A stretch of 64,000 nt of DNA, from assembly GCA_034439475.1 (NCBI GenBank), contig JAWXAN010000048.1, positions 62,001-126,000 on the forward strand. The letters are read 5' to 3'. Below are positions 1 through 64,000 of this stretch, piece after piece; within the stretch, counting starts at the first letter, position 1, and the number at the start of each line of letters is the position of its first letter. The DNA comes from Candidatus Zixiibacteriota bacterium (GTDB taxonomy: Bacteria > Zixibacteria > MSB-5A5 > GN15 > FEB-12). The translations under genes and the position numbers were made by a program. The notes beneath the pieces were generated by a model. That model searched no databases and was not told the DNA's origin. It saw only the letters and a list, made by a program, of their open reading frames with translations.

Positions 1-619
1 CACATAGACCGATTGCAAGCCCGTCGAGTCCGTCGGTGAGATTGACCGCATTCGAGGAGCCGGTCAATACAAGAACGACAAACGGTCCGAAGAGTATACC
101 GAGGTTCAGCACGTAATCTTTCAGGAATGGAATACTGGTGACCCCATCGTACCACCCTTCTGGCGCGAAATAAAACAGCCCGACTGTGAAAAGTGTGCCG
201 AGGATGAGTTGTCCGATGAGCTTCTTGCGCGCCACAAGTCCTTTGGGCTGTCGTTTGATCGCTTTGAGATAATCATCAAGAAATCCGAGCGCTCCAAGCC
301 AAACGGTTACCATTAAAACCATAAGCACGTAGAAGTTTGTCAGGTTCGCCCAGAGAAGAGTCGGAATGACTATTCCGGCAAGAATAATAAGGCCGCCCAT
401 TGTGGGTGTGCCGGCTTTTTTCTTGTGTGTGGCTGGTCCCTCTTCGCGGATATTCTCTTTGACCTGATACTTTTGCAAAAGACGAATAAAGAGCGGCCCG
501 AGAATCAAACAAATTATCAGCGCCGTAACGGTCGCGCCCGCGGTGCGAAAAGTGATATAGCGGAAGAGGTTGAAACCGCTAATCTGTTCTGAGAGCGGAT
601 AGAGCAAATGGTACAACAT
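1..619 (-). CDS. mraY: Phospho-N-acetylmuramoyl-pentapeptide-transferase MraY (N-terminal part, cut by window edge)
   Basis: MraY moves phospho-MurNAc-pentapeptide from UDP onto undecaprenyl phosphate to make lipid I at the inner membrane. About 206 residues are visible, out of the usual 360 or so. They begin MLYHLLYPLSEQ and show membrane segments, the cytoplasmic motif KKAGTPTMGG, the acidic pair in FLDDYLK and the NAVNLTDGLDGL signature, all diagnostic of the family. The ATG shares one base with the murF stop (TAATG), so translation is probably coupled. It is the last visible gene of the dcw operon read leftwards; its C-terminus lies outside the window. Confidence 0.95.
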   Translation of the reverse strand, partial: MLYHLLYPLSEQISGFNLFRYITFRTAGATVTALIICLILGPLFIRLLQKYQVKENIREEGPATHKKKAGTPTMGGLIILAGIVIPTLLWANLTNFYVLMVLMVTVWLGALGFLDDYLKAIKRQPKGLVARKKLIGQLILGTLFTVGLFYFAPEGWYDGVTSIPFLKDYVLNLGILFGPFVVLVLTGSSNAVNLTDGLDGLAIGLC

Positions 620-2016
620 TAGGATTTTGCTCCCTGTTTCAATTGAACCGCGTCCACTATTGCCTCAAGACCCACACCACGCGAGGCTTTTAGATAGACT
701 ATGTCACCGGAGTTGACGATGGATTTCAGACCAATTGCAGCCTCGGCTGCGTTTTTGAAATGTAGGAGTTTGTTTCCAGATATTCCATGCTCAAGGGCTT
801 TGTCGAGGATATGTCTCGAAAGCGGGCCGACAAGCACTATCTGGTCGAAATGTAGTTCGGATAAGAGCTGACCGATTTCGCGGTGATACTCGACTTCGTT
901 CTCGCCAAGTTCCAGCATGTCGCCCAAAACAATTACCCGTCGTCCGGTCGATTTGATTTTTTCAAAAGAGATAAGTCCCGAGCGGACAGAATCGGGATTG
1001 GCGTTGTAACAATCAACTATGTAAGTGGTATTGTCGATCGTAACCGTCTGTCCGCGCATTGGGGCAGTGGAGAATTCAATTTTTGAAGTATCCACAGCAT
1101 CGAAGGTATACCCAAGGGTTTTTGCTACCGCATATCCTGCAAGCAGGTTGTAGACTTGGTGATCGCCGAAGAGCGTCATATTGAATTGATCTCCTTCGAT
1201 TACAATAAGCGATCCGCCTGAAGCCCGAGACTTTACGAAGTCAGGCATGAAGGCTGCTATGTTCTTCACACCGAAGGTAACTGCATCGGGACGGATTTTT
1301 TTAATTTCATTGACAAGCAATAGGTCGTCGCCGTTGACAACCACAGGCGCGCTGTTTGGCAACGACTCAACAAGTGAAACTTCTTCTTTTAAAACGCCTT
1401 CTATTGTTTGCAGGAATTCAAGGTGCGAAACTGCGACATTGGTAATGGCAACTATATGCGGTTGTACTATTTCCGCAAGCTGACTCATCTCGCCTGGAAG
1501 CGATACGCCCATTTCCATGACGGCAAGCTTTGTCTGCGACGGCATCGCGAATATCGCCATAGGCGCGCCGAAAAGGTTGTTGAGGTTGCCCGGTGAGCGG
1601 TAGGTGTTCGGTTCGACCGCATTTAATAACTGATAGCTGATTTCTTTTGTGGTCGTCTTCCCATTTGAGCCGCTTATGCCAATACGGCGGACATTAATGC
1701 TGTCGCGGTACGTAGCTGATAACTTAAGCATCGCTTCATAGCTGTTTTGAACAGTGACAATCGGCGAGACTGATTCAAATTCGCTCAAACGGGGAAAGTT
1801 GAACTCGGCTATAATACCACCTGCGCCGCGTGTTAGCGCTTGATCGATATACTGATGACCGTCGACGCGTTCTCCTTTGAGCGCGATAAACAGTTCGCCG
1901 GGTTTTACTGTCCGACTGTCGATAGAAACGCCCATGAAACTTTTCTGAGTGTGGGGACTTTTGAGAAGGGTCCCGCCGGTTGCAGCTGCAAGTTGATCAA
2001 AATTCAAGCTGATCAC
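619..2016 (-). CDS. murF: UDP-N-acetylmuramoyl-tripeptide--D-alanyl-D-alanine ligase MurF
   Basis: MurF is the cytoplasmic ATP-dependent ligase that adds D-Ala-D-Ala to UDP-MurNAc-tripeptide, the last soluble step before MraY. The 465 residues have the usual Mur ligase order: an N-terminal substrate domain (SIDSRTVKPGELFIALKG near 31-48), the ATP loop GSNGKTTTKE near 115-124, the central domain, and a C-terminal domain with DCYNANPDS and the late LVGPLS strand. The start is GTG and overlaps the murE stop by four bases (GTGA). Length and motifs are normal. Confidence 0.97.
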   Translation of the reverse strand: MISLNFDQLAAATGGTLLKSPHTQKSFMGVSIDSRTVKPGELFIALKGERVDGHQYIDQALTRGAGGIIAEFNFPRLSEFESVSPIVTVQNSYEAMLKLSATYRDSINVRRIGISGSNGKTTTKEISYQLLNAVEPNTYRSPGNLNNLFGAPMAIFAMPSQTKLAVMEMGVSLPGEMSQLAEIVQPHIVAITNVAVSHLEFLQTIEGVLKEEVSLVESLPNSAPVVVNGDDLLLVNEIKKIRPDAVTFGVKNIAAFMPDFVKSRASGGSLIVIEGDQFNMTLFGDHQVYNLLAGYAVAKTLGYTFDAVDTSKIEFSTAPMRGQTVTIDNTTYIVDCYNANPDSVRSGLISFEKIKSTGRRVIVLGDMLELGENEVEYHREIGQLLSELHFDQIVLVGPLSRHILDKALEHGISGNKLLHFKNAAEAAIGLKSIVNSGDIVYLKASRGVGLEAIVDAVQLKQGAKS

Positions 2017-3500
2017 CTCTCCCCTGACACGTACTGGTGAAAGGTGAAGCCCATTTTCCCCAGCAACGATTCGACCGTCTCACGGTCGCTGAAGGGATAT
2101 TTCACACTATTAATTTCCTGATACGGCTCGGCCCCTTTGCCAGCCAGAAGCACAGCATCGCCCGGTTTTGCCATTTTTAAAATCTTCTCGATCGCTGTTT
2201 TCCGATCGGGTTCAATTTCGTGGCAACTGCCCTGAAGACCGTGGCGGATTTCATCAATAATCGCGGCTGGGGTTTCATTTCGCGGATTATCTGAAGTCAC
2301 CAGAACATAATCGGCCGATGTTGTTGCGGCGGCTCCCATGAGCGGACGTTTACCGCGATCCCTATCTCCCCCGCATCCAAAAAGAAGTAAAAGTTTTCCT
2401 TTAGAAATTTCCCGGACGGACTTGCACAGGCTCACTATCGCATCAGGTGTGTGGGCATAGTCGACATAGACTGCGAATGGTTGGCCGAAATCGATCGGGT
2501 TGAGGCGTCCGGGGATCGGACGCATCTCTTCGAGTCCTTTGACAACATTATCCAGATCGACTCCGCTTGCCAGACCTCCGGCCGCCGCGGCAATAGCGTT
2601 TGTCAGATTAAATCGTCCGGGAAGCTGCAGATCGATTGTGCGTGTGCCGAGGGCTGTGACAAGGTCAAAAATTGTTCGCTCCGGCCGGAGTTCAAACTCC
2701 GAGCAATAGACATCGGCTTTTGGATTCGAAAGAGAATATGTAACATACGAGCCTTCAACCTGCCCAAAGAGCGGTTGAAATTCAGGCACATCGAGATTGA
2801 GCACAACATACGAGTATGGCCCGCTCAGTTTATTCAAAAGGGATGCCTTGGCGGCAAAATAGTTTTCCATTGTCTCATGAAAATCAAGGTGGTCGCGGGT
2901 GAAATTGGTAAAGACCACCACATTGAAATCGATATTATCCACCCGATGGAGCACAAGGGCGTGTGAGGAAACTTCGAGCACGGCATGTGTGCGGCCATTG
3001 GTTCGCATTAAATACAAAAGCCGCTGCATATCGAGCGATTCCGGAGTCGTCCTCTCAGCTTCGAAAACTTCTTTGCCAGTATCATAGGTCAGGGTCGTCA
3101 TGAGTCCGACCGCTTTGCGCTCAGCTTCAAGAATTTTTTTGAGCATATACGAAGTCGTCGTTTTGCCGTTTGTGCCGGTGACACCAAGACATTTCAGTCG
3201 TTTGCCGGGGAAATCGTAAAAACGCGCGGCCACATCCGACATGGCCTTCCTGATATTGGGAACGCAAATATAATTCTCTACTTCAGTTGTTGTTGCGCGC
3301 TCTCCCATGACTGCCACTGCGCCGTTATTCATTGCAGATTTTATATAGTCGTAACCATCAACTTTATAGCCTGTCACGGCGAAAAAAAGTCCGTTCGGTT
3401 TGAGCAGGCGTGAATCATATTCGATGGCATCGATTTCAAGATTTGGATCACCAACGAGCGCCGCATCAGCGACTCCATCAATTAGTTGACTGAGTTTAAT
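2013..3500 (-). CDS. murE: UDP-N-acetylmuramoyl-tripeptide synthetase MurE (meso-DAP type), apparent ATT start
   Basis: MurE adds the third stem-peptide residue to UDP-MurNAc-L-Ala-D-Glu. The ATP loop GTNGKTTTS lies near residue 109 and the C-terminal DNPRNE motif marks the meso-diaminopimelate-specific form. The first conventional in-frame start (GTG at 3377) would remove about 41 conserved residues that read on cleanly upstream, including the EYDSR...GLFFAVTG substrate-domain strand. Between the in-frame stop upstream and 3377 there is no ATG, GTG or TTG. An ATT at 3500-3498 sits six bases after GGGGAG and overlaps the ftsI stop as ATTAA, the same coupled arrangement as its neighbours. From that ATT the protein is 495 residues, normal for MurE. 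The start codon is an inference; the function is not in doubt. Confidence 0.93.
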   Translation of the reverse strand: MKLSQLIDGVADAALVGDPNLEIDAIEYDSRLLKPNGLFFAVTGYKVDGYDYIKSAMNNGAVAVMGERATTTEVENYICVPNIRKAMSDVAARFYDFPGKRLKCLGVTGTNGKTTTSYMLKKILEAERKAVGLMTTLTYDTGKEVFEAERTTPESLDMQRLLYLMRTNGRTHAVLEVSSHALVLHRVDNIDFNVVVFTNFTRDHLDFHETMENYFAAKASLLNKLSGPYSYVVLNLDVPEFQPLFGQVEGSYVTYSLSNPKADVYCSEFELRPERTIFDLVTALGTRTIDLQLPGRFNLTNAIAAAAGGLASGVDLDNVVKGLEEMRPIPGRLNPIDFGQPFAVYVDYAHTPDAIVSLCKSVREISKGKLLLLFGCGGDRDRGKRPLMGAAATTSADYVLVTSDNPRNETPAAIIDEIRHGLQGSCHEIEPDRKTAIEKILKMAKPGDAVLLAGKGAEPYQEINSVKYPFSDRETVESLLGKMGFTFHQYVSGER

Positions 3501-5586
3501 GGGACACTCCCCATTTAGGTCGGCATTGGATACGACAGAGAGATTCCTTCAAAGCTAATTCGCCTGCAAGAATGGACTGCGAAAACACCGACCCCGAACC
3601 GGAAAACAGGAAATCCATTCCGATAAAGCTGAGATAGGCCGAGGCCGCCTGGATAGATAACCCTTGCAGGTCAGCAAGACGCATGGTGCCGTCTGATTCT
3701 CTCACGACTACCAACAGATTTTCTCCTTCATGAATAGGCCGCTCAGCCGGTGGAAACTGCCATATTACCGTCCCCTCAGCGGCGGAACATCGCAGGGTAA
3801 TCCCCCGGCTTGCGGCGAGCTTATGTGAAGAAAAAAGAGTCTGACCAGTAAAGTCCGGAGTTGTGAAAATAGATTTCCTTGTTGTCGTTCGTGCGTGAAG
3901 AGTCCGTTCGGGCACGGTGAATATGTCAGGGTTGGCAACCGTGAACCGTTCGGCTATGCGTCCGAATGTCGGAGCGGCGGTAGCACCGGCTTCGGTTTCA
4001 CGATCGAATTCCTCGAGCACTACAATTCCCGCGATAACCGGTTTTTCATACGGGAAGAAACCGGCGAAACAACCCAGATAGCGGTTGTGTGAATAGGCGC
4101 CGGTCTCCTGATCTATAAGCTGGGGTGTGCCGGTTTTTCCAGCAATGGCAACCTGCGGACTATTCGCCTTTTTACCTGTCCCATGTTCGACTACGGCGCG
4201 GAGGATACCATGCAGATACGCGCGTGTCTCCGGCTCGAAGGCCCGCCCTACAACTTCGCGCTCGCCTTGTTTTGTGAACAAACCTGTATGATCGACCTCG
4301 CCTTGGATTAATCTGGGATGCAGCAAATCACCACCGTTGGCGATTGCGGCAAAAGCGGTCGCCATTTGCAGAGCGTTCACCGCCACAGCGTGCCCCATCG
4401 CCAGAGTCGCAGTCGTGTGCTCCGACCATCGGTTAGGACGCGGCAGACTTCCGCGCGTCTCACCAGGAAGTCCGCATTTTATTTTTGTTCCCAGGCCAAA
4501 ACGCAGAAAGGCTTGATAGAGTTCTTCGCCTCCAAGTTCTACGGCGACTTTACCGACGCCGATATTGCTTGATTTGGCAATGACATCGGTAAAGGTTAGA
4601 TATTCATATTGTTTGGCATCATGCAATACCTTGCGTCCAAGTCGCCATGCCCCTTTTTCGCAGTAGACAAGGTCAAACGGCCGTATTGTGTGGGCGTCGA
4701 GCGCCGCCGCCGCTGTGAAGGCTTTGGCAGACGAACCTGGCTCAAATTGGTCCGATATTGCTTTGAGCTTTGTCGGGCGCTCGGGATTGGTTTCTGATTT
4801 ATCGAAATGTGCCATAGCGAGTATATCACCGTTTGTACAGTCGAGAAAGACCGCCATTCCGGATTTTATTTTGAAAGAATCAACTGCCGCGCGAAGTTCC
4901 TGCTCAACAATTTCCTGAAATTGCCAATCAATAGTCAGGACCATTCCACGCCCGGGTATTGGTTTGACAAGCGCTTGCTCGGATATGCGAAACGCTTTTG
5001 AGAGTCCATCGCGCTGGAAATCAGCTTTACCAGGAATACCGGTCAGAATCGAGTCATAGGCTAACTCAAAGCCCGACTGCCCGTTATTGTCAATATCAGT
5101 AAATCCGAGTATCTGTTTACCCACCAACCCGAATGGGTACTGACGAAGCGGTTCGTTACGGAGAAAGAGTCCTGCAGGAATATCATCTTTGAGACGGACG
5201 ATCTGCTCCAGATTTAGATTTCTCTTTATATAGCGGAATTTAAGCGGGGACAGCGCAAACTCTTTTAGCGCCGTGCCCGATTTATAGGTGAATAATTTGT
5301 CGATAAACCGCGCGGCTTCAGCAACTTCGGCTTCGTTTTTAGGACGGGCGCAAAGCGAAGTTCCTATAACATTTTTTGCAACGACGGTTCCGTTGCGATC
5401 AAAAATAACTCCACGCTCGGCTGGAATTTCAACCGAACCAGAGGACTGCCGTGCTACCATTTCGCTGTATTTTGGCGCAAGAAAGATCTGCAGCTGCACA
5501 AGGCGCGCTATCACGACCCCAAAGAAAAGAACAATTCCGCAGAATAAAATCCCAAGCCGGATATTCTCCTGCCGCGTCCGCTTCAT
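3496..5586 (-). CDS. ftsI: Division-specific transpeptidase FtsI (PBP2B/PBP3 class) with PASTA-like tail
   Basis: Class B penicillin-binding protein that cross-links septal peptidoglycan. It has an N-terminal membrane anchor (about residues 9-35), the dimerisation-domain motif RGVIFDRNG near 58, then the transpeptidase domain with the SxxK active serine in GSSAKAF (Ser285-Lys288), SSN near 340 and KTG in AGKTGTPQ near 480. The last 130 or so residues look like one or two PASTA modules (TPDFTGQTL..., then a second LADLQGLS... unit). The 696-residue length fits a PASTA-bearing FtsI. It overlaps ftsL by four bases (ATGA). Confidence 0.96.
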   Translation of the reverse strand: MKRTRQENIRLGILFCGIVLFFGVVIARLVQLQIFLAPKYSEMVARQSSGSVEIPAERGVIFDRNGTVVAKNVIGTSLCARPKNEAEVAEAARFIDKLFTYKSGTALKEFALSPLKFRYIKRNLNLEQIVRLKDDIPAGLFLRNEPLRQYPFGLVGKQILGFTDIDNNGQSGFELAYDSILTGIPGKADFQRDGLSKAFRISEQALVKPIPGRGMVLTIDWQFQEIVEQELRAAVDSFKIKSGMAVFLDCTNGDILAMAHFDKSETNPERPTKLKAISDQFEPGSSAKAFTAAAALDAHTIRPFDLVYCEKGAWRLGRKVLHDAKQYEYLTFTDVIAKSSNIGVGKVAVELGGEELYQAFLRFGLGTKIKCGLPGETRGSLPRPNRWSEHTTATLAMGHAVAVNALQMATAFAAIANGGDLLHPRLIQGEVDHTGLFTKQGEREVVGRAFEPETRAYLHGILRAVVEHGTGKKANSPQVAIAGKTGTPQLIDQETGAYSHNRYLGCFAGFFPYEKPVIAGIVVLEEFDRETEAGATAAPTFGRIAERFTVANPDIFTVPERTLHARTTTRKSIFTTPDFTGQTLFSSHKLAASRGITLRCSAAEGTVIWQFPPAERPIHEGENLLVVVRESDGTMRLADLQGLSIQAASAYLSFIGMDFLFSGSGSVFSQSILAGELALKESLCRIQCRPKWGVSH

Positions 5587-6083
5587 TTAGTCTGCTCCTT
5601 TACCGCGGTTGTATCAAAAATTATGGGGCGAAGGTCGTTTGACACAGCTTGCGCTTCGGCGTTCACAGGCAGATAATCCATAACGCGTTTGAGCGAATTC
5701 ACCAACACCGCAAACTCATCGGGCTGTTCCTCAGCTTGAGTGTTATCTATAAGCGTGTAGAGCTTATCGGCGGTAACCGACTGCATACCAAGACTGTCGG
5801 TTGCATAGGACTGAATCCGACCGGTCATGGACAACGCGGATATATCGCTGTTTACTTTTTTGGTGTCATCGAGCAGGCTTTTATTTTCATTACGTAACTG
5901 GCCAACTTCTTTTGCAAGTTCTATGACCATAACCCTTTGCCAGATATGGATGCAAGCCACGCCAAGAATTGCCATTGCCATGAGCGCGAAGGGAAAGTAA
6001 CGGTGTGCACGAATGCGAGTTATCAGCGGTGAACGCAGTTCAACGGTTTCTTTGAATTGCCGGACAGAGTTTATCGAACTCAT
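5583..6083 (-). CDS. ftsL: FtsL-like cell-division protein
   Basis: Small bitopic protein of 166 residues: about 28 cytoplasmic residues, one membrane segment (FPFALMAMAILGVACIHIW, about 31-49), then a periplasmic stretch with heptad-like spacing (LAKEVGQLRNENKSLLDDTK). FtsL forms a coiled coil with FtsB and helps recruit FtsI. Sequence conservation in this family is poor, so the call rests on topology and on the position between rsmH and ftsI, with four-base overlaps on both sides. The C-terminal third is longer than in E. coli FtsL. Confidence 0.82.
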   Translation of the reverse strand: MSSINSVRQFKETVELRSPLITRIRAHRYFPFALMAMAILGVACIHIWQRVMVIELAKEVGQLRNENKSLLDDTKKVNSDISALSMTGRIQSYATDSLGMQSVTADKLYTLIDNTQAEEQPDEFAVLVNSLKRVMDYLPVNAEAQAVSNDLRPIIFDTTAVKEQTK

Positions 6084-7060
6084 ATTTTCTCCGCAACCCG
6101 AAGCCTCGCCGAGCTGGAACGGGAATTAGATTGCAATTCCAAATCGGAAGGCGTAATTGATTTTCGTGTCACTTTGCGGAGCCTTGGCGTGGGATTGCAC
6201 ACACAGACGGGAAACGACGGCGGGCAGATACAAGGAGGATTGCTTTCGACTCGGATGAATTGTTTGACACGGCGATCTTCGAGTGAATGATATGTTATCA
6301 CTGCCACACGCCCTCCGGATTTCAACATTTTGAGACTGGCCGGGAGAACTGCATCAACTGCATCGAGTTCTCCATTTACGACAATGCGCAAAGCCTGATA
6401 GACTCGGGCCAGTGTTTTATTCTGATGAGGGGGCCGAACAACACTCAAGATGACTTTATTTAGCTGGATTGTGGTAGAGATCGGAGCAATCACGCGTGAG
6501 TCAACAATCGCTCGGGCAATCTTAACTGCTTGCTTCTCTTCGCCATAGGTACGAAAAATATCTATGAGTTCGGACGTGAAAAGTGTATTGACAAGTTCTT
6601 CGGCGGTTACTATCGAACTCAGATCAAAACGCATATCGAGAGGAGAGTCAAAACGGAAAGAGAAACCGCGCGAGGGATCATCAAGTTGGTATGACGAGAG
6701 TCCAAGATCCAAAAGAATGCCATTAACTTGGCTCAGGCTCATTGCGGCGGTGAAAGCGTCCATGTTTCCAAACGAACCGGTGAAAAGTTTAACTTCCTGT
6801 TTTGCCCCGGCAAGCCGGGCTTTTGCCCTCGCTAGTGCCGTCTTGTCTTTGTCCATTCCATAGAGCCGCGCCTCGGGGCTTAGCTTGTCTGCCAGGGCTT
6901 TCAAATGTCCTCCGCCTCCGGCTGTCAGATCCAGATAGATTCCATCCGGATCAGTAATCAAATGACTGACAGTTTCCTCAACCAGAACTGGCAGGTGTCC
7001 GAGCGGGTGGCTTTCCTCTTCGTGAGGAAAATCATCGTCGTTACTGTCGGGACTGATCAT
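6080..7060 (-). CDS. rsmH: 16S rRNA (cytosine1402-N4)-methyltransferase RsmH (MraW)
   Basis: SAM-dependent methyltransferase that modifies C1402 of 16S rRNA. It shows HLPVLVEETV near the start, the SAM loop DLTAGGGGH near 45-53, GILLDLGLSS near 115 and SYHSLEDRRVKQF near 255, all family signatures; 326 residues is normal. The ATG at 7060 lies inside the 3' end of the mraZ reading frame (20-base overlap), as is common in dcw clusters. A cysteine-rich stretch (CICPPSFPVCVC) near residue 278 occurs in many RsmH proteins. Confidence 0.97.
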   Translation of the reverse strand: MISPDSNDDDFPHEEESHPLGHLPVLVEETVSHLITDPDGIYLDLTAGGGGHLKALADKLSPEARLYGMDKDKTALARAKARLAGAKQEVKLFTGSFGNMDAFTAAMSLSQVNGILLDLGLSSYQLDDPSRGFSFRFDSPLDMRFDLSSIVTAEELVNTLFTSELIDIFRTYGEEKQAVKIARAIVDSRVIAPISTTIQLNKVILSVVRPPHQNKTLARVYQALRIVVNGELDAVDAVLPASLKMLKSGGRVAVITYHSLEDRRVKQFIRVESNPPCICPPSFPVCVCNPTPRLRKVTRKSITPSDLELQSNSRSSSARLRVAEKI

Positions 7061-7514
7061 TGCTGGAGAAGAGACGTTCGGCTACTTCTTCGTAACTTCC
7101 GCCGTATTGCTCGAGATAATACTTGTAGCGATTCGGATCCCAGATCTCAATCCATCGATTGACGCCAATCACAAGCAGGTCTTTCTTCAGATGGGCCTCT
7201 TCGATGAGATGCGACGGGATGAGAATTCTTCCGTTTTTATCAGGAGAAACCGCTCCAGCAGCGGAATAAAATCGTCGACTGAAAAATCGAAAATCTTTTT
7301 GAGTGAAATTGAGTGTCGATAATCTTTCTTGAATTTCAGCCCACTCAACTTCGGGATAAAGACTGAGACAACCTTCGAGTCCTTTGGTTAGGACGACATC
7401 GCCGTCGAGAAGTGGGGATGTGTCTGAACCAGTTACGCTTCAGAGTTTCGCTGGCAATGAGAAACGGCCCTTCTCATCCAATGTGGTCTGATACTGACCG
7501 TAAAACCCTGTCAA
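7041..7514 (-). pseudogene. mraZ: mraZ, interrupted by an in-frame TGA
   Basis: Reading from TTG at 7514 (GGAGG five bases upstream) gives MTGFYGQYQTTLDEKGRFSL then PAKL, a TGA at 7442-7440, then SVTGSDTSPLLDGDVV and onward to a stop at 7041. Both SpoVT/AbrB-type halves of MraZ are recognisable: DEKGR...PAK before the stop, and SPDKNGRILIPSHL plus VIGVNRWIEIWDP after it. MraZ normally has Arg where the TGA is (...PAKFR), so a single CGA-to-TGA change explains it. TGA ends other genes here (murE, gpmI), so it is not a sense codon. No in-frame restart lies just downstream. It could be a true nonsense mutation or a sequence error; everything else about the gene looks intact. Confidence 0.85.
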
Positions 7515-7520
7515 GCGTTC

Positions 7521-7546
7521 CTCCACTTTACTCCACTATAACCCAA
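7521..7546 (-). promoter_or_regulatory. MraZ box: three direct repeats at 10-base spacing
   Basis: On the minus strand, just upstream of mraZ, three units follow one another with an exact 10-base period: TTGGGTTATA, GTGGAGTAAA, GTGGAGGAAC. MraZ is known to bind three TGGGN/GTGGG-like direct repeats separated by five bases ahead of its own operon, so this is the expected autoregulatory operator. The proximal repeat also supplies the GGAGG ribosome-binding site of mraZ, so bound MraZ would lie over the leader. The match is by eye. Confidence 0.72.
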
Positions 7547-7557
7547 TACTTGCCTCT

Positions 7558-7586
7558 ATAATCACATTTTACCCACCTCAAGTCAA
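7558..7586 (-). promoter_or_regulatory. Promoter of the mraZ/dcw operon
   Basis: Minus-strand TTGACT (7586-7581), 17 bases, then GATTAT (7563-7558) preceded by TGT, a sigma-70-like promoter with five of six and four of six consensus bases. Transcription would start near 7551, just before the MraZ box. Confidence 0.6.
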
Positions 7587-7951
7587 GTTGTTTTTTTCAT
7601 TGGATTAAAAAAAAAGATGGGGGCTAACTATAATTATTCCAATCGGTAACGAAGTGAAATTAAATTCACATTCTCTAACCTCATGCTACTGTGCGACCCA
7701 CATTAGAATTCTTTTCTCTTGACATCAATGTAGAAAATATCAAGGGGGGTCTTCGTATCGACTTAGAGCCATAGTTTTCGAGTTGTTGAAATCGGAAAAA
7801 TTTTCCGGCCAGACAGGCTCTTCTCTCTAAGTTTTTCACGCACAACGGAATCGCCGATTTTCAGAAATCTAAAAACAGCCTCCTGTTTGGGGCAGTCAAT
7901 TTGCAAAATCCATAGTGGATTCACAGTGAAACAGAGACAGCGGGCTTAGAT
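7587..7951. other. Intergenic region between the dcw promoter and the C25 protease gene
   Basis: About 365 bases with no credible reading frame, separating the leftward dcw operon from the rightward protease gene. It contains A/T runs, a TATAAT at about 7630 with no good -35 box, a TTGACA near 7718 without a convincing -10, and a near-perfect palindrome CGGAAAA-A-TTTTCCG at 7793-7807. A short inverted repeat AATCCA/TGGATT lies at 7907-7921. The protease must be transcribed from here with a long leader, but I cannot place its promoter. Confidence 0.5.
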
Positions 7952-10279
7952 ATGACGAGGAAAGTACTTTTTTATATTGTGCTGATGTTATTTTCGGTAG
8001 CTCCCCTGAAAGGAGCGGATCGCGCCAGCATTATTCATGATATAACCCAGGTTAAGAGCGAGACCTTTGGGTCTAACTATACATATGACAATTATGATTC
8101 GATTGTAGTCGGGCGGGGCATAATCCTCTCCGGCCGGAAATTTGTTATCGAGCTTCTTGAAGGCGAAAACAGCCGGGCATTCGCATACACTTCCAATGAA
8201 ACCAACGTGATACAACACGTAAATATTCCGAATCCCCTCATAGATATTCCGACCGCTGATGACTCGCGTTATGACGATATCCTGGTTGACGAAGGCGCCA
8301 GCTCCGATGAAACACAACTTGGCCGTGCACCGGTGTTTTTGCTTGGCGAGATTTCAGTTGAAGAAAGACGTTTTCTTGAAATATTGGTTCTGCCTGTCAC
8401 GATTAGTGAAACAGATGATATCAACTTTCACTCTTCACTATCGTTCTCAATCGGCAATCGTGAGATCACGCCGGAAAATATTAAGCCATCCACGGATTTC
8501 TATAATAAGACACGAATTTTGTTTCCAGAGCAAAGCGCTTCGGCGACGACCCGTGGCAAACTTGTCATCATTACCCATTCGAGCTTTACCTATGCATGCG
8601 AACGAATGAAAAATTACAAAGTCGCTACCGGCTACGATGTCCGGATAAAACAGATTGAAGAGATAGACTCCGAATTTTTAGGACGCGATAACGCAGAAAA
8701 ACTTCGCGAGTACCTGAAGGACTTTCATGCGACAGAAGGGAAATATGTCCTTCTCGTGGGGGATGAAACGCTGATACCGGTACGGTATGCTTCGCATATC
8801 AACCGAAACTCACAGCCTGAACTCATGAAGTTGCTGATCTGTGACCTCTATTTTGCCGATCTTACCGGTGAATGGGACATCGACAACGACAATATCTGGG
8901 GGGAGCCGCATCATGACAAGCCTGACCAGAACCCTGAGTTGATGGTAGGTCGGCTGCCTTTTCGTTCAATTGAGCAGATGAATCAGTACGTCGATAAATT
9001 GATCCTCTATCAAACTAATCCCGGCAACGAAGACAGATCATATCTTGGGCGGACACTCTTTTTTTCATCGGATCAGATGCGCGATTATTCCGAAGGCGGC
9101 CAGCATGCGCGGATTGCAAGAGCATTTCCGCAGACAGTTGATGTGGATACCGTAAACGGAATCGAGGCAAGCCGCGGAGATGACCTAACCCCAACAAATG
9201 CAGTTGGAGACGAACTCGGTTCATTATTTTCTAAAGGATATGGAATTGTAAATGTAATAGCTCATGGCCGGAGCGATGGCTTTGTTGTCCGCTCAGCCGG
9301 AGTAAACCAGTGGCCGAAATCGTTCCTGCTCACTCGCGATCAGGCAAATGCCAATCTTCTTTTTGATTCGCTCTCCCCTTCCAACAAACCGGCATTTTAT
9401 TATTCATTGGCCTGCGATAATGGCGGCTTTGATTTGGACGCCGCGCCATTTACTAAGACTTCGCCCACAATGGTCGAGGCCCTTCTTGCCCAACAAGACG
9501 GGGCAGTTGGCTTTGTCGCCTACTCGCGCTGGGGCTGGGTGAATTCAAGCCATCTTCTGCACAAGGCATTTTTCGACTCGCTCTTTGCCCACCCCGGCGA
9601 GCCAGCTGCCCATGCAATGTACCGATCGCAATCTGCATATGCGTATTATCGTGACCTTGTATATGGCCAGAACTATTTCGGAGATCCGACCGTTCGAATC
9701 TACACAGAAATCCCCGCGAAAATACATTTGACCATTGAGGCAGAAGAAAGTGTCACTCGCGTCCAGCTTGTGAGTGCTGCAGGCATTCCTATTGAAGGAA
9801 TGGTCTATCTTTCTGAAAACGGTGCATTGCTAAACAGTTATCAAATAGATAGCAGAGGAATTGTAATTCTTGAATATCCGCTGGACCCATCAATTGAGTA
9901 TACAATCTCTGCGGTTTCAGACAGAGCGACTATTGCCCTCGTAAGATACCGCGAGCAAATAGTCACATCGGTTAACACGGATGACGAGTCTGGCCTTCCC
10001 ACTAGTTTTGCACTGCACCAGAACTACCCAAATCCGTTTAATCCGTCGACTCAAATCTCATTCGATTTGCCAACTTCATCACATGTTCGGCTCGCTATTT
10101 ACAATATCGCCGGACAGAATGTGGCAGTACCAATAGACAAGTCACTCGGCGCAGGAACGTACACCGTAGAATGGGACGGCAGTGATAATCACGGGCTGTC
10201 GCTTGCGAGCGGCGTCTATTTCTACCGGCTTGAATCCGAAAGCGCTGCTTCAACTAAAAAAATGATTTTGATGAAGTAA
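7952..10279 (+). CDS. Secreted C25-family (gingipain-like) cysteine protease with C-terminal sorting-type domain
   Basis: The 775-residue protein starts with a signal peptide (MTRKVLFYIVLMLFSVAP...) and has a gingipain-like catalytic region: a first strand GKLVIITHSSF near 203, the catalytic His in VIAHGRSDGF (about 438) and the catalytic Cys in YSLACDNGGFD (about 488), followed by GAVGFVAYSRWGW. The last 90 or so residues, from HQNYPNPFNPSTQISFDLP to SGVYFYRLES...KKMILMK, are the FlgD-like/type-A sorting tail that FCB bacteria put on exported surface proteins. It is presumably exported by Sec and then handled at the outer membrane; no secretion machinery is visible here. Its 3' end overlaps the converging glycosyltransferase by 26 bases. 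Substrate unknown. Confidence 0.88.
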   Translation: MTRKVLFYIVLMLFSVAPLKGADRASIIHDITQVKSETFGSNYTYDNYDSIVVGRGIILSGRKFVIELLEGENSRAFAYTSNETNVIQHVNIPNPLIDIPTADDSRYDDILVDEGASSDETQLGRAPVFLLGEISVEERRFLEILVLPVTISETDDINFHSSLSFSIGNREITPENIKPSTDFYNKTRILFPEQSASATTRGKLVIITHSSFTYACERMKNYKVATGYDVRIKQIEEIDSEFLGRDNAEKLREYLKDFHATEGKYVLLVGDETLIPVRYASHINRNSQPELMKLLICDLYFADLTGEWDIDNDNIWGEPHHDKPDQNPELMVGRLPFRSIEQMNQYVDKLILYQTNPGNEDRSYLGRTLFFSSDQMRDYSEGGQHARIARAFPQTVDVDTVNGIEASRGDDLTPTNAVGDELGSLFSKGYGIVNVIAHGRSDGFVVRSAGVNQWPKSFLLTRDQANANLLFDSLSPSNKPAFYYSLACDNGGFDLDAAPFTKTSPTMVEALLAQQDGAVGFVAYSRWGWVNSSHLLHKAFFDSLFAHPGEPAAHAMYRSQSAYAYYRDLVYGQNYFGDPTVRIYTEIPAKIHLTIEAEESVTRVQLVSAAGIPIEGMVYLSENGALLNSYQIDSRGIVILEYPLDPSIEYTISAVSDRATIALVRYREQIVTSVNTDDESGLPTSFALHQNYPNPFNPSTQISFDLPTSSHVRLAIYNIAGQNVAVPIDKSLGAGTYTVEWDGSDNHGLSLASGVYFYRLESESAASTKKMILMK

Positions 10280-11147
10280 ATCGTCTCTGAATGAAAAGTT
10301 GAAGCATCTTCGCGGGAAGACTCAGCATCAAGAGCAAACCACTCAATAATAGAATCGGATATTCAATAGGCTGTGAATATTTCCTGAGATATCGAAACAT
10401 GGAACTGTGTGAACGCCATGCGTTCAGATACGGCCGCCTTCCGGTCGAGCCTCCGACATAATGCTCGACCACGGCCTGCGGGAAATAGAGCAGTTTGTAT
10501 CCGGCATCCGAGATTCTTCGGCAGTAATCGACATCATTAAAAAATATCGGGAAGTTCTCGTCAAAGAAACCTATCAGTTTGACAATTGTTCGCGGCATCA
10601 TGAGAGCCGAGCCCATTGGCTGATCGACCTCGCGCTCATGTTCATGATCGAACCAGCCCATTTTCCATGATAAAAATTCTTTATGCCGCGGGAAAAGTGT
10701 CGAGAGGAGTGTAACGGCATAGAAAACATGTTTGTGGCGCGGGAAAGCGCGAACTGACCATTGAAGTTCCCCTTCGAAATTGACAAATTTGGGTCCGATG
10801 GCTCCGATATGAGAATCTGATTTCAATTTCTGAAGAAGCACCGGTGTGCTTCCGGGACGGAAACGAAGGTCTTGGTTGAGAAGATAGATATATTTCCCAC
10901 GCGCTTCTACAAAGCCAATGTTTACAGCCTTGGCAAAGCCAAGGTTCTTACCATTTTTAACAAGTCGAATTTGGGGAAAGCGCTTTTTTATAAAATCGGG
11001 CGATCTGTCAATTGAGCCGTTGTCAACTACGATAATTTCGTGCGAGAGCGCGGCCAAATCACGCGTCAATGTTTCAAGACACTCCGGTAAAAATTGCATT
11101 CCATTGTAGGAAATGACAATCGCGGAAAGTTCGGGGGTTTCGCTCAT
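10254..11147 (-). CDS. Family 2 glycosyltransferase (rhamnosyltransferase/WbbL-like)
   Basis: GT-A fold enzyme of 297 residues with an N-terminal nucleotide-sugar fold (LSAIVISYNGMQFL, then VVDNGSIDRSPDFI near 45), LNQDLRF near 92 as the DxD-like metal site, and NDVDYCRRISDAGY near 213 with the conserved acidic residues. A hydrophobic segment near the C-terminus (YPILLLSGLLLMLSL) may anchor it in the inner membrane. It is the last gene of a leftward run with two more glycosyltransferases and a FemAB-like protein, so a role in surface-glycan assembly is likely; the sugar is unknown. Confidence 0.87.
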   Translation of the reverse strand: MSETPELSAIVISYNGMQFLPECLETLTRDLAALSHEIIVVDNGSIDRSPDFIKKRFPQIRLVKNGKNLGFAKAVNIGFVEARGKYIYLLNQDLRFRPGSTPVLLQKLKSDSHIGAIGPKFVNFEGELQWSVRAFPRHKHVFYAVTLLSTLFPRHKEFLSWKMGWFDHEHEREVDQPMGSALMMPRTIVKLIGFFDENFPIFFNDVDYCRRISDAGYKLLYFPQAVVEHYVGGSTGRRPYLNAWRSHSSMFRYLRKYSQPIEYPILLLSGLLLMLSLPAKMLQLFIQRRFTSSKSFF

Positions 11148-11152
11148 GACAA

Positions 11153-12391
11153 TTATTTTATTCTATCAAGAAGATTTGCGAATCGTTGGGCTAATTTATC
11201 AGAAGAGAAAGGTTTGGCATATTCGGGAAGCGGAGTTATTTCGAGGCTGTTTGAAGTATGACGCTTTATGACATGAGCGACATAGTCGGTTGCCTGCGGG
11301 TGTGTAACATCGGAGAAGGTAAAGCCATTGTTTGTGGCTGAAACAATCTCTTCAAGCTCGCTCCCTTTTGGCGCATAGGCAAGCAATGGCCGTCCTGATG
11401 CAAGCAGATCAAAAACTTTCCCCGGCACAAAATCTCCTTCATGTGATAATGGCATAGCTATAAAGTTCAGTGAAGCGTCAGACATTTGTTTCACGGTTTC
11501 CGTGTGTGAGAGTCTTCCGCAAAATGTCATACGGTCTTCCATGTGATATTCCGACAGCAGATTTCGCATATCGGATTTATTAATCTCACCTACCTGTAAT
11601 AAGCGAACGTTCTCAAACAAATCAGGATGATTGTTCTTGAGAATCTGGAGAACTTTCAACAGCGGCTCGACTATTAGAGTCGGAAACTGATGCCCCAAAA
11701 TGCCGATAGTAAAAGCCGTGGACGGTGATGGTTCTGTCCACAGCGAAGCGATTTCGCTGTTATAGCCATTGGAAATTATTTCTGCATTGCCCAAATACTT
11801 TGCGATACTTCGATTGACCGCTACTTGCGCTTTCGATTCGTTTTTAATTCTCTCAAGCATTCGGTTTGCTTGCTCAACTTTGGATTTACTTGAATAATTC
11901 TTTTCAATTGGAAGCACACCCCAATAGTCCCGAAAATCGGCAATCCAAGGTAGGGCAAATTCTCTTGACAGAGTCTGAGCGACAAGATGACAGGAGACTG
12001 GCGGCGAGGTCGAGATTATCGCCGAGTAACGATAGTTTTCGATAAGCGTTCGTCCAAGTCGGATTGCTGGTCTAACCCAGCCGATTTTTGAATCGGGAAA
12101 GAACCGTTCGGAAAGAGATCGAGTCTTCTCAATATTTTTAGACGCGACCTGTCTTACACCGAGGAGATAGAGCAGTCTCTGTGGGTCGCGCGAACCGGCG
12201 CGGAATATTTTGGCCAAATCCAACCCGTCAAGCAATTCAGGTTCGTAGCCCCGATATGCCACGGCTTTGACCGTCAGGATATGGACATCCCAGTTATAGA
12301 ACGGAAGCTTGGTGAATAAATTAAGCGGGCGGCCTACCCCCGCCAAACCCAAGGGCGGGAAATAATAGCACACAAGAAGGACTTTGTTCAA
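11153..12391 (-). CDS. GT-B fold glycosyltransferase (GT4-like)
   Basis: The 412-residue protein opens with the GT4 acceptor-domain signature KVLLVCYYFPPLGLAGVGRP and contains WIADFRDYWG near 157, typical of this group. The C-terminal Rossmann half includes FTIGILGHQFP near 232 and a donor-site region FVPGKVFDLLASGRPLLAYAPKGSELEEIV near 340, where the E/xxG pattern is recognisable. It overlaps the upstream glycosyltransferase by four bases. It probably acts on a lipid-linked glycan in the cytoplasm; the substrate cannot be read from sequence. Confidence 0.86.
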   Translation of the reverse strand: MNKVLLVCYYFPPLGLAGVGRPLNLFTKLPFYNWDVHILTVKAVAYRGYEPELLDGLDLAKIFRAGSRDPQRLLYLLGVRQVASKNIEKTRSLSERFFPDSKIGWVRPAIRLGRTLIENYRYSAIISTSPPVSCHLVAQTLSREFALPWIADFRDYWGVLPIEKNYSSKSKVEQANRMLERIKNESKAQVAVNRSIAKYLGNAEIISNGYNSEIASLWTEPSPSTAFTIGILGHQFPTLIVEPLLKVLQILKNNHPDLFENVRLLQVGEINKSDMRNLLSEYHMEDRMTFCGRLSHTETVKQMSDASLNFIAMPLSHEGDFVPGKVFDLLASGRPLLAYAPKGSELEEIVSATNNGFTFSDVTHPQATDYVAHVIKRHTSNSLEITPLPEYAKPFSSDKLAQRFANLLDRIK

Positions 12392-13473
12392 CCAGCTCTC
12401 CGGTCGCGGAGTGATTTCATCAAATCGATTGTCTCGGCGACATTGTGTTCAAATAGAGCCAATCGCCGCACCCGTTGTAGATTTCTCTGGCGCATCTGTC
12501 TGTGATCATCACGGTCATAGATTATTTTTCGAATAACAGTTTGCAGACTTTCTGAAATGTATGGCTCGTAGGTATAGCCGCTTTCGGGTGTCATCCACTC
12601 CAGCACGCCCGGGATATTTGCGGCCACTGGAATAAGTCCGAGCCCCATTGCCTCGATGAGTGAGGCCGGGGAAGAATCAGAGACAGCGCTCGAGAGGTAG
12701 ATATCGTGGCTTGCCATATGGGACATAAACTCCGCCCGGGGGGCTTTGCTGTAATAACGAATCTTGTCGCCAACCATGCTTGAGGCTATTTGACGGAAAT
12801 TCGCTGCAAGACTGCCAAAATCCGGAAAGGTTATGATAACTTTTTCTTCATTAATCAGGGTGGCAAGCGCGCGAAGGATAAACATGTTGTTATAGACTTT
12901 CTCATGTTTCCTCGGGACAATGATCCTCAGCGGTTCGGTGAGAACGTAGGTGGACTTGTGTTGAGAGAAGAATGTCTCCTCGAGCCCCCAGGGGATTATT
13001 CGGCAGTCGATTCCATCATAGAGTTGCCGCGCGGCGTTGACAATATATTCCGAATCTGCTGAAATCAAATCGGCACATTTAAGGGCGAAGATTGTCTTGC
13101 GGCGGTGGAAGACTGATTTCTCAGGCACAATGAGGATGTCCGATCCCCAGAGATGGAGCAAGATCGGCAGTTTTGGCGAAGTTTGTGCCAGGGCGACGGC
13201 GAATCCATACCCTGAGGCAAAATGCGGATTGAGGACATCGGGCGCAAAAGATCGGGCTATTTTTTTTATTTCCGACGCGGCAAAGGCGTAGTGGAATATG
13301 GAGAGAAACCCACGCTCTCGTAGACGGATATGCTCTATCTGGCCTGCCTCAAGCGATGCAAGAATGACCTCGCAGCCTTGGTTGCGAAGCTCTGTAACAT
13401 AGCGCTCAGTATGGAAGGCTTGGCTGTCGGCCAGTACCAGCACTTTAAGAGGTTTATCGCTCACGCTCACCAT
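12388..13473 (-). CDS. GT-B fold glycosyltransferase (GT4-like), second copy type
   Basis: 361 residues from the ATG at 13473, which I prefer to a longer frame reaching 13533 because it has GGGAAG just upstream and overlaps the preceding stop as ATGGTGA. The N-terminal half reads LKVLVLADSQAFHTERYVTEL, then PHFASGYGFAVALAQ and LHLWGSDIL near 100-112, a pattern shared with the glycosyltransferase at 52463. The C-terminal half has YLSSAVSDSSPASLIEAMGLGLIPVAANIPG, with the E in SLIEAMGLG corresponding to the donor-binding glutamate. Part of the 10254-14396 surface-glycan group. Confidence 0.86.
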   Translation of the reverse strand: MVSVSDKPLKVLVLADSQAFHTERYVTELRNQGCEVILASLEAGQIEHIRLRERGFLSIFHYAFAASEIKKIARSFAPDVLNPHFASGYGFAVALAQTSPKLPILLHLWGSDILIVPEKSVFHRRKTIFALKCADLISADSEYIVNAARQLYDGIDCRIIPWGLEETFFSQHKSTYVLTEPLRIIVPRKHEKVYNNMFILRALATLINEEKVIITFPDFGSLAANFRQIASSMVGDKIRYYSKAPRAEFMSHMASHDIYLSSAVSDSSPASLIEAMGLGLIPVAANIPGVLEWMTPESGYTYEPYISESLQTVIRKIIYDRDDHRQMRQRNLQRVRRLALFEHNVAETIDLMKSLRDRRAG

Positions 13474-14396
13474 AATCTTCCCAGAAAGGATTTTCGGATA
13501 TAACAGGGGTACGTTTTCTCGACTCCGCCCCATTTCTTCTTATACGTCTGGAGATCATTGCTTTGTGCCAAAGGGGAACTGCCAAAGTTCAGATGAGTAA
13601 CCCCTCTTTTTTTGAGCATGACTGCCGCGGTCGCTGTCAAATATTGCCCCGCTTTGAACGAAGAGTGTTTCTTGTTTAGATAATTTTGCCAGTTGAGGGC
13701 CATTTCATTTTCGATGAGAAAAATCTGCGAGGCAATCGCCTCCCCCTCGTGCTCACAATAGAGCCAGAGAATCCTGCTGTCGATAGTTGCTATATTTGCC
13801 AAAGCTCGGTAGAATTGCTCGGGGTATTTGGGTCTCCGTCCGTGCCTCTGTTCAGTTTGATTCATGAGAGTAAGAAACGGCTGTAAATGCCGTTCGGCCT
13901 CAAAGATGCCCACTGATACATTCTCACGCTCGGCTTTTCGAATCTCAGAGCGAAGCGTCGTATCAGGCGGTGCCCAGGTCGGCGAGGAAATGTCGGCAAC
14001 AAGGGTAGACGACTGGCAAACTTCCCATTCTTTTTGAATGGGTTGGAACAGCCGAAAATAGTCATTGAGATAGAAACGGGCATAACCCACCCGCTCTATT
14101 GCAGCAAGCAATTCGGCTTTGAGCGCCTCGATGTTTGGATTCGTTTCCTCGGAAAAGAATGTCGAATAACAGCCATCGGGAAGGGATTGGGCGCGACGAA
14201 ATGGGCCGGCGCCAAATTCAACAACTGGCAGAATCGCTACGATATCGTTGTCTGCTTCAACTGTCCAATAATAATCCGTGCCACCTACAGTTTTCCAGAG
14301 TTGGATAAAGCCGGGTGAGCCGAAGAGAGACCGTCGTGTCATCCGTTGCACAATCGAAGCGCCTAACTCAGCGAAGCTTCGACGTATAACCTTCAT
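13467..14396 (-). CDS. FemAB/BioF2-like GNAT-fold acyltransferase
   Basis: 309 residues with the double-GNAT pattern of FemAB-type proteins. Near the N-terminus is SPGFIQLWKTVGGTDYYWTVEADNDIVAILPVV; near the C-terminus is HLNFGSSPLAQSNDLQTYKKKWGG followed by YPCYIRKS, typical of the group that sits in exopolysaccharide clusters. Relatives transfer aminoacyl or acetyl groups, but the substrate of this subgroup is not established. The gene overlaps the upstream propeller gene (ATGA) and the downstream glycosyltransferase (seven bases), so it is co-translated with a glycan-assembly group. Confidence 0.75.
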   Translation of the reverse strand: MKVIRRSFAELGASIVQRMTRRSLFGSPGFIQLWKTVGGTDYYWTVEADNDIVAILPVVEFGAGPFRRAQSLPDGCYSTFFSEETNPNIEALKAELLAAIERVGYARFYLNDYFRLFQPIQKEWEVCQSSTLVADISSPTWAPPDTTLRSEIRKAERENVSVGIFEAERHLQPFLTLMNQTEQRHGRRPKYPEQFYRALANIATIDSRILWLYCEHEGEAIASQIFLIENEMALNWQNYLNKKHSSFKAGQYLTATAAVMLKKRGVTHLNFGSSPLAQSNDLQTYKKKWGGVEKTYPCYIRKSFLGRLW

Positions 14397-16630
14397 TTTT
14401 TATTGACCAACAGGAATTTCCCGCGCCCGACTTTTCCTTCGCCATCGGTAATGGTAAAAAAGTAGACTCCCGACGCAACAGCATTGCCGGATGTGTTCAA
14501 CCCATTCCACGTCAGGCTGCTTGAGTGATAGATCGTTTCGCCTGCAAGAGAAAAGATAGAGAGTGTGCCGCTGGCGCTGAAATTAAAACGTAGCGTCTCG
14601 GTGTTTGAGCTGATGATGTACGGGTTGGGAATTGCAAGGATGTTTTCCACGTCACCTGTCAACAGGCCGAAATTCGCCCGGCGGAGTGAGACACCTAATG
14701 GAGTCGAGACATACAAGTCATTTGATCGCGGATCGATTGTCACTTTGCGACAGTTATCGTCTATTAGATCGCTGTTTTCGGTAGTGAATGTAGAAAAATC
14801 GCCGGTGACGGCATCGAATAGCGCCAGACCGGTGGCTGAAGCAAGCCAGAGATTGCCCCGGGTGTCAAACTCTAAATCGACAATGTCCGGACCAAATCCC
14901 GCCGGAAGAGAAACATCGATAAACCTATTTTCGATCGTCGGCTCGATTCGCGAAAGGCCAAAATTTGTCCCGACCCAGAGTTCGCCGTTGGGGGCAAAGC
15001 GAACCACACGGACAACATCTGAGCGGAGATTGCTATTCGCTTGGTTAAGGACATTGCAGTTATCATCGGATTTATCAAAAGGACTCGCTCCAAGCGCGCA
15101 AAGAAACACACCGCTGGCTTCGGTCCCAAGGGCAAAAAAGCCATTGTGGAAGGCGAGGGTGATAACTTTGTCATCGGTGATGCCATCGCCGAACCCAAGA
15201 GAATCCCAGTGGGGTGAAAGGTTATCAATTGTAGAAAGCTCAAGAAGTGCGACCGGATAATCGGTGAAGGCGCGGTAATTGGGTGTAAAGAGCACTGACC
15301 CATCGGTAGCCAAGTCGAAGATAACTATGTAGTTGTTCCCTTCGTCATTGCCCCGAAGCGTCGTGTTGGTCGAATCATATCTGATGACAGTGTTTGCCTC
15401 ATCATGTTTTATTCGCACCAAACCGCTTCCAAACGTTCCAACAAACGATTCGCCCATTGAGTCGGTCAAAATTGCCAGAGCCCGGTCTCCGACATTGAAA
15501 TTATGGATCAGCCATGAGTCCCCGACTCTGGTTGCGGCTCCGCCTCGGCGAAAAAGTACGGTCGGTTGACGGCTGATTGTGCTCACCGAGACATCCATTA
15601 CATCATTCTGCGAAAGACCAGTATTCGGGTACTCGATAAAAGGACCACCGGCATTGTTGTACAGACCGCCTCCTGTCAGTGCGAGCCATTGATAGCCTTG
15701 CACTCTCTGGCCGGTCCGGGGAGCTGAGGGAGTTGCCGGGGAGATGAGTTGGGTGAATGAACCGCCGCTGAGTCTCGCCACACCTCCAGAGTAATAGACA
15801 ATAAGAACATTTCCCTCTCTTTTAACATCTGTTACAGAGAGATTCTGAGTGAGCGGAAATTCAAAAAAGGATGTATCAGCTAAAGACCTGTCGAGCCGGA
15901 AGAATCCGCGCGATGTTGCGACATAAATATTGTTTTCAAAATATTCGACTCTTCTAATGGTGTCAGAGCCTAAAATCGGAAAGTCAGCGAGACTGAATGT
16001 CTCCCATCGCGACGGCGCGTTCAAAAGAGCGGGAATACTCTTATCGGCGACAGCCAGACCGCTCGAGGTGGCTATCCAGATCGAGTCGCCTGCAATTACT
16101 ACATCATTGACAGCCGAGCCGGGATTGAGCATGCCGAACAGATCATAGCTGTCCTGAATCTGGCCGCCATCGTCGACTTTTGAAAAGAGCACAAGCCCGA
16201 TACTTGTCCCAACCCAGAGGTAGTCGCCGTCATCGGCGAGAACGAGGGCATCGAATGGGTCGTTGTTGGCGTCCCTAAATAAATATTGCTGAGGCCTATA
16301 GATGCCGAGTCGAACAATACGTCCTGCACCAGCAATCCATCTTTGGCCGCTTGAGTCCACAATGACATCGAATAAGTTCGTCGTGCCCAATCCGTCAACA
16401 TTCGTATACTGAGCATAAGTCGTTCCGTCGATGACAAGCAGTCCGCCCGATGTTGCGGCGTACAGAGAGTTACCGATAAGGGTCAAGCGGCGTATGTCAC
16501 GAAACGAAGTGATGCTCTCCCATTCGGGCAGAGGCTCTACAGGCGAGTCGGCATTGACTAAAATAGGTAAGAGGACAAGCACAAAAAGGGCTAAGATTTT
16601 TTTCTGAAGAAAGTTACTGCGAATATCCAT
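14393..16630 (-). CDS. Secreted beta-propeller protein with C-terminal sorting-type domain
   Basis: 745 residues with a signal peptide (KKILALFVLVLLPILVNA) and at least ten repeats resembling the two-component-regulator propeller, each with a W-A/G-T core, e.g. GNSLYAATSGGLLVID, GDYLWVGTSIGLVLF, GDSIWIATSSGLAVAD and GELWVGTNFGLSRI. The C-terminal 75 residues (NILAIPNPYIISS... SGVYFFTITDGEGKVGRGKFLLVNK) form a FlgD-like/sorting tail. There is no kinase or DNA-binding part, so this is an exported propeller and not a sensor kinase. The start lies 40 bases inside the 3' end of lnt, an unusually long overlap; no later start keeps the signal peptide. Confidence 0.8.
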   Translation of the reverse strand: MDIRSNFLQKKILALFVLVLLPILVNADSPVEPLPEWESITSFRDIRRLTLIGNSLYAATSGGLLVIDGTTYAQYTNVDGLGTTNLFDVIVDSSGQRWIAGAGRIVRLGIYRPQQYLFRDANNDPFDALVLADDGDYLWVGTSIGLVLFSKVDDGGQIQDSYDLFGMLNPGSAVNDVVIAGDSIWIATSSGLAVADKSIPALLNAPSRWETFSLADFPILGSDTIRRVEYFENNIYVATSRGFFRLDRSLADTSFFEFPLTQNLSVTDVKREGNVLIVYYSGGVARLSGGSFTQLISPATPSAPRTGQRVQGYQWLALTGGGLYNNAGGPFIEYPNTGLSQNDVMDVSVSTISRQPTVLFRRGGAATRVGDSWLIHNFNVGDRALAILTDSMGESFVGTFGSGLVRIKHDEANTVIRYDSTNTTLRGNDEGNNYIVIFDLATDGSVLFTPNYRAFTDYPVALLELSTIDNLSPHWDSLGFGDGITDDKVITLAFHNGFFALGTEASGVFLCALGASPFDKSDDNCNVLNQANSNLRSDVVRVVRFAPNGELWVGTNFGLSRIEPTIENRFIDVSLPAGFGPDIVDLEFDTRGNLWLASATGLALFDAVTGDFSTFTTENSDLIDDNCRKVTIDPRSNDLYVSTPLGVSLRRANFGLLTGDVENILAIPNPYIISSNTETLRFNFSASGTLSIFSLAGETIYHSSSLTWNGLNTSGNAVASGVYFFTITDGEGKVGRGKFLLVNKK

Positions 16631-18108
16631 TTCACAAGCAATATACCTGCAATTAAAGCAGTTAGCAAGAACGAGAACCGTCCGGCAACATCTCCCCAGC
16701 GGGTGAATAGTGAGCGACTTTCGCGAAGCAACAACCCTTCAGCGAGAACGGCTTTGTCATCCTGCGGCAGTTGGTGGCGAATTCGCCCATAGTCATCCAC
16801 TATATAACTGTAACCGCTGTTGGCTGCGCGAGCCATCCATGTTCTGTTTTCGACGGCGCGGGTAACAAAAACGCGCGAATGCATATCCATGCCGATTGTA
16901 TTTTCAAACCAGGTATCATTGGTAATCCCGACAATAAACTCGGCGCCGCTGTTGACCATTGTTCTGACAAATTCAGGGAAAGCCGATTCGAAACAGATAA
17001 GCACGCCATATCGGCTATCGGTCAGATCAAAGAGTCGAAGCGAGTCACCGGGATAAAAATCGGACCACCATTGAATTTCATAGGTCTCAATGAAGGTCAG
17101 ATACTGCGTGAGGAACTCTTCGGTCAGAAATGGGAAATGATCCTGATACGGGACATGTTCGGCGAAAGGGACAAGTTTCATCTTGTCGTAACTTCGCTCC
17201 AGCCCTCCGTTCGGATTGAATTGAAACGAAGAATTATAAAATCGCCTGTTGCCATTGAAAGTTCGGGCTCTGAGAGCTCCAATTAAGTGGTGGCTCTGGG
17301 TTGCGATAGCTGTCTTGCCAAGCAGTTCGCGGCAATCATATTCAAGTTCAGGGTAACAGGGAGCGGCAGTTTCAGGCCAAACAAAAAGTTTCACCGATGT
17401 GTCTTGGACTGAGCGGGCTAGTGAATCATAGAGGTTGTAATTATACGCCTCGCTCACGGCATTCCATTTCAACTCCAGCGGTACAGAGCCTTGGAGGATG
17501 GCTACTTTGTAGTTGCCTTCGATGGGATAGACCGGCATGACAGCCCAGCCATATCCGATGAGAAATCCCACAGTACCAATTGACATAAAGGCCGAGGTGA
17601 GTCTCTTCTCTACCGATATTTCTGAGCGGAAGACCTGCCAGAGCAGAACATTCACCCCGACTATTAATAGTGAAAGGCCATGTACCGAAACGATAGACAC
17701 AATCTGCAGAATGTACAGATAATAAGACTGGCTGTATCCAAGGTCAGCCCAAGGAAAAGCAAACTCGGACAAGGTGCGAAAGTGTTCCACGCCGACCCAC
17801 AAGAACGGGACTGCGATAAGCCCGTAAAGCGCTTTACGTCTATAAAGCGCATTAAACAGACACAACCCCGCTGTATAATAAAAAGCTACGATCACAACGG
17901 CTGCGAGCATACCGGGGGGCGTGACTTGGGCAATCCAGTAGATACAGAATAAGGTGAAAAAAAAGCTGAAGAAATATGAGACCTGAAACACCGCTTTGCC
18001 GCGCAGTCTCGAAATAATCATGAGCGGGCGAATAAGCGAAAACCAGGCGAGAAAACCAAAGATGCCGGGATAGAATGAGAATGAGAGAAGAAACGACCAG
18101 AATATCAA
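16591..18108 (-). CDS. lnt: Apolipoprotein N-acyltransferase Lnt
   Basis: Inner-membrane enzyme that N-acylates diacylglyceryl-lipoproteins. Several membrane segments are followed by a periplasmic nitrilase domain with the catalytic Glu in FVWPETAAPCYPE (about 263), Lys in YDKMKLVPFAEHVPY (about 330) and Cys in YGVLICFESAFPEF (about 385). The TTG at 18108 begins right at the first membrane segment and has no ribosome-binding site. The frame stays open upstream with basic residues (IRKRRLE), and a CTG at 18183 follows GAGGAG by seven bases, so the real protein may have 25 more residues. It follows gpmI closely. Confidence 0.92.
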   Translation of the reverse strand: MIFWSFLLSFSFYPGIFGFLAWFSLIRPLMIISRLRGKAVFQVSYFFSFFFTLFCIYWIAQVTPPGMLAAVVIVAFYYTAGLCLFNALYRRKALYGLIAVPFLWVGVEHFRTLSEFAFPWADLGYSQSYYLYILQIVSIVSVHGLSLLIVGVNVLLWQVFRSEISVEKRLTSAFMSIGTVGFLIGYGWAVMPVYPIEGNYKVAILQGSVPLELKWNAVSEAYNYNLYDSLARSVQDTSVKLFVWPETAAPCYPELEYDCRELLGKTAIATQSHHLIGALRARTFNGNRRFYNSSFQFNPNGGLERSYDKMKLVPFAEHVPYQDHFPFLTEEFLTQYLTFIETYEIQWWSDFYPGDSLRLFDLTDSRYGVLICFESAFPEFVRTMVNSGAEFIVGITNDTWFENTIGMDMHSRVFVTRAVENRTWMARAANSGYSYIVDDYGRIRHQLPQDDKAVLAEGLLLRESRSLFTRWGDVAGRFSFLLTALIAGILLVKWIFAVTFFRKKS

Positions 18109-18193
18109 TTCCAGTCGTCGTTTGCGAATATCGATATCAGCCGGAACAATAACCCGCCAAATTTTTCTGGGAATATCTTTCAGCTTGGTCTCC

Positions 18194-19744
18194 TCACAAG
18201 ATGAGTGTCAGGCCCGTCATCTCTTCCGGTTTTGATATTCCTAAAATATCAAGCACGGTCGGAGCGATATCAGCGAGGATGCCGCCATCGCGAAGTTTAA
18301 CTGTTCCGTTATTTCTCCCTCGAACTTGATTAAAGGGGTCATAGAAGATACAGGGGACAAGCGATGTTGTGTGGGCAGTCCACGGAGTCTGAGTTTCCGG
18401 ATCAATCATCATCTCGGCGTTGCCATGATCGGCGGTAATTATTGCCACTCCTCGTTTTGCTTTGACCGCCTCAAGAAGCCGCGAAAGCCCGCGATCCACT
18501 GCTTCCACGGCGAGCTTTGTCGCCTCAAAAACTCCGGTATGCCCGACCATATCGGCATTGGCGTAGTTGATGAGAATAAAATCATAGTCAGACGAATGTA
18601 TTTTTTCGATAACAGCGTCGGTAAGCTCCACCGATGACATTTCGGGTTTGAGGTCATAGGTGGCAACCTTGGGCGAGGGAGCTAAGACTCGGTCTTCGCC
18701 TGTATTTGGACGTTCCACCCCGCCGTTGAAAAAGAAAGTGACATGGGGATATTTTTCCGTTTCGGCGGCCCGAAGCTGTTTGAGTCCGGCAGAAGAGAGA
18801 ACTTCGCCGAGAAGATGAGAATGCGCCTGCGGGGGAAAGGCAACACGGGCGGCAGTCATGGCTTCATCGTAGTTGGTCATCGTCACCAAATCTATATGCG
18901 GTATTTTTTGATAGTCGAAGCCGGGAATATCATAACCAAGAAACATTTTGCTCAGTTGCCGACCTCGGTCGGAGCGAAAATTAAAAAATATGACCGTGTC
19001 GCCATCTTTTATGCGAGTATCTATTTCAGAACCATGGTCAACAACGAATGGAATTATGAATTCATCGGTCACACCCGCTTTGTATGAAGCTTTGATTCCG
19101 GCCACAGGATCGGCCACTTTTGTGCCTTCACCGAAAACACTCGCGCGGTATTGGCGGCTGGTGCGTTCCCAGCGTTTATCCCGATCCATCCCATAGTAAC
19201 GTCCTCCGACTGTCGCAACTTTGCCGAGTCCGAATTCTTTGAATTTCTGCAGAACTTTACTCATATACCGCTCACCGGCATGCGGAAGGGTATCACGCCC
19301 GTCCATTAGGGCATGCAGGTAAAGTTGTTCGACGCCTTTGCCTTTAGCCAACTCCACAAGAGCAAAGAGATGGTTGAGCGAAGAATGGACCTGACCGTCG
19401 GAGACAAGCCCTATAAGATGCACACTTTTTTCGGCCTTGACTGATTTATCTATGGCAGAGACAATAACGGGGTTATCAAAGAAATCGCCGTCAGCGATTG
19501 ATTTATCGATACGGGTAATATCCTGATAAATGACTCGCCCCGCGCCGAGATTGAGATGGCCGACCTCGCTATTTCCCATTTGACCATCGGGTAATCCCAC
19601 CGCCAGACCGGAGCCGTCCAGCTTAGTAAACGGGCAACTCTCGATTAAGGTATCGTAGGTGGGTTTATTTGCGGCGGCTATGGCATTATCCGGCCGTGGC
19701 TCGCCAAGACCGAAACCATCCATGATACAGAGGAGGACAAGCAC
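18194..19744 (-). CDS. gpmI: 2,3-bisphosphoglycerate-independent phosphoglycerate mutase
   Basis: Glycolytic/gluconeogenic enzyme interconverting 3- and 2-phosphoglycerate through a phosphoserine and two Mn ions. Visible: the N-terminal metal motif CIMDGFG near 6-12, the catalytic serine in GQMGNSEVGHLNLGAGR near 55-71, MDGRDTLPH near 148, and the C-terminal metal ligands NYANADMVGHTG and IITADHGNAEMM. The 516-residue length is typical. The start is GTG, four bases after the purM stop. Confidence 0.97.
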   Translation of the reverse strand: MLVLLCIMDGFGLGEPRPDNAIAAANKPTYDTLIESCPFTKLDGSGLAVGLPDGQMGNSEVGHLNLGAGRVIYQDITRIDKSIADGDFFDNPVIVSAIDKSVKAEKSVHLIGLVSDGQVHSSLNHLFALVELAKGKGVEQLYLHALMDGRDTLPHAGERYMSKVLQKFKEFGLGKVATVGGRYYGMDRDKRWERTSRQYRASVFGEGTKVADPVAGIKASYKAGVTDEFIIPFVVDHGSEIDTRIKDGDTVIFFNFRSDRGRQLSKMFLGYDIPGFDYQKIPHIDLVTMTNYDEAMTAARVAFPPQAHSHLLGEVLSSAGLKQLRAAETEKYPHVTFFFNGGVERPNTGEDRVLAPSPKVATYDLKPEMSSVELTDAVIEKIHSSDYDFILINYANADMVGHTGVFEATKLAVEAVDRGLSRLLEAVKAKRGVAIITADHGNAEMMIDPETQTPWTAHTTSLVPCIFYDPFNQVRGRNNGTVKLRDGGILADIAPTVLDILGISKPEEMTGLTLIL

Positions 19745-19747
19745 TCG

Positions 19748-20794
19748 TTAGACCAATTCCACTCGGCCATCGCCGGGCTGAATTTCTCCTATGACATAGG
19801 CTGTCTCGCCCATATCGGCAAGCGCCTTCATGACACTCTCTTTTTGTGATGCCGGGAGAACAATAATATATCCGATGCCCATATTGAAAGCGGAATAGCT
19901 ATCCTCCAATTCCAGTTCTCCCAATTCGATTATATAATTGAACAGAGGTAGAATTGGCCAGCTTCCTTTTTGAATTTTAGCGGAAAGCCCATCGGGTATG
20001 ATTCGACTCAGGTTGCCGGGAATCCCTCCGCCGGTGATATGGGCCATGCCGTGAATATCAAATTTCGAGAGCAAAGGATGAATGAGCGGAGCATAGCAGC
20101 GATGGACTTTCAACAGCGCATCACTCACCGTTGACTGCAACTGCAGGACAAAATCATCGGGCTTGTGTCCCGCGATATCGAAAAGGACTTTCCGGGCAAG
20201 TGTGTAACCGTTAGTGTGCAGACCGTTAGAGGCCAGACCAATGCAGATGTCGCCGGCTACTATGGTTGAACCATTGATAATTTCTTCCTGATCTACCATC
20301 CCGACAATGAATCCGGCCAGATCATATTCTCCGCTCTGGTAAAAATCAGGCATCTCGGCTGTTTCTCCACCCAAAAGGGCCGTTCCGGAATTGAGACATC
20401 CGCGGCTCATGCCTGAGACTATTTCCGCGATTATGGCGGGAGAGACTTTTCCGGTGGCGATATAATCCAGAAAAAAAAGCGGCTTTGCGCCATGTACCAA
20501 AATATCATTGACACAGTGGTTGACCAAATCTTCGCCGACAGTATCATGCCGTCCGGTCATGAAGGCCACTTTGAGTTTTGTGCCGACTCCGTCAGCCGAT
20601 GAAATCAATACGGGATTTTTAAGACCACCGAGATCGGGTTTGAAAAAACCACCAAAAGAACCGATTTCAGAGAGGACATTTTTGTTAAACGTCCGGCTTG
20701 CAAGGCTCTTTATCTTTTCGACCGCGGATTCGCCAGCTTTGATATCGACACCGGATTCGGTATAACTTGTTTTTGGTTTTGGATTGCTTGCCAT
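19748..20794 (-). CDS. purM: Phosphoribosylformylglycinamidine cyclo-ligase PurM
   Basis: Fifth step of purine synthesis: ATP-dependent closure of FGAM to AIR. It has SYTESGVDIKAGESAVEKIK at 9-28, the glycine-rich ATP site SADGVGTKLKVAF near 66, VNHCVNDILVHGAKPLFFLDY near 90, GGETAEMPDFY near 142 and GMAHITGGGIPGN near 250. 348 residues is normal. No ribosome-binding site precedes the ATG; a promoter at the right distance suggests a leaderless transcript (see the promoter at 20801). It is the first gene of the run purM-gpmI-lnt and beyond. Confidence 0.97.
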   Translation of the reverse strand: MASNPKPKTSYTESGVDIKAGESAVEKIKSLASRTFNKNVLSEIGSFGGFFKPDLGGLKNPVLISSADGVGTKLKVAFMTGRHDTVGEDLVNHCVNDILVHGAKPLFFLDYIATGKVSPAIIAEIVSGMSRGCLNSGTALLGGETAEMPDFYQSGEYDLAGFIVGMVDQEEIINGSTIVAGDICIGLASNGLHTNGYTLARKVLFDIAGHKPDDFVLQLQSTVSDALLKVHRCYAPLIHPLLSKFDIHGMAHITGGGIPGNLSRIIPDGLSAKIQKGSWPILPLFNYIIELGELELEDSYSAFNMGIGYIIVLPASQKESVMKALADMGETAYVIGEIQPGDGRVELV

Positions 20795-20800
20795 GAATTA

Positions 20801-20829
20801 AAGGTATCGTCTTGAGAAAGCCAAGTCAA
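20801..20829 (-). promoter_or_regulatory. Promoter of purM, predicted leaderless
   Basis: Minus-strand TTGACT (20829-20824), 17 bases, TACCTT (20806-20801), six bases, then the purM ATG at 20794. A start seven bases after the -10 box falls on the A of the ATG. The -10 is weak alone, but the same geometry recurs at pth, gatC and rarA. Confidence 0.55.
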
Positions 20830-20899
20830 CATGCTCTTGGATGTTAGCGAGTCGAATCACTGCATTGAGTAGGAAATCGAAATGTATTCGGGGTGATAA

Positions 20900-21361
20900 C
20901 TACGGATTTTTATGATTTTCGTCCTGCGTCTTTTCCGGGGGATTCAGGATTTCTTCGGGAATATTAAGCGCGGGAGTCATGATCCCGAGATATCTCTGAT
21001 ACCATTTCCATTTTTTCTTTTCTTCTTTGAGGAATTGCTTGACTATCCGCTCACGGCGGTAGGCTACAGCATCCTGGGCTTCGATTTTAAGTATGAGAAT
21101 CTCAATTGAAGGTCTTTTTTCGAGGGCCGACCTGAGTGTGTCGTAATCTTTGAAATTAAAAATAGTCTGAACAATCGGCTCGAAGAATACCATTGCCTGC
21201 GAAGAGATATAATTGAGCGGTTTGACCGACTCGAGAAAGAGTATAGCCGGAACAGACATGCCGCGCTTGATAACCTGTGCCGCGAGTTTTTCGAGCATAG
21301 CATCTTCATCGGCCGGCAAAATCGGTCCAGAAGCTGGCAGTTCACTTCCGAAAAGGCTCAT
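20900..21361 (-). CDS. Conserved-looking hypothetical protein, 153 residues
   Basis: I do not recognise a family. No signal peptide or clear membrane span; residues 24-110 look alpha/beta (LEKLAAQVIKRGMSVPAILFLES..., ...PIVQTIFNFKDYDTLRSALEKRPSIEILILKIE), followed by a charged helix (RRERIVKQFLKEEKKKWKWYQ) and a Pro/Glu-rich tail. The ATG overlaps the stop of the next upstream gene by four bases, so it is co-expressed with the small membrane protein at 21358, and a shared membrane-associated role is possible. Hypothetical, but operon structure supports a real gene. Confidence 0.7.
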   Translation of the reverse strand: MSLFGSELPASGPILPADEDAMLEKLAAQVIKRGMSVPAILFLESVKPLNYISSQAMVFFEPIVQTIFNFKDYDTLRSALEKRPSIEILILKIEAQDAVAYRRERIVKQFLKEEKKKWKWYQRYLGIMTPALNIPEEILNPPEKTQDENHKNP

Positions 21362-21879
21362 GACAGTCGTTCCGGCGCGGGGCTGCTTTTTATTGTGTCC
21401 AGCGAGGGTTTTGGCTCTTCGGATACACGAGCGGCAACAAATGAGACGACTTGTTCTTTGTTGTTGTCAAACATGAGATACAAGCCGCGGAAATTCTCCA
21501 TCCGAGACGGAGCTACAAAGGGAGAAAGCAAAATGCCGTTTTTGTCAGGATAATAACTTCGATAGAGCGACCATTCTTTGGCAGTCATTTGGGTTGTGGT
21601 CTTGACTATAATTCTCTTGTCACTCAAACGATAAATAGTAGGAAAATAGAATTTTGCCAATGAGGCCGTCATTACAATGAGACTGAGCGCGGCAAACGCC
21701 GCAGAGTGGCTGCCGTAATAGACGATAATCGGAGTTGAGATGATAAGGAGGGTGACACCGAGCGACACGAGGGGTTTTCGCTTCACCGGATGTGTGCGCC
21801 ATGTTAATGTTGCTCCTTCGTCTTCATCAATGGGCAAATTAAACGAATCGAATTTATCTTTCGGTTTGTTGACATCCAT
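21358..21879 (-). CDS. Small membrane protein, possibly bPH-like
   Basis: 173 residues. A hydrophilic N-terminus is followed by two closely spaced membrane segments (VSLGVTLLIISTPIIVYYG and AFAALSLIVMTASLAKFYF, about 35-75), then YRLSDKRIIVKTTTQMTAKEW, which resembles the Y-x-L-T-x-x-R-I-I strand of bacterial PH-like domains. That resemblance is the only hint of function. A ribosomal-protein/cell-envelope operon context gives no further clue. Confidence 0.68.
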   Translation of the reverse strand: MDVNKPKDKFDSFNLPIDEDEGATLTWRTHPVKRKPLVSLGVTLLIISTPIIVYYGSHSAAFAALSLIVMTASLAKFYFPTIYRLSDKRIIVKTTTQMTAKEWSLYRSYYPDKNGILLSPFVAPSRMENFRGLYLMFDNNKEQVVSFVAARVSEEPKPSLDTIKSSPAPERLS

Positions 21880-21889
21880 AGGGCAAACC

Positions 21890-22096
21890 CTATCGCTGAT
21901 CCATCGTACGGTAGCGCTCTTTTTTGACTTTTTCCATCATTTCAAGCAATTCCTTCGGCTTAAAGAGTTTTCTTTCTATAAGCAAACGGACAAGAGCTTC
22001 CTGAGCGAGGTTATTGGATAAGGCGAGTTCTTCGTACGATATATTGCGTTCTTTGCCGTCGATCACCATTTTCAGGGCAATTTTCTTGTCTTCCAT
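21890..22096 (-). CDS. Small hypothetical protein, 68 residues
   Basis: The frame is open from 22141, but the start at 22096 is preferred because GAGAGG lies six bases ahead of that ATG. The product (MEDKKIALKMVIDGKERNIS...) is a short beta hairpin followed by charged helices rich in Glu, Lys and Leu (ALVRLLIERKLFKPKELLEMMEK). No family recognised. It sits between the LpoA-like gene and the 21358 membrane protein on the same strand, 10 bases before the latter. Confidence 0.6.
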   Translation of the reverse strand: MEDKKIALKMVIDGKERNISYEELALSNNLAQEALVRLLIERKLFKPKELLEMMEKVKKERYRTMDQR

Positions 22097-22202
22097 CTGT
22101 AGCCTCTCGTTGGGTAAGCGTTTTTTTTGACTATTGTCCACTCAGCCATTACCTGTGAACGGTCACGCAAGCAAAAATCTCATGAAAACAAGTCTCAATG
22201 AA

Positions 22203-23984
22203 CTATTCCTGCTCGCCGTTCTTGGATTGGGAAACAACGGGTATGGCTTTTTTCTCCCGCACTTGATAGAATGGGACATTGCTGTTTTCACGATACTTGT
22301 TGAGGGTCAGCCTGCCGGATGCGCCAGTGTAGTCCTGCATTTTGGCCAGTTGAAAGGTGAGCGTCCCACGGGTTGTGCTTCCGTTGTGCCAAAGATGAGC
22401 GAGCATCGCGACTGCGTCGTATCCGAGCGCGGCGAGCCGTTCCGGCTTTTTGCCATAGCGGGCATCGTACTGTGTGGCAAATTTTCTGTAGGCATCCGAT
22501 TGAAGTGCAGGAATAAGAGTCGATGGGAAGATGGCATTTTGGGTCACATCATCGCCAAGGGCGAGAATGCTTTCGTCTCCCCAGGCATCCGAGCCGAGAT
22601 ATTTCCCCCGGAGATTATAGAAACTTATCTGTGATAAGAGCAGACGCAGTTGAGTTGGGTTGCCGGGCAGGTAAATACAATCGACATCAGCCGGGACGCC
22701 ATCGGCTTCAAGGGTATCGCCGCGCTCATTGATAAAGTGGGCTGACTCCGCGCTTCCTCCGCGAAGGGCATCTTTTACACTGCGGATATGCGGTCCAAAG
22801 TCTTTATCCCGTAAGTGGTAATATTGCTCGGCCAGAACTTTTCCGCCAAGCTCTTCAAAACGGGCTTTGAAAGCAGCCGCCATTTTTTGGTACTCAGATT
22901 CTGTAGACGTGAGAATTACAGCTGTTCTCGCGTTGAAGTTGGAATAGGCATGGTCAGCGGTGAGCATCGCCTGTACATCGAGGCTTGTGGACAGTTGAAA
23001 AATTGAACCTGATAAGCTGGTCAGTCCTCCGCCGCTTGCGGCTGGGGCAATGAGAGGAAGGGTGTCGTTGGCCAGCAGTGCGGCAGCAACTGCGCATTCG
23101 GCGGTTGTCAGCGGCCCGACGATGGCATCGGTCGCAGAAGGTATCAGTACTTTGATAACCCGTCCGGCATCTATAGGATCACCCTTGCTGTCATACTGCG
23201 TGAGCTTAATTGTGATGTCTGATTCAGCCTGCGCGAGTTCGGCGGCCACGACTGCCCCGCTATAGATTTCTTCGGCAAATGACTGCAATTCGCCGGAAAA
23301 GGGAAGAACCACCGCAATATCCAAAACAGATTCGTTCTCTGAGGGCGTGTCAGTTCGTAGTGAGACATTGTCCGATTGACCGCATTCGGACGTCAACCGC
23401 TTGATGAGCGGAGCCTCGTCGCGACTCGCAGTCATTATCTCACCAAGTTCACTCCATAGCGCGCATTGTGCAGACCTTGGAAGGTCGGCGATTTCTGAAA
23501 CAGCGAAGCCTGCTCCATCATCCCAGCCTGTGTGCAAGGATGCCAATGCGAGCCGACTCAGGGATGTGTCCTGACTGGACGCAAATGCTTTGAGATAATT
23601 ATCGAGCGCAGATTCACGGCGGCCCGATTGGAAATCACAGTTTGCGAGGAAAAAATAGGCATGTCCGACAGTAGCCGAGTTCTTAAAGCGTGAGATAAAA
23701 TCCTGAAAGCCCGTTGCGGCATCGGTCAAATTGCCGCCATGATAGAGGGCTTTGCCGCGATTGAACATGAAAAGGTCTGTGTTTTTTGATTTGGGATATT
23801 TCGTCAGCAATTGAGAAAAGATCTGAGTTGCCTCAGACCAACGCTCTTCGTGGCACAACCGCTTGGCCTTAGTATAGAGCGCGACAACTTCGTCTTTGTC
23901 ATCAAGCGTCTCTCCTAACACCTGCAATGCAGGCAGGAGGGCGAGAAAAAACGCAGCCGAGAAAACGGTTGCTAATCGGCGCAT
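22203..23984 (-). CDS. Periplasmic LpoA-like protein: TPR region plus type-1 periplasmic-binding fold
   Basis: 593 residues with a signal peptide (RRLATVFSAAFFLALLPALQVLG), an N-terminal TPR/SPOR-like helical region (LCHEERWSEATQIFSQLLTKYPKSKNTDLFMFNRGKALYH...) and then, from about 220, a Leu/Ile/Val-binding-protein-like domain (DIAVVLPFSGELQSFAEEIYSGAVVAAELAQ; later GPLTTAECAVAAALLANDTLPLIAPAAS). This TPR + periplasmic-binding order matches LpoA-type activators of penicillin-binding proteins, but no lipobox Cys is visible, so it may be soluble. An ABC-transporter binding protein is the alternative; no permease is nearby. Confidence 0.72.
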   Translation of the reverse strand: MRRLATVFSAAFFLALLPALQVLGETLDDKDEVVALYTKAKRLCHEERWSEATQIFSQLLTKYPKSKNTDLFMFNRGKALYHGGNLTDAATGFQDFISRFKNSATVGHAYFFLANCDFQSGRRESALDNYLKAFASSQDTSLSRLALASLHTGWDDGAGFAVSEIADLPRSAQCALWSELGEIMTASRDEAPLIKRLTSECGQSDNVSLRTDTPSENESVLDIAVVLPFSGELQSFAEEIYSGAVVAAELAQAESDITIKLTQYDSKGDPIDAGRVIKVLIPSATDAIVGPLTTAECAVAAALLANDTLPLIAPAASGGGLTSLSGSIFQLSTSLDVQAMLTADHAYSNFNARTAVILTSTESEYQKMAAAFKARFEELGGKVLAEQYYHLRDKDFGPHIRSVKDALRGGSAESAHFINERGDTLEADGVPADVDCIYLPGNPTQLRLLLSQISFYNLRGKYLGSDAWGDESILALGDDVTQNAIFPSTLIPALQSDAYRKFATQYDARYGKKPERLAALGYDAVAMLAHLWHNGSTTRGTLTFQLAKMQDYTGASGRLTLNKYRENSNVPFYQVREKKAIPVVSQSKNGEQE

Positions 23985-24479
23985 TTAGAGTGAGAATTTG
24001 CCGAAATCTTCCGGACCCATATTTTCAAGTCTCTTGCGGAGCGACTCTCTGTCGGTCGGCAGACTATTTGGATCGGGAGAGGAGTCCGGTTTGGATTGGA
24101 ATAATTCTTCGTTAACAAATATAGCAGCGCCAGTCTTGAGCGCCAGAGCTATTGAATCTGAAGGGCGGGCATCGATTTTTTGGGAACTGCCATTTGAAGC
24201 CAGGTGAATAACTGCGTAAAAGGTCTGTTCGCGGAGTTCAGTTATCTCGATGCGCTCAATACGCGCGCCCAGACTCTCTATCATGTGTTTCATGAGGTCA
24301 TGGGTCAGAGGTCTCTTGGAACCGACGCCGGAGAGTTCCATAGCGATAGCCCAAGCCTCGGCATGGCCAATCCAGATCGGCAGTACTTTATCCAGACTGG
24401 TTGGTGAGAGGATCACAACCGGAGTATTGGTTGTGATGTCCAACGCCAGACCCTCAAGTTTAACCTCAATCATATTCAT
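23985..24479 (-). CDS. Bifunctional nuclease domain (DUF151) protein
   Basis: 164 residues with the DUF151/BFN signature: VVILSPTSLDKVLPIWIGHAEAWAIAMELSG near 22-52, RPLTHDLMKHMIESLGARIERIEI near 55-78, and RPSDSIALALKTGAAIFVNEELF near 105. Members have been reported as nucleases in plants and mycobacteria, but the physiological role in most bacteria is unknown. The C-terminus carries an acidic/charged tail (SLRKRLENMGPEDFGKFSL), resembling UVR-like additions seen in some members. It abuts the LpoA-like gene and follows rplI by three bases. Confidence 0.88.
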   Translation of the reverse strand: MNMIEVKLEGLALDITTNTPVVILSPTSLDKVLPIWIGHAEAWAIAMELSGVGSKRPLTHDLMKHMIESLGARIERIEITELREQTFYAVIHLASNGSSQKIDARPSDSIALALKTGAAIFVNEELFQSKPDSSPDPNSLPTDRESLRKRLENMGPEDFGKFSL

Positions 24480-24482
24480 TAA

Positions 24483-24929
24483 CTAACTTCTTTTGATAAC
24501 CCAGAGTTTCAAATTGGCCGTAACCTCTTTTTCAATCTTTATCGGTATGGTGAAGACTCCGAGCGTTTTTATAGGCTCTTCGAGTTCAATCGAGCGCTTA
24601 TCGACAGTGACGCCTTCCTTTTCCAAAAGAGAGGCAATATCGGCAGATGTCACAGAACCAAAAAGTTTTTCTTCTTCACCGACATTGACATCGACAGTCA
24701 ACGAAAGTTTCTCGATGCGTGTCTTGATGATCTCGGCAGATTTGCGGCGTTTCTTAGTGCGAATTTCCTTCTGCTTTTTAATTTCATCAATTGCTTTCAC
24801 ATTCGAACGACTGGCCGGGATAGCCAGATTTCGCGGGATAAGGAAGTTGCGGCCATAGCCGTCACGAACTTCAACTGTTTGTCCTGCCTGACCGAGGTCC
24901 TGCAAGTCTTCGCGGAGAATAACTTTCAC
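24483..24929 (-). CDS. rplI: 50S ribosomal protein L9
   Basis: 148 residues beginning MKVILREDLQDLGQAGQTVEVRDGYGRNFLIPRNLAIPA, the classic N-terminal domain of L9 that binds 23S rRNA, followed by the long central helix (IKKQKEIRTKKRRKSAEIIKTRIEKL) and the C-terminal domain. The GTG start has GAGG seven bases upstream. It sits downstream of DUF2232, rpsR and rpsF in the standard order. Confidence 0.97.
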   Translation of the reverse strand: MKVILREDLQDLGQAGQTVEVRDGYGRNFLIPRNLAIPASRSNVKAIDEIKKQKEIRTKKRRKSAEIIKTRIEKLSLTVDVNVGEEEKLFGSVTSADIASLLEKEGVTVDKRSIELEEPIKTLGVFTIPIKIEKEVTANLKLWVIKRS

Positions 24930-24965
24930 TACTATTCCTCTTTCCTATACTATATACAATTAAAC

Positions 24966-26009
24966 TTATTCTTTCAAGCCAGTGTTTGTAGTAATTCGCC
25001 CCCGCCAATCGGCAAAACTGTCAATCAGGCCGACCAGCGAAGCCATCAGGAAACCGATTAGGCCACTAAAAAACATCATAACGTAAAACCCAAATTTCAA
25101 ATACCATGCAAAACGGAACATTCTCATGAAGAATTCGGTCAAGGCCAATCCTGCAACACTGTAAAAGACAGCCAGGATCGCCAGGAGATTATCGGCTGCG
25201 GTCACCAAAGGTTCGCCTGCCAGCAAACGAACAGAAATGGCAATTATAAGGAGAGGCATGACCCAAAAAGGAACTCGGACAAAAGTAATTGATTGGGGGA
25301 CTGAACGTTCGGTCGCCGCTCGGGGAGCACGCATTAAAAAAAGGAAGAACCCAAGACTGTACTGGGCAACCGCGCTCAGTACTGTGGTAGCTGGAAGAAG
25401 CCGAATCCCTATTGATGAGATACTTTGCATTTGTTTGACCATACCGTTTGCGGCGTCCATCGTGTACCCCGAAGTGAGTAACCCTGCCTTAATATCGAGT
25501 ATCATTCCTTCCGACATCCCCTTCATTGCCTCTGTCAGTTTTGTCCATTGGGGCGCAAGCCAGACCAGACTGCAGAGTGCGACAATCACCAGCCCACCAA
25601 TGTACGTTCCGGTACGAGTCCAACCTGCGGCATACAGCCGACCAGCTACGACCCCGGCAATCACAATCATACCGCTTGCGGCAAGGGCCGAAATCATTCC
25701 TTCCTGCCCGACAACGATGGCGCTTAGAGCCACCGATAACGCTCCCACAGAAAGAACCCAAAGCAAGCGATTGTCCCAGACTATGAGCGGTATGCCATAG
25801 AACAAATATGTGCCGATGACATATGCCGCGCTCTGCCCAAAAAAAACCAAGCCGATCTCAGTGGAATTGTTAAAGAGCAGGAATCGCACCAGAGGATACA
25901 GAACCAAAGCAATCAGGATTGGCCAGTGGCTGACGCGACTAACAACTTCTCCAGATTCCATTTGCTCTGTTGGACTGGTTAGTTCATCAACGGAACGATT
26001 CACTGGCAA
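24966..26009 (-). CDS. DUF2232 (YybS-like) polytopic membrane protein
   Basis: 347 residues with about eight hydrophobic segments (e.g. [82 protein letters not shown]). The late aromatic segment around 'MPLLIIAIS' and the place between rpsR and rplI identify the DUF2232/YybS family, whose function is not known. It overlaps rpsR by 23 bases. Confidence 0.8.
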
Positions 26010-26223
26010 AAGCCAAAAAGGCCATATGCCGGCCGCGCTTGATTGCTTCTGTTAGAGTGCGCTGGTGCAGGGCACAATTTCCGTTGATTCGACGCGGGAC
26101 TATTTTCCCACGGTCAGTTGTGAACCGACGGAGCAAGCGCTCGTCTTTAAAATCCACATATTCAATTTTGTTTTCGCAGAAGCGGCAGACTTTTCTACGT
26201 CTTTTGTCGCCAAAATCAGCCAT
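25987..26223 (-). CDS. rpsR: 30S ribosomal protein S18
   Basis: 78 residues with [35 protein letters not shown], the S18 core, and [23 protein letters not shown] CxxC near 13-16 together with GNCALH suggests the zinc-binding (C+) form of S18. AAGGA lies seven bases ahead of the ATG. It partners S6, encoded just upstream. Confidence 0.97.
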
Positions 26224-26309
26224 GTTATTTTTCCTTCTTCAATTCTTATCTCAAATCCGTTACCAAAGCCAGCTGGAAAGTTTACTAATCCAGCGGCCTC
26301 ATCGTCTGA

Positions 26310-26792
26310 CTATCGGTCGTCCCGGTTTCTTGGGCCGCGACGATCATCGTCTCTATCATATCGCCCGCGTCCACCGCCGCCGCCATATCCGCCGCGATCA
26401 TGCGACGATTCACGGTGGAATTGACCGGAGCGATGAGGCTCGGCCCGCTCCTGAGCTTCAAGAGCCGATGCAAAAGCAATCTGCTGCTCTTTGACCTTCT
26501 CTGGGTCTCCCGTGAAAAGGATAGTCAGATGACGCATATAGGAATCGTCAAGTTTGTAATGCCGTTCAATTAGCGGCAGTACCGATGTCGGAGCTTGAAA
26601 GACCAAACTTGTGTAATAGCCTTGTGACAGCTTATTAATTTGGAATGACAGCCGTCGGCTCCCGATTCGGTCTTCAATAACAACCTTACCACCATTACCA
26701 GTTATTATTCCTATAATGGCTTTGATTTGCCGGTCGATGGTTGTGTCATCGGTTTGGGGATTGAGAATAAAGGTAGTCTCGTACAGTCGCAC
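26310..26792 (-). CDS. rpsF: 30S ribosomal protein S6 with Gly/Arg/Asp-rich C-terminal tail
   Basis: The first 100 or so residues are a normal S6 (RLYETTFILNPQ, then GGKVVIEDRIGSRRLSFQINKLSQGYYTSLVFQ, then RHLTILF). From about 112 the chain continues for nearly 50 residues rich in Arg, Gly and Asp (QERAEPHRSGQFHRESSHDR, then YGGGGGRGRYDRDDDRRG), taking the length to 160 where S6 is usually 95-135. Such tails resemble RGG boxes of RNA-binding proteins. The GTG start has GGAGG seven bases upstream. S6 and S18 bind as a pair to the 30S platform; no ssb gene lies between them here, only 86 bases holding an imperfect hairpin (GCCGCTGGA...TCCAGCTGGC). Confidence 0.95.
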   Translation of the reverse strand: MRLYETTFILNPQTDDTTIDRQIKAIIGIITGNGGKVVIEDRIGSRRLSFQINKLSQGYYTSLVFQAPTSVLPLIERHYKLDDSYMRHLTILFTGDPEKVKEQQIAFASALEAQERAEPHRSGQFHRESSHDRGGYGGGGGRGRYDRDDDRRGPRNRDDR

Positions 26793-26843
26793 TAAGAATC
26801 CTCCCTACGGACGTTGGTTTACTTCAAACGGCCCAGCCGTGGA

Positions 26844-27431
26844 TCAGTGATTTTCAGGCTGAGCAGGGTTACTGTTCAATTGTAACATCACCTTATGCAA
26901 GGGATGTTCGGTGGCCAATATAACTGCCTGGGCGGCCATGTCAACCATTTTGGCGGCATTTTCTGTCTCAGAATCAAGAAATCGGCCTAAAACAAAGTCT
27001 ACTACAGAGATAGTCTCAGGAAGCGGGCCAATCCCGAGCCGAAGTCGTGCGAAATTTTCATGACCCAGAGTCTGGATAATTGACCGGAGCCCGTTATGAC
27101 CACCATCGGAACCGCTTGTCCTGAGACGAACCTGACCGAGCGGAAGGTTGAAATCATCAAGAACAATAAGCGTATCTTTGATTGATAGTTGAAAATTATC
27201 CAACAGATCGCTAACAGCATGCCCCGAGAGGTTAACGAGTGTGGTCGGTTTGGCAAGGACTATCTCTTTGTCAGAGAGCAGTTTGATGAAGACATCGACT
27301 GACGATAGATTTGTCTGTTTTGCAGCACCCGGGGCTTGGAGGAGTTTATCAATGACAGAAAATCCAAGGTTGTGGCGGGTGCGCGCGTACTTTGGGCCTA
27401 CGTTGCCCAAGCCAATTACAAGTGAGATCAT
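26844..27431 (-). CDS. pth: Peptidyl-tRNA hydrolase
   Basis: Releases tRNA from prematurely dropped peptidyl-tRNA. Family signatures: VIGLGNVGPKYARTRHNLGF near 5-24 with the catalytic His22, KPTTLVNLSGHAV near 61 with the conserved Asn, and VLDDFNLPLGQVRLRTSGSDGGHNGLRS near 91 with Asp and His. 195 residues is normal. No ribosome-binding site precedes the ATG; the promoter at 27438 suggests a leaderless transcript. A small hairpin (ACGGC-CCA-GCCGT, 26828-26840) follows the gene, before rpsF. Confidence 0.97.
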   Translation of the reverse strand: MISLVIGLGNVGPKYARTRHNLGFSVIDKLLQAPGAAKQTNLSSVDVFIKLLSDKEIVLAKPTTLVNLSGHAVSDLLDNFQLSIKDTLIVLDDFNLPLGQVRLRTSGSDGGHNGLRSIIQTLGHENFARLRLGIGPLPETISVVDFVLGRFLDSETENAAKMVDMAAQAVILATEHPLHKVMLQLNSNPAQPENH

Positions 27432-27437
27432 GAAGGA

Positions 27438-27465
27438 AAAATAGCTGCAAACAATCGCTGGTCAA
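27438..27465 (-). promoter_or_regulatory. Promoter of pth, predicted leaderless
   Basis: Minus-strand TTGACC (27465-27460), 16 bases, TATTTT (27443-27438), six bases, then the ATG of pth at 27431. The start of transcription should coincide with the start codon. Confidence 0.55.
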
Positions 27466-27626
27466 GTCCTTTGAGATCTCGAAAAGGTAAGCACGACGAG
27501 TTTCGTCTGAGCTTTTTAAGCAATCTTGCCTTTGTTGCGTCATTATAATGAAAAGCCCGTTTCAATGACTGAAATACTTGTATATTGGATAGGAAAGTGT
27601 CTTAGAAATCACAGGGAGGGAATTTA

Positions 27627-29774
27627 GTGCGTCCAAAAGCTTATGTGCTAAGATTGATATTTGTATGTGTGTGCGGGCTATTGCCTCAATCATCATTCGC
27701 TGTCGATCCGGTTATTGGAGCTGAATGGTCAGGGGACCCGAGGTGGCTTTGGGGAAGAAGTTGGTCCGTAGATCCGTCGACAGGCGCTGGCGAGACTTTT
27801 TTTGGAAGTATCGGTAAAGGAAAGAGTTTTTTCGGAAGCTCGATTTCTGGCGCTCAATATAAACGAGTTGAGATTCGTTTCAATACTGATAGCACATTCT
27901 GTCAAACTTTCAATCGATCAGCAGGATACGCGTCGAATGGAGTTGGAATATTTCCCGGCTCGGCTTGGGACATATCTGATACGCTGAATCCGCGAAGATT
28001 AAACATTTGCTTTGTCGAAGATCCCGCCTTCGCTGTGCCAAATCAGATTTGGGATCCCAATACAACCTCATATGGCAAACGCGAATTTATTTTTATCATG
28101 GCCAGCAATTATGACGGCACAGGATTGACGTATGCCGGCAGAAATATCTACATAGAAGCGAATAGTCTCGATGTTATGTACGCCTGGTGGCCGCGTCTGC
28201 AATATCCTTATACGATGTCGCAGACTCTCCCCGGCACACTCAAAGTATTTGGATATGAACTTCTTGTAGTTCCCGAACAAAATCCCAATGCAATCATGCT
28301 GACTTGGCAGAAAATAGATCCAGCATTTTCGGTTTCGCGCTATCGTATCTATGCGGGAGTGACCTCGCCGCCACCCTTGTTCGACAGCGTCAATGGAAAT
28401 ATAATGTCATTTGCTCATTCCGGATTGACCATTGGACAGTTGTTCTTTTATCAAATTGAAGCGGTCAATTCCAGTGGCGATCCTATCGGATCCAGTCCAA
28501 TAATTCGGGCGCGCGCGGAACTCGGGCTCAATCTTGTAGGCAGGTGGAATGGCCGGCCAAGTTACACTGATATTTGGGGGTACACTGAATCGTCGAGCGG
28601 GAAAGAATATGCTATCATCGGCTCGGGCGGTGGGGTGAGCATTGTCGATATTAACGGGGCTGTGCCGTTTGAAACCGGATTTATGCCGAGCGTGTACTCG
28701 GGCGGGGTGAAGGTATATAAGAATTATGTGGTCACCGGACAGGACGGCGGCCCGGCGCAGATTTATAATATAAGCAATGTAAACAGCCCTGTTTTGGTAA
28801 GCAGTATCCCTCGCGCCGCCCATACAGTCAATGTCTACAAAGACTATCTTTTTCTGCAGGGAGCGTCAAACAGCGCTCTGTATATATACGACATATCCAA
28901 TCCCGCCTCGCCGCAATTTGTCAGCCATTACGTCTCGTTTTATTTTCATGATACGGACATTCGCAATGATACGCTCGCCGGTGCGGGGATCAATGGCCAG
29001 GGAGTCGAGTTTGTCGACATCACAGACATTTATAATCCCGTCCGGATCGGAGGATTTAATTATCCCTTATCGGGAGCCCACAATGTGGAGTTTTCAGCCG
29101 ACGGGAAATACCTCTATGTCGGTGATGAAACAGGAATCGATCCATGGACTCGGATATTCGACATTTCTGATATAAACAATGTGGTGAAACTCTCTGATAT
29201 TATTGTCGATTCGCAGGCGACAGTGCACAATAGTTATCTTAAAGACAGCCTGCTCTACATTGCACACTATACCGAAGGCGTCCGGGTATGGAATGTCAAA
29301 GATCCCGTGAATCCGCTAGAAATTGCTTCGTATGATACGTATCCTCAGGCGGGGTATGGCTATAATGGTTGTTGGACAGTTTACCCGTTTTTTGCTTCGG
29401 GGAAGATTGTGGCCTCGGATAGGTCTACCGGACTGTATGTGTTGAGACTTGGAGATGCACCATTAGATGTTGACGATGGCGACAACGCTCTCCCCCGTTC
29501 GTTTAGTTTGGAGCAGAATTATCCCAATCCGTTTAATCCAACAACCACGATTCAATTTTCGCTGCAGAATCGGTCACACGTGACTTTAGTCGTATATAAC
29601 ACACTTGGTCAGGAAGTGACTACGCTTGTCAATGAAACAAGGTCAGCCGGCATGCATACGGTAGTGTGGAACGGAAAGAATTCAGGCGGGCAGACAGTGT
29701 CGAGCGGGATATATTTTTACCAACTCAGGACCGATGCCGGCTTTGAATCGAAGAAGATGATTTTGTTGAAGTAA
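27627..29774 (+). CDS. Secreted LVIVD-repeat-like protein with fibronectin-like module and C-terminal sorting-type domain
   Basis: 715 residues starting with GTG, with GGGAGGG ahead of it. After a signal peptide (LRLIFVCVCGLLPQSSFA) comes a unique beta-rich region to about 205, a fibronectin-III-like stretch (PNAIMLTWQKIDPAFSVSRYRIYAG near 215), and a seven-bladed-type propeller with LVIVD-like strands (SGGGVSIVDINGAVPFETGF, VVTGQDGGPAQIYNISNVNSP, LFLQGASNSALYIYDISNPASP, GAGINGQGVEFVDITDIYNP). The tail from LEQNYPNPFNPTTTIQFSL to SGIYFYQLRT...KKMILLK is the FlgD-like sorting domain also found on the C25 protease. Likely cell-surface or secreted; ligand unknown. Confidence 0.85.
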   Translation: MRPKAYVLRLIFVCVCGLLPQSSFAVDPVIGAEWSGDPRWLWGRSWSVDPSTGAGETFFGSIGKGKSFFGSSISGAQYKRVEIRFNTDSTFCQTFNRSAGYASNGVGIFPGSAWDISDTLNPRRLNICFVEDPAFAVPNQIWDPNTTSYGKREFIFIMASNYDGTGLTYAGRNIYIEANSLDVMYAWWPRLQYPYTMSQTLPGTLKVFGYELLVVPEQNPNAIMLTWQKIDPAFSVSRYRIYAGVTSPPPLFDSVNGNIMSFAHSGLTIGQLFFYQIEAVNSSGDPIGSSPIIRARAELGLNLVGRWNGRPSYTDIWGYTESSSGKEYAIIGSGGGVSIVDINGAVPFETGFMPSVYSGGVKVYKNYVVTGQDGGPAQIYNISNVNSPVLVSSIPRAAHTVNVYKDYLFLQGASNSALYIYDISNPASPQFVSHYVSFYFHDTDIRNDTLAGAGINGQGVEFVDITDIYNPVRIGGFNYPLSGAHNVEFSADGKYLYVGDETGIDPWTRIFDISDINNVVKLSDIIVDSQATVHNSYLKDSLLYIAHYTEGVRVWNVKDPVNPLEIASYDTYPQAGYGYNGCWTVYPFFASGKIVASDRSTGLYVLRLGDAPLDVDDGDNALPRSFSLEQNYPNPFNPTTTIQFSLQNRSHVTLVVYNTLGQEVTTLVNETRSAGMHTVVWNGKNSGGQTVSSGIYFYQLRTDAGFESKKMILLK

Positions 29775-29868
29775 TACGATTGGTTTGCACTCACGCGGGT
29801 GTTCTTCGGTTGTGATGTGATTGCTTTTTGGGCGCGGTGTGGTATCTTGGGGATGTTGAACAGGAATC

Positions 29869-29942
29869 GCGCCCATAGCTCAATTGGATAGAGCATTTGA
29901 CTTCGGATCAAAGGGTTGGGGGTTCAAATCCTCCTGGGCGCA
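29869..29942 (+). tRNA. tRNA-Arg (anticodon TCG)
   Basis: A 74-base cloverleaf: acceptor GCGCCCA pairs with TGGGCGC, D arm TAGCTCAATTGGATAGAGC, anticodon stem TTTGA/TCAAA around the loop CTTCGGA (anticodon TCG, reading CGA), and the T arm with GGTTCAAATCC. The discriminator is A and CCA is not encoded. Its last two bases belong to the left 13-base direct repeat of the adjacent island. Confidence 0.95.
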
Positions 29943-29953
29943 GATGATTTTGT
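29941..29953 (+). repeat. Left direct repeat (attL-like) of the tRNA-Arg island
   Basis: CAGATGATTTTGT, starting with the last two bases of tRNA-Arg. The same 13 bases recur at 31981-31993, and the flanking bases differ on both sides (g/a before, a/c after). The bases just inside the left copy (TTGTAAT) mirror those just inside the right copy (ATTACAA). Confidence 0.8.
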
Positions 29954-30052
29954 AATAAAGGTTTTGTTTGCTGACATAAGCCAAAATTGATTGAAACAAG
30001 ATGAGCGCTAAACACCCACTTGCTGAAGTATGATGAAGAATAAAAGAATTTC

Positions 30053-31885
30053 ATGAAACTCAAGAAATTTAGAATTAAAAATTTTAAGTCAATCACGGAT
30101 AGTGGCGATTGTTACCTAACGGATACAATCACTATTCTTGCTGGAAAAAATGAATCGGGGAAAACATCTATTCTTGAAGCGTTAGAGGATTTTGATACAG
30201 ATATAAAAATTAGAGAAACTGCTAAACCGATTAAATCGCCAAACGAGATACCTGAAATTTCCATAACTTTCACTGTTGAGAAAGATACTATCAAGGAAAT
30301 TCTTACTGAAATAGGTAGCACTCAAAAAGCAGTTGCGGATGTTGAGCTTGAGATTATTAAAACTTTTCCAGATGTCTATACCTTTGGTGAAGCTACCAAG
30401 GGGAACGACCTTTTCGGAATAAAGGAAATTGAGAAAATTAAAAAAACAATCAAAGATAAATGGAGCAAGGTAAAAGCATTACACACTAAATATCCACAGT
30501 TAGCAGGTACTTTTTTTGATTTTGAATTTTCTGATTTGGCAAATAACAAAACTCTCCTCATAGCTTTCAAGGGTGCTACTGCACCGAACATTCCACAAAT
30601 TGACGAAAAGGATCGTGAGGATTTCCAAAAACTTTTAGCAGAAGTTGAAACAGAGATTCAAAATCTTGAAAACCTTGTTGCTACGGAAGATAAGTTTTTC
30701 AAAGCACTAAAACAATGGATTCCGAATTTTGTTTTCTTTAACTCGTTTGAAGATGTTTTCCCAAACAAAATACCCTTTGCGGAGCTTGAAACAAATGAGT
30801 GGATTACGGATTTGTCAGTGATAAGCGATTTGGATGTTCCTACTATTAAAACCGCCACCGCTCGCAATAAGCAAAAACACAAAACTGATATAAATATCAC
30901 TCTCAACGATGATTATAAAAAGTTTTGGACACAAGATGTTTCAAGTTTGAGTGTTGACTGGGATTCTCAAGACCTTCAATTTTGGATTCAAGAGGACGGC
31001 TATCCATATGAACCAAGTTTGCGAAGTAAGGGCAGACAATGGCACCTCGCTTTTTATATAAAAGTGTCCGCACGAGTAAATGAGGATGTTCCAAACATTA
31101 TTTTGATTGACGAACCCGGATTATTCCTCCACGCAAAAGCTCAAAAAGATATTTTAAGTAAACTTGAAGCTTCAGCAAAAAAAGTCCAGTTGATATTTTC
31201 AACACACTCACCATATCTTTTAGAAGCCGACAAACTTAATCAAATTAGATTGATTCATCGTACAAAAAAGGCAGGAACAAAAATAGAAAACAAAGTTCAC
31301 GCTTTGGCGAATAAGGAAACCTTAACCCCTATTATGACCGCGATAGGATTAGAATTAAACGCAGGAATTACAGCGTTAGACAAAGTTAATAATGTTGTGG
31401 TTGAAGGAGCGTCTGATCTTTACTATCTAAATGCGTTTAAGAAAATCCTTAATAAGGACAGGGTGAACTTTATTTTCGGTGGCGGAGCTGGAAATATGCC
31501 TGTTGTTGGGACTATATTGCATGGTTGGGGTGGAAAGGTTATTTATCTTTACGACAACGACCAAGGGAAAAAGGACGGAGAGAAAAATCTGAAAGATAAT
31601 TGGTTAGTTCCGAAAGATTTGGTTCTCGCTGTTTTGAATACCGCAGGAAGTATTGAGGATATTTTCTCGCCGCCTAATTTTCAAGAATTTGTGTTGGAAG
31701 ATACGAGCAAAACTTATACTGAATCTAACTCGGAGTATGTTAAAAAAAGTAAATTAGGTAAAGTTTTGCTCGCCAAGAAATTTTTGGAAACTTGCCAAAA
31801 TGGAACATCAATCAATTTGGATACAAAGTCAAAAGATAATCTGACCAAATTGTTTTTGAACATAGAAGGCAAGTTTAAATCCTAA
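30053..31885 (+). CDS. OLD-family ATP-dependent endonuclease-like protein (AAA ATPase + TOPRIM)
   Basis: 610 residues. The N-terminus is an SMC/Rad50-type ATPase half (KKFRIKNFKSI, Walker A GKNESGKTS at 31-39), a charged, partly coiled-coil central region follows (about 65-330), and the second half has the signature-like SLRSKGRQWH near 320, Walker B IILIDEPGLFLHAKAQ near 349 and the H-loop in FSTHSPYLLEAD near 384. From about 445 there is a TOPRIM domain: VVVEGASDLYYL with the Glu, and YLYDNDQGKKDG near 498 with the Asp pair. This is the layout of OLD nucleases and Gabija GajA. No UvrD-like helicase or other partner is adjacent, so it looks like a stand-alone (class 1 type) OLD protein. A role in phage defence is inferred from family and island context. 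Confidence 0.85.
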   Translation: MKLKKFRIKNFKSITDSGDCYLTDTITILAGKNESGKTSILEALEDFDTDIKIRETAKPIKSPNEIPEISITFTVEKDTIKEILTEIGSTQKAVADVELEIIKTFPDVYTFGEATKGNDLFGIKEIEKIKKTIKDKWSKVKALHTKYPQLAGTFFDFEFSDLANNKTLLIAFKGATAPNIPQIDEKDREDFQKLLAEVETEIQNLENLVATEDKFFKALKQWIPNFVFFNSFEDVFPNKIPFAELETNEWITDLSVISDLDVPTIKTATARNKQKHKTDINITLNDDYKKFWTQDVSSLSVDWDSQDLQFWIQEDGYPYEPSLRSKGRQWHLAFYIKVSARVNEDVPNIILIDEPGLFLHAKAQKDILSKLEASAKKVQLIFSTHSPYLLEADKLNQIRLIHRTKKAGTKIENKVHALANKETLTPIMTAIGLELNAGITALDKVNNVVVEGASDLYYLNAFKKILNKDRVNFIFGGGAGNMPVVGTILHGWGGKVIYLYDNDQGKKDGEKNLKDNWLVPKDLVLAVLNTAGSIEDIFSPPNFQEFVLEDTSKTYTESNSEYVKKSKLGKVLLAKKFLETCQNGTSINLDTKSKDNLTKLFLNIEGKFKS

Positions 31886-31980
31886 CCCCGTCCCCAATTC
31901 GCCAAAAGAAAACAGCGGAGCAAGCGGAGGACGCAAGGTATTCTTCTCAATAAAAGTTCGAGCAAAGTGTATAATTACAA

Positions 31981-31993
31981 CAGATGATTTTGT
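31981..31993 (+). repeat. Right direct repeat (attR-like) of the tRNA-Arg island
   Basis: CAGATGATTTTGT, identical to the copy at 29941-29953, followed by CTCCCAGACCC, host-like sequence leading to the 3' end of rluD. Preceded by ATTACAA, the mirror of the TTGTAAT that follows the left copy's core. Confidence 0.8.
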
Positions 31994-32046
31994 CTCCCAG
32001 ACCCGATACACTTCAATAGCAAAATAACGACTGAGCGGCTGCTCCT

Positions 32047-33054
32047 CTATCTCCCTTCGGTTTTCAGAATCTCCAACACGGTCGCGAAATCCTCCGGCAG
32101 TGGCGCTTCAAACACAAGCGGCTTCTTTGTAACCGGATGGTCGAACTCAAGTCGTCCGGCATGCAAGGCCTGATGGCTGATCACTCCCAACAACTTTTTG
32201 GCATGCGGGCGTTCAGGCGCAAATATCCCCCGGTGCCATTTTTCCCGCCCCCCATACTCAAAATCTCCAAGCACCGGATGATTCAGATGCGATAAGTGCA
32301 CACGAATCTGGTGGGTTCTTCCCGTCTCAAGACGGACTTCGAGATAATCATACAGCCGAAACCTATCGAGCACTTTATAATGGGTCACTGACTCGCGCCC
32401 GCTGGTCTTGGTGACAATCATGAGCGTGCGGTCTTTATGCGAGCGGGCGATAGGCAGATCGATTGTGCCCTCGTCGTCGGGAAAATGTCCGCAGGTCACA
32501 GCGGAATAAATTCGTTTGACATCGCGCCGGGCGATGGCCTGCTGGAGATTCTGGGCAATCTGTTCGTTTTTGGCCACCAAAAGCAGTCCCGAAGTATCCT
32601 TGTCGAGACGGTGGACTATCCCGGGGCGGGCGTCCTCAGCGCTTATGATGACACCGCGCGGCAAGGATTCGATATGGTAAAGCAGGGCGTTCACGAGTGT
32701 GCCTGTGAAATTACCGGCGCCGGGATGGGTTACCATACCCGATGGTTTATTTACAACAACGATATGCTCGTCTTCGTAGATTATTGAAAGCGGGATATTT
32801 TCAGCTATGAGAGTCGACACTGGTTCCGGCGGGCGCACATACGTTATCTCTTCGCCGCCAAACAATTGCTGTTTGCCGATTGCCGGTTTGCCATTGACGA
32901 GAAGATTGCCGTCGTTGATGAGAGACATTGCTTTGGTGCGTGAAAGCTCAAGATCTTCGCGCTGGCCGAGATATTTGTCGAGACGGATTGGCGCCTCGAG
33001 CGGCTCAACGACTATTTTCTTCCATTCGCCATTTTCGGCTGTGGGCTCGGTCAT
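32047..33054 (-). CDS. rluD: RluA/RluD-family 23S rRNA pseudouridine synthase
   Basis: 335 residues: an N-terminal S4-like RNA-binding domain (LDKYLGQREDLELSRTKAMSLINDGNLLVNG, about 23-55) and the catalytic domain with PSGMVTHPG near 103, the active Asp in GIVHRLDKDTSGLL near 145 and RTHQIRVHLSHLNHPVLGD near 245. The S4 domain and length match RluD, but the exact target cannot be told from sequence. It is the last gene of the run starting at ftsE, and ends 54 bases from the island's right repeat. Confidence 0.92.
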   Translation of the reverse strand: MTEPTAENGEWKKIVVEPLEAPIRLDKYLGQREDLELSRTKAMSLINDGNLLVNGKPAIGKQQLFGGEEITYVRPPEPVSTLIAENIPLSIIYEDEHIVVVNKPSGMVTHPGAGNFTGTLVNALLYHIESLPRGVIISAEDARPGIVHRLDKDTSGLLLVAKNEQIAQNLQQAIARRDVKRIYSAVTCGHFPDDEGTIDLPIARSHKDRTLMIVTKTSGRESVTHYKVLDRFRLYDYLEVRLETGRTHQIRVHLSHLNHPVLGDFEYGGREKWHRGIFAPERPHAKKLLGVISHQALHAGRLEFDHPVTKKPLVFEAPLPEDFATVLEILKTEGR

Positions 33055-33059
33055 GAAAT

Positions 33060-33791
33060 TTATGTGCGCCTCGGCGCGACGCGCACTAACTGCACCATTT
33101 CGGCTGCAGCCCGCTCGAAACCAACCAGCAAAGCTCGCGAAGTCACAGCCGATCCAACAAGAAATTCATCGATCATTCCTGTCTCCACAAGCGGCGATAT
33201 ATTCTTGTATGAAAGCCCTCGCCCGGCAAGAACTGTGAGGCGGGATTTGACCGCGAATTGCGCGGTATTGTCAATCTTATCCAACTCTTCCTGCGCTTCG
33301 GTAACTGTGCGGGCATCCGAATAGCGGCTGCAGTCCAGAAAAACGGCATCAGCCTGAACTTTCAGTGACGCCTTTATTGAATCAGCATTGGGATCGATGA
33401 GCAGGCCGACAACAATACCATGCCCTCGTAGCTGGGTAATCGCTGCCTGATAATCGATCTTTGTCTGCTGGAGATTGATAGGCTGTACGACGGAATCTTC
33501 GGCAGAAGGCTCTTCGTTGAAAATCACCATCCAGGGCTTGACTTCGATAATGCGGATCATCATCTCATCTTGAACTGACATTTCAACAGTCAGCTTGGTT
33601 CTAACCATCTCGCGCAAAATATAGAGGTCGCGGTCGCGAATGTATCTGCGGTCGGGACGAAACTGAACAGCTATGCCATCGGCTCCGGCAAGCTCCGCCA
33701 GCACCGCGGCATGGGACGGATCCGGTTCTTTGAGTTTGCGGCTGTCGCGGAAGGCGCCAATGCCGTCCAGATTAATTGAGAGAAATGCCAT
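33060..33791 (-). CDS. pdxJ: Pyridoxine 5'-phosphate synthase PdxJ
   Basis: TIM-barrel enzyme condensing 3-amino-2-oxopropyl phosphate with DXP to form PNP. 243 residues with FLSINLDGIGAFRDSR at the N-terminus, DGIAVQFRPDRRYIRDRD near 35-52, and VLAGRGLSYKNISPLV near 190. The usual N-terminal 'NVNHVATLR' reads 'NLDGIGAFR', so the His in that strand is replaced, and the 'HLREDRRHI' strand reads 'QFRPDRRYI', losing another His. The fold is clear, but activity at these positions deserves checking. AGGATAGGA precedes the ATG. Confidence 0.83.
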   Translation of the reverse strand: MAFLSINLDGIGAFRDSRKLKEPDPSHAAVLAELAGADGIAVQFRPDRRYIRDRDLYILREMVRTKLTVEMSVQDEMMIRIIEVKPWMVIFNEEPSAEDSVVQPINLQQTKIDYQAAITQLRGHGIVVGLLIDPNADSIKASLKVQADAVFLDCSRYSDARTVTEAQEELDKIDNTAQFAVKSRLTVLAGRGLSYKNISPLVETGMIDEFLVGSAVTSRALLVGFERAAAEMVQLVRVAPRRT

Positions 33792-33841
33792 GAATATATC
33801 CTATCCTCGTTACATGCATACAAATTGATTGAGCGTCCATG

Positions 33842-34651
33842 TCAGTCGCGGGCAAGTAACTTATGGTCTATCAGATAGTTAGTCAACGCCAAAAATTGCT
33901 CGATTGATATTTGTTCGGCCCTGATTTTTTTTGTGAGGCCAACGGCGGCTATGGTCTGCTGAGAAAGTTCTGCATTGGGAAGAATTGTTCCCGAGAGGTT
34001 GTTCGACAGGAGTTTCCTCCGTTGATGGAAAGATGCCCTGACGACTCTTTCAAATCCCTTCGGAACATCGATCGGCGTCTTGCGTGGAGATAACCGGATT
34101 ACTGCCGATGTCACTTTCGGAGCGGGAGAAAAGCTGGATGGTGGTACGGAGAAAAGATAAGTAACTTCGAAGTAGAGTTGTGTCATAATTGAAAGCGGCG
34201 ACCAATCTTTAGAGCCGGGCGAAGCCGCGATACGCCGCGCAAGTTCATCTTGTACCATGAGGACAACATTTACAATTTGATGTCTGTATCGAAACAACCA
34301 ATCAATAACCGGCGATGTGATATTATAGGGAATGTTGCCCACGACCGTAAAACGAGAGTGCGCTGCTATATCAGGTTGGAAAGTGAGAAAGTCATGGTTT
34401 ATGATATGAACGCGGGGATAAACGGATAAAAGCTCGGATACATAGCTTATAATATCCCGGTCAAATTCGACGCCGATGATAGTCGCGCCGGACTTAGCAA
34501 GAGGAAGTGTCAGTGCGCCTCGACCAGGACCTATTTCTATGATAGTCTGTTCAGGTGAGGGTTTGATGGCCTGAACGATTTTGTCAATTACATCAGATGC
34601 GACGAGAAAATTCTGGCCAAAGCGTTTCTTGGCATGGTACGGATTCCCCAT
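33842..34651 (-). CDS. rsmA: 16S rRNA dimethyladenosine transferase RsmA (KsgA)
   Basis: Dimethylates A1518 and A1519 in 16S rRNA. Visible: KKRFGQNFLVASDVIDKIV at 8-26, SAM motif IIEIGPGRGALTLPLAK near 37, and the catalytic VVGNIPYNITSPVI near 104, followed by MVQDELARRIAA. 269 residues is standard. Between tatD and pdxJ in the same leftward operon. Confidence 0.96.
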   Translation of the reverse strand: MGNPYHAKKRFGQNFLVASDVIDKIVQAIKPSPEQTIIEIGPGRGALTLPLAKSGATIIGVEFDRDIISYVSELLSVYPRVHIINHDFLTFQPDIAAHSRFTVVGNIPYNITSPVIDWLFRYRHQIVNVVLMVQDELARRIAASPGSKDWSPLSIMTQLYFEVTYLFSVPPSSFSPAPKVTSAVIRLSPRKTPIDVPKGFERVVRASFHQRRKLLSNNLSGTILPNAELSQQTIAAVGLTKKIRAEQISIEQFLALTNYLIDHKLLARD

Positions 34652-34657
34652 TTCAAA

Positions 34658-35434
34658 TTATCCCTCAAAAGTCTCAGAAAGTCGATAGAGCCGTTTTGCG
34701 TTGGCATCTGTCACACGCTCGACCTCTTGTTCACTCCGGTTCTGAAGTTCGGCAAGTTTAGCGCAGACATAGCGGACATACGATGGTTTGTTTGTCTTGC
34801 CGCGAAACGGAACTGGAGTCAGATATGGGGCATCGGTTTCGAGGATAATCTTTTCAAGCGGGACCTCGGCGGCCATTGCCGCCATCGAGGACTTGTTGTA
34901 TGTGATAACGCCTCCTACCGAGATGACAAAACCGAGATCAGAGACACGAAAGGCATCATCTGCAGTTCCGGGAAAACAATGAAAGACTCCTCCAACGAGG
35001 TCTTTGGCATATCCCTTGACTATCGCATACGTGTCATCAAATGATTCGCGGGTGTGAATGACAATCGGCAATTTTCTATCTATCGCAAGTTGAATCTGTC
35101 TTTCGAAAGCTGTCCTTTGAATTGGACGCGGCGACAAATCGCGGTAGTAATCAAGGCCTATTTCGCCGATTGCTACAACTTTTTTGCGAAACGATAGCTC
35201 TCTCAGCTTTTGAAGGGACGCATCATCGAGTGTGGCGGCATCATGGGGATGAATGCCGACCGTGGCATAGACCATATCGTGGCTCTCGGACAGTTCGACT
35301 CCTCGAATGGACGATGCCAAATCCGCTCCGATATTTACAATCGTGTGTATGCCGGCATCGCGGGCCTCGGTGAGAACCTCATCCCGATTTGAATCGAAAT
35401 CTTTGAAATCAAGATGGCAATGGGTATCGATCAT
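34658..35434 (-). CDS. tatD: TatD-family deoxyribonuclease
   Basis: Metal-dependent TIM-barrel hydrolase of 258 residues: MIDTHCHLDFKDFD with the first metal ligands, GEIGLDYYRDLSPRPIQ near 91 with Glu, VIHTRESFDDTY near 125, GVFHCFPGT near 147 and LETDAPYLTPVPFRGKTN near 198 with the Asp. Its ATG shares a base with the metG stop, an arrangement (metG-tatD-rsmA) common in bacteria. Confidence 0.95.
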   Translation of the reverse strand: MIDTHCHLDFKDFDSNRDEVLTEARDAGIHTIVNIGADLASSIRGVELSESHDMVYATVGIHPHDAATLDDASLQKLRELSFRKKVVAIGEIGLDYYRDLSPRPIQRTAFERQIQLAIDRKLPIVIHTRESFDDTYAIVKGYAKDLVGGVFHCFPGTADDAFRVSDLGFVISVGGVITYNKSSMAAMAAEVPLEKIILETDAPYLTPVPFRGKTNKPSYVRYVCAKLAELQNRSEQEVERVTDANAKRLYRLSETFEG

Positions 35435-37377
35435 CAGCCGACTTTTGCGCCGGGCGGCAAATCTCCGTCCGGAGTGACGATGAATAATTTTTTGCCGGTC
35501 TTGGCCGCGAGGAGCATGCCGTTTGAGGTCACTCCGCGGATGATGGCAGGTTTGAGATTGGCGACGACAATAATCTTTTTCCCGACAATCTGCTCCGAGG
35601 TGTAATACTCGGCTATCCCGGCAACAATCTGGCGCTTATCACTGCCCAAGTCTATTTGGAGTTTGAGAAGTTTGCTTGCTCCTTCGACTGGTTCGGCAGA
35701 CAGTACTTGCGCAACTTTGAGTTCTACTTTGCCAAAATCAGATATATCAAGCAAGTTGTCATCGTTCGCATTTGACTGTTCGGTTGCTTTTCCCTGCGGT
35801 TTGCTCTGAGTTGCCGGCTCGGTTTCAACTTCGAGACGCGGAAAAAGCGGCTTCGTTACAGCTATTTTTGTACCGGGCTGAAGCTCAAAGAATGTCGATG
35901 CGCTCTCTAACGTTAGCCTCTCAGCGCCCAAACCGAGACTAGCTCTAAGTTCCATCATTTTCTTCGGCATTGTCGGATAGAGCAGGATGGAAACAATACG
36001 CAGAGCTTCGGCGCAGGCATAAAGTATTCCGCCGAGTTTTTCTGTCTCGCCTGATTTAGCCAGTTTCCAAGGGGCGGTGTCGTTGAAAAATTTATTTGTG
36101 GCCCGAACAAGCTTGAGTCCTTCGGCGACTGCGGCGTGGAGACGATAGTGCTTTATATGTTCATAGGCGGAGCCGGGAGCAGCTTCGGCGGCTTGGAGCA
36201 GTTCGTCCATTCCTTCAATAATCACGCCTTTGCCGGGCGCAGGCAGTTGGCCATTGCAGTGGGTTTCAATCAATTTTACCACGCGCGAAACTAAATTCCC
36301 AAGATCATTGGCGAGATCGGAGTTGTATTGAAGCAGAAATCTTTTGGCCTGAATATCGCCGTCAATTCCGAATGGATACTGGGTCATGAGCAAATAGCGC
36401 GCGCCGTCACTGCCGAACTGCGCGACCATATCATTCGGGTCGATGACGTTCCCCAGAGTTTTGGACATTTTGCCGCCATCGACAGTGAACCAGCCATGAA
36501 GATAGATAGTGTCCGGAATTTTTATTCCCGCGGCCATGAGCATTGCCGGCCAATAGAGGCAATGAAATTTGAGAATCTCTTTGCCCATAAGGTGAACGAC
36601 TTCAGAGCTATTCCACCATTTTTCAAAGCCCTTTGGATCATCTCCGTATCCGATGGCTGAGATATAATTTGAAAGGGCGTCGACCCAGACGTAGGCCACT
36701 TGGCTTTTATCGAAAGAAAGCGGTATTCCCCATGTCACCCGTTCGCGGGAGAGAGAAAAATCCGGCAGGTCCTGATTGATAAGCCCCAGCACTTCGTTTC
36801 TTTTCTCCTCAGGCAAAATGACCATGCGGCCTGATTTTATTTCGTCGCGAATGGCGGGAAGAAAAGCTGTGAGCCTGAAAAAGTAATTTTTCTCTTTGAG
36901 TTTTTGCGGCACGGTTTTGTGTTCCGGGCACAGTCCGTTCTCGAGTTCTTTTTCAGTGAGGAATTTTTCACAGCCAGTGCAGTAGAGCCCTTCGTAGAAG
37001 CTGGAATAGATGACCTCCCGTCCGTCAGCCGTTTTAGCCGAGCGCATGGCATCAAGAATCTTTTCGACAGCCTGGGCATGGCGCTCGGAAGTCGTTCTTA
37101 TAAAATAATCATTGGCGATATCGAGATTTTGCCAGGCCGTTTGAAATGTTTTGACAACCGTGTCGCAAAACTCCTGCGGCGCAAGACCCGCTTTGGCTGC
37201 GGCTTCGGCGATTTTTGTCCCATGTTCATCGGTTCCGGTAAGAAAAAAAGTTTCTCTTCCGGCGAGTTTATGAAAACGGGCAATCAGATCAGCGGCGATA
37301 GTCGTATAGGCATGGCCGATATGTGGCCGGTCGTTGACATAGTAGATTGGCGTTGTAATATAGAGGGGACGGGACAA
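35434..37377 (-). CDS. metG: Methionyl-tRNA synthetase with C-terminal tRNA-binding domain
   Basis: 647 residues. Class I signatures: PHIGHAYTTIAADL (HIGH) near 18, a zinc knot CTGCEKFLTEKELENGLCPEH near 128, and GGKMSKTLGN (KMSKS) near 302. From about 535 a Trbp111/EMAP-type domain (FGKVELKVAQVLSAEPVEGA... ...VAGIAEYYTSEQIVGKKIIVVANL) binds the tRNA elbow and dimerises. The TTG start has AAGGAG six bases ahead. Confidence 0.97.
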   Translation of the reverse strand: MSRPLYITTPIYYVNDRPHIGHAYTTIAADLIARFHKLAGRETFFLTGTDEHGTKIAEAAAKAGLAPQEFCDTVVKTFQTAWQNLDIANDYFIRTTSERHAQAVEKILDAMRSAKTADGREVIYSSFYEGLYCTGCEKFLTEKELENGLCPEHKTVPQKLKEKNYFFRLTAFLPAIRDEIKSGRMVILPEEKRNEVLGLINQDLPDFSLSRERVTWGIPLSFDKSQVAYVWVDALSNYISAIGYGDDPKGFEKWWNSSEVVHLMGKEILKFHCLYWPAMLMAAGIKIPDTIYLHGWFTVDGGKMSKTLGNVIDPNDMVAQFGSDGARYLLMTQYPFGIDGDIQAKRFLLQYNSDLANDLGNLVSRVVKLIETHCNGQLPAPGKGVIIEGMDELLQAAEAAPGSAYEHIKHYRLHAAVAEGLKLVRATNKFFNDTAPWKLAKSGETEKLGGILYACAEALRIVSILLYPTMPKKMMELRASLGLGAERLTLESASTFFELQPGTKIAVTKPLFPRLEVETEPATQSKPQGKATEQSNANDDNLLDISDFGKVELKVAQVLSAEPVEGASKLLKLQIDLGSDKRQIVAGIAEYYTSEQIVGKKIIVVANLKPAIIRGVTSNGMLLAAKTGKKLFIVTPDGDLPPGAKVG

Positions 37378-37408
37378 ATGTTTCTCCTTGGAGATGTATC
37401 AGCGGAGA

Positions 37409-38299
37409 TTAATTATCGGGTTCGTCAAGACGTCGGAGCGCTTCGTTATCATCATCCCCTTGGTCACCATTCTGGCGTTGCTGGGTCCTGCCCCGGGATA
37501 TTTGCACCGATTGTATGTCTTCGAGTTTGGCCCGGAAGAGGATATTTTCATCATTCCGTATGACCGCTTCTTCTTTGAAATAATCAATTCGTTCTATGAT
37601 ACCGGTTCCATGAACTGTTTTTAAAACCGAGCCGAGTGGAGGAAACTGCTTTTTAAGACCGACATACATCTCTACTTCGTATTTTAGGCAGCAGAGCAGG
37701 CGGCCGCAATTACCGGAGATTTTTGTGGGATTGAGCGACAATTCCTGCTCGCGGGCGTGCTGAGTGGAAATCGGCGCAAATTCCTTAATATGACCATTAC
37801 AGCATTGCCGTTTCCCGCAGATGCCATAGCCGTCGATGCGACGGGCTTCGTCGCGGACGCCGATCTGGCGAAGTTCTATCCTTGTGCGATAGCGGCTTGC
37901 CATATCTCGGACCATCGTTCTAAAATCAACCCGGTGCTCAGCCGTAAAATAGAAAGTTATTTTGCTTCCATCGAATTGGCATTCAACATCCACAATCTTC
38001 ATCATTAGGCCGTGACGACGCGATAGTTGGATGACTTCCTTTTTGTATGCGCTTTCATTTGCGCGAAGTTCTGCATAGCGGAGCTTATCCTCTTTTCCCG
38101 CCGGCCGGAGTATAGAGCGGGGTCGAACGGTCTCTGGAATCTGTGCGCTGCCGTTGATTTTCTTGGTGAGAATGCCAGCATCCTCGCCTTGTTCGGCTTC
38201 AACAATGACATGCTCTGATAATTTTAAAGCGTGATGGTAGGAATTTAGAAAAAACTCACGGCGGGAGCCTTTGAACTCAACTTGATACAATTCTGCCAT
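37409..38299 (-). CDS. PSP1-domain protein, RicT/YaaT-like
   Basis: 296 residues with the PSP1 core: KITFYFTAEHRVDFRTMVRDMASRYRTRIELRQIGVRDEARRI near 115-157, then GYGICGKRQCCNGHIKEF and GNCGRLLCCLKYE, which supply the conserved cysteines known to coordinate iron-sulfur clusters in the RicAFT complex. RicT is linked to RNase Y/RNA maturation in Bacillus. Here RicA and RicF are not nearby. It lies between holB and metG, a conserved neighbourhood. The C-terminal 40 residues are acidic and disordered-looking. Confidence 0.9.
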   Translation of the reverse strand: MAELYQVEFKGSRREFFLNSYHHALKLSEHVIVEAEQGEDAGILTKKINGSAQIPETVRPRSILRPAGKEDKLRYAELRANESAYKKEVIQLSRRHGLMMKIVDVECQFDGSKITFYFTAEHRVDFRTMVRDMASRYRTRIELRQIGVRDEARRIDGYGICGKRQCCNGHIKEFAPISTQHAREQELSLNPTKISGNCGRLLCCLKYEVEMYVGLKKQFPPLGSVLKTVHGTGIIERIDYFKEEAVIRNDENILFRAKLEDIQSVQISRGRTQQRQNGDQGDDDNEALRRLDEPDN

Positions 38300-38336
38300 A
38301 TATCGTCCAGTCGTCTATCCCTGATAAGATGAACTG

Positions 38337-39476
38337 TCAGGCCGCAGGAGAATGAATCTCGCGCCGCGCCTTGAGCATCAGTCCAACAAATGCAGTCTGA
38401 ATATGCACATTACGTTTGAGGTCAGCAAGCATAAACTTGTACAGGTCGGTCACGCGGGCCGCAACTTTCGCGTTGTTGAACGGATAGGAGCATTCATTAA
38501 GCTCAGCGGCTATATCGATATTAATGAGATCGGCGTCTTCGCCTGTGGCGGCCAGACAAACCGAATCGCGCAAAAATGTCTGCCAAAGGCGGAGAATCTG
38601 CTCTGCATCGGCGACAGTAGCGCCCTGGAGAAGATCGACCGCAAGGGAAATTGAATCCTGCGTTTTTTTGGCAAAGAGCGACTTATAGAGTAAAAAGGCC
38701 GTTGCGCGAGCCGATTGTTCATCATCACCGCCAGTTTGAACAAGTTGAACGGCACGGCCTGGGGAGCCCTCGCTCAGTCTCGCGGCCAAACGAGCCCGTG
38801 ATTCGAAGGCTGAATATCGGCTTTTCAAATATTCAGTAATTACTGTATCGCTGACTCTATCCAGACGAATACGCTGTGATCTGGAAATAATTGTCGGCAA
38901 CAATGCCTCAGGGTAAGCAGTAGTAAGAATAATGACAGTCTGTGGCGGAGGTTCTTCGATAAGTTTCAAAAGCGCATCGGCGGCTAATTGGAGCATCTTA
39001 TCCATTTGATCAAAAATAACGACTCGAGTGATTCCAACTGGGGCTTTCATGGAGAGCTTGCGCTTTACCTCACGCGCCAGTTCAATCGAGATATTGACAG
39101 TTTTGGGTGAGACCGGAATGCAGTAGGGCTCGTCCCGCCTTTGTTTGAGCGCCTGACCGATTAACTCAATCTGTTCGTCAAGGTTTTTGAAGCTACTTAA
39201 GGGGACTACAATTGAGAGCTCTGGGAAACTGAGCGAAAATATCGACTTGCAGTGAGCGCACTCACGGCACGGAAGAGCCATTTGGTTATTAGTGAGCGAT
39301 TCTTTCCTTGGGCTCTGGCAGTTGATCAGTGCGCTAAACCAGATGGCAAGCGGCCACTGGCCGGAGCCCTCACGTCCTTGAAAGAGATAGGTCGATGCCA
39401 CTCTCTTGTTCTCGTGCGAGCGTGAGAGGATATTGGCAGCACGCGGTTGCAGAATATGACAGTCAAAAGGATTCAA
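38337..39476 (-). CDS. holB: DNA polymerase III delta' subunit-like protein
   Basis: 379 residues. The N-terminal loop FQGREGSGQWPLAIW is a degenerate P-loop, usual for the stator subunit delta', and a zinc module uses CRECAHC near 73 with an upstream Cys. VVIFDQMDKMLQLAADALLKLIEEPPPQTVIILTTA near 155-190 corresponds to Walker B and sensor 1, with the 'LIEEPP' signature; PTIISRSQRIRL follows. The C-terminal third is helical. It overlaps the EnvC-like gene by 14 bases. Confidence 0.87.
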   Translation of the reverse strand: MNPFDCHILQPRAANILSRSHENKRVASTYLFQGREGSGQWPLAIWFSALINCQSPRKESLTNNQMALPCRECAHCKSIFSLSFPELSIVVPLSSFKNLDEQIELIGQALKQRRDEPYCIPVSPKTVNISIELAREVKRKLSMKAPVGITRVVIFDQMDKMLQLAADALLKLIEEPPPQTVIILTTAYPEALLPTIISRSQRIRLDRVSDTVITEYLKSRYSAFESRARLAARLSEGSPGRAVQLVQTGGDDEQSARATAFLLYKSLFAKKTQDSISLAVDLLQGATVADAEQILRLWQTFLRDSVCLAATGEDADLINIDIAAELNECSYPFNNAKVAARVTDLYKFMLADLKRNVHIQTAFVGLMLKARREIHSPAA

Positions 39477-40611
39477 TTAAAATCCATGTTACCGGGTCGA
39501 GGGCGTCCCGTCCTTTTCTCAGTTCAAACTTTACCAATCCATCGCTGGCCGATTTACCGACAACCATCCGGGCGCGGACTATTTGGTCTTTGGCAACAAG
39601 GGCTTCGCCAAGACCCGCGTATGTCGTATAATACTGATCGTCGTGATTGATAATAACAAAAATACCGTAACCGCGCAAATTCCCTGAATAGGCAACAGAG
39701 CCATCGGCGACCGACATAACTGGCGAGCTGGGCTTGCCCTGAATCGTAATCCCGGGCGAAAATGACCTGAGCTTTGTCGTTTTATCCTGTGATGGTCCAA
39801 ACGGCACGACAACCGTTCCCGGAAACGGAGACTGGAGGTTTCCCTGGAGAGATGCAAAAATTGACGGATTGCTTTCCTTCTTTTTTCGTTCGGCCTCAAG
39901 TCGGCTGATAATCGATTCCATCTCCTCGGCGGCCTGAGTGAGCGTAATCAGCCGGTCGGATTCATTCATCTGGGTCTTTCTTAAGCGTTCGAGTTCCCGC
40001 TCTTTTTTCTGTTTTTGGCTTTCACCGAGCGAGAAACTGGTCTCACGCTGTCTTTTAAGTTTGGAGACAGCGGCTGTTTTCTGGGATAGCTCCCCCTTGT
40101 AGCTTTCGGTCTCGCTGACAATTTCTTCGGTCACATCTATAGCCCGGCCCTCAAATCCCGCCAATGCTTTTAAGTATGTGATCTGACGGGTTTTGTTGAG
40201 CATGAGTGAAGGCTTGGCATGCATCGCAGGCTGCGGAAATCGGGACATAACATAAAACTGCCTGATATTCCCGAGGTACCGTCTTTGGGATCTTTCAAGC
40301 ATTCCTTTGCGAGTATTAAGCGCTGAATCGGTTTGTGTCGCTTCCCTACGGAGTGTCGAGAGTTCACCGCTAAGCCGGTCGATGACTTTTCGATCGGATG
40401 TAATTTTTTGATCGAACTCGGCCACTTTTTTCTGAACATTTTTTTGAGCATTCTTGAGAGAGTCCAGCTTCTTCTGGCTTTTGTTAACATCCGCCTTTAT
40501 TTTTTCAAGGTCGCTCTGCTGGTTGCGAAGGTCCTTTTCCTTGGCAGGGATTGAAAGTGAAAATCCAAGCAAGGCGAAGAAAATGATAAATGGAATACGT
40601 CTCGATAGCAT
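39463..40611 (-). CDS. EnvC-like murein hydrolase activator with degenerate LytM domain
   Basis: 382 residues: signal peptide (RIPFIIFFALLGFSLSIP), long coiled coil (about 25-250, e.g. LRNQQSDLEKIKADVNKSQKKLDSLKN) and a C-terminal M23/LytM fold (PVMSVADGSVAYSGNLRGYGIFVIINHDDQYYTTYAGL...). The zinc ligands of active M23 enzymes are gone: the HxxxD position reads SPGITIQ, YAHL reads YAGL, and the HxH position reads LVKFEL. EnvC has lost the same residues and acts by activating amidases under FtsEX control. ftsX and ftsE lie immediately upstream in the same operon, which supports that role. Confidence 0.86.
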   Translation of the reverse strand: MLSRRIPFIIFFALLGFSLSIPAKEKDLRNQQSDLEKIKADVNKSQKKLDSLKNAQKNVQKKVAEFDQKITSDRKVIDRLSGELSTLRREATQTDSALNTRKGMLERSQRRYLGNIRQFYVMSRFPQPAMHAKPSLMLNKTRQITYLKALAGFEGRAIDVTEEIVSETESYKGELSQKTAAVSKLKRQRETSFSLGESQKQKKERELERLRKTQMNESDRLITLTQAAEEMESIISRLEAERKKKESNPSIFASLQGNLQSPFPGTVVVPFGPSQDKTTKLRSFSPGITIQGKPSSPVMSVADGSVAYSGNLRGYGIFVIINHDDQYYTTYAGLGEALVAKDQIVRARMVVGKSASDGLVKFELRKGRDALDPVTWILIESF

Positions 40612-40616
40612 AGTAT

Positions 40617-41471
40617 CTAATACCTCAGAAGCTTTCTCACGCCAAGGAAACCGCTTACAGCCCCAAGCAACGCCACGGCGAGGCAGAAGAGGGCTATCTC
40701 CTGAAAGGATGGCAGGATAATTTCGATTTGAGGCAGAGAGACATGTTTCTTAGCATAGAGAACTGCCAGCCAACTCAAAATAGCTGACAAGCCGCTCAAA
40801 AGAAGCCCTTCTAAAATAAAAGGGAGCGAGACAAACGTCCGGCTTGCTCCAAGCAGCAGCATCTGATGAATACCAGTAGCCCTCGCCCGCGCCATAAGTC
40901 TGATGCTATTGGCGGTATTAAACAGCGCCGTTAACAATATGAGACTTCCCAGAACCAAACCAACTTTAAGAATATACGATTTGCTCGACTCTGCTTCTTT
41001 GAGCCATTCATTGTCATAGATGATCTCGGTATACTGAGCGGTCATACGAAGCTGTTCTTCAAGTCCGGTTAGCGCGTTTGAGGTAACATGATCCGGTTCG
41101 AGACTTAACAAAAATGAGCGGGGAAGCGGATTCAAAGTATCATAACCAACAAGAAGATCAACTCCCGCAAGCTCGGTCAATTCCATTCGCGCGCGATCCT
41201 TGGAGAAGTATTCAACCAAACGCACAGCCTGCATGTCTACAAGCGACTGATGCATCTGGTCTATTGTCGAATCAGGAACCTCTTCGGAGAGATATATTTC
41301 CATTTTCAAAGTTGTGATGAGGGAATCATAGGCTTTGTGCGACGTGCGCGCGGTGACCCAAAAGAGATCAAAGAGCAACAGAAGCAACGCAAGCGACAGC
41401 AGTGAAACGATCGCGGTGAGCGGACTTCGCGAAATCGTACGTCCCAATTCTTTACCAATGTAGCCCATCAA
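40617..41471 (-). CDS. ftsX: Cell-division permease-like protein FtsX
   Basis: 284 residues with the FtsX topology: one N-terminal membrane span (PLTAIVSLLSLALLLLLFDLFWV), a large periplasmic loop from about 40 to 155 (LKMEIYLSEEVPDSTIDQMHQSLVDMQAVR, RSFLLSLEPDHVTSNAL) and three C-terminal spans with IRLMARARATGIHQMLLLGASRTFVSLPFILEGLLLS. The periplasmic loop of FtsX docks EnvC, encoded next. Overlaps ftsE by four bases. Confidence 0.92.
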   Translation of the reverse strand: MMGYIGKELGRTISRSPLTAIVSLLSLALLLLLFDLFWVTARTSHKAYDSLITTLKMEIYLSEEVPDSTIDQMHQSLVDMQAVRLVEYFSKDRARMELTELAGVDLLVGYDTLNPLPRSFLLSLEPDHVTSNALTGLEEQLRMTAQYTEIIYDNEWLKEAESSKSYILKVGLVLGSLILLTALFNTANSIRLMARARATGIHQMLLLGASRTFVSLPFILEGLLLSGLSAILSWLAVLYAKKHVSLPQIEIILPSFQEIALFCLAVALLGAVSGFLGVRKLLRY

Positions 41472-42130
41472 AGCGCTTTCAATGCGCCATGGGAAAAGCG
41501 ATAATAATCGGCCCCGGGCAATTCGGTTTGAAATTTTTCAGAGGCGACAATAATGAGCGAACGCCCGGAAAGAGTAATTGCTTTTAGAAATGCAAAGACC
41601 CGTTCAGAGGTCGCTTGGTCGAGTCCGGCGGCTGGCTCATCGATTATGACCAGCGGCTGATGGGTCACAACACTTCGCGCAAGTTGAGTCAGTGTTCTTT
41701 CCACTCGGGTCAAAGAACGGGGATAGTCCCCTGATACAGGCAAAAGTGATAACTCTGATAACGTTCTGTCTACAGTTCCCCTGAAAATTCTTTTTGGTTC
41801 ACCGGCGATAACCAATGGCATAGCGACATTCTCCGCGACTGTCAGGGAGTCCATTAACCCGAATGGTCCACCGACGCCACCAATGTTCTTGCGTACTTTT
41901 AAGATTTTGCCGAACTGCCCGCGCTTAACAGCGGTCCCGAGGACCTCGACCGATCCGCTGTCTGGGAATCGAAGACCCACAAGCAATTCAACGAGACTTG
42001 TCTTACCTGCGCCGGCTGGGCCGACAATTACCGCAGATTTCTTCTCAGAAAGACAAAAATTGAGGTTTGTGAAGAGGGGAGTTCCCCGGTCAGTTTTCAA
42101 GTGAATATTATTCAACTCGACAATAGCCAT
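41468..42130 (-). CDS. ftsE: Cell-division ATP-binding protein FtsE with altered signature motif
   Basis: 220-residue ABC ATPase. Walker A VGPAGAGKTSLVELL near 37 and Walker B PLVIIDEPAAGLD near 155 are intact, with a switch region in LIIVASE near 192. The signature, LSGGEQQRVAIARA in ordinary FtsE, reads LTRVERTLTQLARS near 140, so the glycine pair that contacts ATP in the dimer is missing, and the switch His is replaced by Ser or Glu. Position next to ftsX and the EnvC-like gene supports FtsE; the changes raise the question whether it still hydrolyses ATP. Confidence 0.85.
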   Translation of the reverse strand: MAIVELNNIHLKTDRGTPLFTNLNFCLSEKKSAVIVGPAGAGKTSLVELLVGLRFPDSGSVEVLGTAVKRGQFGKILKVRKNIGGVGGPFGLMDSLTVAENVAMPLVIAGEPKRIFRGTVDRTLSELSLLPVSGDYPRSLTRVERTLTQLARSVVTHQPLVIIDEPAAGLDQATSERVFAFLKAITLSGRSLIIVASEKFQTELPGADYYRFSHGALKAL

Positions 42131-42269
42131 ACTCTCATACCTGTCCGATGAAGAAAATCCGCCACGAAAGCCCTTCGGGCGCGTAAATTCTCTAATAGGA
42201 CGAAATAGTTTTCAACTTATACCGAAGTTTATGGTAAAACAGAAAACATTATATTACAATTAAAACCGT

Positions 42270-43229
42270 ATGCACAAAACAGCCCCCGTCCGTCTTTCGT
42301 ACCTTTGTCTTATCCTGCTCACATTTATCAGCCTCGACTCGGCCTTTGCTCAATCATGGGAAAATTTAACTTTTCCTGGCCGAGCAACGCTCACTGGGGC
42401 ATCGTTTTTATCCGATGATACTGGATATGTTTCGACGTCTGAAGGTCAGTGCGCAAAAACTGTCGATGGCGGCAGAAAATGGTCTATTTTTCAAGTCGCC
42501 TTCGGAAGGCATTTTGAAGACCTCGATTTTCTCTCCGCAAATCTGGGATTTATCTGCGGACGAAAGGGAACAGTCTACAAAACATTCGACGGCGGTCAGC
42601 GCTGGGTGAATATTTCTGTGCCTGATAGTATATGCTGGCTTCTCAGCATCGAGTTTTTTAATGCCGGCACCGGTATCGTCACAGGTATGACTCGTGAGGC
42701 AAATATCCCTGCAAGGGGGGTCAGTTATCGCACGACCGATGGCGGCAAAAGCTGGCAGAAGCAGGCCAGCATGGGTTTAGGTTACGGCGACCTTCTCAAT
42801 CGAACTGGAAAACCGTTGATGCTTCTCTCATATGGACAGCTTCATGAATCACGCGACAGCGGAAAGAGTTGGACAACGATAAAAACTACCCAAGGAAAAC
42901 CTGCCCGTTCGCTCGCAGTGTCGGGACAAAATGGGATCATGGTCGGAAATAACGGCATGTGCGCTGTCTCAGCCGATGGCGGCAAGGCATGGGATACGGT
43001 CGTGGTGAATATCAAGAACCATCTGACATCAGTGGCCATGGTCTCACCACTATCGGCCTACATTGCTGGAGTGCAAGGGACCATGATGTTCACCGGCGAC
43101 GGCGGTTTGACATGGACGAAGGAAGAGATACCAAAAACTTTTGATATTTTCGATTTAGCGCTTACAAACACAAGACTCTTTGCCATCGGCTCAAAGGGCA
43201 GCATTCTCAGCAAGAACCTTAAACGATAA
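42270..43229 (+). CDS. Exported BNR/YCF48-like beta-propeller protein
   Basis: 319 residues with a signal peptide (YLCLILLTFISLDSAFAQ) and six or so Asp-box-like repeats of the type T-x-D-G-G-x-x-W: AKTVDGGRKWSIFQ, YKTFDGGQRWVNIS, YRTTDGGKSWQKQA, HESRDSGKSWTTIK, AVSADGGKAWDTVV and MFTGDGGLTWTKEE. This resembles the YCF48/HCF136 group, whose non-photosynthetic members are exported proteins of unknown role. Divergent from ftsE, with 139 bases between; I see no confident promoter there. Confidence 0.85.
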   Translation: MHKTAPVRLSYLCLILLTFISLDSAFAQSWENLTFPGRATLTGASFLSDDTGYVSTSEGQCAKTVDGGRKWSIFQVAFGRHFEDLDFLSANLGFICGRKGTVYKTFDGGQRWVNISVPDSICWLLSIEFFNAGTGIVTGMTREANIPARGVSYRTTDGGKSWQKQASMGLGYGDLLNRTGKPLMLLSYGQLHESRDSGKSWTTIKTTQGKPARSLAVSGQNGIMVGNNGMCAVSADGGKAWDTVVVNIKNHLTSVAMVSPLSAYIAGVQGTMMFTGDGGLTWTKEEIPKTFDIFDLALTNTRLFAIGSKGSILSKNLKR

Positions 43230-43321
43230 TATTCTCTTGATCGCCTTCTGATTATCAGGGGTAGATTACTTCAATCTTTCACGCGTATTATTCTTTAGAA
43301 ATAAAAAAACCGACAAGAGAC

Positions 43322-44401
43322 TTACGGCTCTATTTTCTTCCCCAGCACGATCACCGGCGGAAAATATGAGATGTACGGATCGAAGGCATGGGTGATCTTA
43401 TTCTGGGCTAGCGGAATCTGAACCACTCGCCCGGGAAGACCGCCGGCGCCGTAGATATATTTTCCGTCGGGAGTCATAACTAAACTCGTGAGATTAATTG
43501 TTATAGTAGTGGCTCCTTCTTGGTAGGTCGTCGGGATTGAACCGCTTATGGCATCGCCCGGGATGGAATACTTCCACAGTTTCCCACTGCCAGGAGTAGT
43601 CAATCCACCCGGGTCGGCTTTGTACGCAGTTTGGCCGTCGGTACTTTTCATGAAATTCCCTATCGGAAAGTCATGCGGTGTAGCCAGGACGATGGCTTTA
43701 GTCAGCGTGTTGTATATATACGCGGCGCTCGCGTTTCCTCTAATCCCGTAGAAATAGATTCTATTTGCGGAGCTTACCGGAAGTAAATTGGTCACAGTAA
43801 TGGCTCCACCTGTTCCATCGACAATTGCCAAAGAATCGATAAAAGTCATAGTAAGATAATCATAACGGTAAATGAACGTGGCCGGAACGCCGAACGGGCC
43901 GGTTGTATAGAGAACTCCGTTTGCCGTATCAATCTGGCTGTATCCATTTGCCCGGTTAATGCTGTCGCCGAGAGTAAAATTGGACGGGTTGATTTCGTAA
44001 AAGAGAGACGGGGTAACTAAAAGCCCGAGGTTTCGTTGGTGGTCAAAGTGATATGAACCGCCAAACGGAAGAACGATTACTCTCGTGAGCGAATCAGCAT
44101 CATAGACAACTGTCGAATCGACTCCAATTCCTGAGATGAGCACACTTTGCATATCCGGCGTTATCGAGAGCGTGGTGAAGATATCCGGGATGGAATCGAC
44201 AACTCTGAGGACGGTGTCTGATGGAATATCAATTAGCGCAAGCCCTGTGCTGGTAAAAAATCCCGAGGTCAGAGCGTAAAGTTTATAGTGGTCGACTATT
44301 TCAGGCGGGGGGGGCGGATCGTCATCATTATCCACCGGATTCTTCTCACAACCTGCGCTCAGCAGCGTCAGAAATAAAATCGCAAGAGCCACCTGTCTCA
44401 T
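43322..44401 (-). CDS. Putative lipoprotein with propeller-like repeats
   Basis: The frame is open up to an ATG at 44479, but the ATG at 44401 gives a clean lipoprotein signal MRQVALAILFLTLLSAGC with the lipobox Cys at 18, followed by an acidic and proline-rich spacer (DNDDDPPPPP). The remaining 320 residues are beta-rich with repeated DTVLRVVDSIPD, DSLTRVIVLPFGG, MTFIDSLAIVDG and TPDGKYIYGAGG units, suggesting a surface beta-propeller. No enzyme motif seen. Neither candidate start has a clear ribosome-binding site. Acidic spacer after Cys fits surface-exposed lipoproteins of FCB bacteria. Confidence 0.78.
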   Translation of the reverse strand: MRQVALAILFLTLLSAGCEKNPVDNDDDPPPPPEIVDHYKLYALTSGFFTSTGLALIDIPSDTVLRVVDSIPDIFTTLSITPDMQSVLISGIGVDSTVVYDADSLTRVIVLPFGGSYHFDHQRNLGLLVTPSLFYEINPSNFTLGDSINRANGYSQIDTANGVLYTTGPFGVPATFIYRYDYLTMTFIDSLAIVDGTGGAITVTNLLPVSSANRIYFYGIRGNASAAYIYNTLTKAIVLATPHDFPIGNFMKSTDGQTAYKADPGGLTTPGSGKLWKYSIPGDAISGSIPTTYQEGATTITINLTSLVMTPDGKYIYGAGGLPGRVVQIPLAQNKITHAFDPYISYFPPVIVLGKKIEP

Positions 44402-44595
44402 GGACAGGTCTTTGAAACGGGCGAAAGCGATGGGTCGAACCCGAAGCAATTCGGGATTGAAGTTTTCAATGTTTATCATGCAATGAGAAGACGTGTCAGA
44501 GATTCATTTTGTTGATAGAATTAATATCTGATGTATTCACATATCTTGGGCATTTTCTGTGAACGCACTTTGGCATTCGTTCATTCGCTGCGGCC

Positions 44596-45843
44596 CTAAT
44601 CTTTCATGGATGTCAGGAATTTTGCATTACTCTTGGTCTTCCTCATTCTGTCAATCAGAAACTCCATCGCTTCGATTGGATTCATTTCGGCGAGGAATTT
44701 ACGCAGTATCCAGACCTTACTGAGCATTTCTTCGGGCATTAGCAGTTCTTCTTTACGAGTCGATGAGCGGTTTATATCCATCGCTGGGAAAATTCGTCGG
44801 TCTGCAAGACGGCGGTCAAGTACCAATTCCATGTTACCAGTTCCTTTGAACTCTTCAAAAATGACTTCGTCCATACGCGAGCCAGTCTCGATAAGGGCAG
44901 TGGCGATAATCGTCAGCGATCCGCCCTCTTCGATATTTCGAGCCGCGCCAAAAAACCGCTTCGGTTTGTGCAGAGCATTCGAGTCCACACCACCTGAGAG
45001 AATCTTACCGGAGTGAGGCACAACCGAGTTATGGGCGCGCGCAAGACGGGTGATGGAATCCAACAGAATGACAACATCGTGTTTATGCTCAACAAGCCGC
45101 TTGGACTTTTCCAGAACCATTTTGGCCACCTGAACATGCCGGTCGGCAGGTTCGTCAAATGTGGACGAAACGACCTCCCCTTTGACTGAACGGCGCATAT
45201 CGGTAACTTCTTCGGGGCGTTCATCAATGAGCAAGACGATAAGTTTCACATTCGGATGATTGGCGGTAATGGCCTGCGCCATTTTCTGCATGATAATTGT
45301 CTTACCAGCTTTGGGCGGCGAGGTAATAAGCGCGCGCTGGCCTTTTCCTATCGGACACATCAGGTCAATTATGCGAGTGGTCAGTTCATCTTCGCCAAGC
45401 TCCAGTTTGAAGGGATCGTAGGGATAGAGCGGCGTCAGGTTATCAAAGTGGGTCTTGTGCTTGACCACATCCGGATTATCGAAATTGATGGCTTCGATTT
45501 TAAGCAGGGCAAAATACCGCTCGTTGTCTTTTGGCTGGCGCACCTGTCCTGAAATGGTATCGCCGGTTCGGAGGTCAAAGCGCTTGATCTGCGACGGCGA
45601 GACATAGATGTCATCCTGTCCCGGGAGGTAGTTATAGTCAGAAGAGCGAAGAAAACCGTAGCCTTCTTCCATAATTTCCAGAACCCCCTCGGCATAAATT
45701 GCGCCGTTGGAGTTGGACTGGTTTTCCATCACCTTATAGATGAGTTCTGATTTGCGAAGTCCTGACACCCCGGGGATATCCAGATCCTCGGCGAGTTTCA
45801 ATAACTCTGCGATTGTTTTTGTTTTGAGTTCAACGAGTTCCAT
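44596..45843 (-). CDS. rho: Transcription termination factor Rho
   Basis: Hexameric RNA helicase. 415 residues: an N-terminal helical domain ([18 protein letters not shown]), a cold-shock-like RNA-binding domain with GYGFLRS near 63, then the ATPase core with Walker [13 protein letters not shown] near 176, [29 protein letters not shown] near 207, the arginine region [11 protein letters not shown] near 258 and [23 protein letters not shown] lies eight bases before the ATG. Normal length, without the long insert some phyla have. Confidence 0.98.
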
Positions 45844-45897
45844 AGTGAAATCCTAATTCTAAATACGATACATTACGTTTTCATAGTGAGGAGAGAA

Positions 45898-46236
45898 TCA
45901 ATCATCCGATAATTGTTCTATCGGAGCGTCTCCCCATAGTTTTTCAAGAGCATAAAAGCGGCGTGTAGGTTCAAGAAAGACATGGACCACGACGTCGATA
46001 TAATCCAACAATACCCAATTCCCCTCTCTCAGTCCCTCCCTATAGTTAGGGCTGTGTCCGAATTGGACCAAGCCGTCTTCAATTCCACGGGCAATAGATC
46101 GAACATGAACATCGGCGTCGCCCGATGCGACCACAAAGTAATCGCACACCGACGATATAGCTTTCAACTTGAGAATCTTTACGTCAAAACCTTTTTTGTC
46201 CAGCGCAAGTTTGCCAGCTTTCCGCGCCAGCATCAA
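45898..46236 (-). CDS. rsfS: Ribosome silencing factor RsfS
   Basis: 112 residues, binding L14 to keep 50S subunits apart from 30S in slow growth. The family pattern is clear: DKKGFDVKILKLKAISSVCDYFVVASGDADVHVRSIARGIEDGL at 13-56 and REGNWVLLDYIDVVVHVFLEPTRRFYALEKLWGDAP at 70-105. Downstream of a LytR_C protein gene by 26 bases. Confidence 0.94.
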   Translation of the reverse strand: MMLARKAGKLALDKKGFDVKILKLKAISSVCDYFVVASGDADVHVRSIARGIEDGLVQFGHSPNYREGLREGNWVLLDYIDVVVHVFLEPTRRFYALEKLWGDAPIEQLSDD

Positions 46237-46262
46237 AGGCGTAATTTTCTTTACTTTTACGC

Positions 46263-46793
46263 TCAGCTTTTTGCGCCCCGAGCGGGGAAGCGTCCGCTCA
46301 TCAAAAAATCTTTGCCAAGCACAAGGGTAGCCGAAATGTGCTCGCTATTCTGCTCGAGCTCCCGATAGATCACACAAGACGGATCGAGTCCAAGTCTGAG
46401 TGCGAGTTGTTCCGCGGCATCTCCGTTTTCCTCGCGAGAAATTATAAAAGATTTGGCCGCTTTTCGGATTTTGAATTGACTGGCTTCAACAACCGTCAAC
46501 TGCATGTCATTGAAATTCCGGCTTTGCAATTCCTGCGTGATTTGCTTTTCGAGGCCAGCCTGGCCGCTCGCATTCTCTATTTCCAAACGCACTGAGTATT
46601 GCGGAAGTTCAACTGAGCGGGTCATTCCCTTATTTACTGTCAGGCCGAAGTACGCAAAGTAACCACATACGAATAAAAAAAGCAAGCCGACAGTTAGATA
46701 TGAACACCAGATGAGTGTCTGTCTTTTATACCGATGTAATGCGCGCTGAAAATTAATAATGCTGATAGTGTGACCTGTATATTTATTGTGCAT
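46263..46793 (-). CDS. Membrane-anchored LytR C-terminal-domain protein
   Basis: 176 residues: cytoplasmic N-terminus, one membrane span (LIWCSYLTVGLLFLFVCGYFAYFGL, about 29-53) and a periplasmic LytR_C domain with VRLEIENASGQAGLEKQITQELQSRNFNDMQLTVVEAS and SCVIYRELEQNSEHISATLVLGKDFL. The domain occurs alone or after LytR-CpsA-Psr enzymes; here the enzyme is absent. Function unknown; perhaps cell-wall related. Co-transcribed with rsfS and, further on, rho. Confidence 0.78.
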   Translation of the reverse strand: MHNKYTGHTISIINFQRALHRYKRQTLIWCSYLTVGLLFLFVCGYFAYFGLTVNKGMTRSVELPQYSVRLEIENASGQAGLEKQITQELQSRNFNDMQLTVVEASQFKIRKAAKSFIISREENGDAAEQLALRLGLDPSCVIYRELEQNSEHISATLVLGKDFLMSGRFPARGAKS

Positions 46794-46862
46794 GCGATCA
46801 AAGAAAAAAAGGAAAGTCCGAACGGCCGGGAGCCGATCAAAAAGGAAGGTTCAAACGAGGTA

Positions 46863-47348
46863 TTATTCTGTAAATGCCGGGTTTGACCACCCGTAGTTTC
46901 CTCTGCTGTGATATGGTGTATACATTCCTTTGTAACTCTGGAAGCTGACCGACATCCGGAATTTTTCCGACGGATGATAATCAAGCGAGAATCCAGGAAT
47001 AATCGAAGCATCGCGCGGTCCTGTCGAGGAGCCAAATATCGCGCCGGTATTGTGCACCAATCCGAGATTCAGACTCATCGAGAGTTTAGGCGAAAAATCA
47101 TAAAACATTGTCGAGCGTAAAAGTCCAAGCGATCCCGAAGTATTGCCGCCCGAGAAAAATGAAACCGAATAGCTGTTGGAGAATCGGACCTTGGAGAAAT
47201 CAAGCAGGCCGGAGGGCGACAACGATGGCTTAATTCCCAGCGTGTTAGTCGAAGAAATCTGATTCAGACGACTGACATCAGCGCTTTGACTAAAGGCCGT
47301 TAGACCTAAAGTGAGCAGAAAACCCGCGTAAAATATTATTCTTTTCAT
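46863..47348 (-). CDS. Exported beta-rich protein of unknown function
   Basis: 161 residues with a clear signal peptide (KRIIFYAGFLLTLGLTAFSQS) and a mature part made of alternating aromatic/polar strands (FSNSYSVSFFSGGNTSGSLGL, MFYDFSPKLSMSLNLGLVHNTG, SFQSYKGMYTPY), which suggests an outer-membrane or surface beta structure. The run ends in NYGWSNPAFTE. I do not recognise the family. AAAGGA lies eight bases before the ATG, and two promoter candidates lie upstream. Confidence 0.72.
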   Translation of the reverse strand: MKRIIFYAGFLLTLGLTAFSQSADVSRLNQISSTNTLGIKPSLSPSGLLDFSKVRFSNSYSVSFFSGGNTSGSLGLLRSTMFYDFSPKLSMSLNLGLVHNTGAIFGSSTGPRDASIIPGFSLDYHPSEKFRMSVSFQSYKGMYTPYHSRGNYGWSNPAFTE

Positions 47349-47446
47349 AGGTTTATTCCTTTTAGTCTATCGAATCTCACAACAGCCGTCAATAAAAAAC
47401 TTTTGCGGCTATTCCTCTTTGGTATAGATTCGATTATCGACTACTT

Positions 47447-47455
47447 ATTATAACA
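47447..47455 (-). promoter_or_regulatory. Extended -10 promoter of the exported protein at 46863
   Basis: Minus-strand TGTTATAAT, a perfect extended -10, giving a leader of about 90 bases. A second candidate nearer the gene is TTGACG, 17 bases, TAGACT, ending 14 bases before the coding start; it would put the ribosome-binding site at the very 5' end of the RNA, so I prefer the extended -10 site. Confidence 0.45.
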
Positions 47456-47491
47456 CGTTAACTGGCCTAAAGGTGACCTAATTTTATAAAA

Positions 47492-48235
47492 TCAGGTTCT
47501 GTATACAAATTTCTCGGCTAGTTCTTCTAATTGATCCATTGAATTTACCCCTTGAACTTCATCGGGGTTTTCCGCTTGAACAATTGCAACTCGTAAGCCC
47601 TTGTCATTCAATATTTTGATGGTGTCAGTCAGGTAATACTCACCTTGGGCATTGTTATTTTTTAGCTCACCGAGGGCTGTAAACAATTTTAGGTTATCAA
47701 AGCAAAACGTGCCTGAATTAATTTCATTTATTTCCCTAATTTCATCCGAGGCGTCTTTGTGCTCCACGATTTTTGAAAGAAACTCGCCAGATTTATCCCG
47801 AATAATTCGGCCATAACCGTCAGGATCTTCAAAAATGGCAGACAGGCATGTTGCCGCGGCATGATTATCCTGATGTACGCGAAAGAGTTCTCTGATTGAA
47901 TTGATAGATAGAAATGGGACATCGCCGGCGGCAATCAAGGTTGTGCCCTCGAATTCTTCTAAAAGGTCCTTGGCCATCTGCACCGCATGTCCGGTCCCGA
48001 GCTGTTCTCTTTGCCAAGCAAAAGAGATTGGGTAATCGGCCAAAGCGGATTGAAGCTGCTCCCCCTTATACCCGATGACGACAACTATTTGCTCAAAGCC
48101 GAGCGGTATGAGTCGGTCGAGCAGGATTTTGATCATCGGTTTGCCGCCAATGTTGTGGAGAACCTTTGGTAAATCAGAATTCATCCGTTTGCCTTGACCA
48201 GCAGCGAGTATTATGGCGGCCTTTTTAGATGTCAT
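47492..48235 (-). CDS. GlmU-like nucleotidyltransferase lacking the acetyltransferase half
   Basis: 247 residues matching the N-terminal uridylyltransferase domain of GlmU: AAIILAAGQGKRMNSDLPKVLH at 6-27, QLGTGHAVQMAK near 83, LIAAGDVPFLS near 103 and GYGRIIRDKSGEFLSKIVEHKDAS near 140-163, plus EINSGTFCFDN. Full GlmU has 450 or so residues with a left-handed beta helix; here the chain ends cleanly after the first domain and no helix gene follows. It may make UDP-GlcNAc with an acetyltransferase elsewhere, or activate another sugar. A palindrome CCTAATTTTATAAAATCAGG (47477-47496) covers the stop. Confidence 0.87.
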   Translation of the reverse strand: MTSKKAAIILAAGQGKRMNSDLPKVLHNIGGKPMIKILLDRLIPLGFEQIVVVIGYKGEQLQSALADYPISFAWQREQLGTGHAVQMAKDLLEEFEGTTLIAAGDVPFLSINSIRELFRVHQDNHAAATCLSAIFEDPDGYGRIIRDKSGEFLSKIVEHKDASDEIREINEINSGTFCFDNLKLFTALGELKNNNAQGEYYLTDTIKILNDKGLRVAIVQAENPDEVQGVNSMDQLEELAEKFVYRT

Positions 48236-48283
48236 GAACCTTCATTCCTTTTTAGTGTGCGAAAATAGCAGGGGCAGATTTAG

Positions 48284-48634
48284 TTAATTGGTGGGTTTAT
48301 TCATCGAATCGACATGCACAACTGCCGGCGAAAAGCCAAGAGATAAGCTTTTATCAATTTGTGCGTATGCTATAATTATGATCAAATCCCCTTTTTGCCC
48401 TTTACGGGCAGTCGCTCCGTTTAGTCCGATAACCCCGCTACCTGCTTCTCCCTCAATAACATACGTCTCAAACCGCTCGCCGTTGTTGATATTGACGACA
48501 TGGACTTTCTCAAACTCTATAAGGTCGGCTTTACGAATCAACTCGGAATCTATGGTAATTGAGCCAACATAATTGAGGTCGGCCTGCGTCACAGTAGCGC
48601 GGTGAATTTTGGATTTACAGACAGTTATCAACAT
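48284..48634 (-). CDS. panD: Aspartate 1-decarboxylase PanD
   Basis: Pyruvoyl enzyme making beta-alanine for pantothenate. 116 residues with [23 protein letters not shown]; self-cleavage at Gly24-Ser25 in VGSITID would generate the pyruvoyl group. [23 protein letters not shown] is the conserved C-terminal strand. Downstream of panC and a Nudix gene, so beta-alanine synthesis and its use are in one operon. Confidence 0.97.
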
Positions 48635-48761
48635 TCTTTTCTTCTAACATTGTGCTTCCTAAACAAGTTCGTCGAATATAGCATATTCGGTGGATGGCGC
48701 AAGCACCAAGGGGAAGGGGATTTTTTTCGAGCGTTCTATTTTGACTAACCAGCTGCGGCTA

Positions 48762-49241
48762 TTAGACCGGTAGCGCAATCCAGCTTGAAGCGGGAAAGCG
48801 CTCAAGTTCTTCCTGAAGTTCATTGAGAATGTGTACGAGGTTTTTCCAATTGACCTTTTGCTGGGCTTTTCGGTAATCCAGCCAAAAATACTCACAGTTT
48901 TCAGGACAAAGGGAAACTTTCGATTCCGAATTTACGATTGCGACCAAAACCGGAAGAAACCAAATCGAATCGGAATACGGCTCATAGAATTGGATAAGAT
49001 GTTCTGTCGTCCAAAGGCTGTTGGCAGTCAAACCAGTCTCTTCGGCAAGTTCGCGGATCGCGGTCCGGGTCACTGTTTCGCTGTCATCAGACATTCCCGT
49101 CACAAAACCGATCCGGCCGGGATAGGTCTCCGATTCCGAGCGTTTCACTATAAGAAATTTCCATCCCGTTTCATCTTTTGCCACGACAGCGATATTGACG
49201 CCCGGTGTCCGTAATCGCATATGCTGAGTTGGTTTAGTCAT
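48762..49241 (-). CDS. Nudix hydrolase, NudB-like
   Basis: 159 residues. The Nudix box is complete: GMSDDSETVTRTAIRELAEETGL near 49-71, matching Gx5Ex7REUxEExGU. The N-terminal strand VNIAVVAKDETGWKFLIVKRSE and the aromatic FYEPYSDSIWFLPVLVA region recall dihydroneopterin-triphosphate/dATP hydrolases (NudB). That would link it to folate metabolism, and its position between panC and panD could mean a pteridine or one-carbon connection, as KPHMT in pantothenate synthesis uses folate; this is inference. Between it and panD lies a 7-base inverted repeat, CGAATAT/ATATTCG (48673-48689). Confidence 0.88.
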   Translation of the reverse strand: MTKPTQHMRLRTPGVNIAVVAKDETGWKFLIVKRSESETYPGRIGFVTGMSDDSETVTRTAIRELAEETGLTANSLWTTEHLIQFYEPYSDSIWFLPVLVAIVNSESKVSLCPENCEYFWLDYRKAQQKVNWKNLVHILNELQEELERFPASSWIALPV

Positions 49242-49254
49242 TTCATGAAGAGAC

Positions 49255-50100
49255 TTAGAGAAGTTTCAAATTGTCGATCAGACGAACTCCGCGAATTCGA
49301 ACCGCCATTGACACATATGTGCCTTTGGCAATTTTTGGCGAAGAAGACAAAGTCTCAAAATCGGTGAAAGCTATGTAGTCAATTTCTGCTTCGGGAGATA
49401 TTTTCAGAATGACCTCACACATTTCTTGTTCGACCTTTGTTGCACTCAACTCTTCTGACCGCACAAGCATTTTGGCCGCCTGTAATGCCTGAAAGAGAGC
49501 CAGGGCTTCCTTCCTGCCTTCGGCATCAAAGTATGCGTTCCTCGATGACATGGCCAGGCCATCCCGTTCACGGACAGTAGGTGAAATTATATATTTTATC
49601 GGATAGCCCAAATCAGTCGTCATACGCTCAAGGACTCTAGCCTGCTGGAAATCTTTTTGACCAAAGACCACAAGATCAGGACGAGTGATATTAAACAGTT
49701 TCGCGACAATCGTTGTCACGCCGCGGAAATGATCCGGTCGCGCTGAACCTTCGAGGGTTTGGGTGAGCTTTTCGACGACAACATAGGTCTGAAAATCGGA
49801 CGGGTATATTTCTGAGACATCGGGAACAAAGACAATGTCTCCCCCCGCGGATTTTATTTTTCGGACATCCCCTTTTTCATCGCGCGGATAGCGAGACAGA
49901 TCTTCGGTAGGAGCAAACTGCGCCGGATTTACAAAAATAGTGGTGATAACAGTGTGCGTCTGTTTTTTTGCGCGTCGAATAAGAGAAAGGTGACCTTCGT
50001 GCAAATATCCCATTGTGGGAACAAGCCCTATACGCTTTCCTTCGGCAACCAGGCGCCGGGAGAGCGACTGCATTTTGGCAATGGAACGAATAATCTGCAT
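49255..50100 (-). CDS. panC: Pantothenate synthetase PanC
   Basis: Joins pantoate and beta-alanine using ATP. 281 residues with GLVPTMGYLHEGHLSLIRRAK at 25-45 (HxGH motif), TIFVNPAQFAPTEDLSRYPRDEKGD near 54-78, VVFGQKDFQQARVLERM near 143, and RERDGLAMSSRNAYFD near 180. Standard length and motifs. Confidence 0.97.
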   Translation of the reverse strand: MQIIRSIAKMQSLSRRLVAEGKRIGLVPTMGYLHEGHLSLIRRAKKQTHTVITTIFVNPAQFAPTEDLSRYPRDEKGDVRKIKSAGGDIVFVPDVSEIYPSDFQTYVVVEKLTQTLEGSARPDHFRGVTTIVAKLFNITRPDLVVFGQKDFQQARVLERMTTDLGYPIKYIISPTVRERDGLAMSSRNAYFDAEGRKEALALFQALQAAKMLVRSEELSATKVEQEMCEVILKISPEAEIDYIAFTDFETLSSSPKIAKGTYVSMAVRIRGVRLIDNLKLL

Positions 50101-50131
50101 TGGGTCTGCGATACTGGATTTTTCAGCAAAC

Positions 50132-51265
50132 TTATTCGGTCTTGATTGGTGACGTCACAATTTCGGGATTGACGTGCTCATCCACAAAAAACAGAGACTG
50201 CTCATCTCCAATCAGATGATTGTCTTTGATCTTGCGAAGCGCGGCATATCCTCGGGCCTGCGCAGCGGCGATAATTGCCAATCCATATCCAAGTACAGAA
50301 GCAAATATTATAAAGAGCACAACAGCCATCCCATAAGCCGCCGGTGTTTCGGCCCATCGCCGGGCAAATTCCGAGACTGAAAAAGAAAACGTGACACCGG
50401 GAAAGAGGCTGAAAACCGATGACACAAGCGCGGAGTTGTGCGGAAGGAGTGTCAGGCCTGACTGGGTTAAAGTCACAATTTTTTCTCCGCCGCCAAGCGA
50501 GACCGACCAGACCAAAAACATGACAGCCCGGTAGGCGAAGTAGGCGAAGACGAACATTGAGACTTTGGCCGCGGCGAGTGAATAAAGAGTATATCCCAGC
50601 CATCGAATCGGCTGGCGGATAATAATCGAGAAAGTCTCAAGTATTGCGGTGAATGTCTCACCCTGCCTTTCAGCCGCTGAAACTGCTGGCAAAAGAAGAA
50701 TGCTTGCGACACATACAAAGAGTATAAAAATAACAAAAATTGTAATTATAAAACCAGGGAATATGAAGAAAAGCAAATAGAGCCAGTCGCCCAAGTACGG
50801 GATGCGTGTGATCAATCCAAAAAGGAATAATAAAAATATTACAAATCCCACAAAGAGAACTATCGAAAGCTCAGAGAGAAATATCTGAGACATTCTTTGG
50901 CGGGTGAATCGCAGAACCTGGCGGATGCTCATAAATCGATTTCCGCGAATAAGTTCTATATTAAAAGCCGCGATGGCAAACATTCCGAGCATGATGACAA
51001 AGACCGACACGCCAATGCCGCTGTAGTAAACACTTCGGGCAAGGCTGCTTTCAAAGGTATGATAGTCAAATGGAAGCAATCCGTATACTGAGAAGGCCGA
51101 TGAGAGCGGCTGATAGTCTACAGCCAACGCGCTGTAAGTGAAAAGATTGTAAACCACAAGCGACAGCAATAGAAACAGGGTCATAGTCGCTATCTGTTTT
51201 GCTGACAGCGCTTTTGCCGGAGCCCACAAAACATCATGATAATTATAATGGGGTTTGGATTCCAT
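50132..51265 (-). CDS. Polytopic membrane protein of unknown function
   Basis: 377 residues with about six membrane segments (TLFLLLSLVVYNLFTYSAL; SGIGVSVFVIMLGMFAIAAF; LSIVLFVGFVIFLLFLFGL; LYLLFFIFPGFIITIFVIF; a segment near 240; MAVVLFIIFASVLGYGLAII) and a cytoplasmic stretch IELIRGNRFMSIRQVLRFTRQRMSQ. I do not recognise the family. GGAG lies nine bases ahead of the ATG. It sits between the exopolysaccharide genes and panC, so either set may be its partner. Confidence 0.75.
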   Translation of the reverse strand: MESKPHYNYHDVLWAPAKALSAKQIATMTLFLLLSLVVYNLFTYSALAVDYQPLSSAFSVYGLLPFDYHTFESSLARSVYYSGIGVSVFVIMLGMFAIAAFNIELIRGNRFMSIRQVLRFTRQRMSQIFLSELSIVLFVGFVIFLLFLFGLITRIPYLGDWLYLLFFIFPGFIITIFVIFILFVCVASILLLPAVSAAERQGETFTAILETFSIIIRQPIRWLGYTLYSLAAAKVSMFVFAYFAYRAVMFLVWSVSLGGGEKIVTLTQSGLTLLPHNSALVSSVFSLFPGVTFSFSVSEFARRWAETPAAYGMAVVLFIIFASVLGYGLAIIAAAQARGYAALRKIKDNHLIGDEQSLFFVDEHVNPEIVTSPIKTE

Positions 51266-51318
51266 TATCTAAATCTCCGCCAATACCCCCTCAAAGTCAA
51301 GCTCTATGAACTCACTTA

Positions 51319-52476
51319 CTACCGCCGGTATTTGGCTATGACAGCCGAGAGAGCGTCGCATACGGTGTCAACCTGAGCCAAAGTCAGGTCGGGATACATT
51401 GGAAGAGAGAGCACACTTCGTCCGGCTTGAGCAGTGTTCGGAAGATTTTTGCCTGAGTAACCAAGCGCGCGATAGAAGGAGAACTCATATATCGGCCGGT
51501 AGTGAATGCCGCATTCGATACCATGAATTGACATTTCATAAATGAATTGGTCGCGTGAGATTTTTAGGGAATCAAGTTTGAGGCGGATAATATAGAGATG
51601 CCAACTGTGGTTAAATCCTTTCTTCAAGAACGGCAGGGAAAGACAATCAGAATACACTGCGAGATTTTTGGCATACCTCGCTGCGATAGTCTCACGTTGT
51701 TTCTGTCGTTTGGCAAATTGCCTCATTTGTCCGAGTGCTACTGACGCGTGTATGTCGCTCAGGTTGGCTTTGGAGCCCAATGCCGAGACATCGTAGGCGG
51801 CTTTACCGGCTTTTTGTCTTTGAAAGGCATTGGCGGTCATGGCATGACGGGACAGCAGGCGAACACGCTCGATCAACTGCTTATTTGTCGAAGCGACAAT
51901 TCCTCCTTCGCCTGAAGTCAGGTTTTTGGTGGCATGAAGCGAGTAGACGGCAATATTGGCAAGTTGCGCGATGGATTTGTCGTTTACAGCCGAAGCAAGA
52001 GCGTGTGACGAATCTGAGAGGATCGGCAGTAAATGTTTCTTTCCGACAGTTCGCAGGGCTTTGTAATCGCACGGGAAACCGGCGAGATCGACCGCCAGGA
52101 TACAGGCAGTTTTCCGGTTGATTTTCTTCTCGATCAACGCCGGACCGATAGTGAGGGTTTCAGGATCAATATCGACAAAAACAGGTTTTGCTCCGCAGTG
52201 GAGTATAACTTCAGTTGTCGCGACAAAAGTAAAAGGCGTGGTAATGACCTCGCTCCCTTTCGAGACGCCAAGAGCCTGAAGCGCCAAGAGCATCCCAGAT
52301 GTCGCCGAGGAGACTGCGGCCACATGGCGAACTCCGAGTAATTCTCCGATCTCTTGTTCGAGCCGATCTGCTTTTGAGCCGGTCGTCAGCCAGCCGGATT
52401 TGAGCGTGGCTGTGACTTCGCGGACTGCCTCCGGGCTTACGGTCAGATTAAAAAGCGGAATTTTAGGCTTTTTCAT
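51319..52476 (-). CDS. DegT/DnrJ/EryC1/StrS-family sugar aminotransferase
   Basis: PLP enzyme of 385 residues. Signatures are VAAVSSATSGMLLALQALGVSKGSEVITTPFTFVAT near 52-87, PVFVDIDPETLTIGP near 97, a PLP aspartate region DLAGFPCDYKAL near 131, and the Lys in VYSLHATKNLTSGEGG near 188. Such enzymes aminate keto-sugars on nucleotide carriers (as in WbpE, PglE, VioA). Substrate undetermined. Start overlaps the glycosyltransferase at 52463 by 14 bases. Confidence 0.92.
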   Translation of the reverse strand: MKKPKIPLFNLTVSPEAVREVTATLKSGWLTTGSKADRLEQEIGELLGVRHVAAVSSATSGMLLALQALGVSKGSEVITTPFTFVATTEVILHCGAKPVFVDIDPETLTIGPALIEKKINRKTACILAVDLAGFPCDYKALRTVGKKHLLPILSDSSHALASAVNDKSIAQLANIAVYSLHATKNLTSGEGGIVASTNKQLIERVRLLSRHAMTANAFQRQKAGKAAYDVSALGSKANLSDIHASVALGQMRQFAKRQKQRETIAARYAKNLAVYSDCLSLPFLKKGFNHSWHLYIIRLKLDSLKISRDQFIYEMSIHGIECGIHYRPIYEFSFYRALGYSGKNLPNTAQAGRSVLSLPMYPDLTLAQVDTVCDALSAVIAKYRR

Positions 52477-53524
52477 TGAGCGCTTGTTCGTAGATTCCCT
52501 GCATCATATCCAAAGATTTCGACCACACATAACGGGATTGAACAAATTCACGCCCGGCCTGTCCCATTTTTTCGACCAGAGGGATGTTTGTCGCAAGTTT
52601 CGTAATTGCTTCCGCTAATGCCTGCGGATTATTCGGCTGAACAAGAATACCCGTTTTACCATCGAGCACAACTTCGGGGATGCCCCCCACATCTGTTGCA
52701 ATTACCGGCCTCCCTGCGGCTTGGGCTTCGAGCGCGGCCACACCAAATGATTCGCTGAGCGATGGCATAAGCAGGGCATGGTGCTGGGCAATAAAATCAT
52801 AGATTTTATCATGGTCAAGGTTTCCGATGAGATTCACATTCTCCGCGAGGCCAAACTCCTTGATCATTTCTCTAATTTTTGCTTCGTAGGTTCCTGCACG
52901 CAGGATTGAAACTGTGACACCGATGTTTTTATTCTTCAATATAGCCATCGCCCGCATCATGGTCTCGACTCCATAAATATGTCGATTTGCTTTGAGCATA
53001 CAGAGCCGGAAAGGAGAATGTGGCGGGAACGCTTCTATTTTTTGAGGAGCCGTTACACCGAACGGAATGACGGTGAGTCTATTTGAAATTCCGGGCGCAA
53101 TCTCAAGCGTTGCATTTTTCAGAAACTCGCTTGTGGCAGTTATATGCCTTGCGCATTTCAGCATCCGTCGCACGAGCATCCTCCCCCATCCTCGCGCCCC
53201 AAACTCGAGTATGTCGGATCCCCAAACCGATGCAATAGTCGGAGATATTCTCGCGCCAACTGACCAGAGACCAAAACCTGACACGGCATGCAAATGCAAA
53301 ATATCCGGTTTCAAGGCGCGTGCGTGTTGAACGGCGCGGAGGAAATTGCTGAAATAGGCCAACTTGCCGGTATGGGGATAAATTATAGTCTCGACACCGT
53401 CAATGGGATCGCCGCCGAGCGAGATGACAGTAATTTCATAACCTCGTGCGGTCATCCCGACAGCCCATCTCTGCGTGTGCGGCGAATCAGCCCAGGCAAA
53501 GAATAAGACGCGGTATGCGGTCAC
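52463..53524 (-). CDS. Family 4 glycosyltransferase
   Basis: 353 residues with a GT-B fold. The N-terminal half includes LFFAWADSPHTQRWAVGMTARGYEITVISLGG and ILHLHAVSGFGLWSVGAR with SVWGSDILEFG. The C-terminal half has the donor-site pattern ALLMPSLSESFGVAALEAQAAGRPVIATDVGGIPEVV near 268-304 with the EAQAAG glutamate, and WSKSLDMMQGIYEQAL. Part of the exopolysaccharide operon; acceptor and sugar unknown. Confidence 0.93.
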   Translation of the reverse strand: MTAYRVLFFAWADSPHTQRWAVGMTARGYEITVISLGGDPIDGVETIIYPHTGKLAYFSNFLRAVQHARALKPDILHLHAVSGFGLWSVGARISPTIASVWGSDILEFGARGWGRMLVRRMLKCARHITATSEFLKNATLEIAPGISNRLTVIPFGVTAPQKIEAFPPHSPFRLCMLKANRHIYGVETMMRAMAILKNKNIGVTVSILRAGTYEAKIREMIKEFGLAENVNLIGNLDHDKIYDFIAQHHALLMPSLSESFGVAALEAQAAGRPVIATDVGGIPEVVLDGKTGILVQPNNPQALAEAITKLATNIPLVEKMGQAGREFVQSRYVWSKSLDMMQGIYEQALNEKA

Positions 53525-53533
53525 AGCTCTTAA

Positions 53534-54640
53534 TTATGCCGTGAGCTGTTTAAGAGTTGCGATAACTTCATCCTGTTCGGCTGATGTCATCTCAGGATAT
53601 ATCGGTATTGAAAAAACTTCGCTGGCCGCTCTAGCCGAGTTCGGAAAGTCTTTGGGTTGAAATCCAAGGTCCGCGAAGCATTCTTGCTTATGGAACGGGA
53701 CAGGATAGTAAATCATGACACCGACTCCTGCGGCGTTAAGGCCGTCCATTATTTTTTTACGATGTGGCGATGCCAGAGTATATTGATTATAGATGTGAAA
53801 GGTCGAATACGGCATCCGCTTCGGGGTTTTGAGATTTTTGATTCCTGATAATGCGGCGTCATATTTGGCGGCATTTTGGATTCGCTTTTCCGACCATTTA
53901 CGCAAATACGGCAACTTTACTAATAGTGTGGCCGCTTGGACGGTATCGAGACGCGAGTTATAGCCGACAACTTTATGATAATACTTCGGTTTTTCTCCGT
54001 GGGCGCGAAGCATCCGGCAGAGGTCGTTGTTTTCATCGGTGTTGGTGACCATCATCCCGCCATCACCCGAGCCTCCGAGATTCTTTGATGGAAAAAAAGA
54101 AAAGCAGCCATAATCGCCGATTGAACCGCATGGCTTGCCCTTGTATTCAGCCCCTATCGACTGTGCGCCGTCTTCGATAACTTTCAGTTTATGTTTTTTG
54201 GCGATAGCCATAATTGGATCCATGTCCGCCATTTGGCCAAAAAGGTGAACTGGAACGATGACTTTGGTTTTCTTCGTGATTGCGGCCTCGATTTTATTTG
54301 GGTTGATATTGTAGCTGTCGGCGTCAATATCGATAAAAACCGGCTTTCCGCCCAAGCGAGAGACCACACCGGCGGAGGCAAAGAACGAAAAATCAGAGGT
54401 GATAACTTCGTCCCCCGGACCGACACCGCAGGCGCGAAGGGCGATGAGAAGGGCATCGGTACCTGATGCGACTCCTATTCCGTGTTTGACGCCGGAAAGT
54501 TTGGCGCACTCGGCTTCAAATTCAGTGACTTCAGGGCCAAGCACAAATTTGCCGTGGGTGTAGACGTTGATTACCGCCTTGTCCATCTCGGTTTTCATGT
54601 ACGCGTATTGACGGGTCAAATCCAATAATGGGACAGCCAT
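53534..54640 (-). CDS. DegT-family aminotransferase, WbpE-like
   Basis: 368 residues: PLLDLTRQYAYMKTEMDKAV at the N-terminus, GVASGTDALLIALRACGVGPGDEVITSDFSFFASA near 56-90, VIEDGAQSIGAEYKGKPCGSIGDYGCFSFFPSKNLGGSGDGGM near 154-196 with the PLP Asp and Lys. The pattern FSFFPSKNLG is typical for the UDP-3-keto-GlcNAcA aminotransferase WbpE and relatives. A hexapeptide acetyltransferase gene nine bases upstream matches WbpD, so both late steps to a diacetamido-uronate may be here; the dehydrogenase and oxidase steps are not in the window. Confidence 0.92.
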   Translation of the reverse strand: MAVPLLDLTRQYAYMKTEMDKAVINVYTHGKFVLGPEVTEFEAECAKLSGVKHGIGVASGTDALLIALRACGVGPGDEVITSDFSFFASAGVVSRLGGKPVFIDIDADSYNINPNKIEAAITKKTKVIVPVHLFGQMADMDPIMAIAKKHKLKVIEDGAQSIGAEYKGKPCGSIGDYGCFSFFPSKNLGGSGDGGMMVTNTDENNDLCRMLRAHGEKPKYYHKVVGYNSRLDTVQAATLLVKLPYLRKWSEKRIQNAAKYDAALSGIKNLKTPKRMPYSTFHIYNQYTLASPHRKKIMDGLNAAGVGVMIYYPVPFHKQECFADLGFQPKDFPNSARAASEVFSIPIYPEMTSAEQDEVIATLKQLTA

Positions 54641-54648
54641 GCGCTCTA

Positions 54649-55407
54649 TTACTCCTTCCAGCCTTGATTTTCGAGAAGTTGTTCGGGCGGGACATCGCGG
54701 AATTCTTTCGCGGGCACTCCAGCCACGATTTTTTTCGGCGCTGTGTTTTTTGTGACAAGCGCGCCCGCCGCGACGAGTGTGTCCTCGGCGATAATTATTC
54801 CGGGCAGTATCACTGCCCCGACTCCGATTCGTGCGCCGCGTTTTATGGTAACACCTTTGAAGTGTTTAAAGCGCTCTTCGGTGCGGCCAATATAATTGTC
54901 GTTCGAGGTAGCAACACATGGCGCAACAAAGACCCGGTCTTCGATTGTCGAATAGGCAGTGATATAGACATTGGTTTCGAGTTTTACGTAGCGTCCGATA
55001 GAGCAGTCGTTTTCGATTGCCACTCCTCGCCCGATGATGCTGAAATCGCCAACACTCACCCGTTCGCGAACGGTCGACAGATCGGCGACAAGGACCTTGT
55101 TACCGAGGGTACAGCCGCGATAAATAACGACATGGGTGCCGATTATGCAATTGTTTCCGACCGTAGCCGGTGGCAATTCATCGCTTTTAGTAACTGCTGA
55201 ATTGGCCGCCCGCATCGGCTTCTTCCCAATCACTGCGACATCGTCGATTCGGACATTGTCGCCAATGATCGTGTCATCGTGGATGATAACATGACTTCCG
55301 ATTACGCAGTCGCCCCCGATTTGGCTGTTTACGCCGAAGGAACAAAACTGTCCAAAACGGCTTCCGGCGCCGATTGTGGCGGTGGGGGCTATATACGATG
55401 TGGTCAT
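54649..55407 (-). CDS. Hexapeptide-repeat acyltransferase, WbpD-like
   Basis: 252 residues from the ATG at 55407, chosen because AAAGGA precedes it by four to five bases and because the longer frame (to 55506) runs back through the Wzz gene. The protein is one long left-handed beta helix of [LIV]-G-x4 hexads (TIGAGSRFGQFCSFGVNSQIGGDCVIGSHVIIHDD, then GNNCIIGTHVVIYRGCTLGN, and RGARIGVGAVILPGIIIAEDTLVAAGALVTKNTAPKKIVAGVPAKEF). That resembles WbpD/WlbB-type UDP-sugar N-acetyltransferases. Serves the aminotransferase encoded next. Confidence 0.91.
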   Translation of the reverse strand: MTTSYIAPTATIGAGSRFGQFCSFGVNSQIGGDCVIGSHVIIHDDTIIGDNVRIDDVAVIGKKPMRAANSAVTKSDELPPATVGNNCIIGTHVVIYRGCTLGNKVLVADLSTVRERVSVGDFSIIGRGVAIENDCSIGRYVKLETNVYITAYSTIEDRVFVAPCVATSNDNYIGRTEERFKHFKGVTIKRGARIGVGAVILPGIIIAEDTLVAAGALVTKNTAPKKIVAGVPAKEFRDVPPEQLLENQGWKE

Positions 55408-55426
55408 TAAATCCTTTCGCTCTCTG

Positions 55427-56626
55427 TCATCGGTTGTGGCCTTTGAATCCGGGCAGCCAACCAAGATATGCTCTAAAAAATGACTGCACCCGCTGGTAGT
55501 CATCATTATTTCTCTGACTCAGATTTTCAAGAAAGGTTATGACCGAAGCCAGAATAATGGCCATAATTACTGCAAGACCTGCGCTGATGACAACAATAAA
55601 TGTCCGCTGGGGACGGCTCTTTAACTCGGGTACCTGGGCCTTATCGATTATCGAGACAAAGGGAATAGCCTCGGCTTCCTGTATTTTTGCCTGCTCGTGC
55701 TGTTCAAGGAGAACTTCGTAAAGCGCTTCGCTCACCCGCACCCGGCTGAGGAGAAACTCATAGCGTCCTTTGAGCGATGGAACCGATGCCAGCGGGAGGG
55801 CAAAATATGAACTGTCGCTGCCGCCGTGCTCAAGCCGGTTAAGTTGAGAACGAATGAGCGCCTGTCTTCCTTTGTTTTCCATGAGCGAAGGATGGTTTGA
55901 ACCATAGATTCGCTCATCCATTTGAATTTGTACCTCGAGAGAGGCGAGTTCGATTTTCATGGAAACGGCCTGATCAAGGGCAAGTTTAGTCTGCTCATCG
56001 AAATCGACAGTGCGGTTATCTTGCTGGAAGGCCTGAAGGAGGTAGCGCGCAGAATCAAGTTCACCTTTTATTGCGGCAAGTCGTTCCTCGACAAAAATGC
56101 GCTTTTCGCGAGCCTTTCCGACAATGAGTTCACGGGAAACTTTGTTGAGCTCCTCGACAAATGCGTTAGCCATATCAGAGGCAACTTGCGGTTCGCGGTC
56201 TTCGACTGAGATTGTAAGGAGACCTTCATCTGTGGCCGCAAACACCGCCCGATCTTTCAAGGTCTCATAGGCTTCGGCTCTGCGTTCGGATTTGTAACGT
56301 CTCATAAGATCGAACCGGTCTATAATTTGGTCGGCAATAACGTTGCTTCGCAAAACCCGGGCATGGACATCGGCCGGTGTGACCATCGCAGGCAACTCAA
56401 GTCCCGAGGTTAGCGAAGAGAGTTGTGAGAGTTGAGCGTATTTGCCAACCGGCATTGAATCTCCTGATGAGGGAAGCACGAGGGCGGTTGCTTTATACCA
56501 AACTGGCAGAAGGAACGAGACAGCGATAGCGATAACCGTGATGGTCAAAATGAACCCGAGTATGAAACGCTTCTTCCGTACGAGCATTTCAAGAAAAAGA
56601 AATAGATTGTTCGATTCAGAAGTCAC
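55427..56626 (-). CDS. Wzz/GumC-type polysaccharide chain-length determinant, without kinase domain
   Basis: 399 residues: an N-terminal span (FILGFILTITVIAIAVSFLLP), a large periplasmic region with long coiled coils (ANAFVEELNKVSRELIVGKAREKRIFVEERLAAIKGELDSARYLLQAFQ) and a C-terminal span (RTFIVVISAGLAVIMAIILASVITF) preceded by the Pro-rich ELKSRPQR. This is the polysaccharide co-polymerase layout. The Wzc-type tyrosine kinase domain is absent. The start is GTG and shares a base with the stop of the SLBB gene. Confidence 0.93.
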   Translation of the reverse strand: MTSESNNLFLFLEMLVRKKRFILGFILTITVIAIAVSFLLPVWYKATALVLPSSGDSMPVGKYAQLSQLSSLTSGLELPAMVTPADVHARVLRSNVIADQIIDRFDLMRRYKSERRAEAYETLKDRAVFAATDEGLLTISVEDREPQVASDMANAFVEELNKVSRELIVGKAREKRIFVEERLAAIKGELDSARYLLQAFQQDNRTVDFDEQTKLALDQAVSMKIELASLEVQIQMDERIYGSNHPSLMENKGRQALIRSQLNRLEHGGSDSSYFALPLASVPSLKGRYEFLLSRVRVSEALYEVLLEQHEQAKIQEAEAIPFVSIIDKAQVPELKSRPQRTFIVVISAGLAVIMAIILASVITFLENLSQRNNDDYQRVQSFFRAYLGWLPGFKGHNR

Positions 56627-58002
56627 TACAGTGTTTCTTCCTGACCATAGACGATTAACTCATCACCGTCCCCGACGTAGGATTCGGGGGAGATAATATC
56701 CGTCGTTTGGGCTATGCGGTCGAACATGCCTAAGTGGGAACGATTGGCAGTCGAGACAAATCCACCAGCCAGATCAATATAATTCTTGGCGTTTTTTGAT
56801 TCGCCGAATAAATAAAGTCCCGGGCGTTTTACTTCACCGCTGACTTTAACATAGCCGACCCGCTGTGGGACAAATATAGAGTCAGAGGCAGAAAGCAGCA
56901 TGCTCGACTGGGTGCCATTCGCCGTGACACGTATCGGATATCGTCCTGACTCGGAGTGCTCCCAGGGACTTCGTTCGGTCTCGCGAAAAACAACAATCCG
57001 CGAGATGTTTCCATCGCCGCTCACGCCTCCGGCGATTTTGAGCAGGTCATCGATAGACATATTTTCAGAAAGAGAATAAAAGCCGGGTTTTTCAACCGCG
57101 CCAAAAATCTGCAGTGATTTCGAATCCGATGACAAAGCCTGCGAGGGAATGACAATGATATCTTTGCTGTGGAATCCTTCTTTGACGCCAACCTTCTGTC
57201 CGTCTTTTCGGAGGCAATAGGCGTTCGCTGTGTCAGCGCGAATGGTTAGTCCGCCGGCATAGGAGATGAGTTGCGCCAGACTTTCTCCGCCCATGAGTTC
57301 GATTGTTCTCGAAGTTCTCACTTCTCCGGTCAACTGTACCACCTTTTCGTCCTGGCCGGGCACAAAGACGGAAATACCAGAATAGAGATAGGGGTCGGAT
57401 GTAAATTGACCTGCGAATTGTGCCTTGTCCAAGTCAACAGTAAGAGTACCCGGTCCGCCGCTTAATTCTATACGCCGCCTCGAGCCCCCCGGAAGTATCC
57501 CTCGCGCTGAATCGATGAGGACAGAAACTGATTGAGAATTATAGAGACTATATGTTCCGGGTTTGGCAACTGCTCCGAAAATAGTGATGGCGACGAGAGC
57601 AGGCTCATCGATGGAGATTATGATTTGTTCGGTTGTGTAGGCTTTCTTAAGCTCTGCTTTGAGAAGCTCTCTGACTTGCGAGAGAGTCATCCCGCCGACT
57701 TCGAGCATCCCGATATTCTCATGAATAATGCGCCCTTCGGCGTCAACTATTAGCCGCAGAGATGACAGTTGGGTTTTGATAAATGTGACGGTGAGTTTTT
57801 CGCCAGGGCGGATGAGGAATTGATCGGGATTTATCGGTCGGACAAACGAGGCATGCGTCTTAGTAATGGATTCCATCTGGGTGGCAATATTATTCGGCGG
57901 GTCGGACTCAGCCTTAACATAAACGCTCAGGAGGAACAGAAAAGACAGCGAACCGAGAACAAGCGGAAATGGTCTGTAACTGATATCGCCTCTATTACTC
58001 AT
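56626..58002 (-). CDS. SLBB-domain polysaccharide export protein (Wza-like)
   Basis: 458 residues: signal peptide (VLGSLSFLFLLSVYVKA), then a polysaccharide-biosynthesis export domain (FLIRPGEKLTVTFIKTQL ... IIHENIGMLEVGGMTLSQVRELLKAELKK) and three or so SLBB repeats (VAITIFGAVAKPGTYSLYNSQSVSVLIDSARG; QIFGAVEKPGFYSLSENMSIDDLLKIAGG; VKVSGEVKRPGLYLFGESKNAKNYIDLAGG). Wza-like proteins form the outer-membrane pore for polysaccharide. No lipobox is visible. First gene of the exopolysaccharide operon behind the promoter at 58056. Confidence 0.93.
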   Translation of the reverse strand: MSNRGDISYRPFPLVLGSLSFLFLLSVYVKAESDPPNNIATQMESITKTHASFVRPINPDQFLIRPGEKLTVTFIKTQLSSLRLIVDAEGRIIHENIGMLEVGGMTLSQVRELLKAELKKAYTTEQIIISIDEPALVAITIFGAVAKPGTYSLYNSQSVSVLIDSARGILPGGSRRRIELSGGPGTLTVDLDKAQFAGQFTSDPYLYSGISVFVPGQDEKVVQLTGEVRTSRTIELMGGESLAQLISYAGGLTIRADTANAYCLRKDGQKVGVKEGFHSKDIIVIPSQALSSDSKSLQIFGAVEKPGFYSLSENMSIDDLLKIAGGVSGDGNISRIVVFRETERSPWEHSESGRYPIRVTANGTQSSMLLSASDSIFVPQRVGYVKVSGEVKRPGLYLFGESKNAKNYIDLAGGFVSTANRSHLGMFDRIAQTTDIISPESYVGDGDELIVYGQEETL

Positions 58003-58055
58003 ACTTCAGGTCACTACCGGGTGCTGCTATGTCGCGCGTCATCACACGGCCATAA

Positions 58056-58084
58056 AGAATAGCCAAGAGAGGTGTGGATGTCAA
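58056..58084 (-). promoter_or_regulatory. Promoter of the exopolysaccharide operon
   Basis: Minus-strand TTGACA (58084-58079), exactly 17 bases, TATTCT (58061-58056); the leader to the SLBB ATG at 58002 would be about 47 bases. An inverted repeat ACATTG/CAATGT (58084-58106) abuts the -35 box and could be an operator or the end of the upstream pyrG transcript. Confidence 0.68.
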
Positions 58085-58131
58085 CATTGTGTTGCGAATG
58101 CAATGTGAATGAACGTAACCGCTCTTTTCTG

Positions 58132-59814
<1,683 letters not shown>

Positions 59815-59819
59815 GGAAA

Positions 59820-60572
59820 TTACCTGTTCTTATAGAGTGAATTAATTTTTTTAACATCACCCGGCTGGTCTATAGACACTGTCGTCATGGTCGTCTTGAA
59901 TACTTTCATCCGCTCACCAAACTCTAACAGCCGTAGCTGCTCCAAAGATTCCGCCATTTCAAACGAAGTTCGGGGAGTTGCGGCGAATTTTGAGAGGGTC
60001 TGCTTTCTGAAGAAATATACACCAATATGCGCCCAGAAGTTGAATTGAATGTTTCTCTCAACTTCTGAGTAGGCCGATTGCAAATATGGCAGGGGGAATC
60101 TTGAAAACCAGAGCGCATAGCCAGCTCTTGAGAAAATAACTTTGACCTTGTTCGGATCAAAGAGATCGGCATCGGAGATAATCTTTTGCGCAAAAGTCGC
60201 GCTGGTGATTTTCCTGTCCTTTTTCATCAAAGTGATTACGTTGTCGATATCCTTGGCGCGTAGTCCAAAGTTATCCCCCTGAACATTTAATATGATGTCG
60301 CCGCCGACTTTTCGTGCGGCCTCAGCCGCTCTATCCGAGCCGCTTCTGTGCTTTGCTGATGTCTTTACCACCTCAGCTCCGAAATTTTTTGCGGCTTTGG
60401 AGATAGATAGGTCGTCGGTAGCTACAACCAGACGGTCTATTGATTTTACCTTGCGAAGATCGTTCCAAACATAGAAAAGAAGGGGTTTGTCTAAATACGG
60501 ATGTAAAGCTTTGCCCGGAAAGCGAGAAGAGCCAAGTCGCGCGGGTATAACCGCTGTGACTGTTGCTTTCAT
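59820..60572 (-). CDS. kdsB: KdsB-like CMP-sugar (3-deoxy-manno-octulosonate) cytidylyltransferase
   Basis: 250 residues with [29 protein letters not shown] at 9-37, [10 protein letters not shown] near 49, [11 protein letters not shown] near 77, RFPLPYL near 161 and HIGVYFFRK near 181 with [11 protein letters not shown]. These identify the KdsB family, which makes CMP-Kdo for LPS. One change: the VQGDEP motif reads VQGDNFG, so the acid after the metal-binding Asp is lost, and the late VDTPED reads IDQPGD. It may activate a different ulosonate. Overlaps gatC by four bases. Confidence 0.87.
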
Positions 60573-60859
60573 CCTCCAATTACCTTCGGGACAAGGAAAA
60601 ACTCTCCGTCATGGACAGGAGCGTTGCCCAGCACTTTTTCGATCGGAAGGGACGGTACAACGAGATCTTCGCGGAAAACATTTTCGGCGGCGATAAATTG
60701 ATTCTGCGGCTCGACACCATCAGTATTGACCGTCTGAAGCTGGTCAACATATTCGAGAATTACGGCCAGTTCCTGAGTAAAACGCTCGATTTCTTCCGCG
60801 GTAAGATTTAGTCGCGCCAGACGGGCGACATGTTCGACTTGTGCTTTTGTGAGTGGCAT
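60569..60859 (-). CDS. gatC: Aspartyl/glutamyl-tRNA amidotransferase subunit C
   Basis: 96 residues from the ATG at 60859 (MPLTKAQVEHVARLARLNLTAEEIERFTQEL), the family's normal N-terminus. A longer frame to 60886 is less likely. GatC stabilises GatA in the amidotransferase that makes Gln-tRNA and Asn-tRNA. No ribosome-binding site lies upstream; the -10 box ends six bases before the ATG, so the message is probably leaderless. Confidence 0.95.
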   Translation of the reverse strand: MPLTKAQVEHVARLARLNLTAEEIERFTQELAVILEYVDQLQTVNTDGVEPQNQFIAAENVFREDLVVPSLPIEKVLGNAPVHDGEFFLVPKVIGG

Positions 60860-60864
60860 GTGGA

Positions 60865-60893
60865 AAGATATGGAAGGGACAGGCATCCGTCAA
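60865..60893 (-). promoter_or_regulatory. Promoter of gatC-kdsB-pyrG, predicted leaderless
   Basis: Minus-strand TTGACG (60893-60888), 17 bases, TATCTT (60870-60865), five bases, then the gatC ATG at 60859. Transcription beginning six bases after the -10 starts on the start codon itself. Confidence 0.6.
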
Positions 60894-60978
60894 GCCGATT
60901 CCTAAGTTATTGTCAGCTAAATTATTACATCAGTTTCTCGACATTAAAGTGTTTTACTGGGCAACCGATACAGGATAC

Positions 60979-61749
60979 ATGGAAGATGTGGTAATCAAGA
61001 ACTCAAAGATTCCAAAGCCCGACTATCGATTTGCAGTCACCTCTCAGAAAAAAAATATATTGCGGCTGATTGGAAAGCCATCTGGCAGCGAGCAACTAGC
61101 GCCATCGCCGGATTTCCGGTCACGACTGCTTTCAAATCATCTTATCTCCTCTCTACGACGGAGAGTTGGAAGGCTGTCGGCAGTTACGGGCCATCTTGGT
61201 GCATTGTCCATCGACCGCAACGAAGATCAGTTGACGGAAATCGCTGTTATGACTCGCACCGAACTTCAGGAGATAAATCATCAACTCGACCGAACACATC
61301 TCGCTGTGAACTATGCGACCCTTCAGCGGATGGGTCAACCGCTCCGTTTGGGTCTTCATAAGACCTTGAGCATACTTGCCGAAAGATTCGACTCTTGCAA
61401 ACTGCCGAGTCTGGATAGTCTTAATGAGAGCGCGTTCCTGGTTTTTGCCCCCGACCATTCTCTTCTGTTTTTATTTGAGTCGGCCCTCAGCGCCCATATT
61501 CATTCGCAGCAGGAATTTGAGTCAGTGAGTATTTCGGTACAAGCTGATTTTCATTCAAAATCAATGGTTCTAACCATGCGTATTTCCAATTGCGAATCCA
61601 TGACAGCGCTTCATGCTGACGCCGAATCTCAAATCTATGCCGAGGCTCTGGCCGAGCTAATGGAAGTGAGACTTGAAATGACCGATGTCCGAGATGCTCA
61701 AAGCCGGCTCTTGCGATTCACATTTCCGATTTTCGAAATCGAAGAATAA
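60979..61749 (+). CDS. Degenerate NtrB-like protein (histidine-kinase relic or pseudokinase)
   Basis: 256 residues from the ATG at 60979, which has AGGA four bases ahead; the frame also opens at 60853, but that would overlap gatC. The first half is two long helices (LLSNHLISSLRRRVGRLSAVTGHLGAL and TEIAVMTRTELQEINHQLDR), like a DHp domain with one His in NHLISSLR but without the following Glu and Pro. The second half follows a HATPase fold, ending YAEALAELMEVRLEMTDVRDAQSRLLRFTFPIFE, as kinases do, but the N-box reads LFLFESALSAHIHS and the DxGxG box reads MRISNCES. ATP binding is thus unlikely. It lies five bases before the NtrC-like gene. Confidence 0.6.
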   Translation: MEDVVIKNSKIPKPDYRFAVTSQKKNILRLIGKPSGSEQLAPSPDFRSRLLSNHLISSLRRRVGRLSAVTGHLGALSIDRNEDQLTEIAVMTRTELQEINHQLDRTHLAVNYATLQRMGQPLRLGLHKTLSILAERFDSCKLPSLDSLNESAFLVFAPDHSLLFLFESALSAHIHSQQEFESVSISVQADFHSKSMVLTMRISNCESMTALHADAESQIYAEALAELMEVRLEMTDVRDAQSRLLRFTFPIFEIEE

Positions 61750-61753
61750 ATCA

Positions 61754-63118
61754 GTGAACTCTCCAAAACGGACAGAATCGATCATCACGATTGGAAGTGA
61801 ACTTTTCTTCCAGAGAAGTTCAATCTCCGACTCAATGGGTCTGAATATACGGCTGGCATCGGTGGAAACATTTATTGAGGGACTGGAACGGCTCAAGACG
61901 GATTCGTTCGAGCTTGTGGTGGTCGATGACACGGTTGAAACAGACGGGATAGCCAATATTCTCGCTCATCTAAGAAATCAATCCCCCTATTGGGCTATTC
62001 TACTTATTGCTCAGGACACAGGATTAGTTAACGCATTGGAGGCTGCAGGAGAATCGCGGTTTGATATACTGTCCAAGCCGTATTCGATCGGGATGCTGGT
62101 TTTTCGAATCCGAAAAAGTATTGAGCGGGCAAAGCTCTCCGAGCAGCTTTTTCGACTCAAAGAACATTCGGCTATGTCACTGGGCTTTGACAATCTTGTT
62201 GGCTCATCCAAGCCGATCCAACAGATAAAAGAAATTATTAACAGAGTCGCTGCCACAGATATCTCTCTGCTTATATCAGGCGAGCCCGGAACGGGCCGAC
62301 AGCACTGCGCGAGAATTATCCATGAACATTCGCATCAGCGATTTGGGCGGTTTGTAAGTCTTGACTGCGCTCTCATTCCTCAGGCTTTGTTCGAAGTCGA
62401 ATTGCAACAACTGACCATGCTCGGTGAAAAAGGGAATTTACATGGAACGCTCTTTTTAGGAAATGCCGACACGCTCTCGACTCACCTGCAATTGCAAGTC
62501 CTGAAATTTCTCAAAGTCACATCATTACAGACCTCCTGCTTCGGCGGCGGCGAAATACAAAATCTGCGGCTCATCTCATCGGCCTCAACAATTCTGGCTG
62601 AGATGACCCGAAACGGGCAATTCTCAACCGAGCTTTATAACATTTTGAATGTTGTAAGTCTGGCTCTTCCCCCGCTTAAAAATAGAGCCGAGGATATTGA
62701 GCAGTTGATAGTTCATTTGTTGCGTCACATAGCCTATGAATCAAATCAACCTGAACGCGCAATCACCGCGAGGGCAGTTGACAAACTCCTGAATTATTTC
62801 TGGCCCGGAAATATCGAAGAATTAAAAAAAACAATACTCAATTCCTCTCTCTTTTGCGCAGAAAACAGGATCAAAAGCGATGATATTCGTCTGCCAATTG
62901 CTCAAGACAACGAGAAACGATCTCTTGTCCTCTCAAACATTCCGGACTTTTCCAATGAAGGCGGGTTGCTTGGCTCAAACCAGCGCAACCTTATTGTCCG
63001 GGCGCTCTCTGACAATAACTGGAATTACAAAAAGACAGCCGCCGCGCTTGGAATCGGCCGGACCACCCTCTGGCGCAAAATAAAAAAGTTCGACTTGAAT
63101 CCGTCAGGTTCACAGTAA
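61754..63118 (+). CDS. Degenerate NtrC-like protein: pseudo-receiver, dead AAA+ domain, intact Fis-type HTH
   Basis: 454 residues from GTG at 61754, just after the stop of the partner gene; an earlier ATG at 61685 would overlap it. A receiver-like domain (about 5-125) keeps the β3 Asp (LVVVDDTV) and Lys (ILSKPYS) but lacks the acidic N-terminal pair. The AAA+ domain has the sigma-54-activator order with every key site changed: Walker A GESGTGKE is GEPGTGRQ, the GAFTGA loop is deleted, Walker B TLFLDE is TLFLGN, the arginine-finger strand FREDLYYRL is FSTELYNIL, and WPGNVREL is WPGNIEEL. The C-terminal Fis-type helix-turn-helix (NWNYKKTAAALGIGRTTLWRKI) is intact. It probably binds DNA without driving sigma-54. 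Confidence 0.85.
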   Translation: MNSPKRTESIITIGSELFFQRSSISDSMGLNIRLASVETFIEGLERLKTDSFELVVVDDTVETDGIANILAHLRNQSPYWAILLIAQDTGLVNALEAAGESRFDILSKPYSIGMLVFRIRKSIERAKLSEQLFRLKEHSAMSLGFDNLVGSSKPIQQIKEIINRVAATDISLLISGEPGTGRQHCARIIHEHSHQRFGRFVSLDCALIPQALFEVELQQLTMLGEKGNLHGTLFLGNADTLSTHLQLQVLKFLKVTSLQTSCFGGGEIQNLRLISSASTILAEMTRNGQFSTELYNILNVVSLALPPLKNRAEDIEQLIVHLLRHIAYESNQPERAITARAVDKLLNYFWPGNIEELKKTILNSSLFCAENRIKSDDIRLPIAQDNEKRSLVLSNIPDFSNEGGLLGSNQRNLIVRALSDNNWNYKKTAAALGIGRTTLWRKIKKFDLNPSGSQ

Positions 63119-63121
63119 TAG

Positions 63122-63142
63122 GCATCCTGGACTACAGGATGC
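63122..63142 (+). repeat. Inverted repeat after the NtrC-like gene (possible terminator)
   Basis: GCATCCTG, five bases, CAGGATGC: a perfect eight-base stem just after the stop codon at 63118. No T-run follows, so it is either a weak or Rho-assisted terminator. A second stem, AGCCGAGCAA ... TTGTTCGGCT with one G-T pair (63158-63187), overlaps the presumed -35 box of rarA. Confidence 0.5.
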
Positions 63143-63177
63143 GAACCGCAAAGCATCAGCCGAGCAATTTATTGTGA

Positions 63178-63206
63178 TTGTTCGGCTATGCTCCTGATCG
63201 TATCTT
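63178..63206 (+). promoter_or_regulatory. Candidate promoter of rarA, leaderless geometry
   Basis: TTGTTC (63178-63183), 17 bases, TATCTT (63201-63206), six bases, then the ATG at 63213. The -35 shares only its TTG with consensus, but the -10 is the same as that of gatC and the spacing to the ATG matches three other genes. Confidence 0.4.
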
Positions 63207-63212
63207 TAATGC

Positions 63213-64000
63213 ATGGACTTTTTTGAAGATGAAAACTCCAAAACAAAATCATTCCGAAGTGATTCAATAAAACCGCTTGCGGACAGAATGCGTCCGCAAA
63301 CGTTCAATGAATTAATCGGCCAGGAAGCTGTGGTGGGAGAAACCACGCCTCTTCGCATGGCTATCGAACAGGACAAAGTCCCATCGATAATTTTCTGGGG
63401 GCCGACCGGCAGCGGCAAGACGACACTTGCCGAGCTTATAGCCAAATCAACTCATGGACAGTTTGTCAATTTTTCAGCTGTGACATCCGGCATAAAAGAA
63501 GTCAAAGATGTCCTGACTAAAGCCGCTGGCTATTACCAGATGTCGGGCCGAAGGACATATATTTTTGTCGATGAAATACACCGCTTCAATAAGGCCCAGC
63601 AGGACGCCTTTCTGCCATATGTCGAGCACGGCGATGTCATCCTGATTGGCGCCACAACAGAGAATCCGTCGTTCGAGGTCAATTCGGCTCTTCTTTCGCG
63701 AATGCGAGTCTATGTCCTCACCCGGATATCTGAAGAGGCCTTAAAGCAAATAATGCTAAACGCCCTCTCAAATACCGAACGGGGACTTGGCAAAAAAGAA
63801 TTGAGTCTTGCTCCGGACGCCCTTGAATACCTGGCTGCCGCTTCCGATGGCGACGCCCGAAGGGGACTTTCATTGCTCGAAGCGACAGCGGCCTTTGTTG
63901 GCGAGCGGAAGACAATAACTCTCGATGACCTTCGACAGGTCAACCAGCGCGGGACATTTCTCTATGACAAATCGGGCGAAGAACATTTCAACCTTATTTC
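63213..64000 (+). CDS. rarA: Replication-associated recombination protein RarA (MgsA), N-terminal part
   Basis: 263 residues before the window edge, of about 440. AAA+ ATPase of the clamp-loader group acting at stalled replication forks. It opens [11 protein letters not shown], then [22 protein letters not shown], Walker [18 protein letters not shown] near 71, Walker [24 protein letters not shown] near 112, sensor 1 [20 protein letters not shown] near 140, and [11 protein letters not shown] near 212. The pattern 'GATTENPSF' is diagnostic of RarA. No ribosome-binding site is evident before the ATG at 63213. Confidence 0.95.

Follow-up and report, generated by a model that had tools for sequence, protein, structure and literature searches.

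A single-gene island at tRNA-Arg of a Zixiibacteriota bacterium that looks like a recombinase-less piece of a Patescibacteria LSR element

In this study, we found that an island of one OLD gene, inserted at the 3' end of a tRNA-Arg(TCG) gene in a Candidatus Zixiibacteriota bacterium, looks like a recombinase-less piece of a Patescibacteria (CPR) mobile element, of a kind driven by large serine recombinases (LSRs), that crossed phyla. Patescibacteria are believed to depend on other bacteria on which they live, and gene passage between them and unrelated cells has mostly been inferred from trees. Here, the transferred OLD gene still bears a conserved mobile-element end, the motif P, and it sits at the tRNA that is used in CPR by an element of the same P subtype. 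The P end and the tRNA target name a candidate enzyme class and target, which can be tested directly. The names P and P' are given here by analogy with known LSR att sites.

Results

The island and its target site

The window is the whole stretch of 64,000 nt analysed here, positions 62,001-126,000 of the forward strand of contig JAWXAN010000048.1 (133 kb) in assembly GCA_034439475.1 (82 contigs, 2.66 Mb). The host genome was examined via searches and via stretches around its tRNA genes. The insertion target, tRNA-Arg(TCG) (29869-29942, plus strand; ARAGORN, Rfam RF00005), ends in GGGCGCA, and CCA is not encoded. As the sequence-only reading had stated, the attL-like 13-bp direct repeat CAGATGATTTTGT (29941-29953, plus strand) opens with the final two bases of this tRNA. 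The attR-like copy lies at 31981-31993 (plus strand), and these two copies, both bracketing the island, are the only ones in the 2.66 Mb genome. The AT-rich insert described between them was also found, with about 2.0 kb, one long intact ORF and 35.8% GC compared to 47-52% in the flanks. It consists of a 99-bp left end, the gene of a 610-aa OLD-family ATPase-Toprim protein (30053-31885, plus strand) and a right flank that holds two CPR sequences. The chromosome continues on the right with an rluD-type pseudouridine synthase gene (32047-33054, minus strand).

On the 133-kb contig, no tyrosine or serine recombinase was found, consistent with the earlier claim, and a search of it with PF00589 (tyrosine recombinase) gave no match, with neither a gene nor a remnant inside the island. 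The island has kept att-type repeats without a recombinase or transfer gene. When its ends are joined, they read ATTACAA-CAGATGATT-TTGTAAT, as claimed; the circle-junction sequence is ATTACAACAGATGATTTTGTAAT, and the sequence expected of the empty site is GGGCGCAGATGATTTTGTCTCCCAG. The CTGGG...CCCAG symmetry proposed for the restored site is off-centre relative to the core and carries no weight. A search of viral contigs with the OLD protein and the exact circle junction gave no match, no arm-type repeat above 8 bp was found between the two island ends, and a promoter and terminator scan of the island showed no excess over shuffles.

An uninterrupted site, which the same reading had proposed to look for in relatives, was present in a genome of the same family (G014). 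There, tRNA-Arg(TCG) lies directly before the 3' end of rluD, 35 bp from the matched part of that gene, in the same order as in the window minus the island. The tRNA trailer of this relative has ATTTTGT in common with both 13-bp repeats. It fits the left repeat with p 0.002 and the right one with p 0.15, but outside the common bases the fit is not significant for either repeat. The upstream secretion-tail gene ends in a 12-base near-copy of the repeat (29754-29766; codons for KKMILLK), which is probably unrelated.

In simulations, a 13-bp repeat of a tRNA-end-like target was found within 3 kb at about 0.1-0.5% of random sites. A caveat on repeat specificity is the 11-mer GATGATTTTGT, which occurs 10 times in the genome, four of them on the island's contig. 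The search proposed by the sequence-only reading, for the 13-mer or the ATTACAA/TTGTAAT pair elsewhere in the host genome, gave no further copy. As a control, 47 other tRNA predictions of the host genome were scanned. Most had no repeat of at least 11 bp, and island-type repeats were found at only three, namely tRNA-Met (48 and 40 bp), tRNA-Leu(CAG) (18 bp) and tRNA-Asp (31 bp, one mismatch, at a distance of 29 kb). A further long match was explained by a tandem pair of tRNA-Ser genes.

Other islands in the host and its relatives

The tRNA-Met site (L129, 9902-16530; host contig C76) is followed by two tandem segments, set off by the 48- and 40-bp tRNA repeats, without a recombinase. The first segment (5.35 kb) carries AbiEi/AbiEii genes, an epimerase gene and three copies of CTAACAGTTTGCTAACAGAAT, and the second (1.16 kb) carries one gene. 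The tRNA-Leu(CAG) island (L153, 6160-12153; host contig C56), with its 18-bp repeat, encodes an integrase of which just the SAM-like N-terminal domain is left, along with an HNH nuclease and a large protein of the RNase H/AAA helicase type. The 29-kb defence-type island at tRNA-Asp (L159, 3387-20000, and L209; host contig C78) has an LSR gene whose frame terminates within the tRNA, an adjoining tyrosine recombinase gene and a large restriction-type methylase gene.

In two genomes of the same phylum, tRNA-Arg(ACG) is the site of islands that measure 4.7 kb (L191 in G127) and 3.1 kb (L192 in G132), with repeats of 47 and 84 bp, respectively. Both encode an XerD-like integrase together with an AbrB-type gene and a single cargo gene. 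On host contig C55 (L036), tRNA-Pro is followed by an integrase of similar type that is interrupted by a stop codon. In two other genomes (L193 in G022 and L194 in G035), two complete copies of tRNA-Arg(ACG) stand 1.7-2.1 kb apart with one or two genes and no recombinase between them.

The OLD gene and its origin

The island protein has an ABC ATPase followed by a Toprim domain in one chain, and the island holds no UvrD-type partner gene. Its motifs are Walker A GKNESGKT, the RSxGxxW signature, Walker B IILIDEP, the STHSP loop and Toprim E451 with YDND; the catalytic residues of the OLD family are conserved. An AlphaFold2 model (pLDDT 85) matched the fold of GajA and of the T. scotoductus OLD nuclease. 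Judged by family and predicted fold, the cargo is most likely a stand-alone OLD-type anti-phage ATPase-nuclease.

The three closest relatives of the protein in the genome collections, with 87, 80 and 76% identity, all belong to Patescibacteria, and the island protein clustered with these three in a tree (support 100/99). Homologs with 36-61% identity were found in six further genomes among 384 sampled from the class of G135. In the host phylum (133 genomes), the best match had 28% identity over most of the length and the others were short ATPase stretches, and phage homologs had no more than 29% identity, covering only part of the protein. The codon-usage distance of the OLD gene was 0.187 to the host and 0.091 to the CPR contig L138; host genes longer than 900 nt in the window had a maximum of 0.156, below the value of the OLD gene. 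Compared with the closest CPR copy (L097; 84% nucleotide identity), dN was 0.07 and dS 0.86. The resulting dN/dS near 0.08 indicates that the protein has been under constraint. The nucleotide homology to L097 begins 12 bp before the start codon and ends near the stop codon, and therefore the gene itself is the shared part. On this sequence evidence, the OLD gene is foreign to the host and comes from Patescibacteria.

In CPR, the 87% homolog (L138) is on the cargo side of an LSR gene, and at two other OLD loci (L131 and L133) an LSR lies about 2 kb away. In Sungbacteria (L099, 76%), a P motif was detected about 240 bp behind the OLD gene (profile E=2e-4). The direct repeats around OLD in CPR loci were only short AT-rich ones. 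A general position of CPR OLD genes behind tRNA genes was rejected, as only G429 has a tRNA gene just upstream, without a repeat. In Nomurabacteria (L098, 55-1230), OLD overlaps by 4 bp a gene for a 391-aa protein, which has no match in PADLOC and may be a restriction nuclease that partners OLD.

The right end of the island

When the right flank of the island was compared with 384 CPR genomes, two blocks of it matched strongly and repeatedly, first block A (31896-31931, plus strand) and then P (31941-31979, plus strand; ..GTTCGAGCAAAGTGTATAATTACA). Matches were found in 36 of the 384 genomes at E<=1e-4 and in 108 at a loose E<=0.1. A P profile was built from 14 CPR copies with the window left out. 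This profile detected 31941-31979 at E 2.1e-8, whereas the next best match in the host sample had an E of about 1, and the sampled host DNA held no second copy of note.

The 39-bp P motif, which forms the outer end of the cargo modules in CPR LSR elements, stops one base short of the right repeat. In CPR it terminates in GTGTATAATTACAG, and most copies continue with CACCA or CA; in the island it ends in GTGTATAATTACAA, followed directly by the CAGATG... repeat. In the window and CPR alike, P joins the core next to C72-A73 of the tRNA. Pairs of P or block A on the same contig, 2-6 kb apart, were inverted and faced outward in six of six cases. P contains TATAAT and precedes genes and a tRNA at some CPR loci, which allows an additional use as a promoter. 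The outward pairs, the exact repeat boundaries and the LSR linkage nevertheless speak for an element end, and the view that P is merely a CPR promoter was rejected.

LSR elements of Patescibacteria

We examined LSR elements and P loci (L221-L226, L138 and L239-L243) in the CPR genomes G208, G356, G169, G224, G147, G438 and G133. Their cargo modules are bounded by inverted repeats of 90-350 bp with 84-100% identity that include P. Five modules with such ends adjoin an LSR gene that reaches the 3' end of a tRNA, and a sixth LSR, which G133 carries on the contig that also bears the closest relative of the OLD gene, ends at tRNA-Ala. The six LSR genes run into or up to the 3' ends of tRNA-Leu(TAA), Gly(GCC), Ser(CGA), Ala(TGC) (twice) and Arg(TCG). 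The element of G356 is inserted at tRNA-Arg(TCG), the same target as that of the island.

In all six elements, an inverted repeat of 91-133 bp, P', starts 3-5 bases ahead of the tRNA end and has its second copy beyond the LSR gene. The cargo repeat P begins 1642-1699 bases behind the tRNA in each of the five elements with both cargo ends. Read from the tRNA, the parts of these elements are arranged as tRNA / core / P' - LSR gene - inverted (P'-core-P) - cargo - P / core / chromosome. The boundaries are thus B-core-P' at the tRNA end, P-core-P' inside the element and P-core-B' at the far end; by the logic of serine integrases, the internal boundary is a complete attP. The attL and attR of these elements have only 3-6 bp in common, and the ends of the modules show no target duplication.

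Type II methyltransferases, a Z1-domain helicase and large unknown proteins were among the cargo, and cargo modules can be stacked, as in L221; in G208, stacked modules were seen with no LSR in reach. The P subtype tracks the recombinase: the Arg(TCG) and Leu elements have LSRs that are 89% identical and carry the same P subtype as the window, and the Ala, Gly and Ser elements carry other subtypes. In G135, which also has the 76% OLD homolog, a decayed 1.1-kb mini-element with an N-terminal LSR fragment and a P motif lies behind tRNA-Arg(GCG) (L246, 6879-8062).

The elements apparently form an undescribed family; a full-text literature search of incomplete coverage, counted as absence of evidence, found no account of tRNA-targeting two-module LSR elements in Patescibacteria. 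We tentatively suggest, at somewhat less than even chances, that they combine an LSR module with exchangeable, stackable cargo that is separable from the recombinase, and that an OLD gene was exported from them across phyla. A fixed 1.65-kb recombinase module would lie within inverted P' arms, and cargo, often restriction or other defence genes, would be interchangeable within inverted P arms, the two being linked by the internal P-core-P' site. An excised circle would then hold two identical attP sites, and insertion by either would set the recombinase beside the tRNA. Cargo could depart without the recombinase, and the island would be one OLD gene exported to tRNA-Arg(TCG). The plan is regular in six of six CPR elements, some of which carry restriction-type genes. 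If it holds, it would represent a mobile, modular cargo system for streamlined genomes. The LSRs specific for tRNA 3' ends, each with its own short site, may then serve as genome-insertion tools. A two-module plan of the LSR element at the host tRNA-Asp was rejected, as it has no inverted arms.

Discussion

The island combines the CPR affinity of its OLD gene and P at its exact right end with a tRNA-Arg(TCG) target that is common to a CPR element, and it has no recombinase. Because the cargo gene, the outer P end, the core at C72-A73 and the tRNA of the P-matched element agree, the island is probably a derivative of the CPR family of LSR elements at tRNA 3' ends, without the LSR module. An LSR of this family would have made the insertion at the host tRNA-Arg(TCG), and the 1.65-kb LSR module would have been lost during or after the transfer between phyla. 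Loss of the module is slightly favoured over action in trans from elsewhere. The island has the outer P arm at the boundary between cargo and chromosome, and the insertion is at a tRNA 3' end beside C72-A73. The 1.65-kb LSR module with inverted P' is missing, and the island is therefore at most a derivative and not a complete member of the family.

The left end (29954-30052; 33% GC) is unlike either arm type of the CPR elements. Its alignments with P and P' gave p 0.34 and 0.36, and a diverged P or P' was rejected on this basis. There is no inverted repeat across the island, and thus no inverted P on both sides of the cargo. The left end lacks both the P' expected if the LSR gene alone had been lost and the inverted P expected if the cargo had been inserted alone. 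The direct repeat is 13 bp long, compared to 3-6 bp in the CPR elements, and 11 of its 13 bases lie beyond the tRNA. The trailer of the relative fits the left repeat better than the right one, contrary to the prediction of the simple scheme. Both the left end and the 13-bp repeat would be explained by a secondary event at the left end or by capture of a piece of CPR DNA that had been cut at P, and P could have arrived passively with such a fragment.

A special case of the derivative reading is that a stand-alone cargo module circularised from P to P and was inserted by an LSR in trans, as a recombinase-less cassette. Cargo modules of CPR have inverted P brackets and can stack (L221), the island consists of cargo and P only, and the host owns an intact LSR at tRNA-Asp. 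However, a cargo-only module predicts P at both ends and the left end has none, and the host LSR is only 28-33% identical to the CPR LSRs and belongs to an element without inverted arms. We regard this course as unlikely and rank it below loss of the LSR module.

The unrelated left end would also agree with an uptake of CPR DNA that illegitimate or microhomology recombination then linked to the tRNA, or with a transposon-like unit, since the sequence is equally readable as 7-bp terminal inverted repeats, TTGTAAT/ATTACAA, with a 9-bp target duplication of CAGATGATT. These possibilities leave unexplained the coincidence of P, a tRNA 3' end and the same tRNA-Arg(TCG) target. Moreover, there is no transposase, and the CPR modules lack a target duplication at their ends. 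We therefore consider such an origin improbable.

The sequence-only reading had assigned the island to a tyrosine integrase that either acted in trans or has since been lost, with ATTACAA-CAGATGATT-TTGTAAT as its core site. The perfect 7-bp inverted repeat about a 9-bp core argues for this assignment; in simulations, a junction inverted repeat of at least 7 bp arose in about 1% by chance, a figure judged after the fact. A repeat of 13 bp is also a better match for a strand-exchange core than one of 3-6 bp, as in the CPR elements. Islands at tRNA genes with tyrosine integrases exist in the same genome (Leu(CAG), with a truncated integrase), and XerD-like integrases are found behind tRNA-Arg(ACG) in G127 and G132 of the same phylum. 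In contrast, the repeats at tRNA-Met and at tRNA-Arg(ACG) of the relatives are almost wholly inside the tRNA, whereas that of the island starts at its last two bases. The host genome contains no other ATTACAA-N5-14-TTGTAAT site. The class assignment is not supported by the right end, where the arm is the conserved P motif of CPR elements whose enzyme is an LSR, and a tyrosine integrase is an improbable agent.

A false placement of a CPR segment by assembly or binning, which a CPR-like gene in an 82-contig assembly might suggest, is hardly credible, because both junctions lie on a short direct repeat at a tRNA 3' end within a 133-kb contig, the right end falls exactly at P, points that a chimera would not pick, and the closest known CPR copy has just 84% nucleotide identity.

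Comparison with known systems

The class 1 stand-alone OLD proteins resemble the island protein in domain order, in the Walker and Toprim motifs and in the fold of T. scotoductus OLD and GajA. The island protein differs in belonging to a separate, mainly CPR clade and is 40% identical to a Lactococcus plasmid protein. Frequent gene exchange and a high density of defence systems have been reported for groundwater Patescibacteria (PMC12455944, PMC12259885).

Tyrosine-integrase islands share the 3' end of a tRNA as target and flanking direct repeats with the island, whose repeat, unlike theirs, is almost wholly outside the tRNA and which has the end motif of LSR elements. Integron gene cassettes and CALINs (PMC11389934) are likewise single-gene cargo separable from the recombinase, but the island is linked to an LSR and not to an integron integrase and is inserted at a tRNA. 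Inspection of 31886-31980 by eye, without a scoring model, showed no R'/R'' pair of an attC site.

The sequence-only reading regarded an att-bracketed island without an integrase as unusual, which is wrong in general. Among the ssrA islands of Dehalococcoides, 15 of 31 have no integration module (PMC3146451), and cis-mobilizable elements (CIMEs) are a named class (PMC5704250). The Dehalococcoides islands, which use the DsiB LSR, are similar to the CPR elements in their tRNA-like 3' target, short direct repeats and an LSR by attL. They differ in that the target is a tmRNA and the repeat has 20 bp; an inverted two-module plan of P and P' is not described for them, nor is a single-gene copy across phyla (PMC3146451). 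CIMEs resemble the island in that their cargo, flanked by attL and attR, comes without genes for integration or transfer, but they stem from ICEs or IMEs and are moved by accretion beside an active element, whereas the island has no tandem partner (PMC5704250). Integrase-less islands bracketed by att sites are thus already known, and what is new here is the 39-bp P motif at the right end of the island.

Follow-up and report, generated by a model that had tools for sequence, protein, structure and literature searches.

Recurrent loss of catalytic residues in both partners of an NtrB/NtrC-like pair that keeps its DNA-binding domain

Across one bacterial order, a two-component gene pair has repeatedly lost the catalytic residues of its kinase, its receiver and its AAA+ domain and has kept its helix-turn-helix (HTH), together with an operator-like site where the start of the kinase gene survives. 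Judged from sequence comparison, what began as a signalling switch now seems to serve as a simple DNA-binding regulator. The pair was found in a stretch of 64,000 nucleotides (hereafter the window), whose preliminary description had proposed an NtrB/NtrC-like pair with losses in both partners. Orthologues confirm this, and the pattern across the clade is stronger than its author could see.

In the window, the kinase-like gene (60,979..61,749, plus strand, ATG start) encodes 256 amino acids with a DHp remnant and a pseudo-CA part but without the sensor region, and the NtrC-like gene (61,754..63,118, plus strand, GTG start) encodes 454 amino acids with receiver, AAA+, lid and Fis HTH. Both frames are open at full length, as had been claimed, and their spacing is tight, although the coordinates give a gap of 4 bases and not five. 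An alternative GTG start of the kinase at 60,853 would overlap gatC (60,569..60,886, minus strand), the divergent neighbour in most orthologous loci, which is separated from the pair by an intergenic region (60,887..60,978, no strand). The arrangement with gatC opposite and rarA downstream was correctly described for the window; rarA does not adjoin the pair in the orthologous loci read.

Pfam recognised no domain in the kinase-like protein (60,979–61,749), and alignment with relatives revealed neither the N-box nor DxGxG, both reported earlier as missing and both present in orthologues of the sister family f2. Two further losses had escaped the first reading: Ser57 (61,147..61,149, plus strand) replaces the phospho-acceptor His in the alignment with the HxMRNK of relatives, and the N-terminal sensor of about 200 aa found in relatives is absent. 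Among the f1 kinases, the N-box position became a common motif, LFExxLxxH, which in the window reads LFESALSAH.

The regulator has the NtrC-type order REC-AAA+-Fis HTH, with Pfam matches to the sigma-54 activator domain (E 2e-23), the AAA lid (E 2e-15) and the Fis HTH (E 5e-11). The best solved structure by sequence is 4l4u, an NtrC-family regulator (E 3.5e-39), and the PDB matches include FleQ and VpsR. The AAA+ losses first listed were all recovered on the plus strand by alignment with intact orthologues: Walker A is degenerate (GEPGTGR, Lys to Arg; 62,279..62,299), the GAFTGA loop is deleted (position 62,393..62,440), Walker B reads LFLGN with DE replaced by GN (62,450..62,464), and the arginine-finger stretch QFSTELYNILNV (62,618..62,653) has lost both fingers (R to S and R to I). 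Sensor I (N to S) and sensor II (R to E) are changed as well. The receiver is indeed weak, its Pfam match being sub-threshold; of its key residues the Asp and the Lys remain, whereas the acidic pair and the Thr are gone, so that the phosphorylation site is incomplete and the fold stands without key phosphotransfer residues, as in pseudo-receivers. The Fis HTH is intact, as first described: the window copy keeps 14/14 of the HTH positions that are invariant in intact regulators, compared with 47/82 of the other and 5/18 of the catalytic ones, and the HTH core LGIGRTTLWRK (63,047..63,079, plus strand) is identical in 67/67 readable orthologues.

Searching 54 genomes of the family with a profile of the kinase-like protein recovered an orthologue in 50, and the kinase and regulator lie opposite gatC-kdsB-pyrG in most loci with readable flanks; gatC or kdsB was not found beside the pair in some loci, e.g., in genera g30, g20 and g4. 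The window genome is the sole member of its genus among the genomes compared, and a scan of GTDB contigs for close relatives returned distant paralogues only. Orthologous loci grade from canonical to dead. Family f2 has a canonical kinase (LTHKLRNPLS, LLENA, DNGxGI, TGLGLSIA), with intact regulators in five cases of six. The f4 kinases have the sensor region and retain the N-box and GMGLxIA, with DxGxG gone, and 8 of 11 f4 regulators carry the full AAA+ set. In f3, profile-profile comparison still detects the sensor region (E ~1e-4) but not the kinase part, and the AAA+ domain is dead. None of the f1 kinases has an N-box or DxGxG and most have lost the His, and the full AAA+ set occurs in only 9 of 48 f1 regulators. 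The Walker A Lys, Arg in the window copy, is present in 44 of these 48, and given its retention nucleotide binding may persist in most of them. The receiver Asp is kept in 17 of the 48, most dead orthologues being without it. Dead regulators on average retain 100% (rounded) of the intact-invariant columns in the HTH, 64% of the others and 40% of the catalytic ones. That 66 orthologous regulators align argues that the pattern is not chance.

Two peculiarities of individual lineages were seen. The f3 open reading frame before the dead regulator has the kinase replaced by unrelated, partly low-complexity sequence (L179 3327–4574, L180 4681–5958, L181 2992–4269). In genus g4 the pair is relocated, and a stand-alone receiver-like protein of 122 aa adjoins kdsB at the old place (L173 5963–6331, L177 3307–3675, L178 3352–3720).

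Degeneration is not genome-wide, since, of the other sigma-54-type regulators in the window genome, the nine that match best all have the Walker A Lys and a GAFTGA-type loop; a general decay of its activators was rejected on these grounds. Loss of sigma-54 as the cause was likewise rejected, rpoN being present in 50 of the 54 family genomes, including all good ones. With sigma-54 retained and nine activators intact, function was lost at one locus and not in the whole sigma-54 pathway.

Analysis of k-mers upstream of the kinase led to a 17-bp palindromic operator-like site, TGTnTCAnnnTGAAACA, which marks the start of the kinase gene, or lies close to it, in 64 loci. Its reading frame with respect to the called start varies, and in most cases the genome has no other exact match. 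The site is found with 22/22 intact and 38/46 dead regulators, and this co-conservation suggests that the regulator binds it. The eight dead loci without the site are those of the window, G016, G022, three f3 genomes, and G035 and G069, in which the kinase is cut off by the end of the contig. Between gatC and the kinase of the window the site is absent, the best match lying within the range of shuffled sequence, and none of the five sites found in the window genome with at most one mismatch occupies a convincing regulatory position. Across eight genomes, sites with at most one mismatch numbered 72, against 22 for the reversed control (~3x). In g30 the site is common to three species, 107–121 bp upstream of a gene for a cNMP-binding-like protein. 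A conserved sigma-54 promoter was sought between gatC and the kinase, and none was found.

The number of losses was estimated on a regulator tree built without the motif columns and on a second, independent tree from pyrG+kdsB. The full AAA+ set changed state at least seven times on either tree, the receiver 7–8 times and the His 5–7 times; both trees are quick, with many open forks, and mutual attraction of long dead branches may make these counts low. Whether the same sites are lost across a clade had been proposed as a check; losses recur across the order, and related genera also hold intact systems. Kinase and regulator losses tend to co-occur, though not strictly: in f1, an intact receiver stands beside a His-less kinase in three genomes and the reverse is seen in five. 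Strict co-loss of His and receiver was not adopted; the direction agrees whenever both differ between independent pairs, but the pairs are too few for significance.

The dead proteins are constrained, though less than the live ones. Among close pairs with dS < 1, to which the estimates were confined, dN/dS of dead pairs was 0.18–0.33 for the kinase and 0.14–0.33 for the regulator, compared with 0.04 for an intact f4 regulator pair; by domain, dead regulators gave 0.08–0.41 in the receiver, 0.09–0.26 in the AAA+ domain and 0–0.20 in the HTH. Purifying selection, proposed earlier as a check, thus acts on dead pairs (0.14–0.33 per gene) in near relatives. The strongest rival explanation, unlikely in our judgement but to be taken seriously, is that the window copy itself is decaying towards two pseudogenes while orthologues elsewhere are functional. 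The window genome groups with 11 genomes on the pyrG+kdsB tree (support 92), of which six are intact, which suggests lineage-specific losses; the branch of its regulator measures 1.96 vs 0.43 for the flanking genes; and the copy already lacks sensor, operator, His and every AAA+ motif. G016 and G022 form two other very long branches; G016 has lost the kinase and kept a dead regulator, and G022 has nearly lost the kinase, of which a remnant of 134 aa is left. Against decay, both window frames (454 + 256 codons) contain no stops and no frameshifts, whereas in 95% of simulations of neutral substitution the regulator had acquired a stop by the time 0.054 substitutions per site had accumulated; open frames despite a far longer branch set an indirect bound on selection on this copy. 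Its complete set of HTH invariants and a codon-position G+C resembling that of neighbouring genes point the same way.

The preliminary description had read the pair as kept and repurposed, and had named restored motifs in near relatives together with relaxed selection or frameshifts as signs to the contrary; relatives with motifs and a long window branch were found, but no frameshifts. Retention is supported for the clade by the invariant HTH (67/67), the site beside 38/46 dead regulators and the dN/dS of 0.14–0.33. For the window copy the support is partial: open frames, HTH and LFExxLxxH are kept, but sensor, His and operator are lost and evolution is fast. This copy has no stops or frameshifts; it ranks with the most degenerate ones, and decay may be under way in it.

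The dead pair is probably a DNA-binding regulator independent of phosphorylation and sigma-54, with a pseudokinase as partner. Its ancestor would have been an ordinary cytosolic NtrB/NtrC-like system opposite gatC-kdsB-pyrG, with a kinase that phosphorylated the regulator and a regulator that drove sigma-54 RNA polymerase. The present regulator would be a dimeric or oligomeric DNA-binding protein working without phosphorylation, ATP hydrolysis or sigma-54 contact and acting by occupancy; bound to the site over the kinase start, it would repress its own operon, and it may also control a few lineage-specific genes. The kinase-like partner would be kept as a protein-protein (sensor) co-regulator and not as a phosphodonor. 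In the window organism, which has lost operator and sensor, the regulator would have to use different sites, accompanied by a truncated partner. More tentatively, with somewhat less confidence than we would need to favour it, one could envisage that several parallel conversions within a single order turned the two-component system into a DNA-binding system that has no catalysis but keeps the ancestral operator, with kinase, receiver and sigma-54 ATPase serving as scaffolds and the pseudokinase signalling to the pseudo-receiver by binding alone.

The nearest precedent is the NtrC of Caulobacter and Rhodobacter, which lacks GAFTGA and does not use sigma-54; in Caulobacter it works at sigma-70 promoters and the ntrC locus is autorepressed (PMC10274813). 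The order REC-AAA+-Fis and the deleted loop are shared, but Caulobacter NtrC keeps the receiver Asp, Walker A and Walker B, which its function requires, and has a working NtrB (PMC10274813); of these the window pair retains the Asp only. FleQ, VpsR and VspR are similar in having a receiver without normal phosphorylation and a sigma-54 role that is altered or bypassed. We know of no kinase remnant beside FleQ. FleQ, moreover, keeps GAFTGA and binds ATP and c-di-GMP via several arginines (PMC10723142), whereas the window regulator has no GAFTGA. Pseudo-receiver regulators (PMC12632262, PMC4395418) resemble it in a receiver fold without phosphorylation chemistry, of independent origins, but here the partner kinase and the output ATPase are also dead, across one order. 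The Asp is missing from about 2% of receivers and the His from 0.9% of HisKA domains (PMC12632262). The pseudo-histidine kinases DivL, a ChrS variant and RocA likewise keep the kinase fold as a regulator without full catalysis. To our knowledge these act on live partners, whereas here the regulator is dead too. Pseudo-receivers and pseudokinases are already known singly; in the literature collection searched, no system that pairs a pseudo-kinase with a pseudo-receiver in this way was found. A 2025 review calls the switching of bacterial pseudo-receivers a mystery (PMC12632262). One orthologous locus here shows every stage from canonical to fully dead, plus a candidate DNA site, so that the order of losses and the minimal function become testable by comparing or swapping orthologues.

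Other mechanisms fare worse than a phosphorylation-independent DNA-binding regulator. It is improbable that the protein poisons or tunes other sigma-54 activators through mixed AAA+ rings: the AAA+ fold is kept and at least nine intact activators exist in the window genome, but conservation peaks in the HTH and not across the AAA+ domain, and the operator is conserved in relatives. It is highly improbable that another kinase or acetyl phosphate still phosphorylates the window receiver and that it drives sigma-70 promoters, as reported for the GAFTGA-less NtrC of Rhodobacter (PMC10274813); the retained Asp and Lys would allow this, but the acidic pair and Thr are lost and only 17/48 f1 orthologues keep the Asp. 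That the 17-mer is an RNA hairpin controlling kinase translation is hardly credible, for although it sits at the kinase gene start and pairing is possible at 6/7 positions in most loci, one position is mispaired in 56/64, pairing changes are uncompensated and intergenic regions of other genes contain sites too.

Some further occurrences of operator-like sequence were recorded. A second, weaker site, AGTTTCAnnnTGAAnCR, lies ~41 bp (about four helical turns) downstream of the first in several genera, within the first codons of the kinase (L111, L106, L118, L099, L103, L121). Two f4 genomes carry an extra exact site ~315 bp deeper in the kinase gene (L155 2882–2898, L157 4462–4478). Exact sites also lie 455–469 bp upstream of flagellin genes (L205–L208, L257, L262, L263); flagellin as a shared target is tentative, because these sites fall mostly within an upstream glycosyltransferase-like gene and may reflect coding conservation. 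Perfect palindromes occur at L224 656–672, L301 3900–3916 and L222 954–970, with neighbours named by eye as a glutamate-dehydrogenase-like gene, a stress-sigma (RsbW/STAS-like) operon and an lpxC-like gene.
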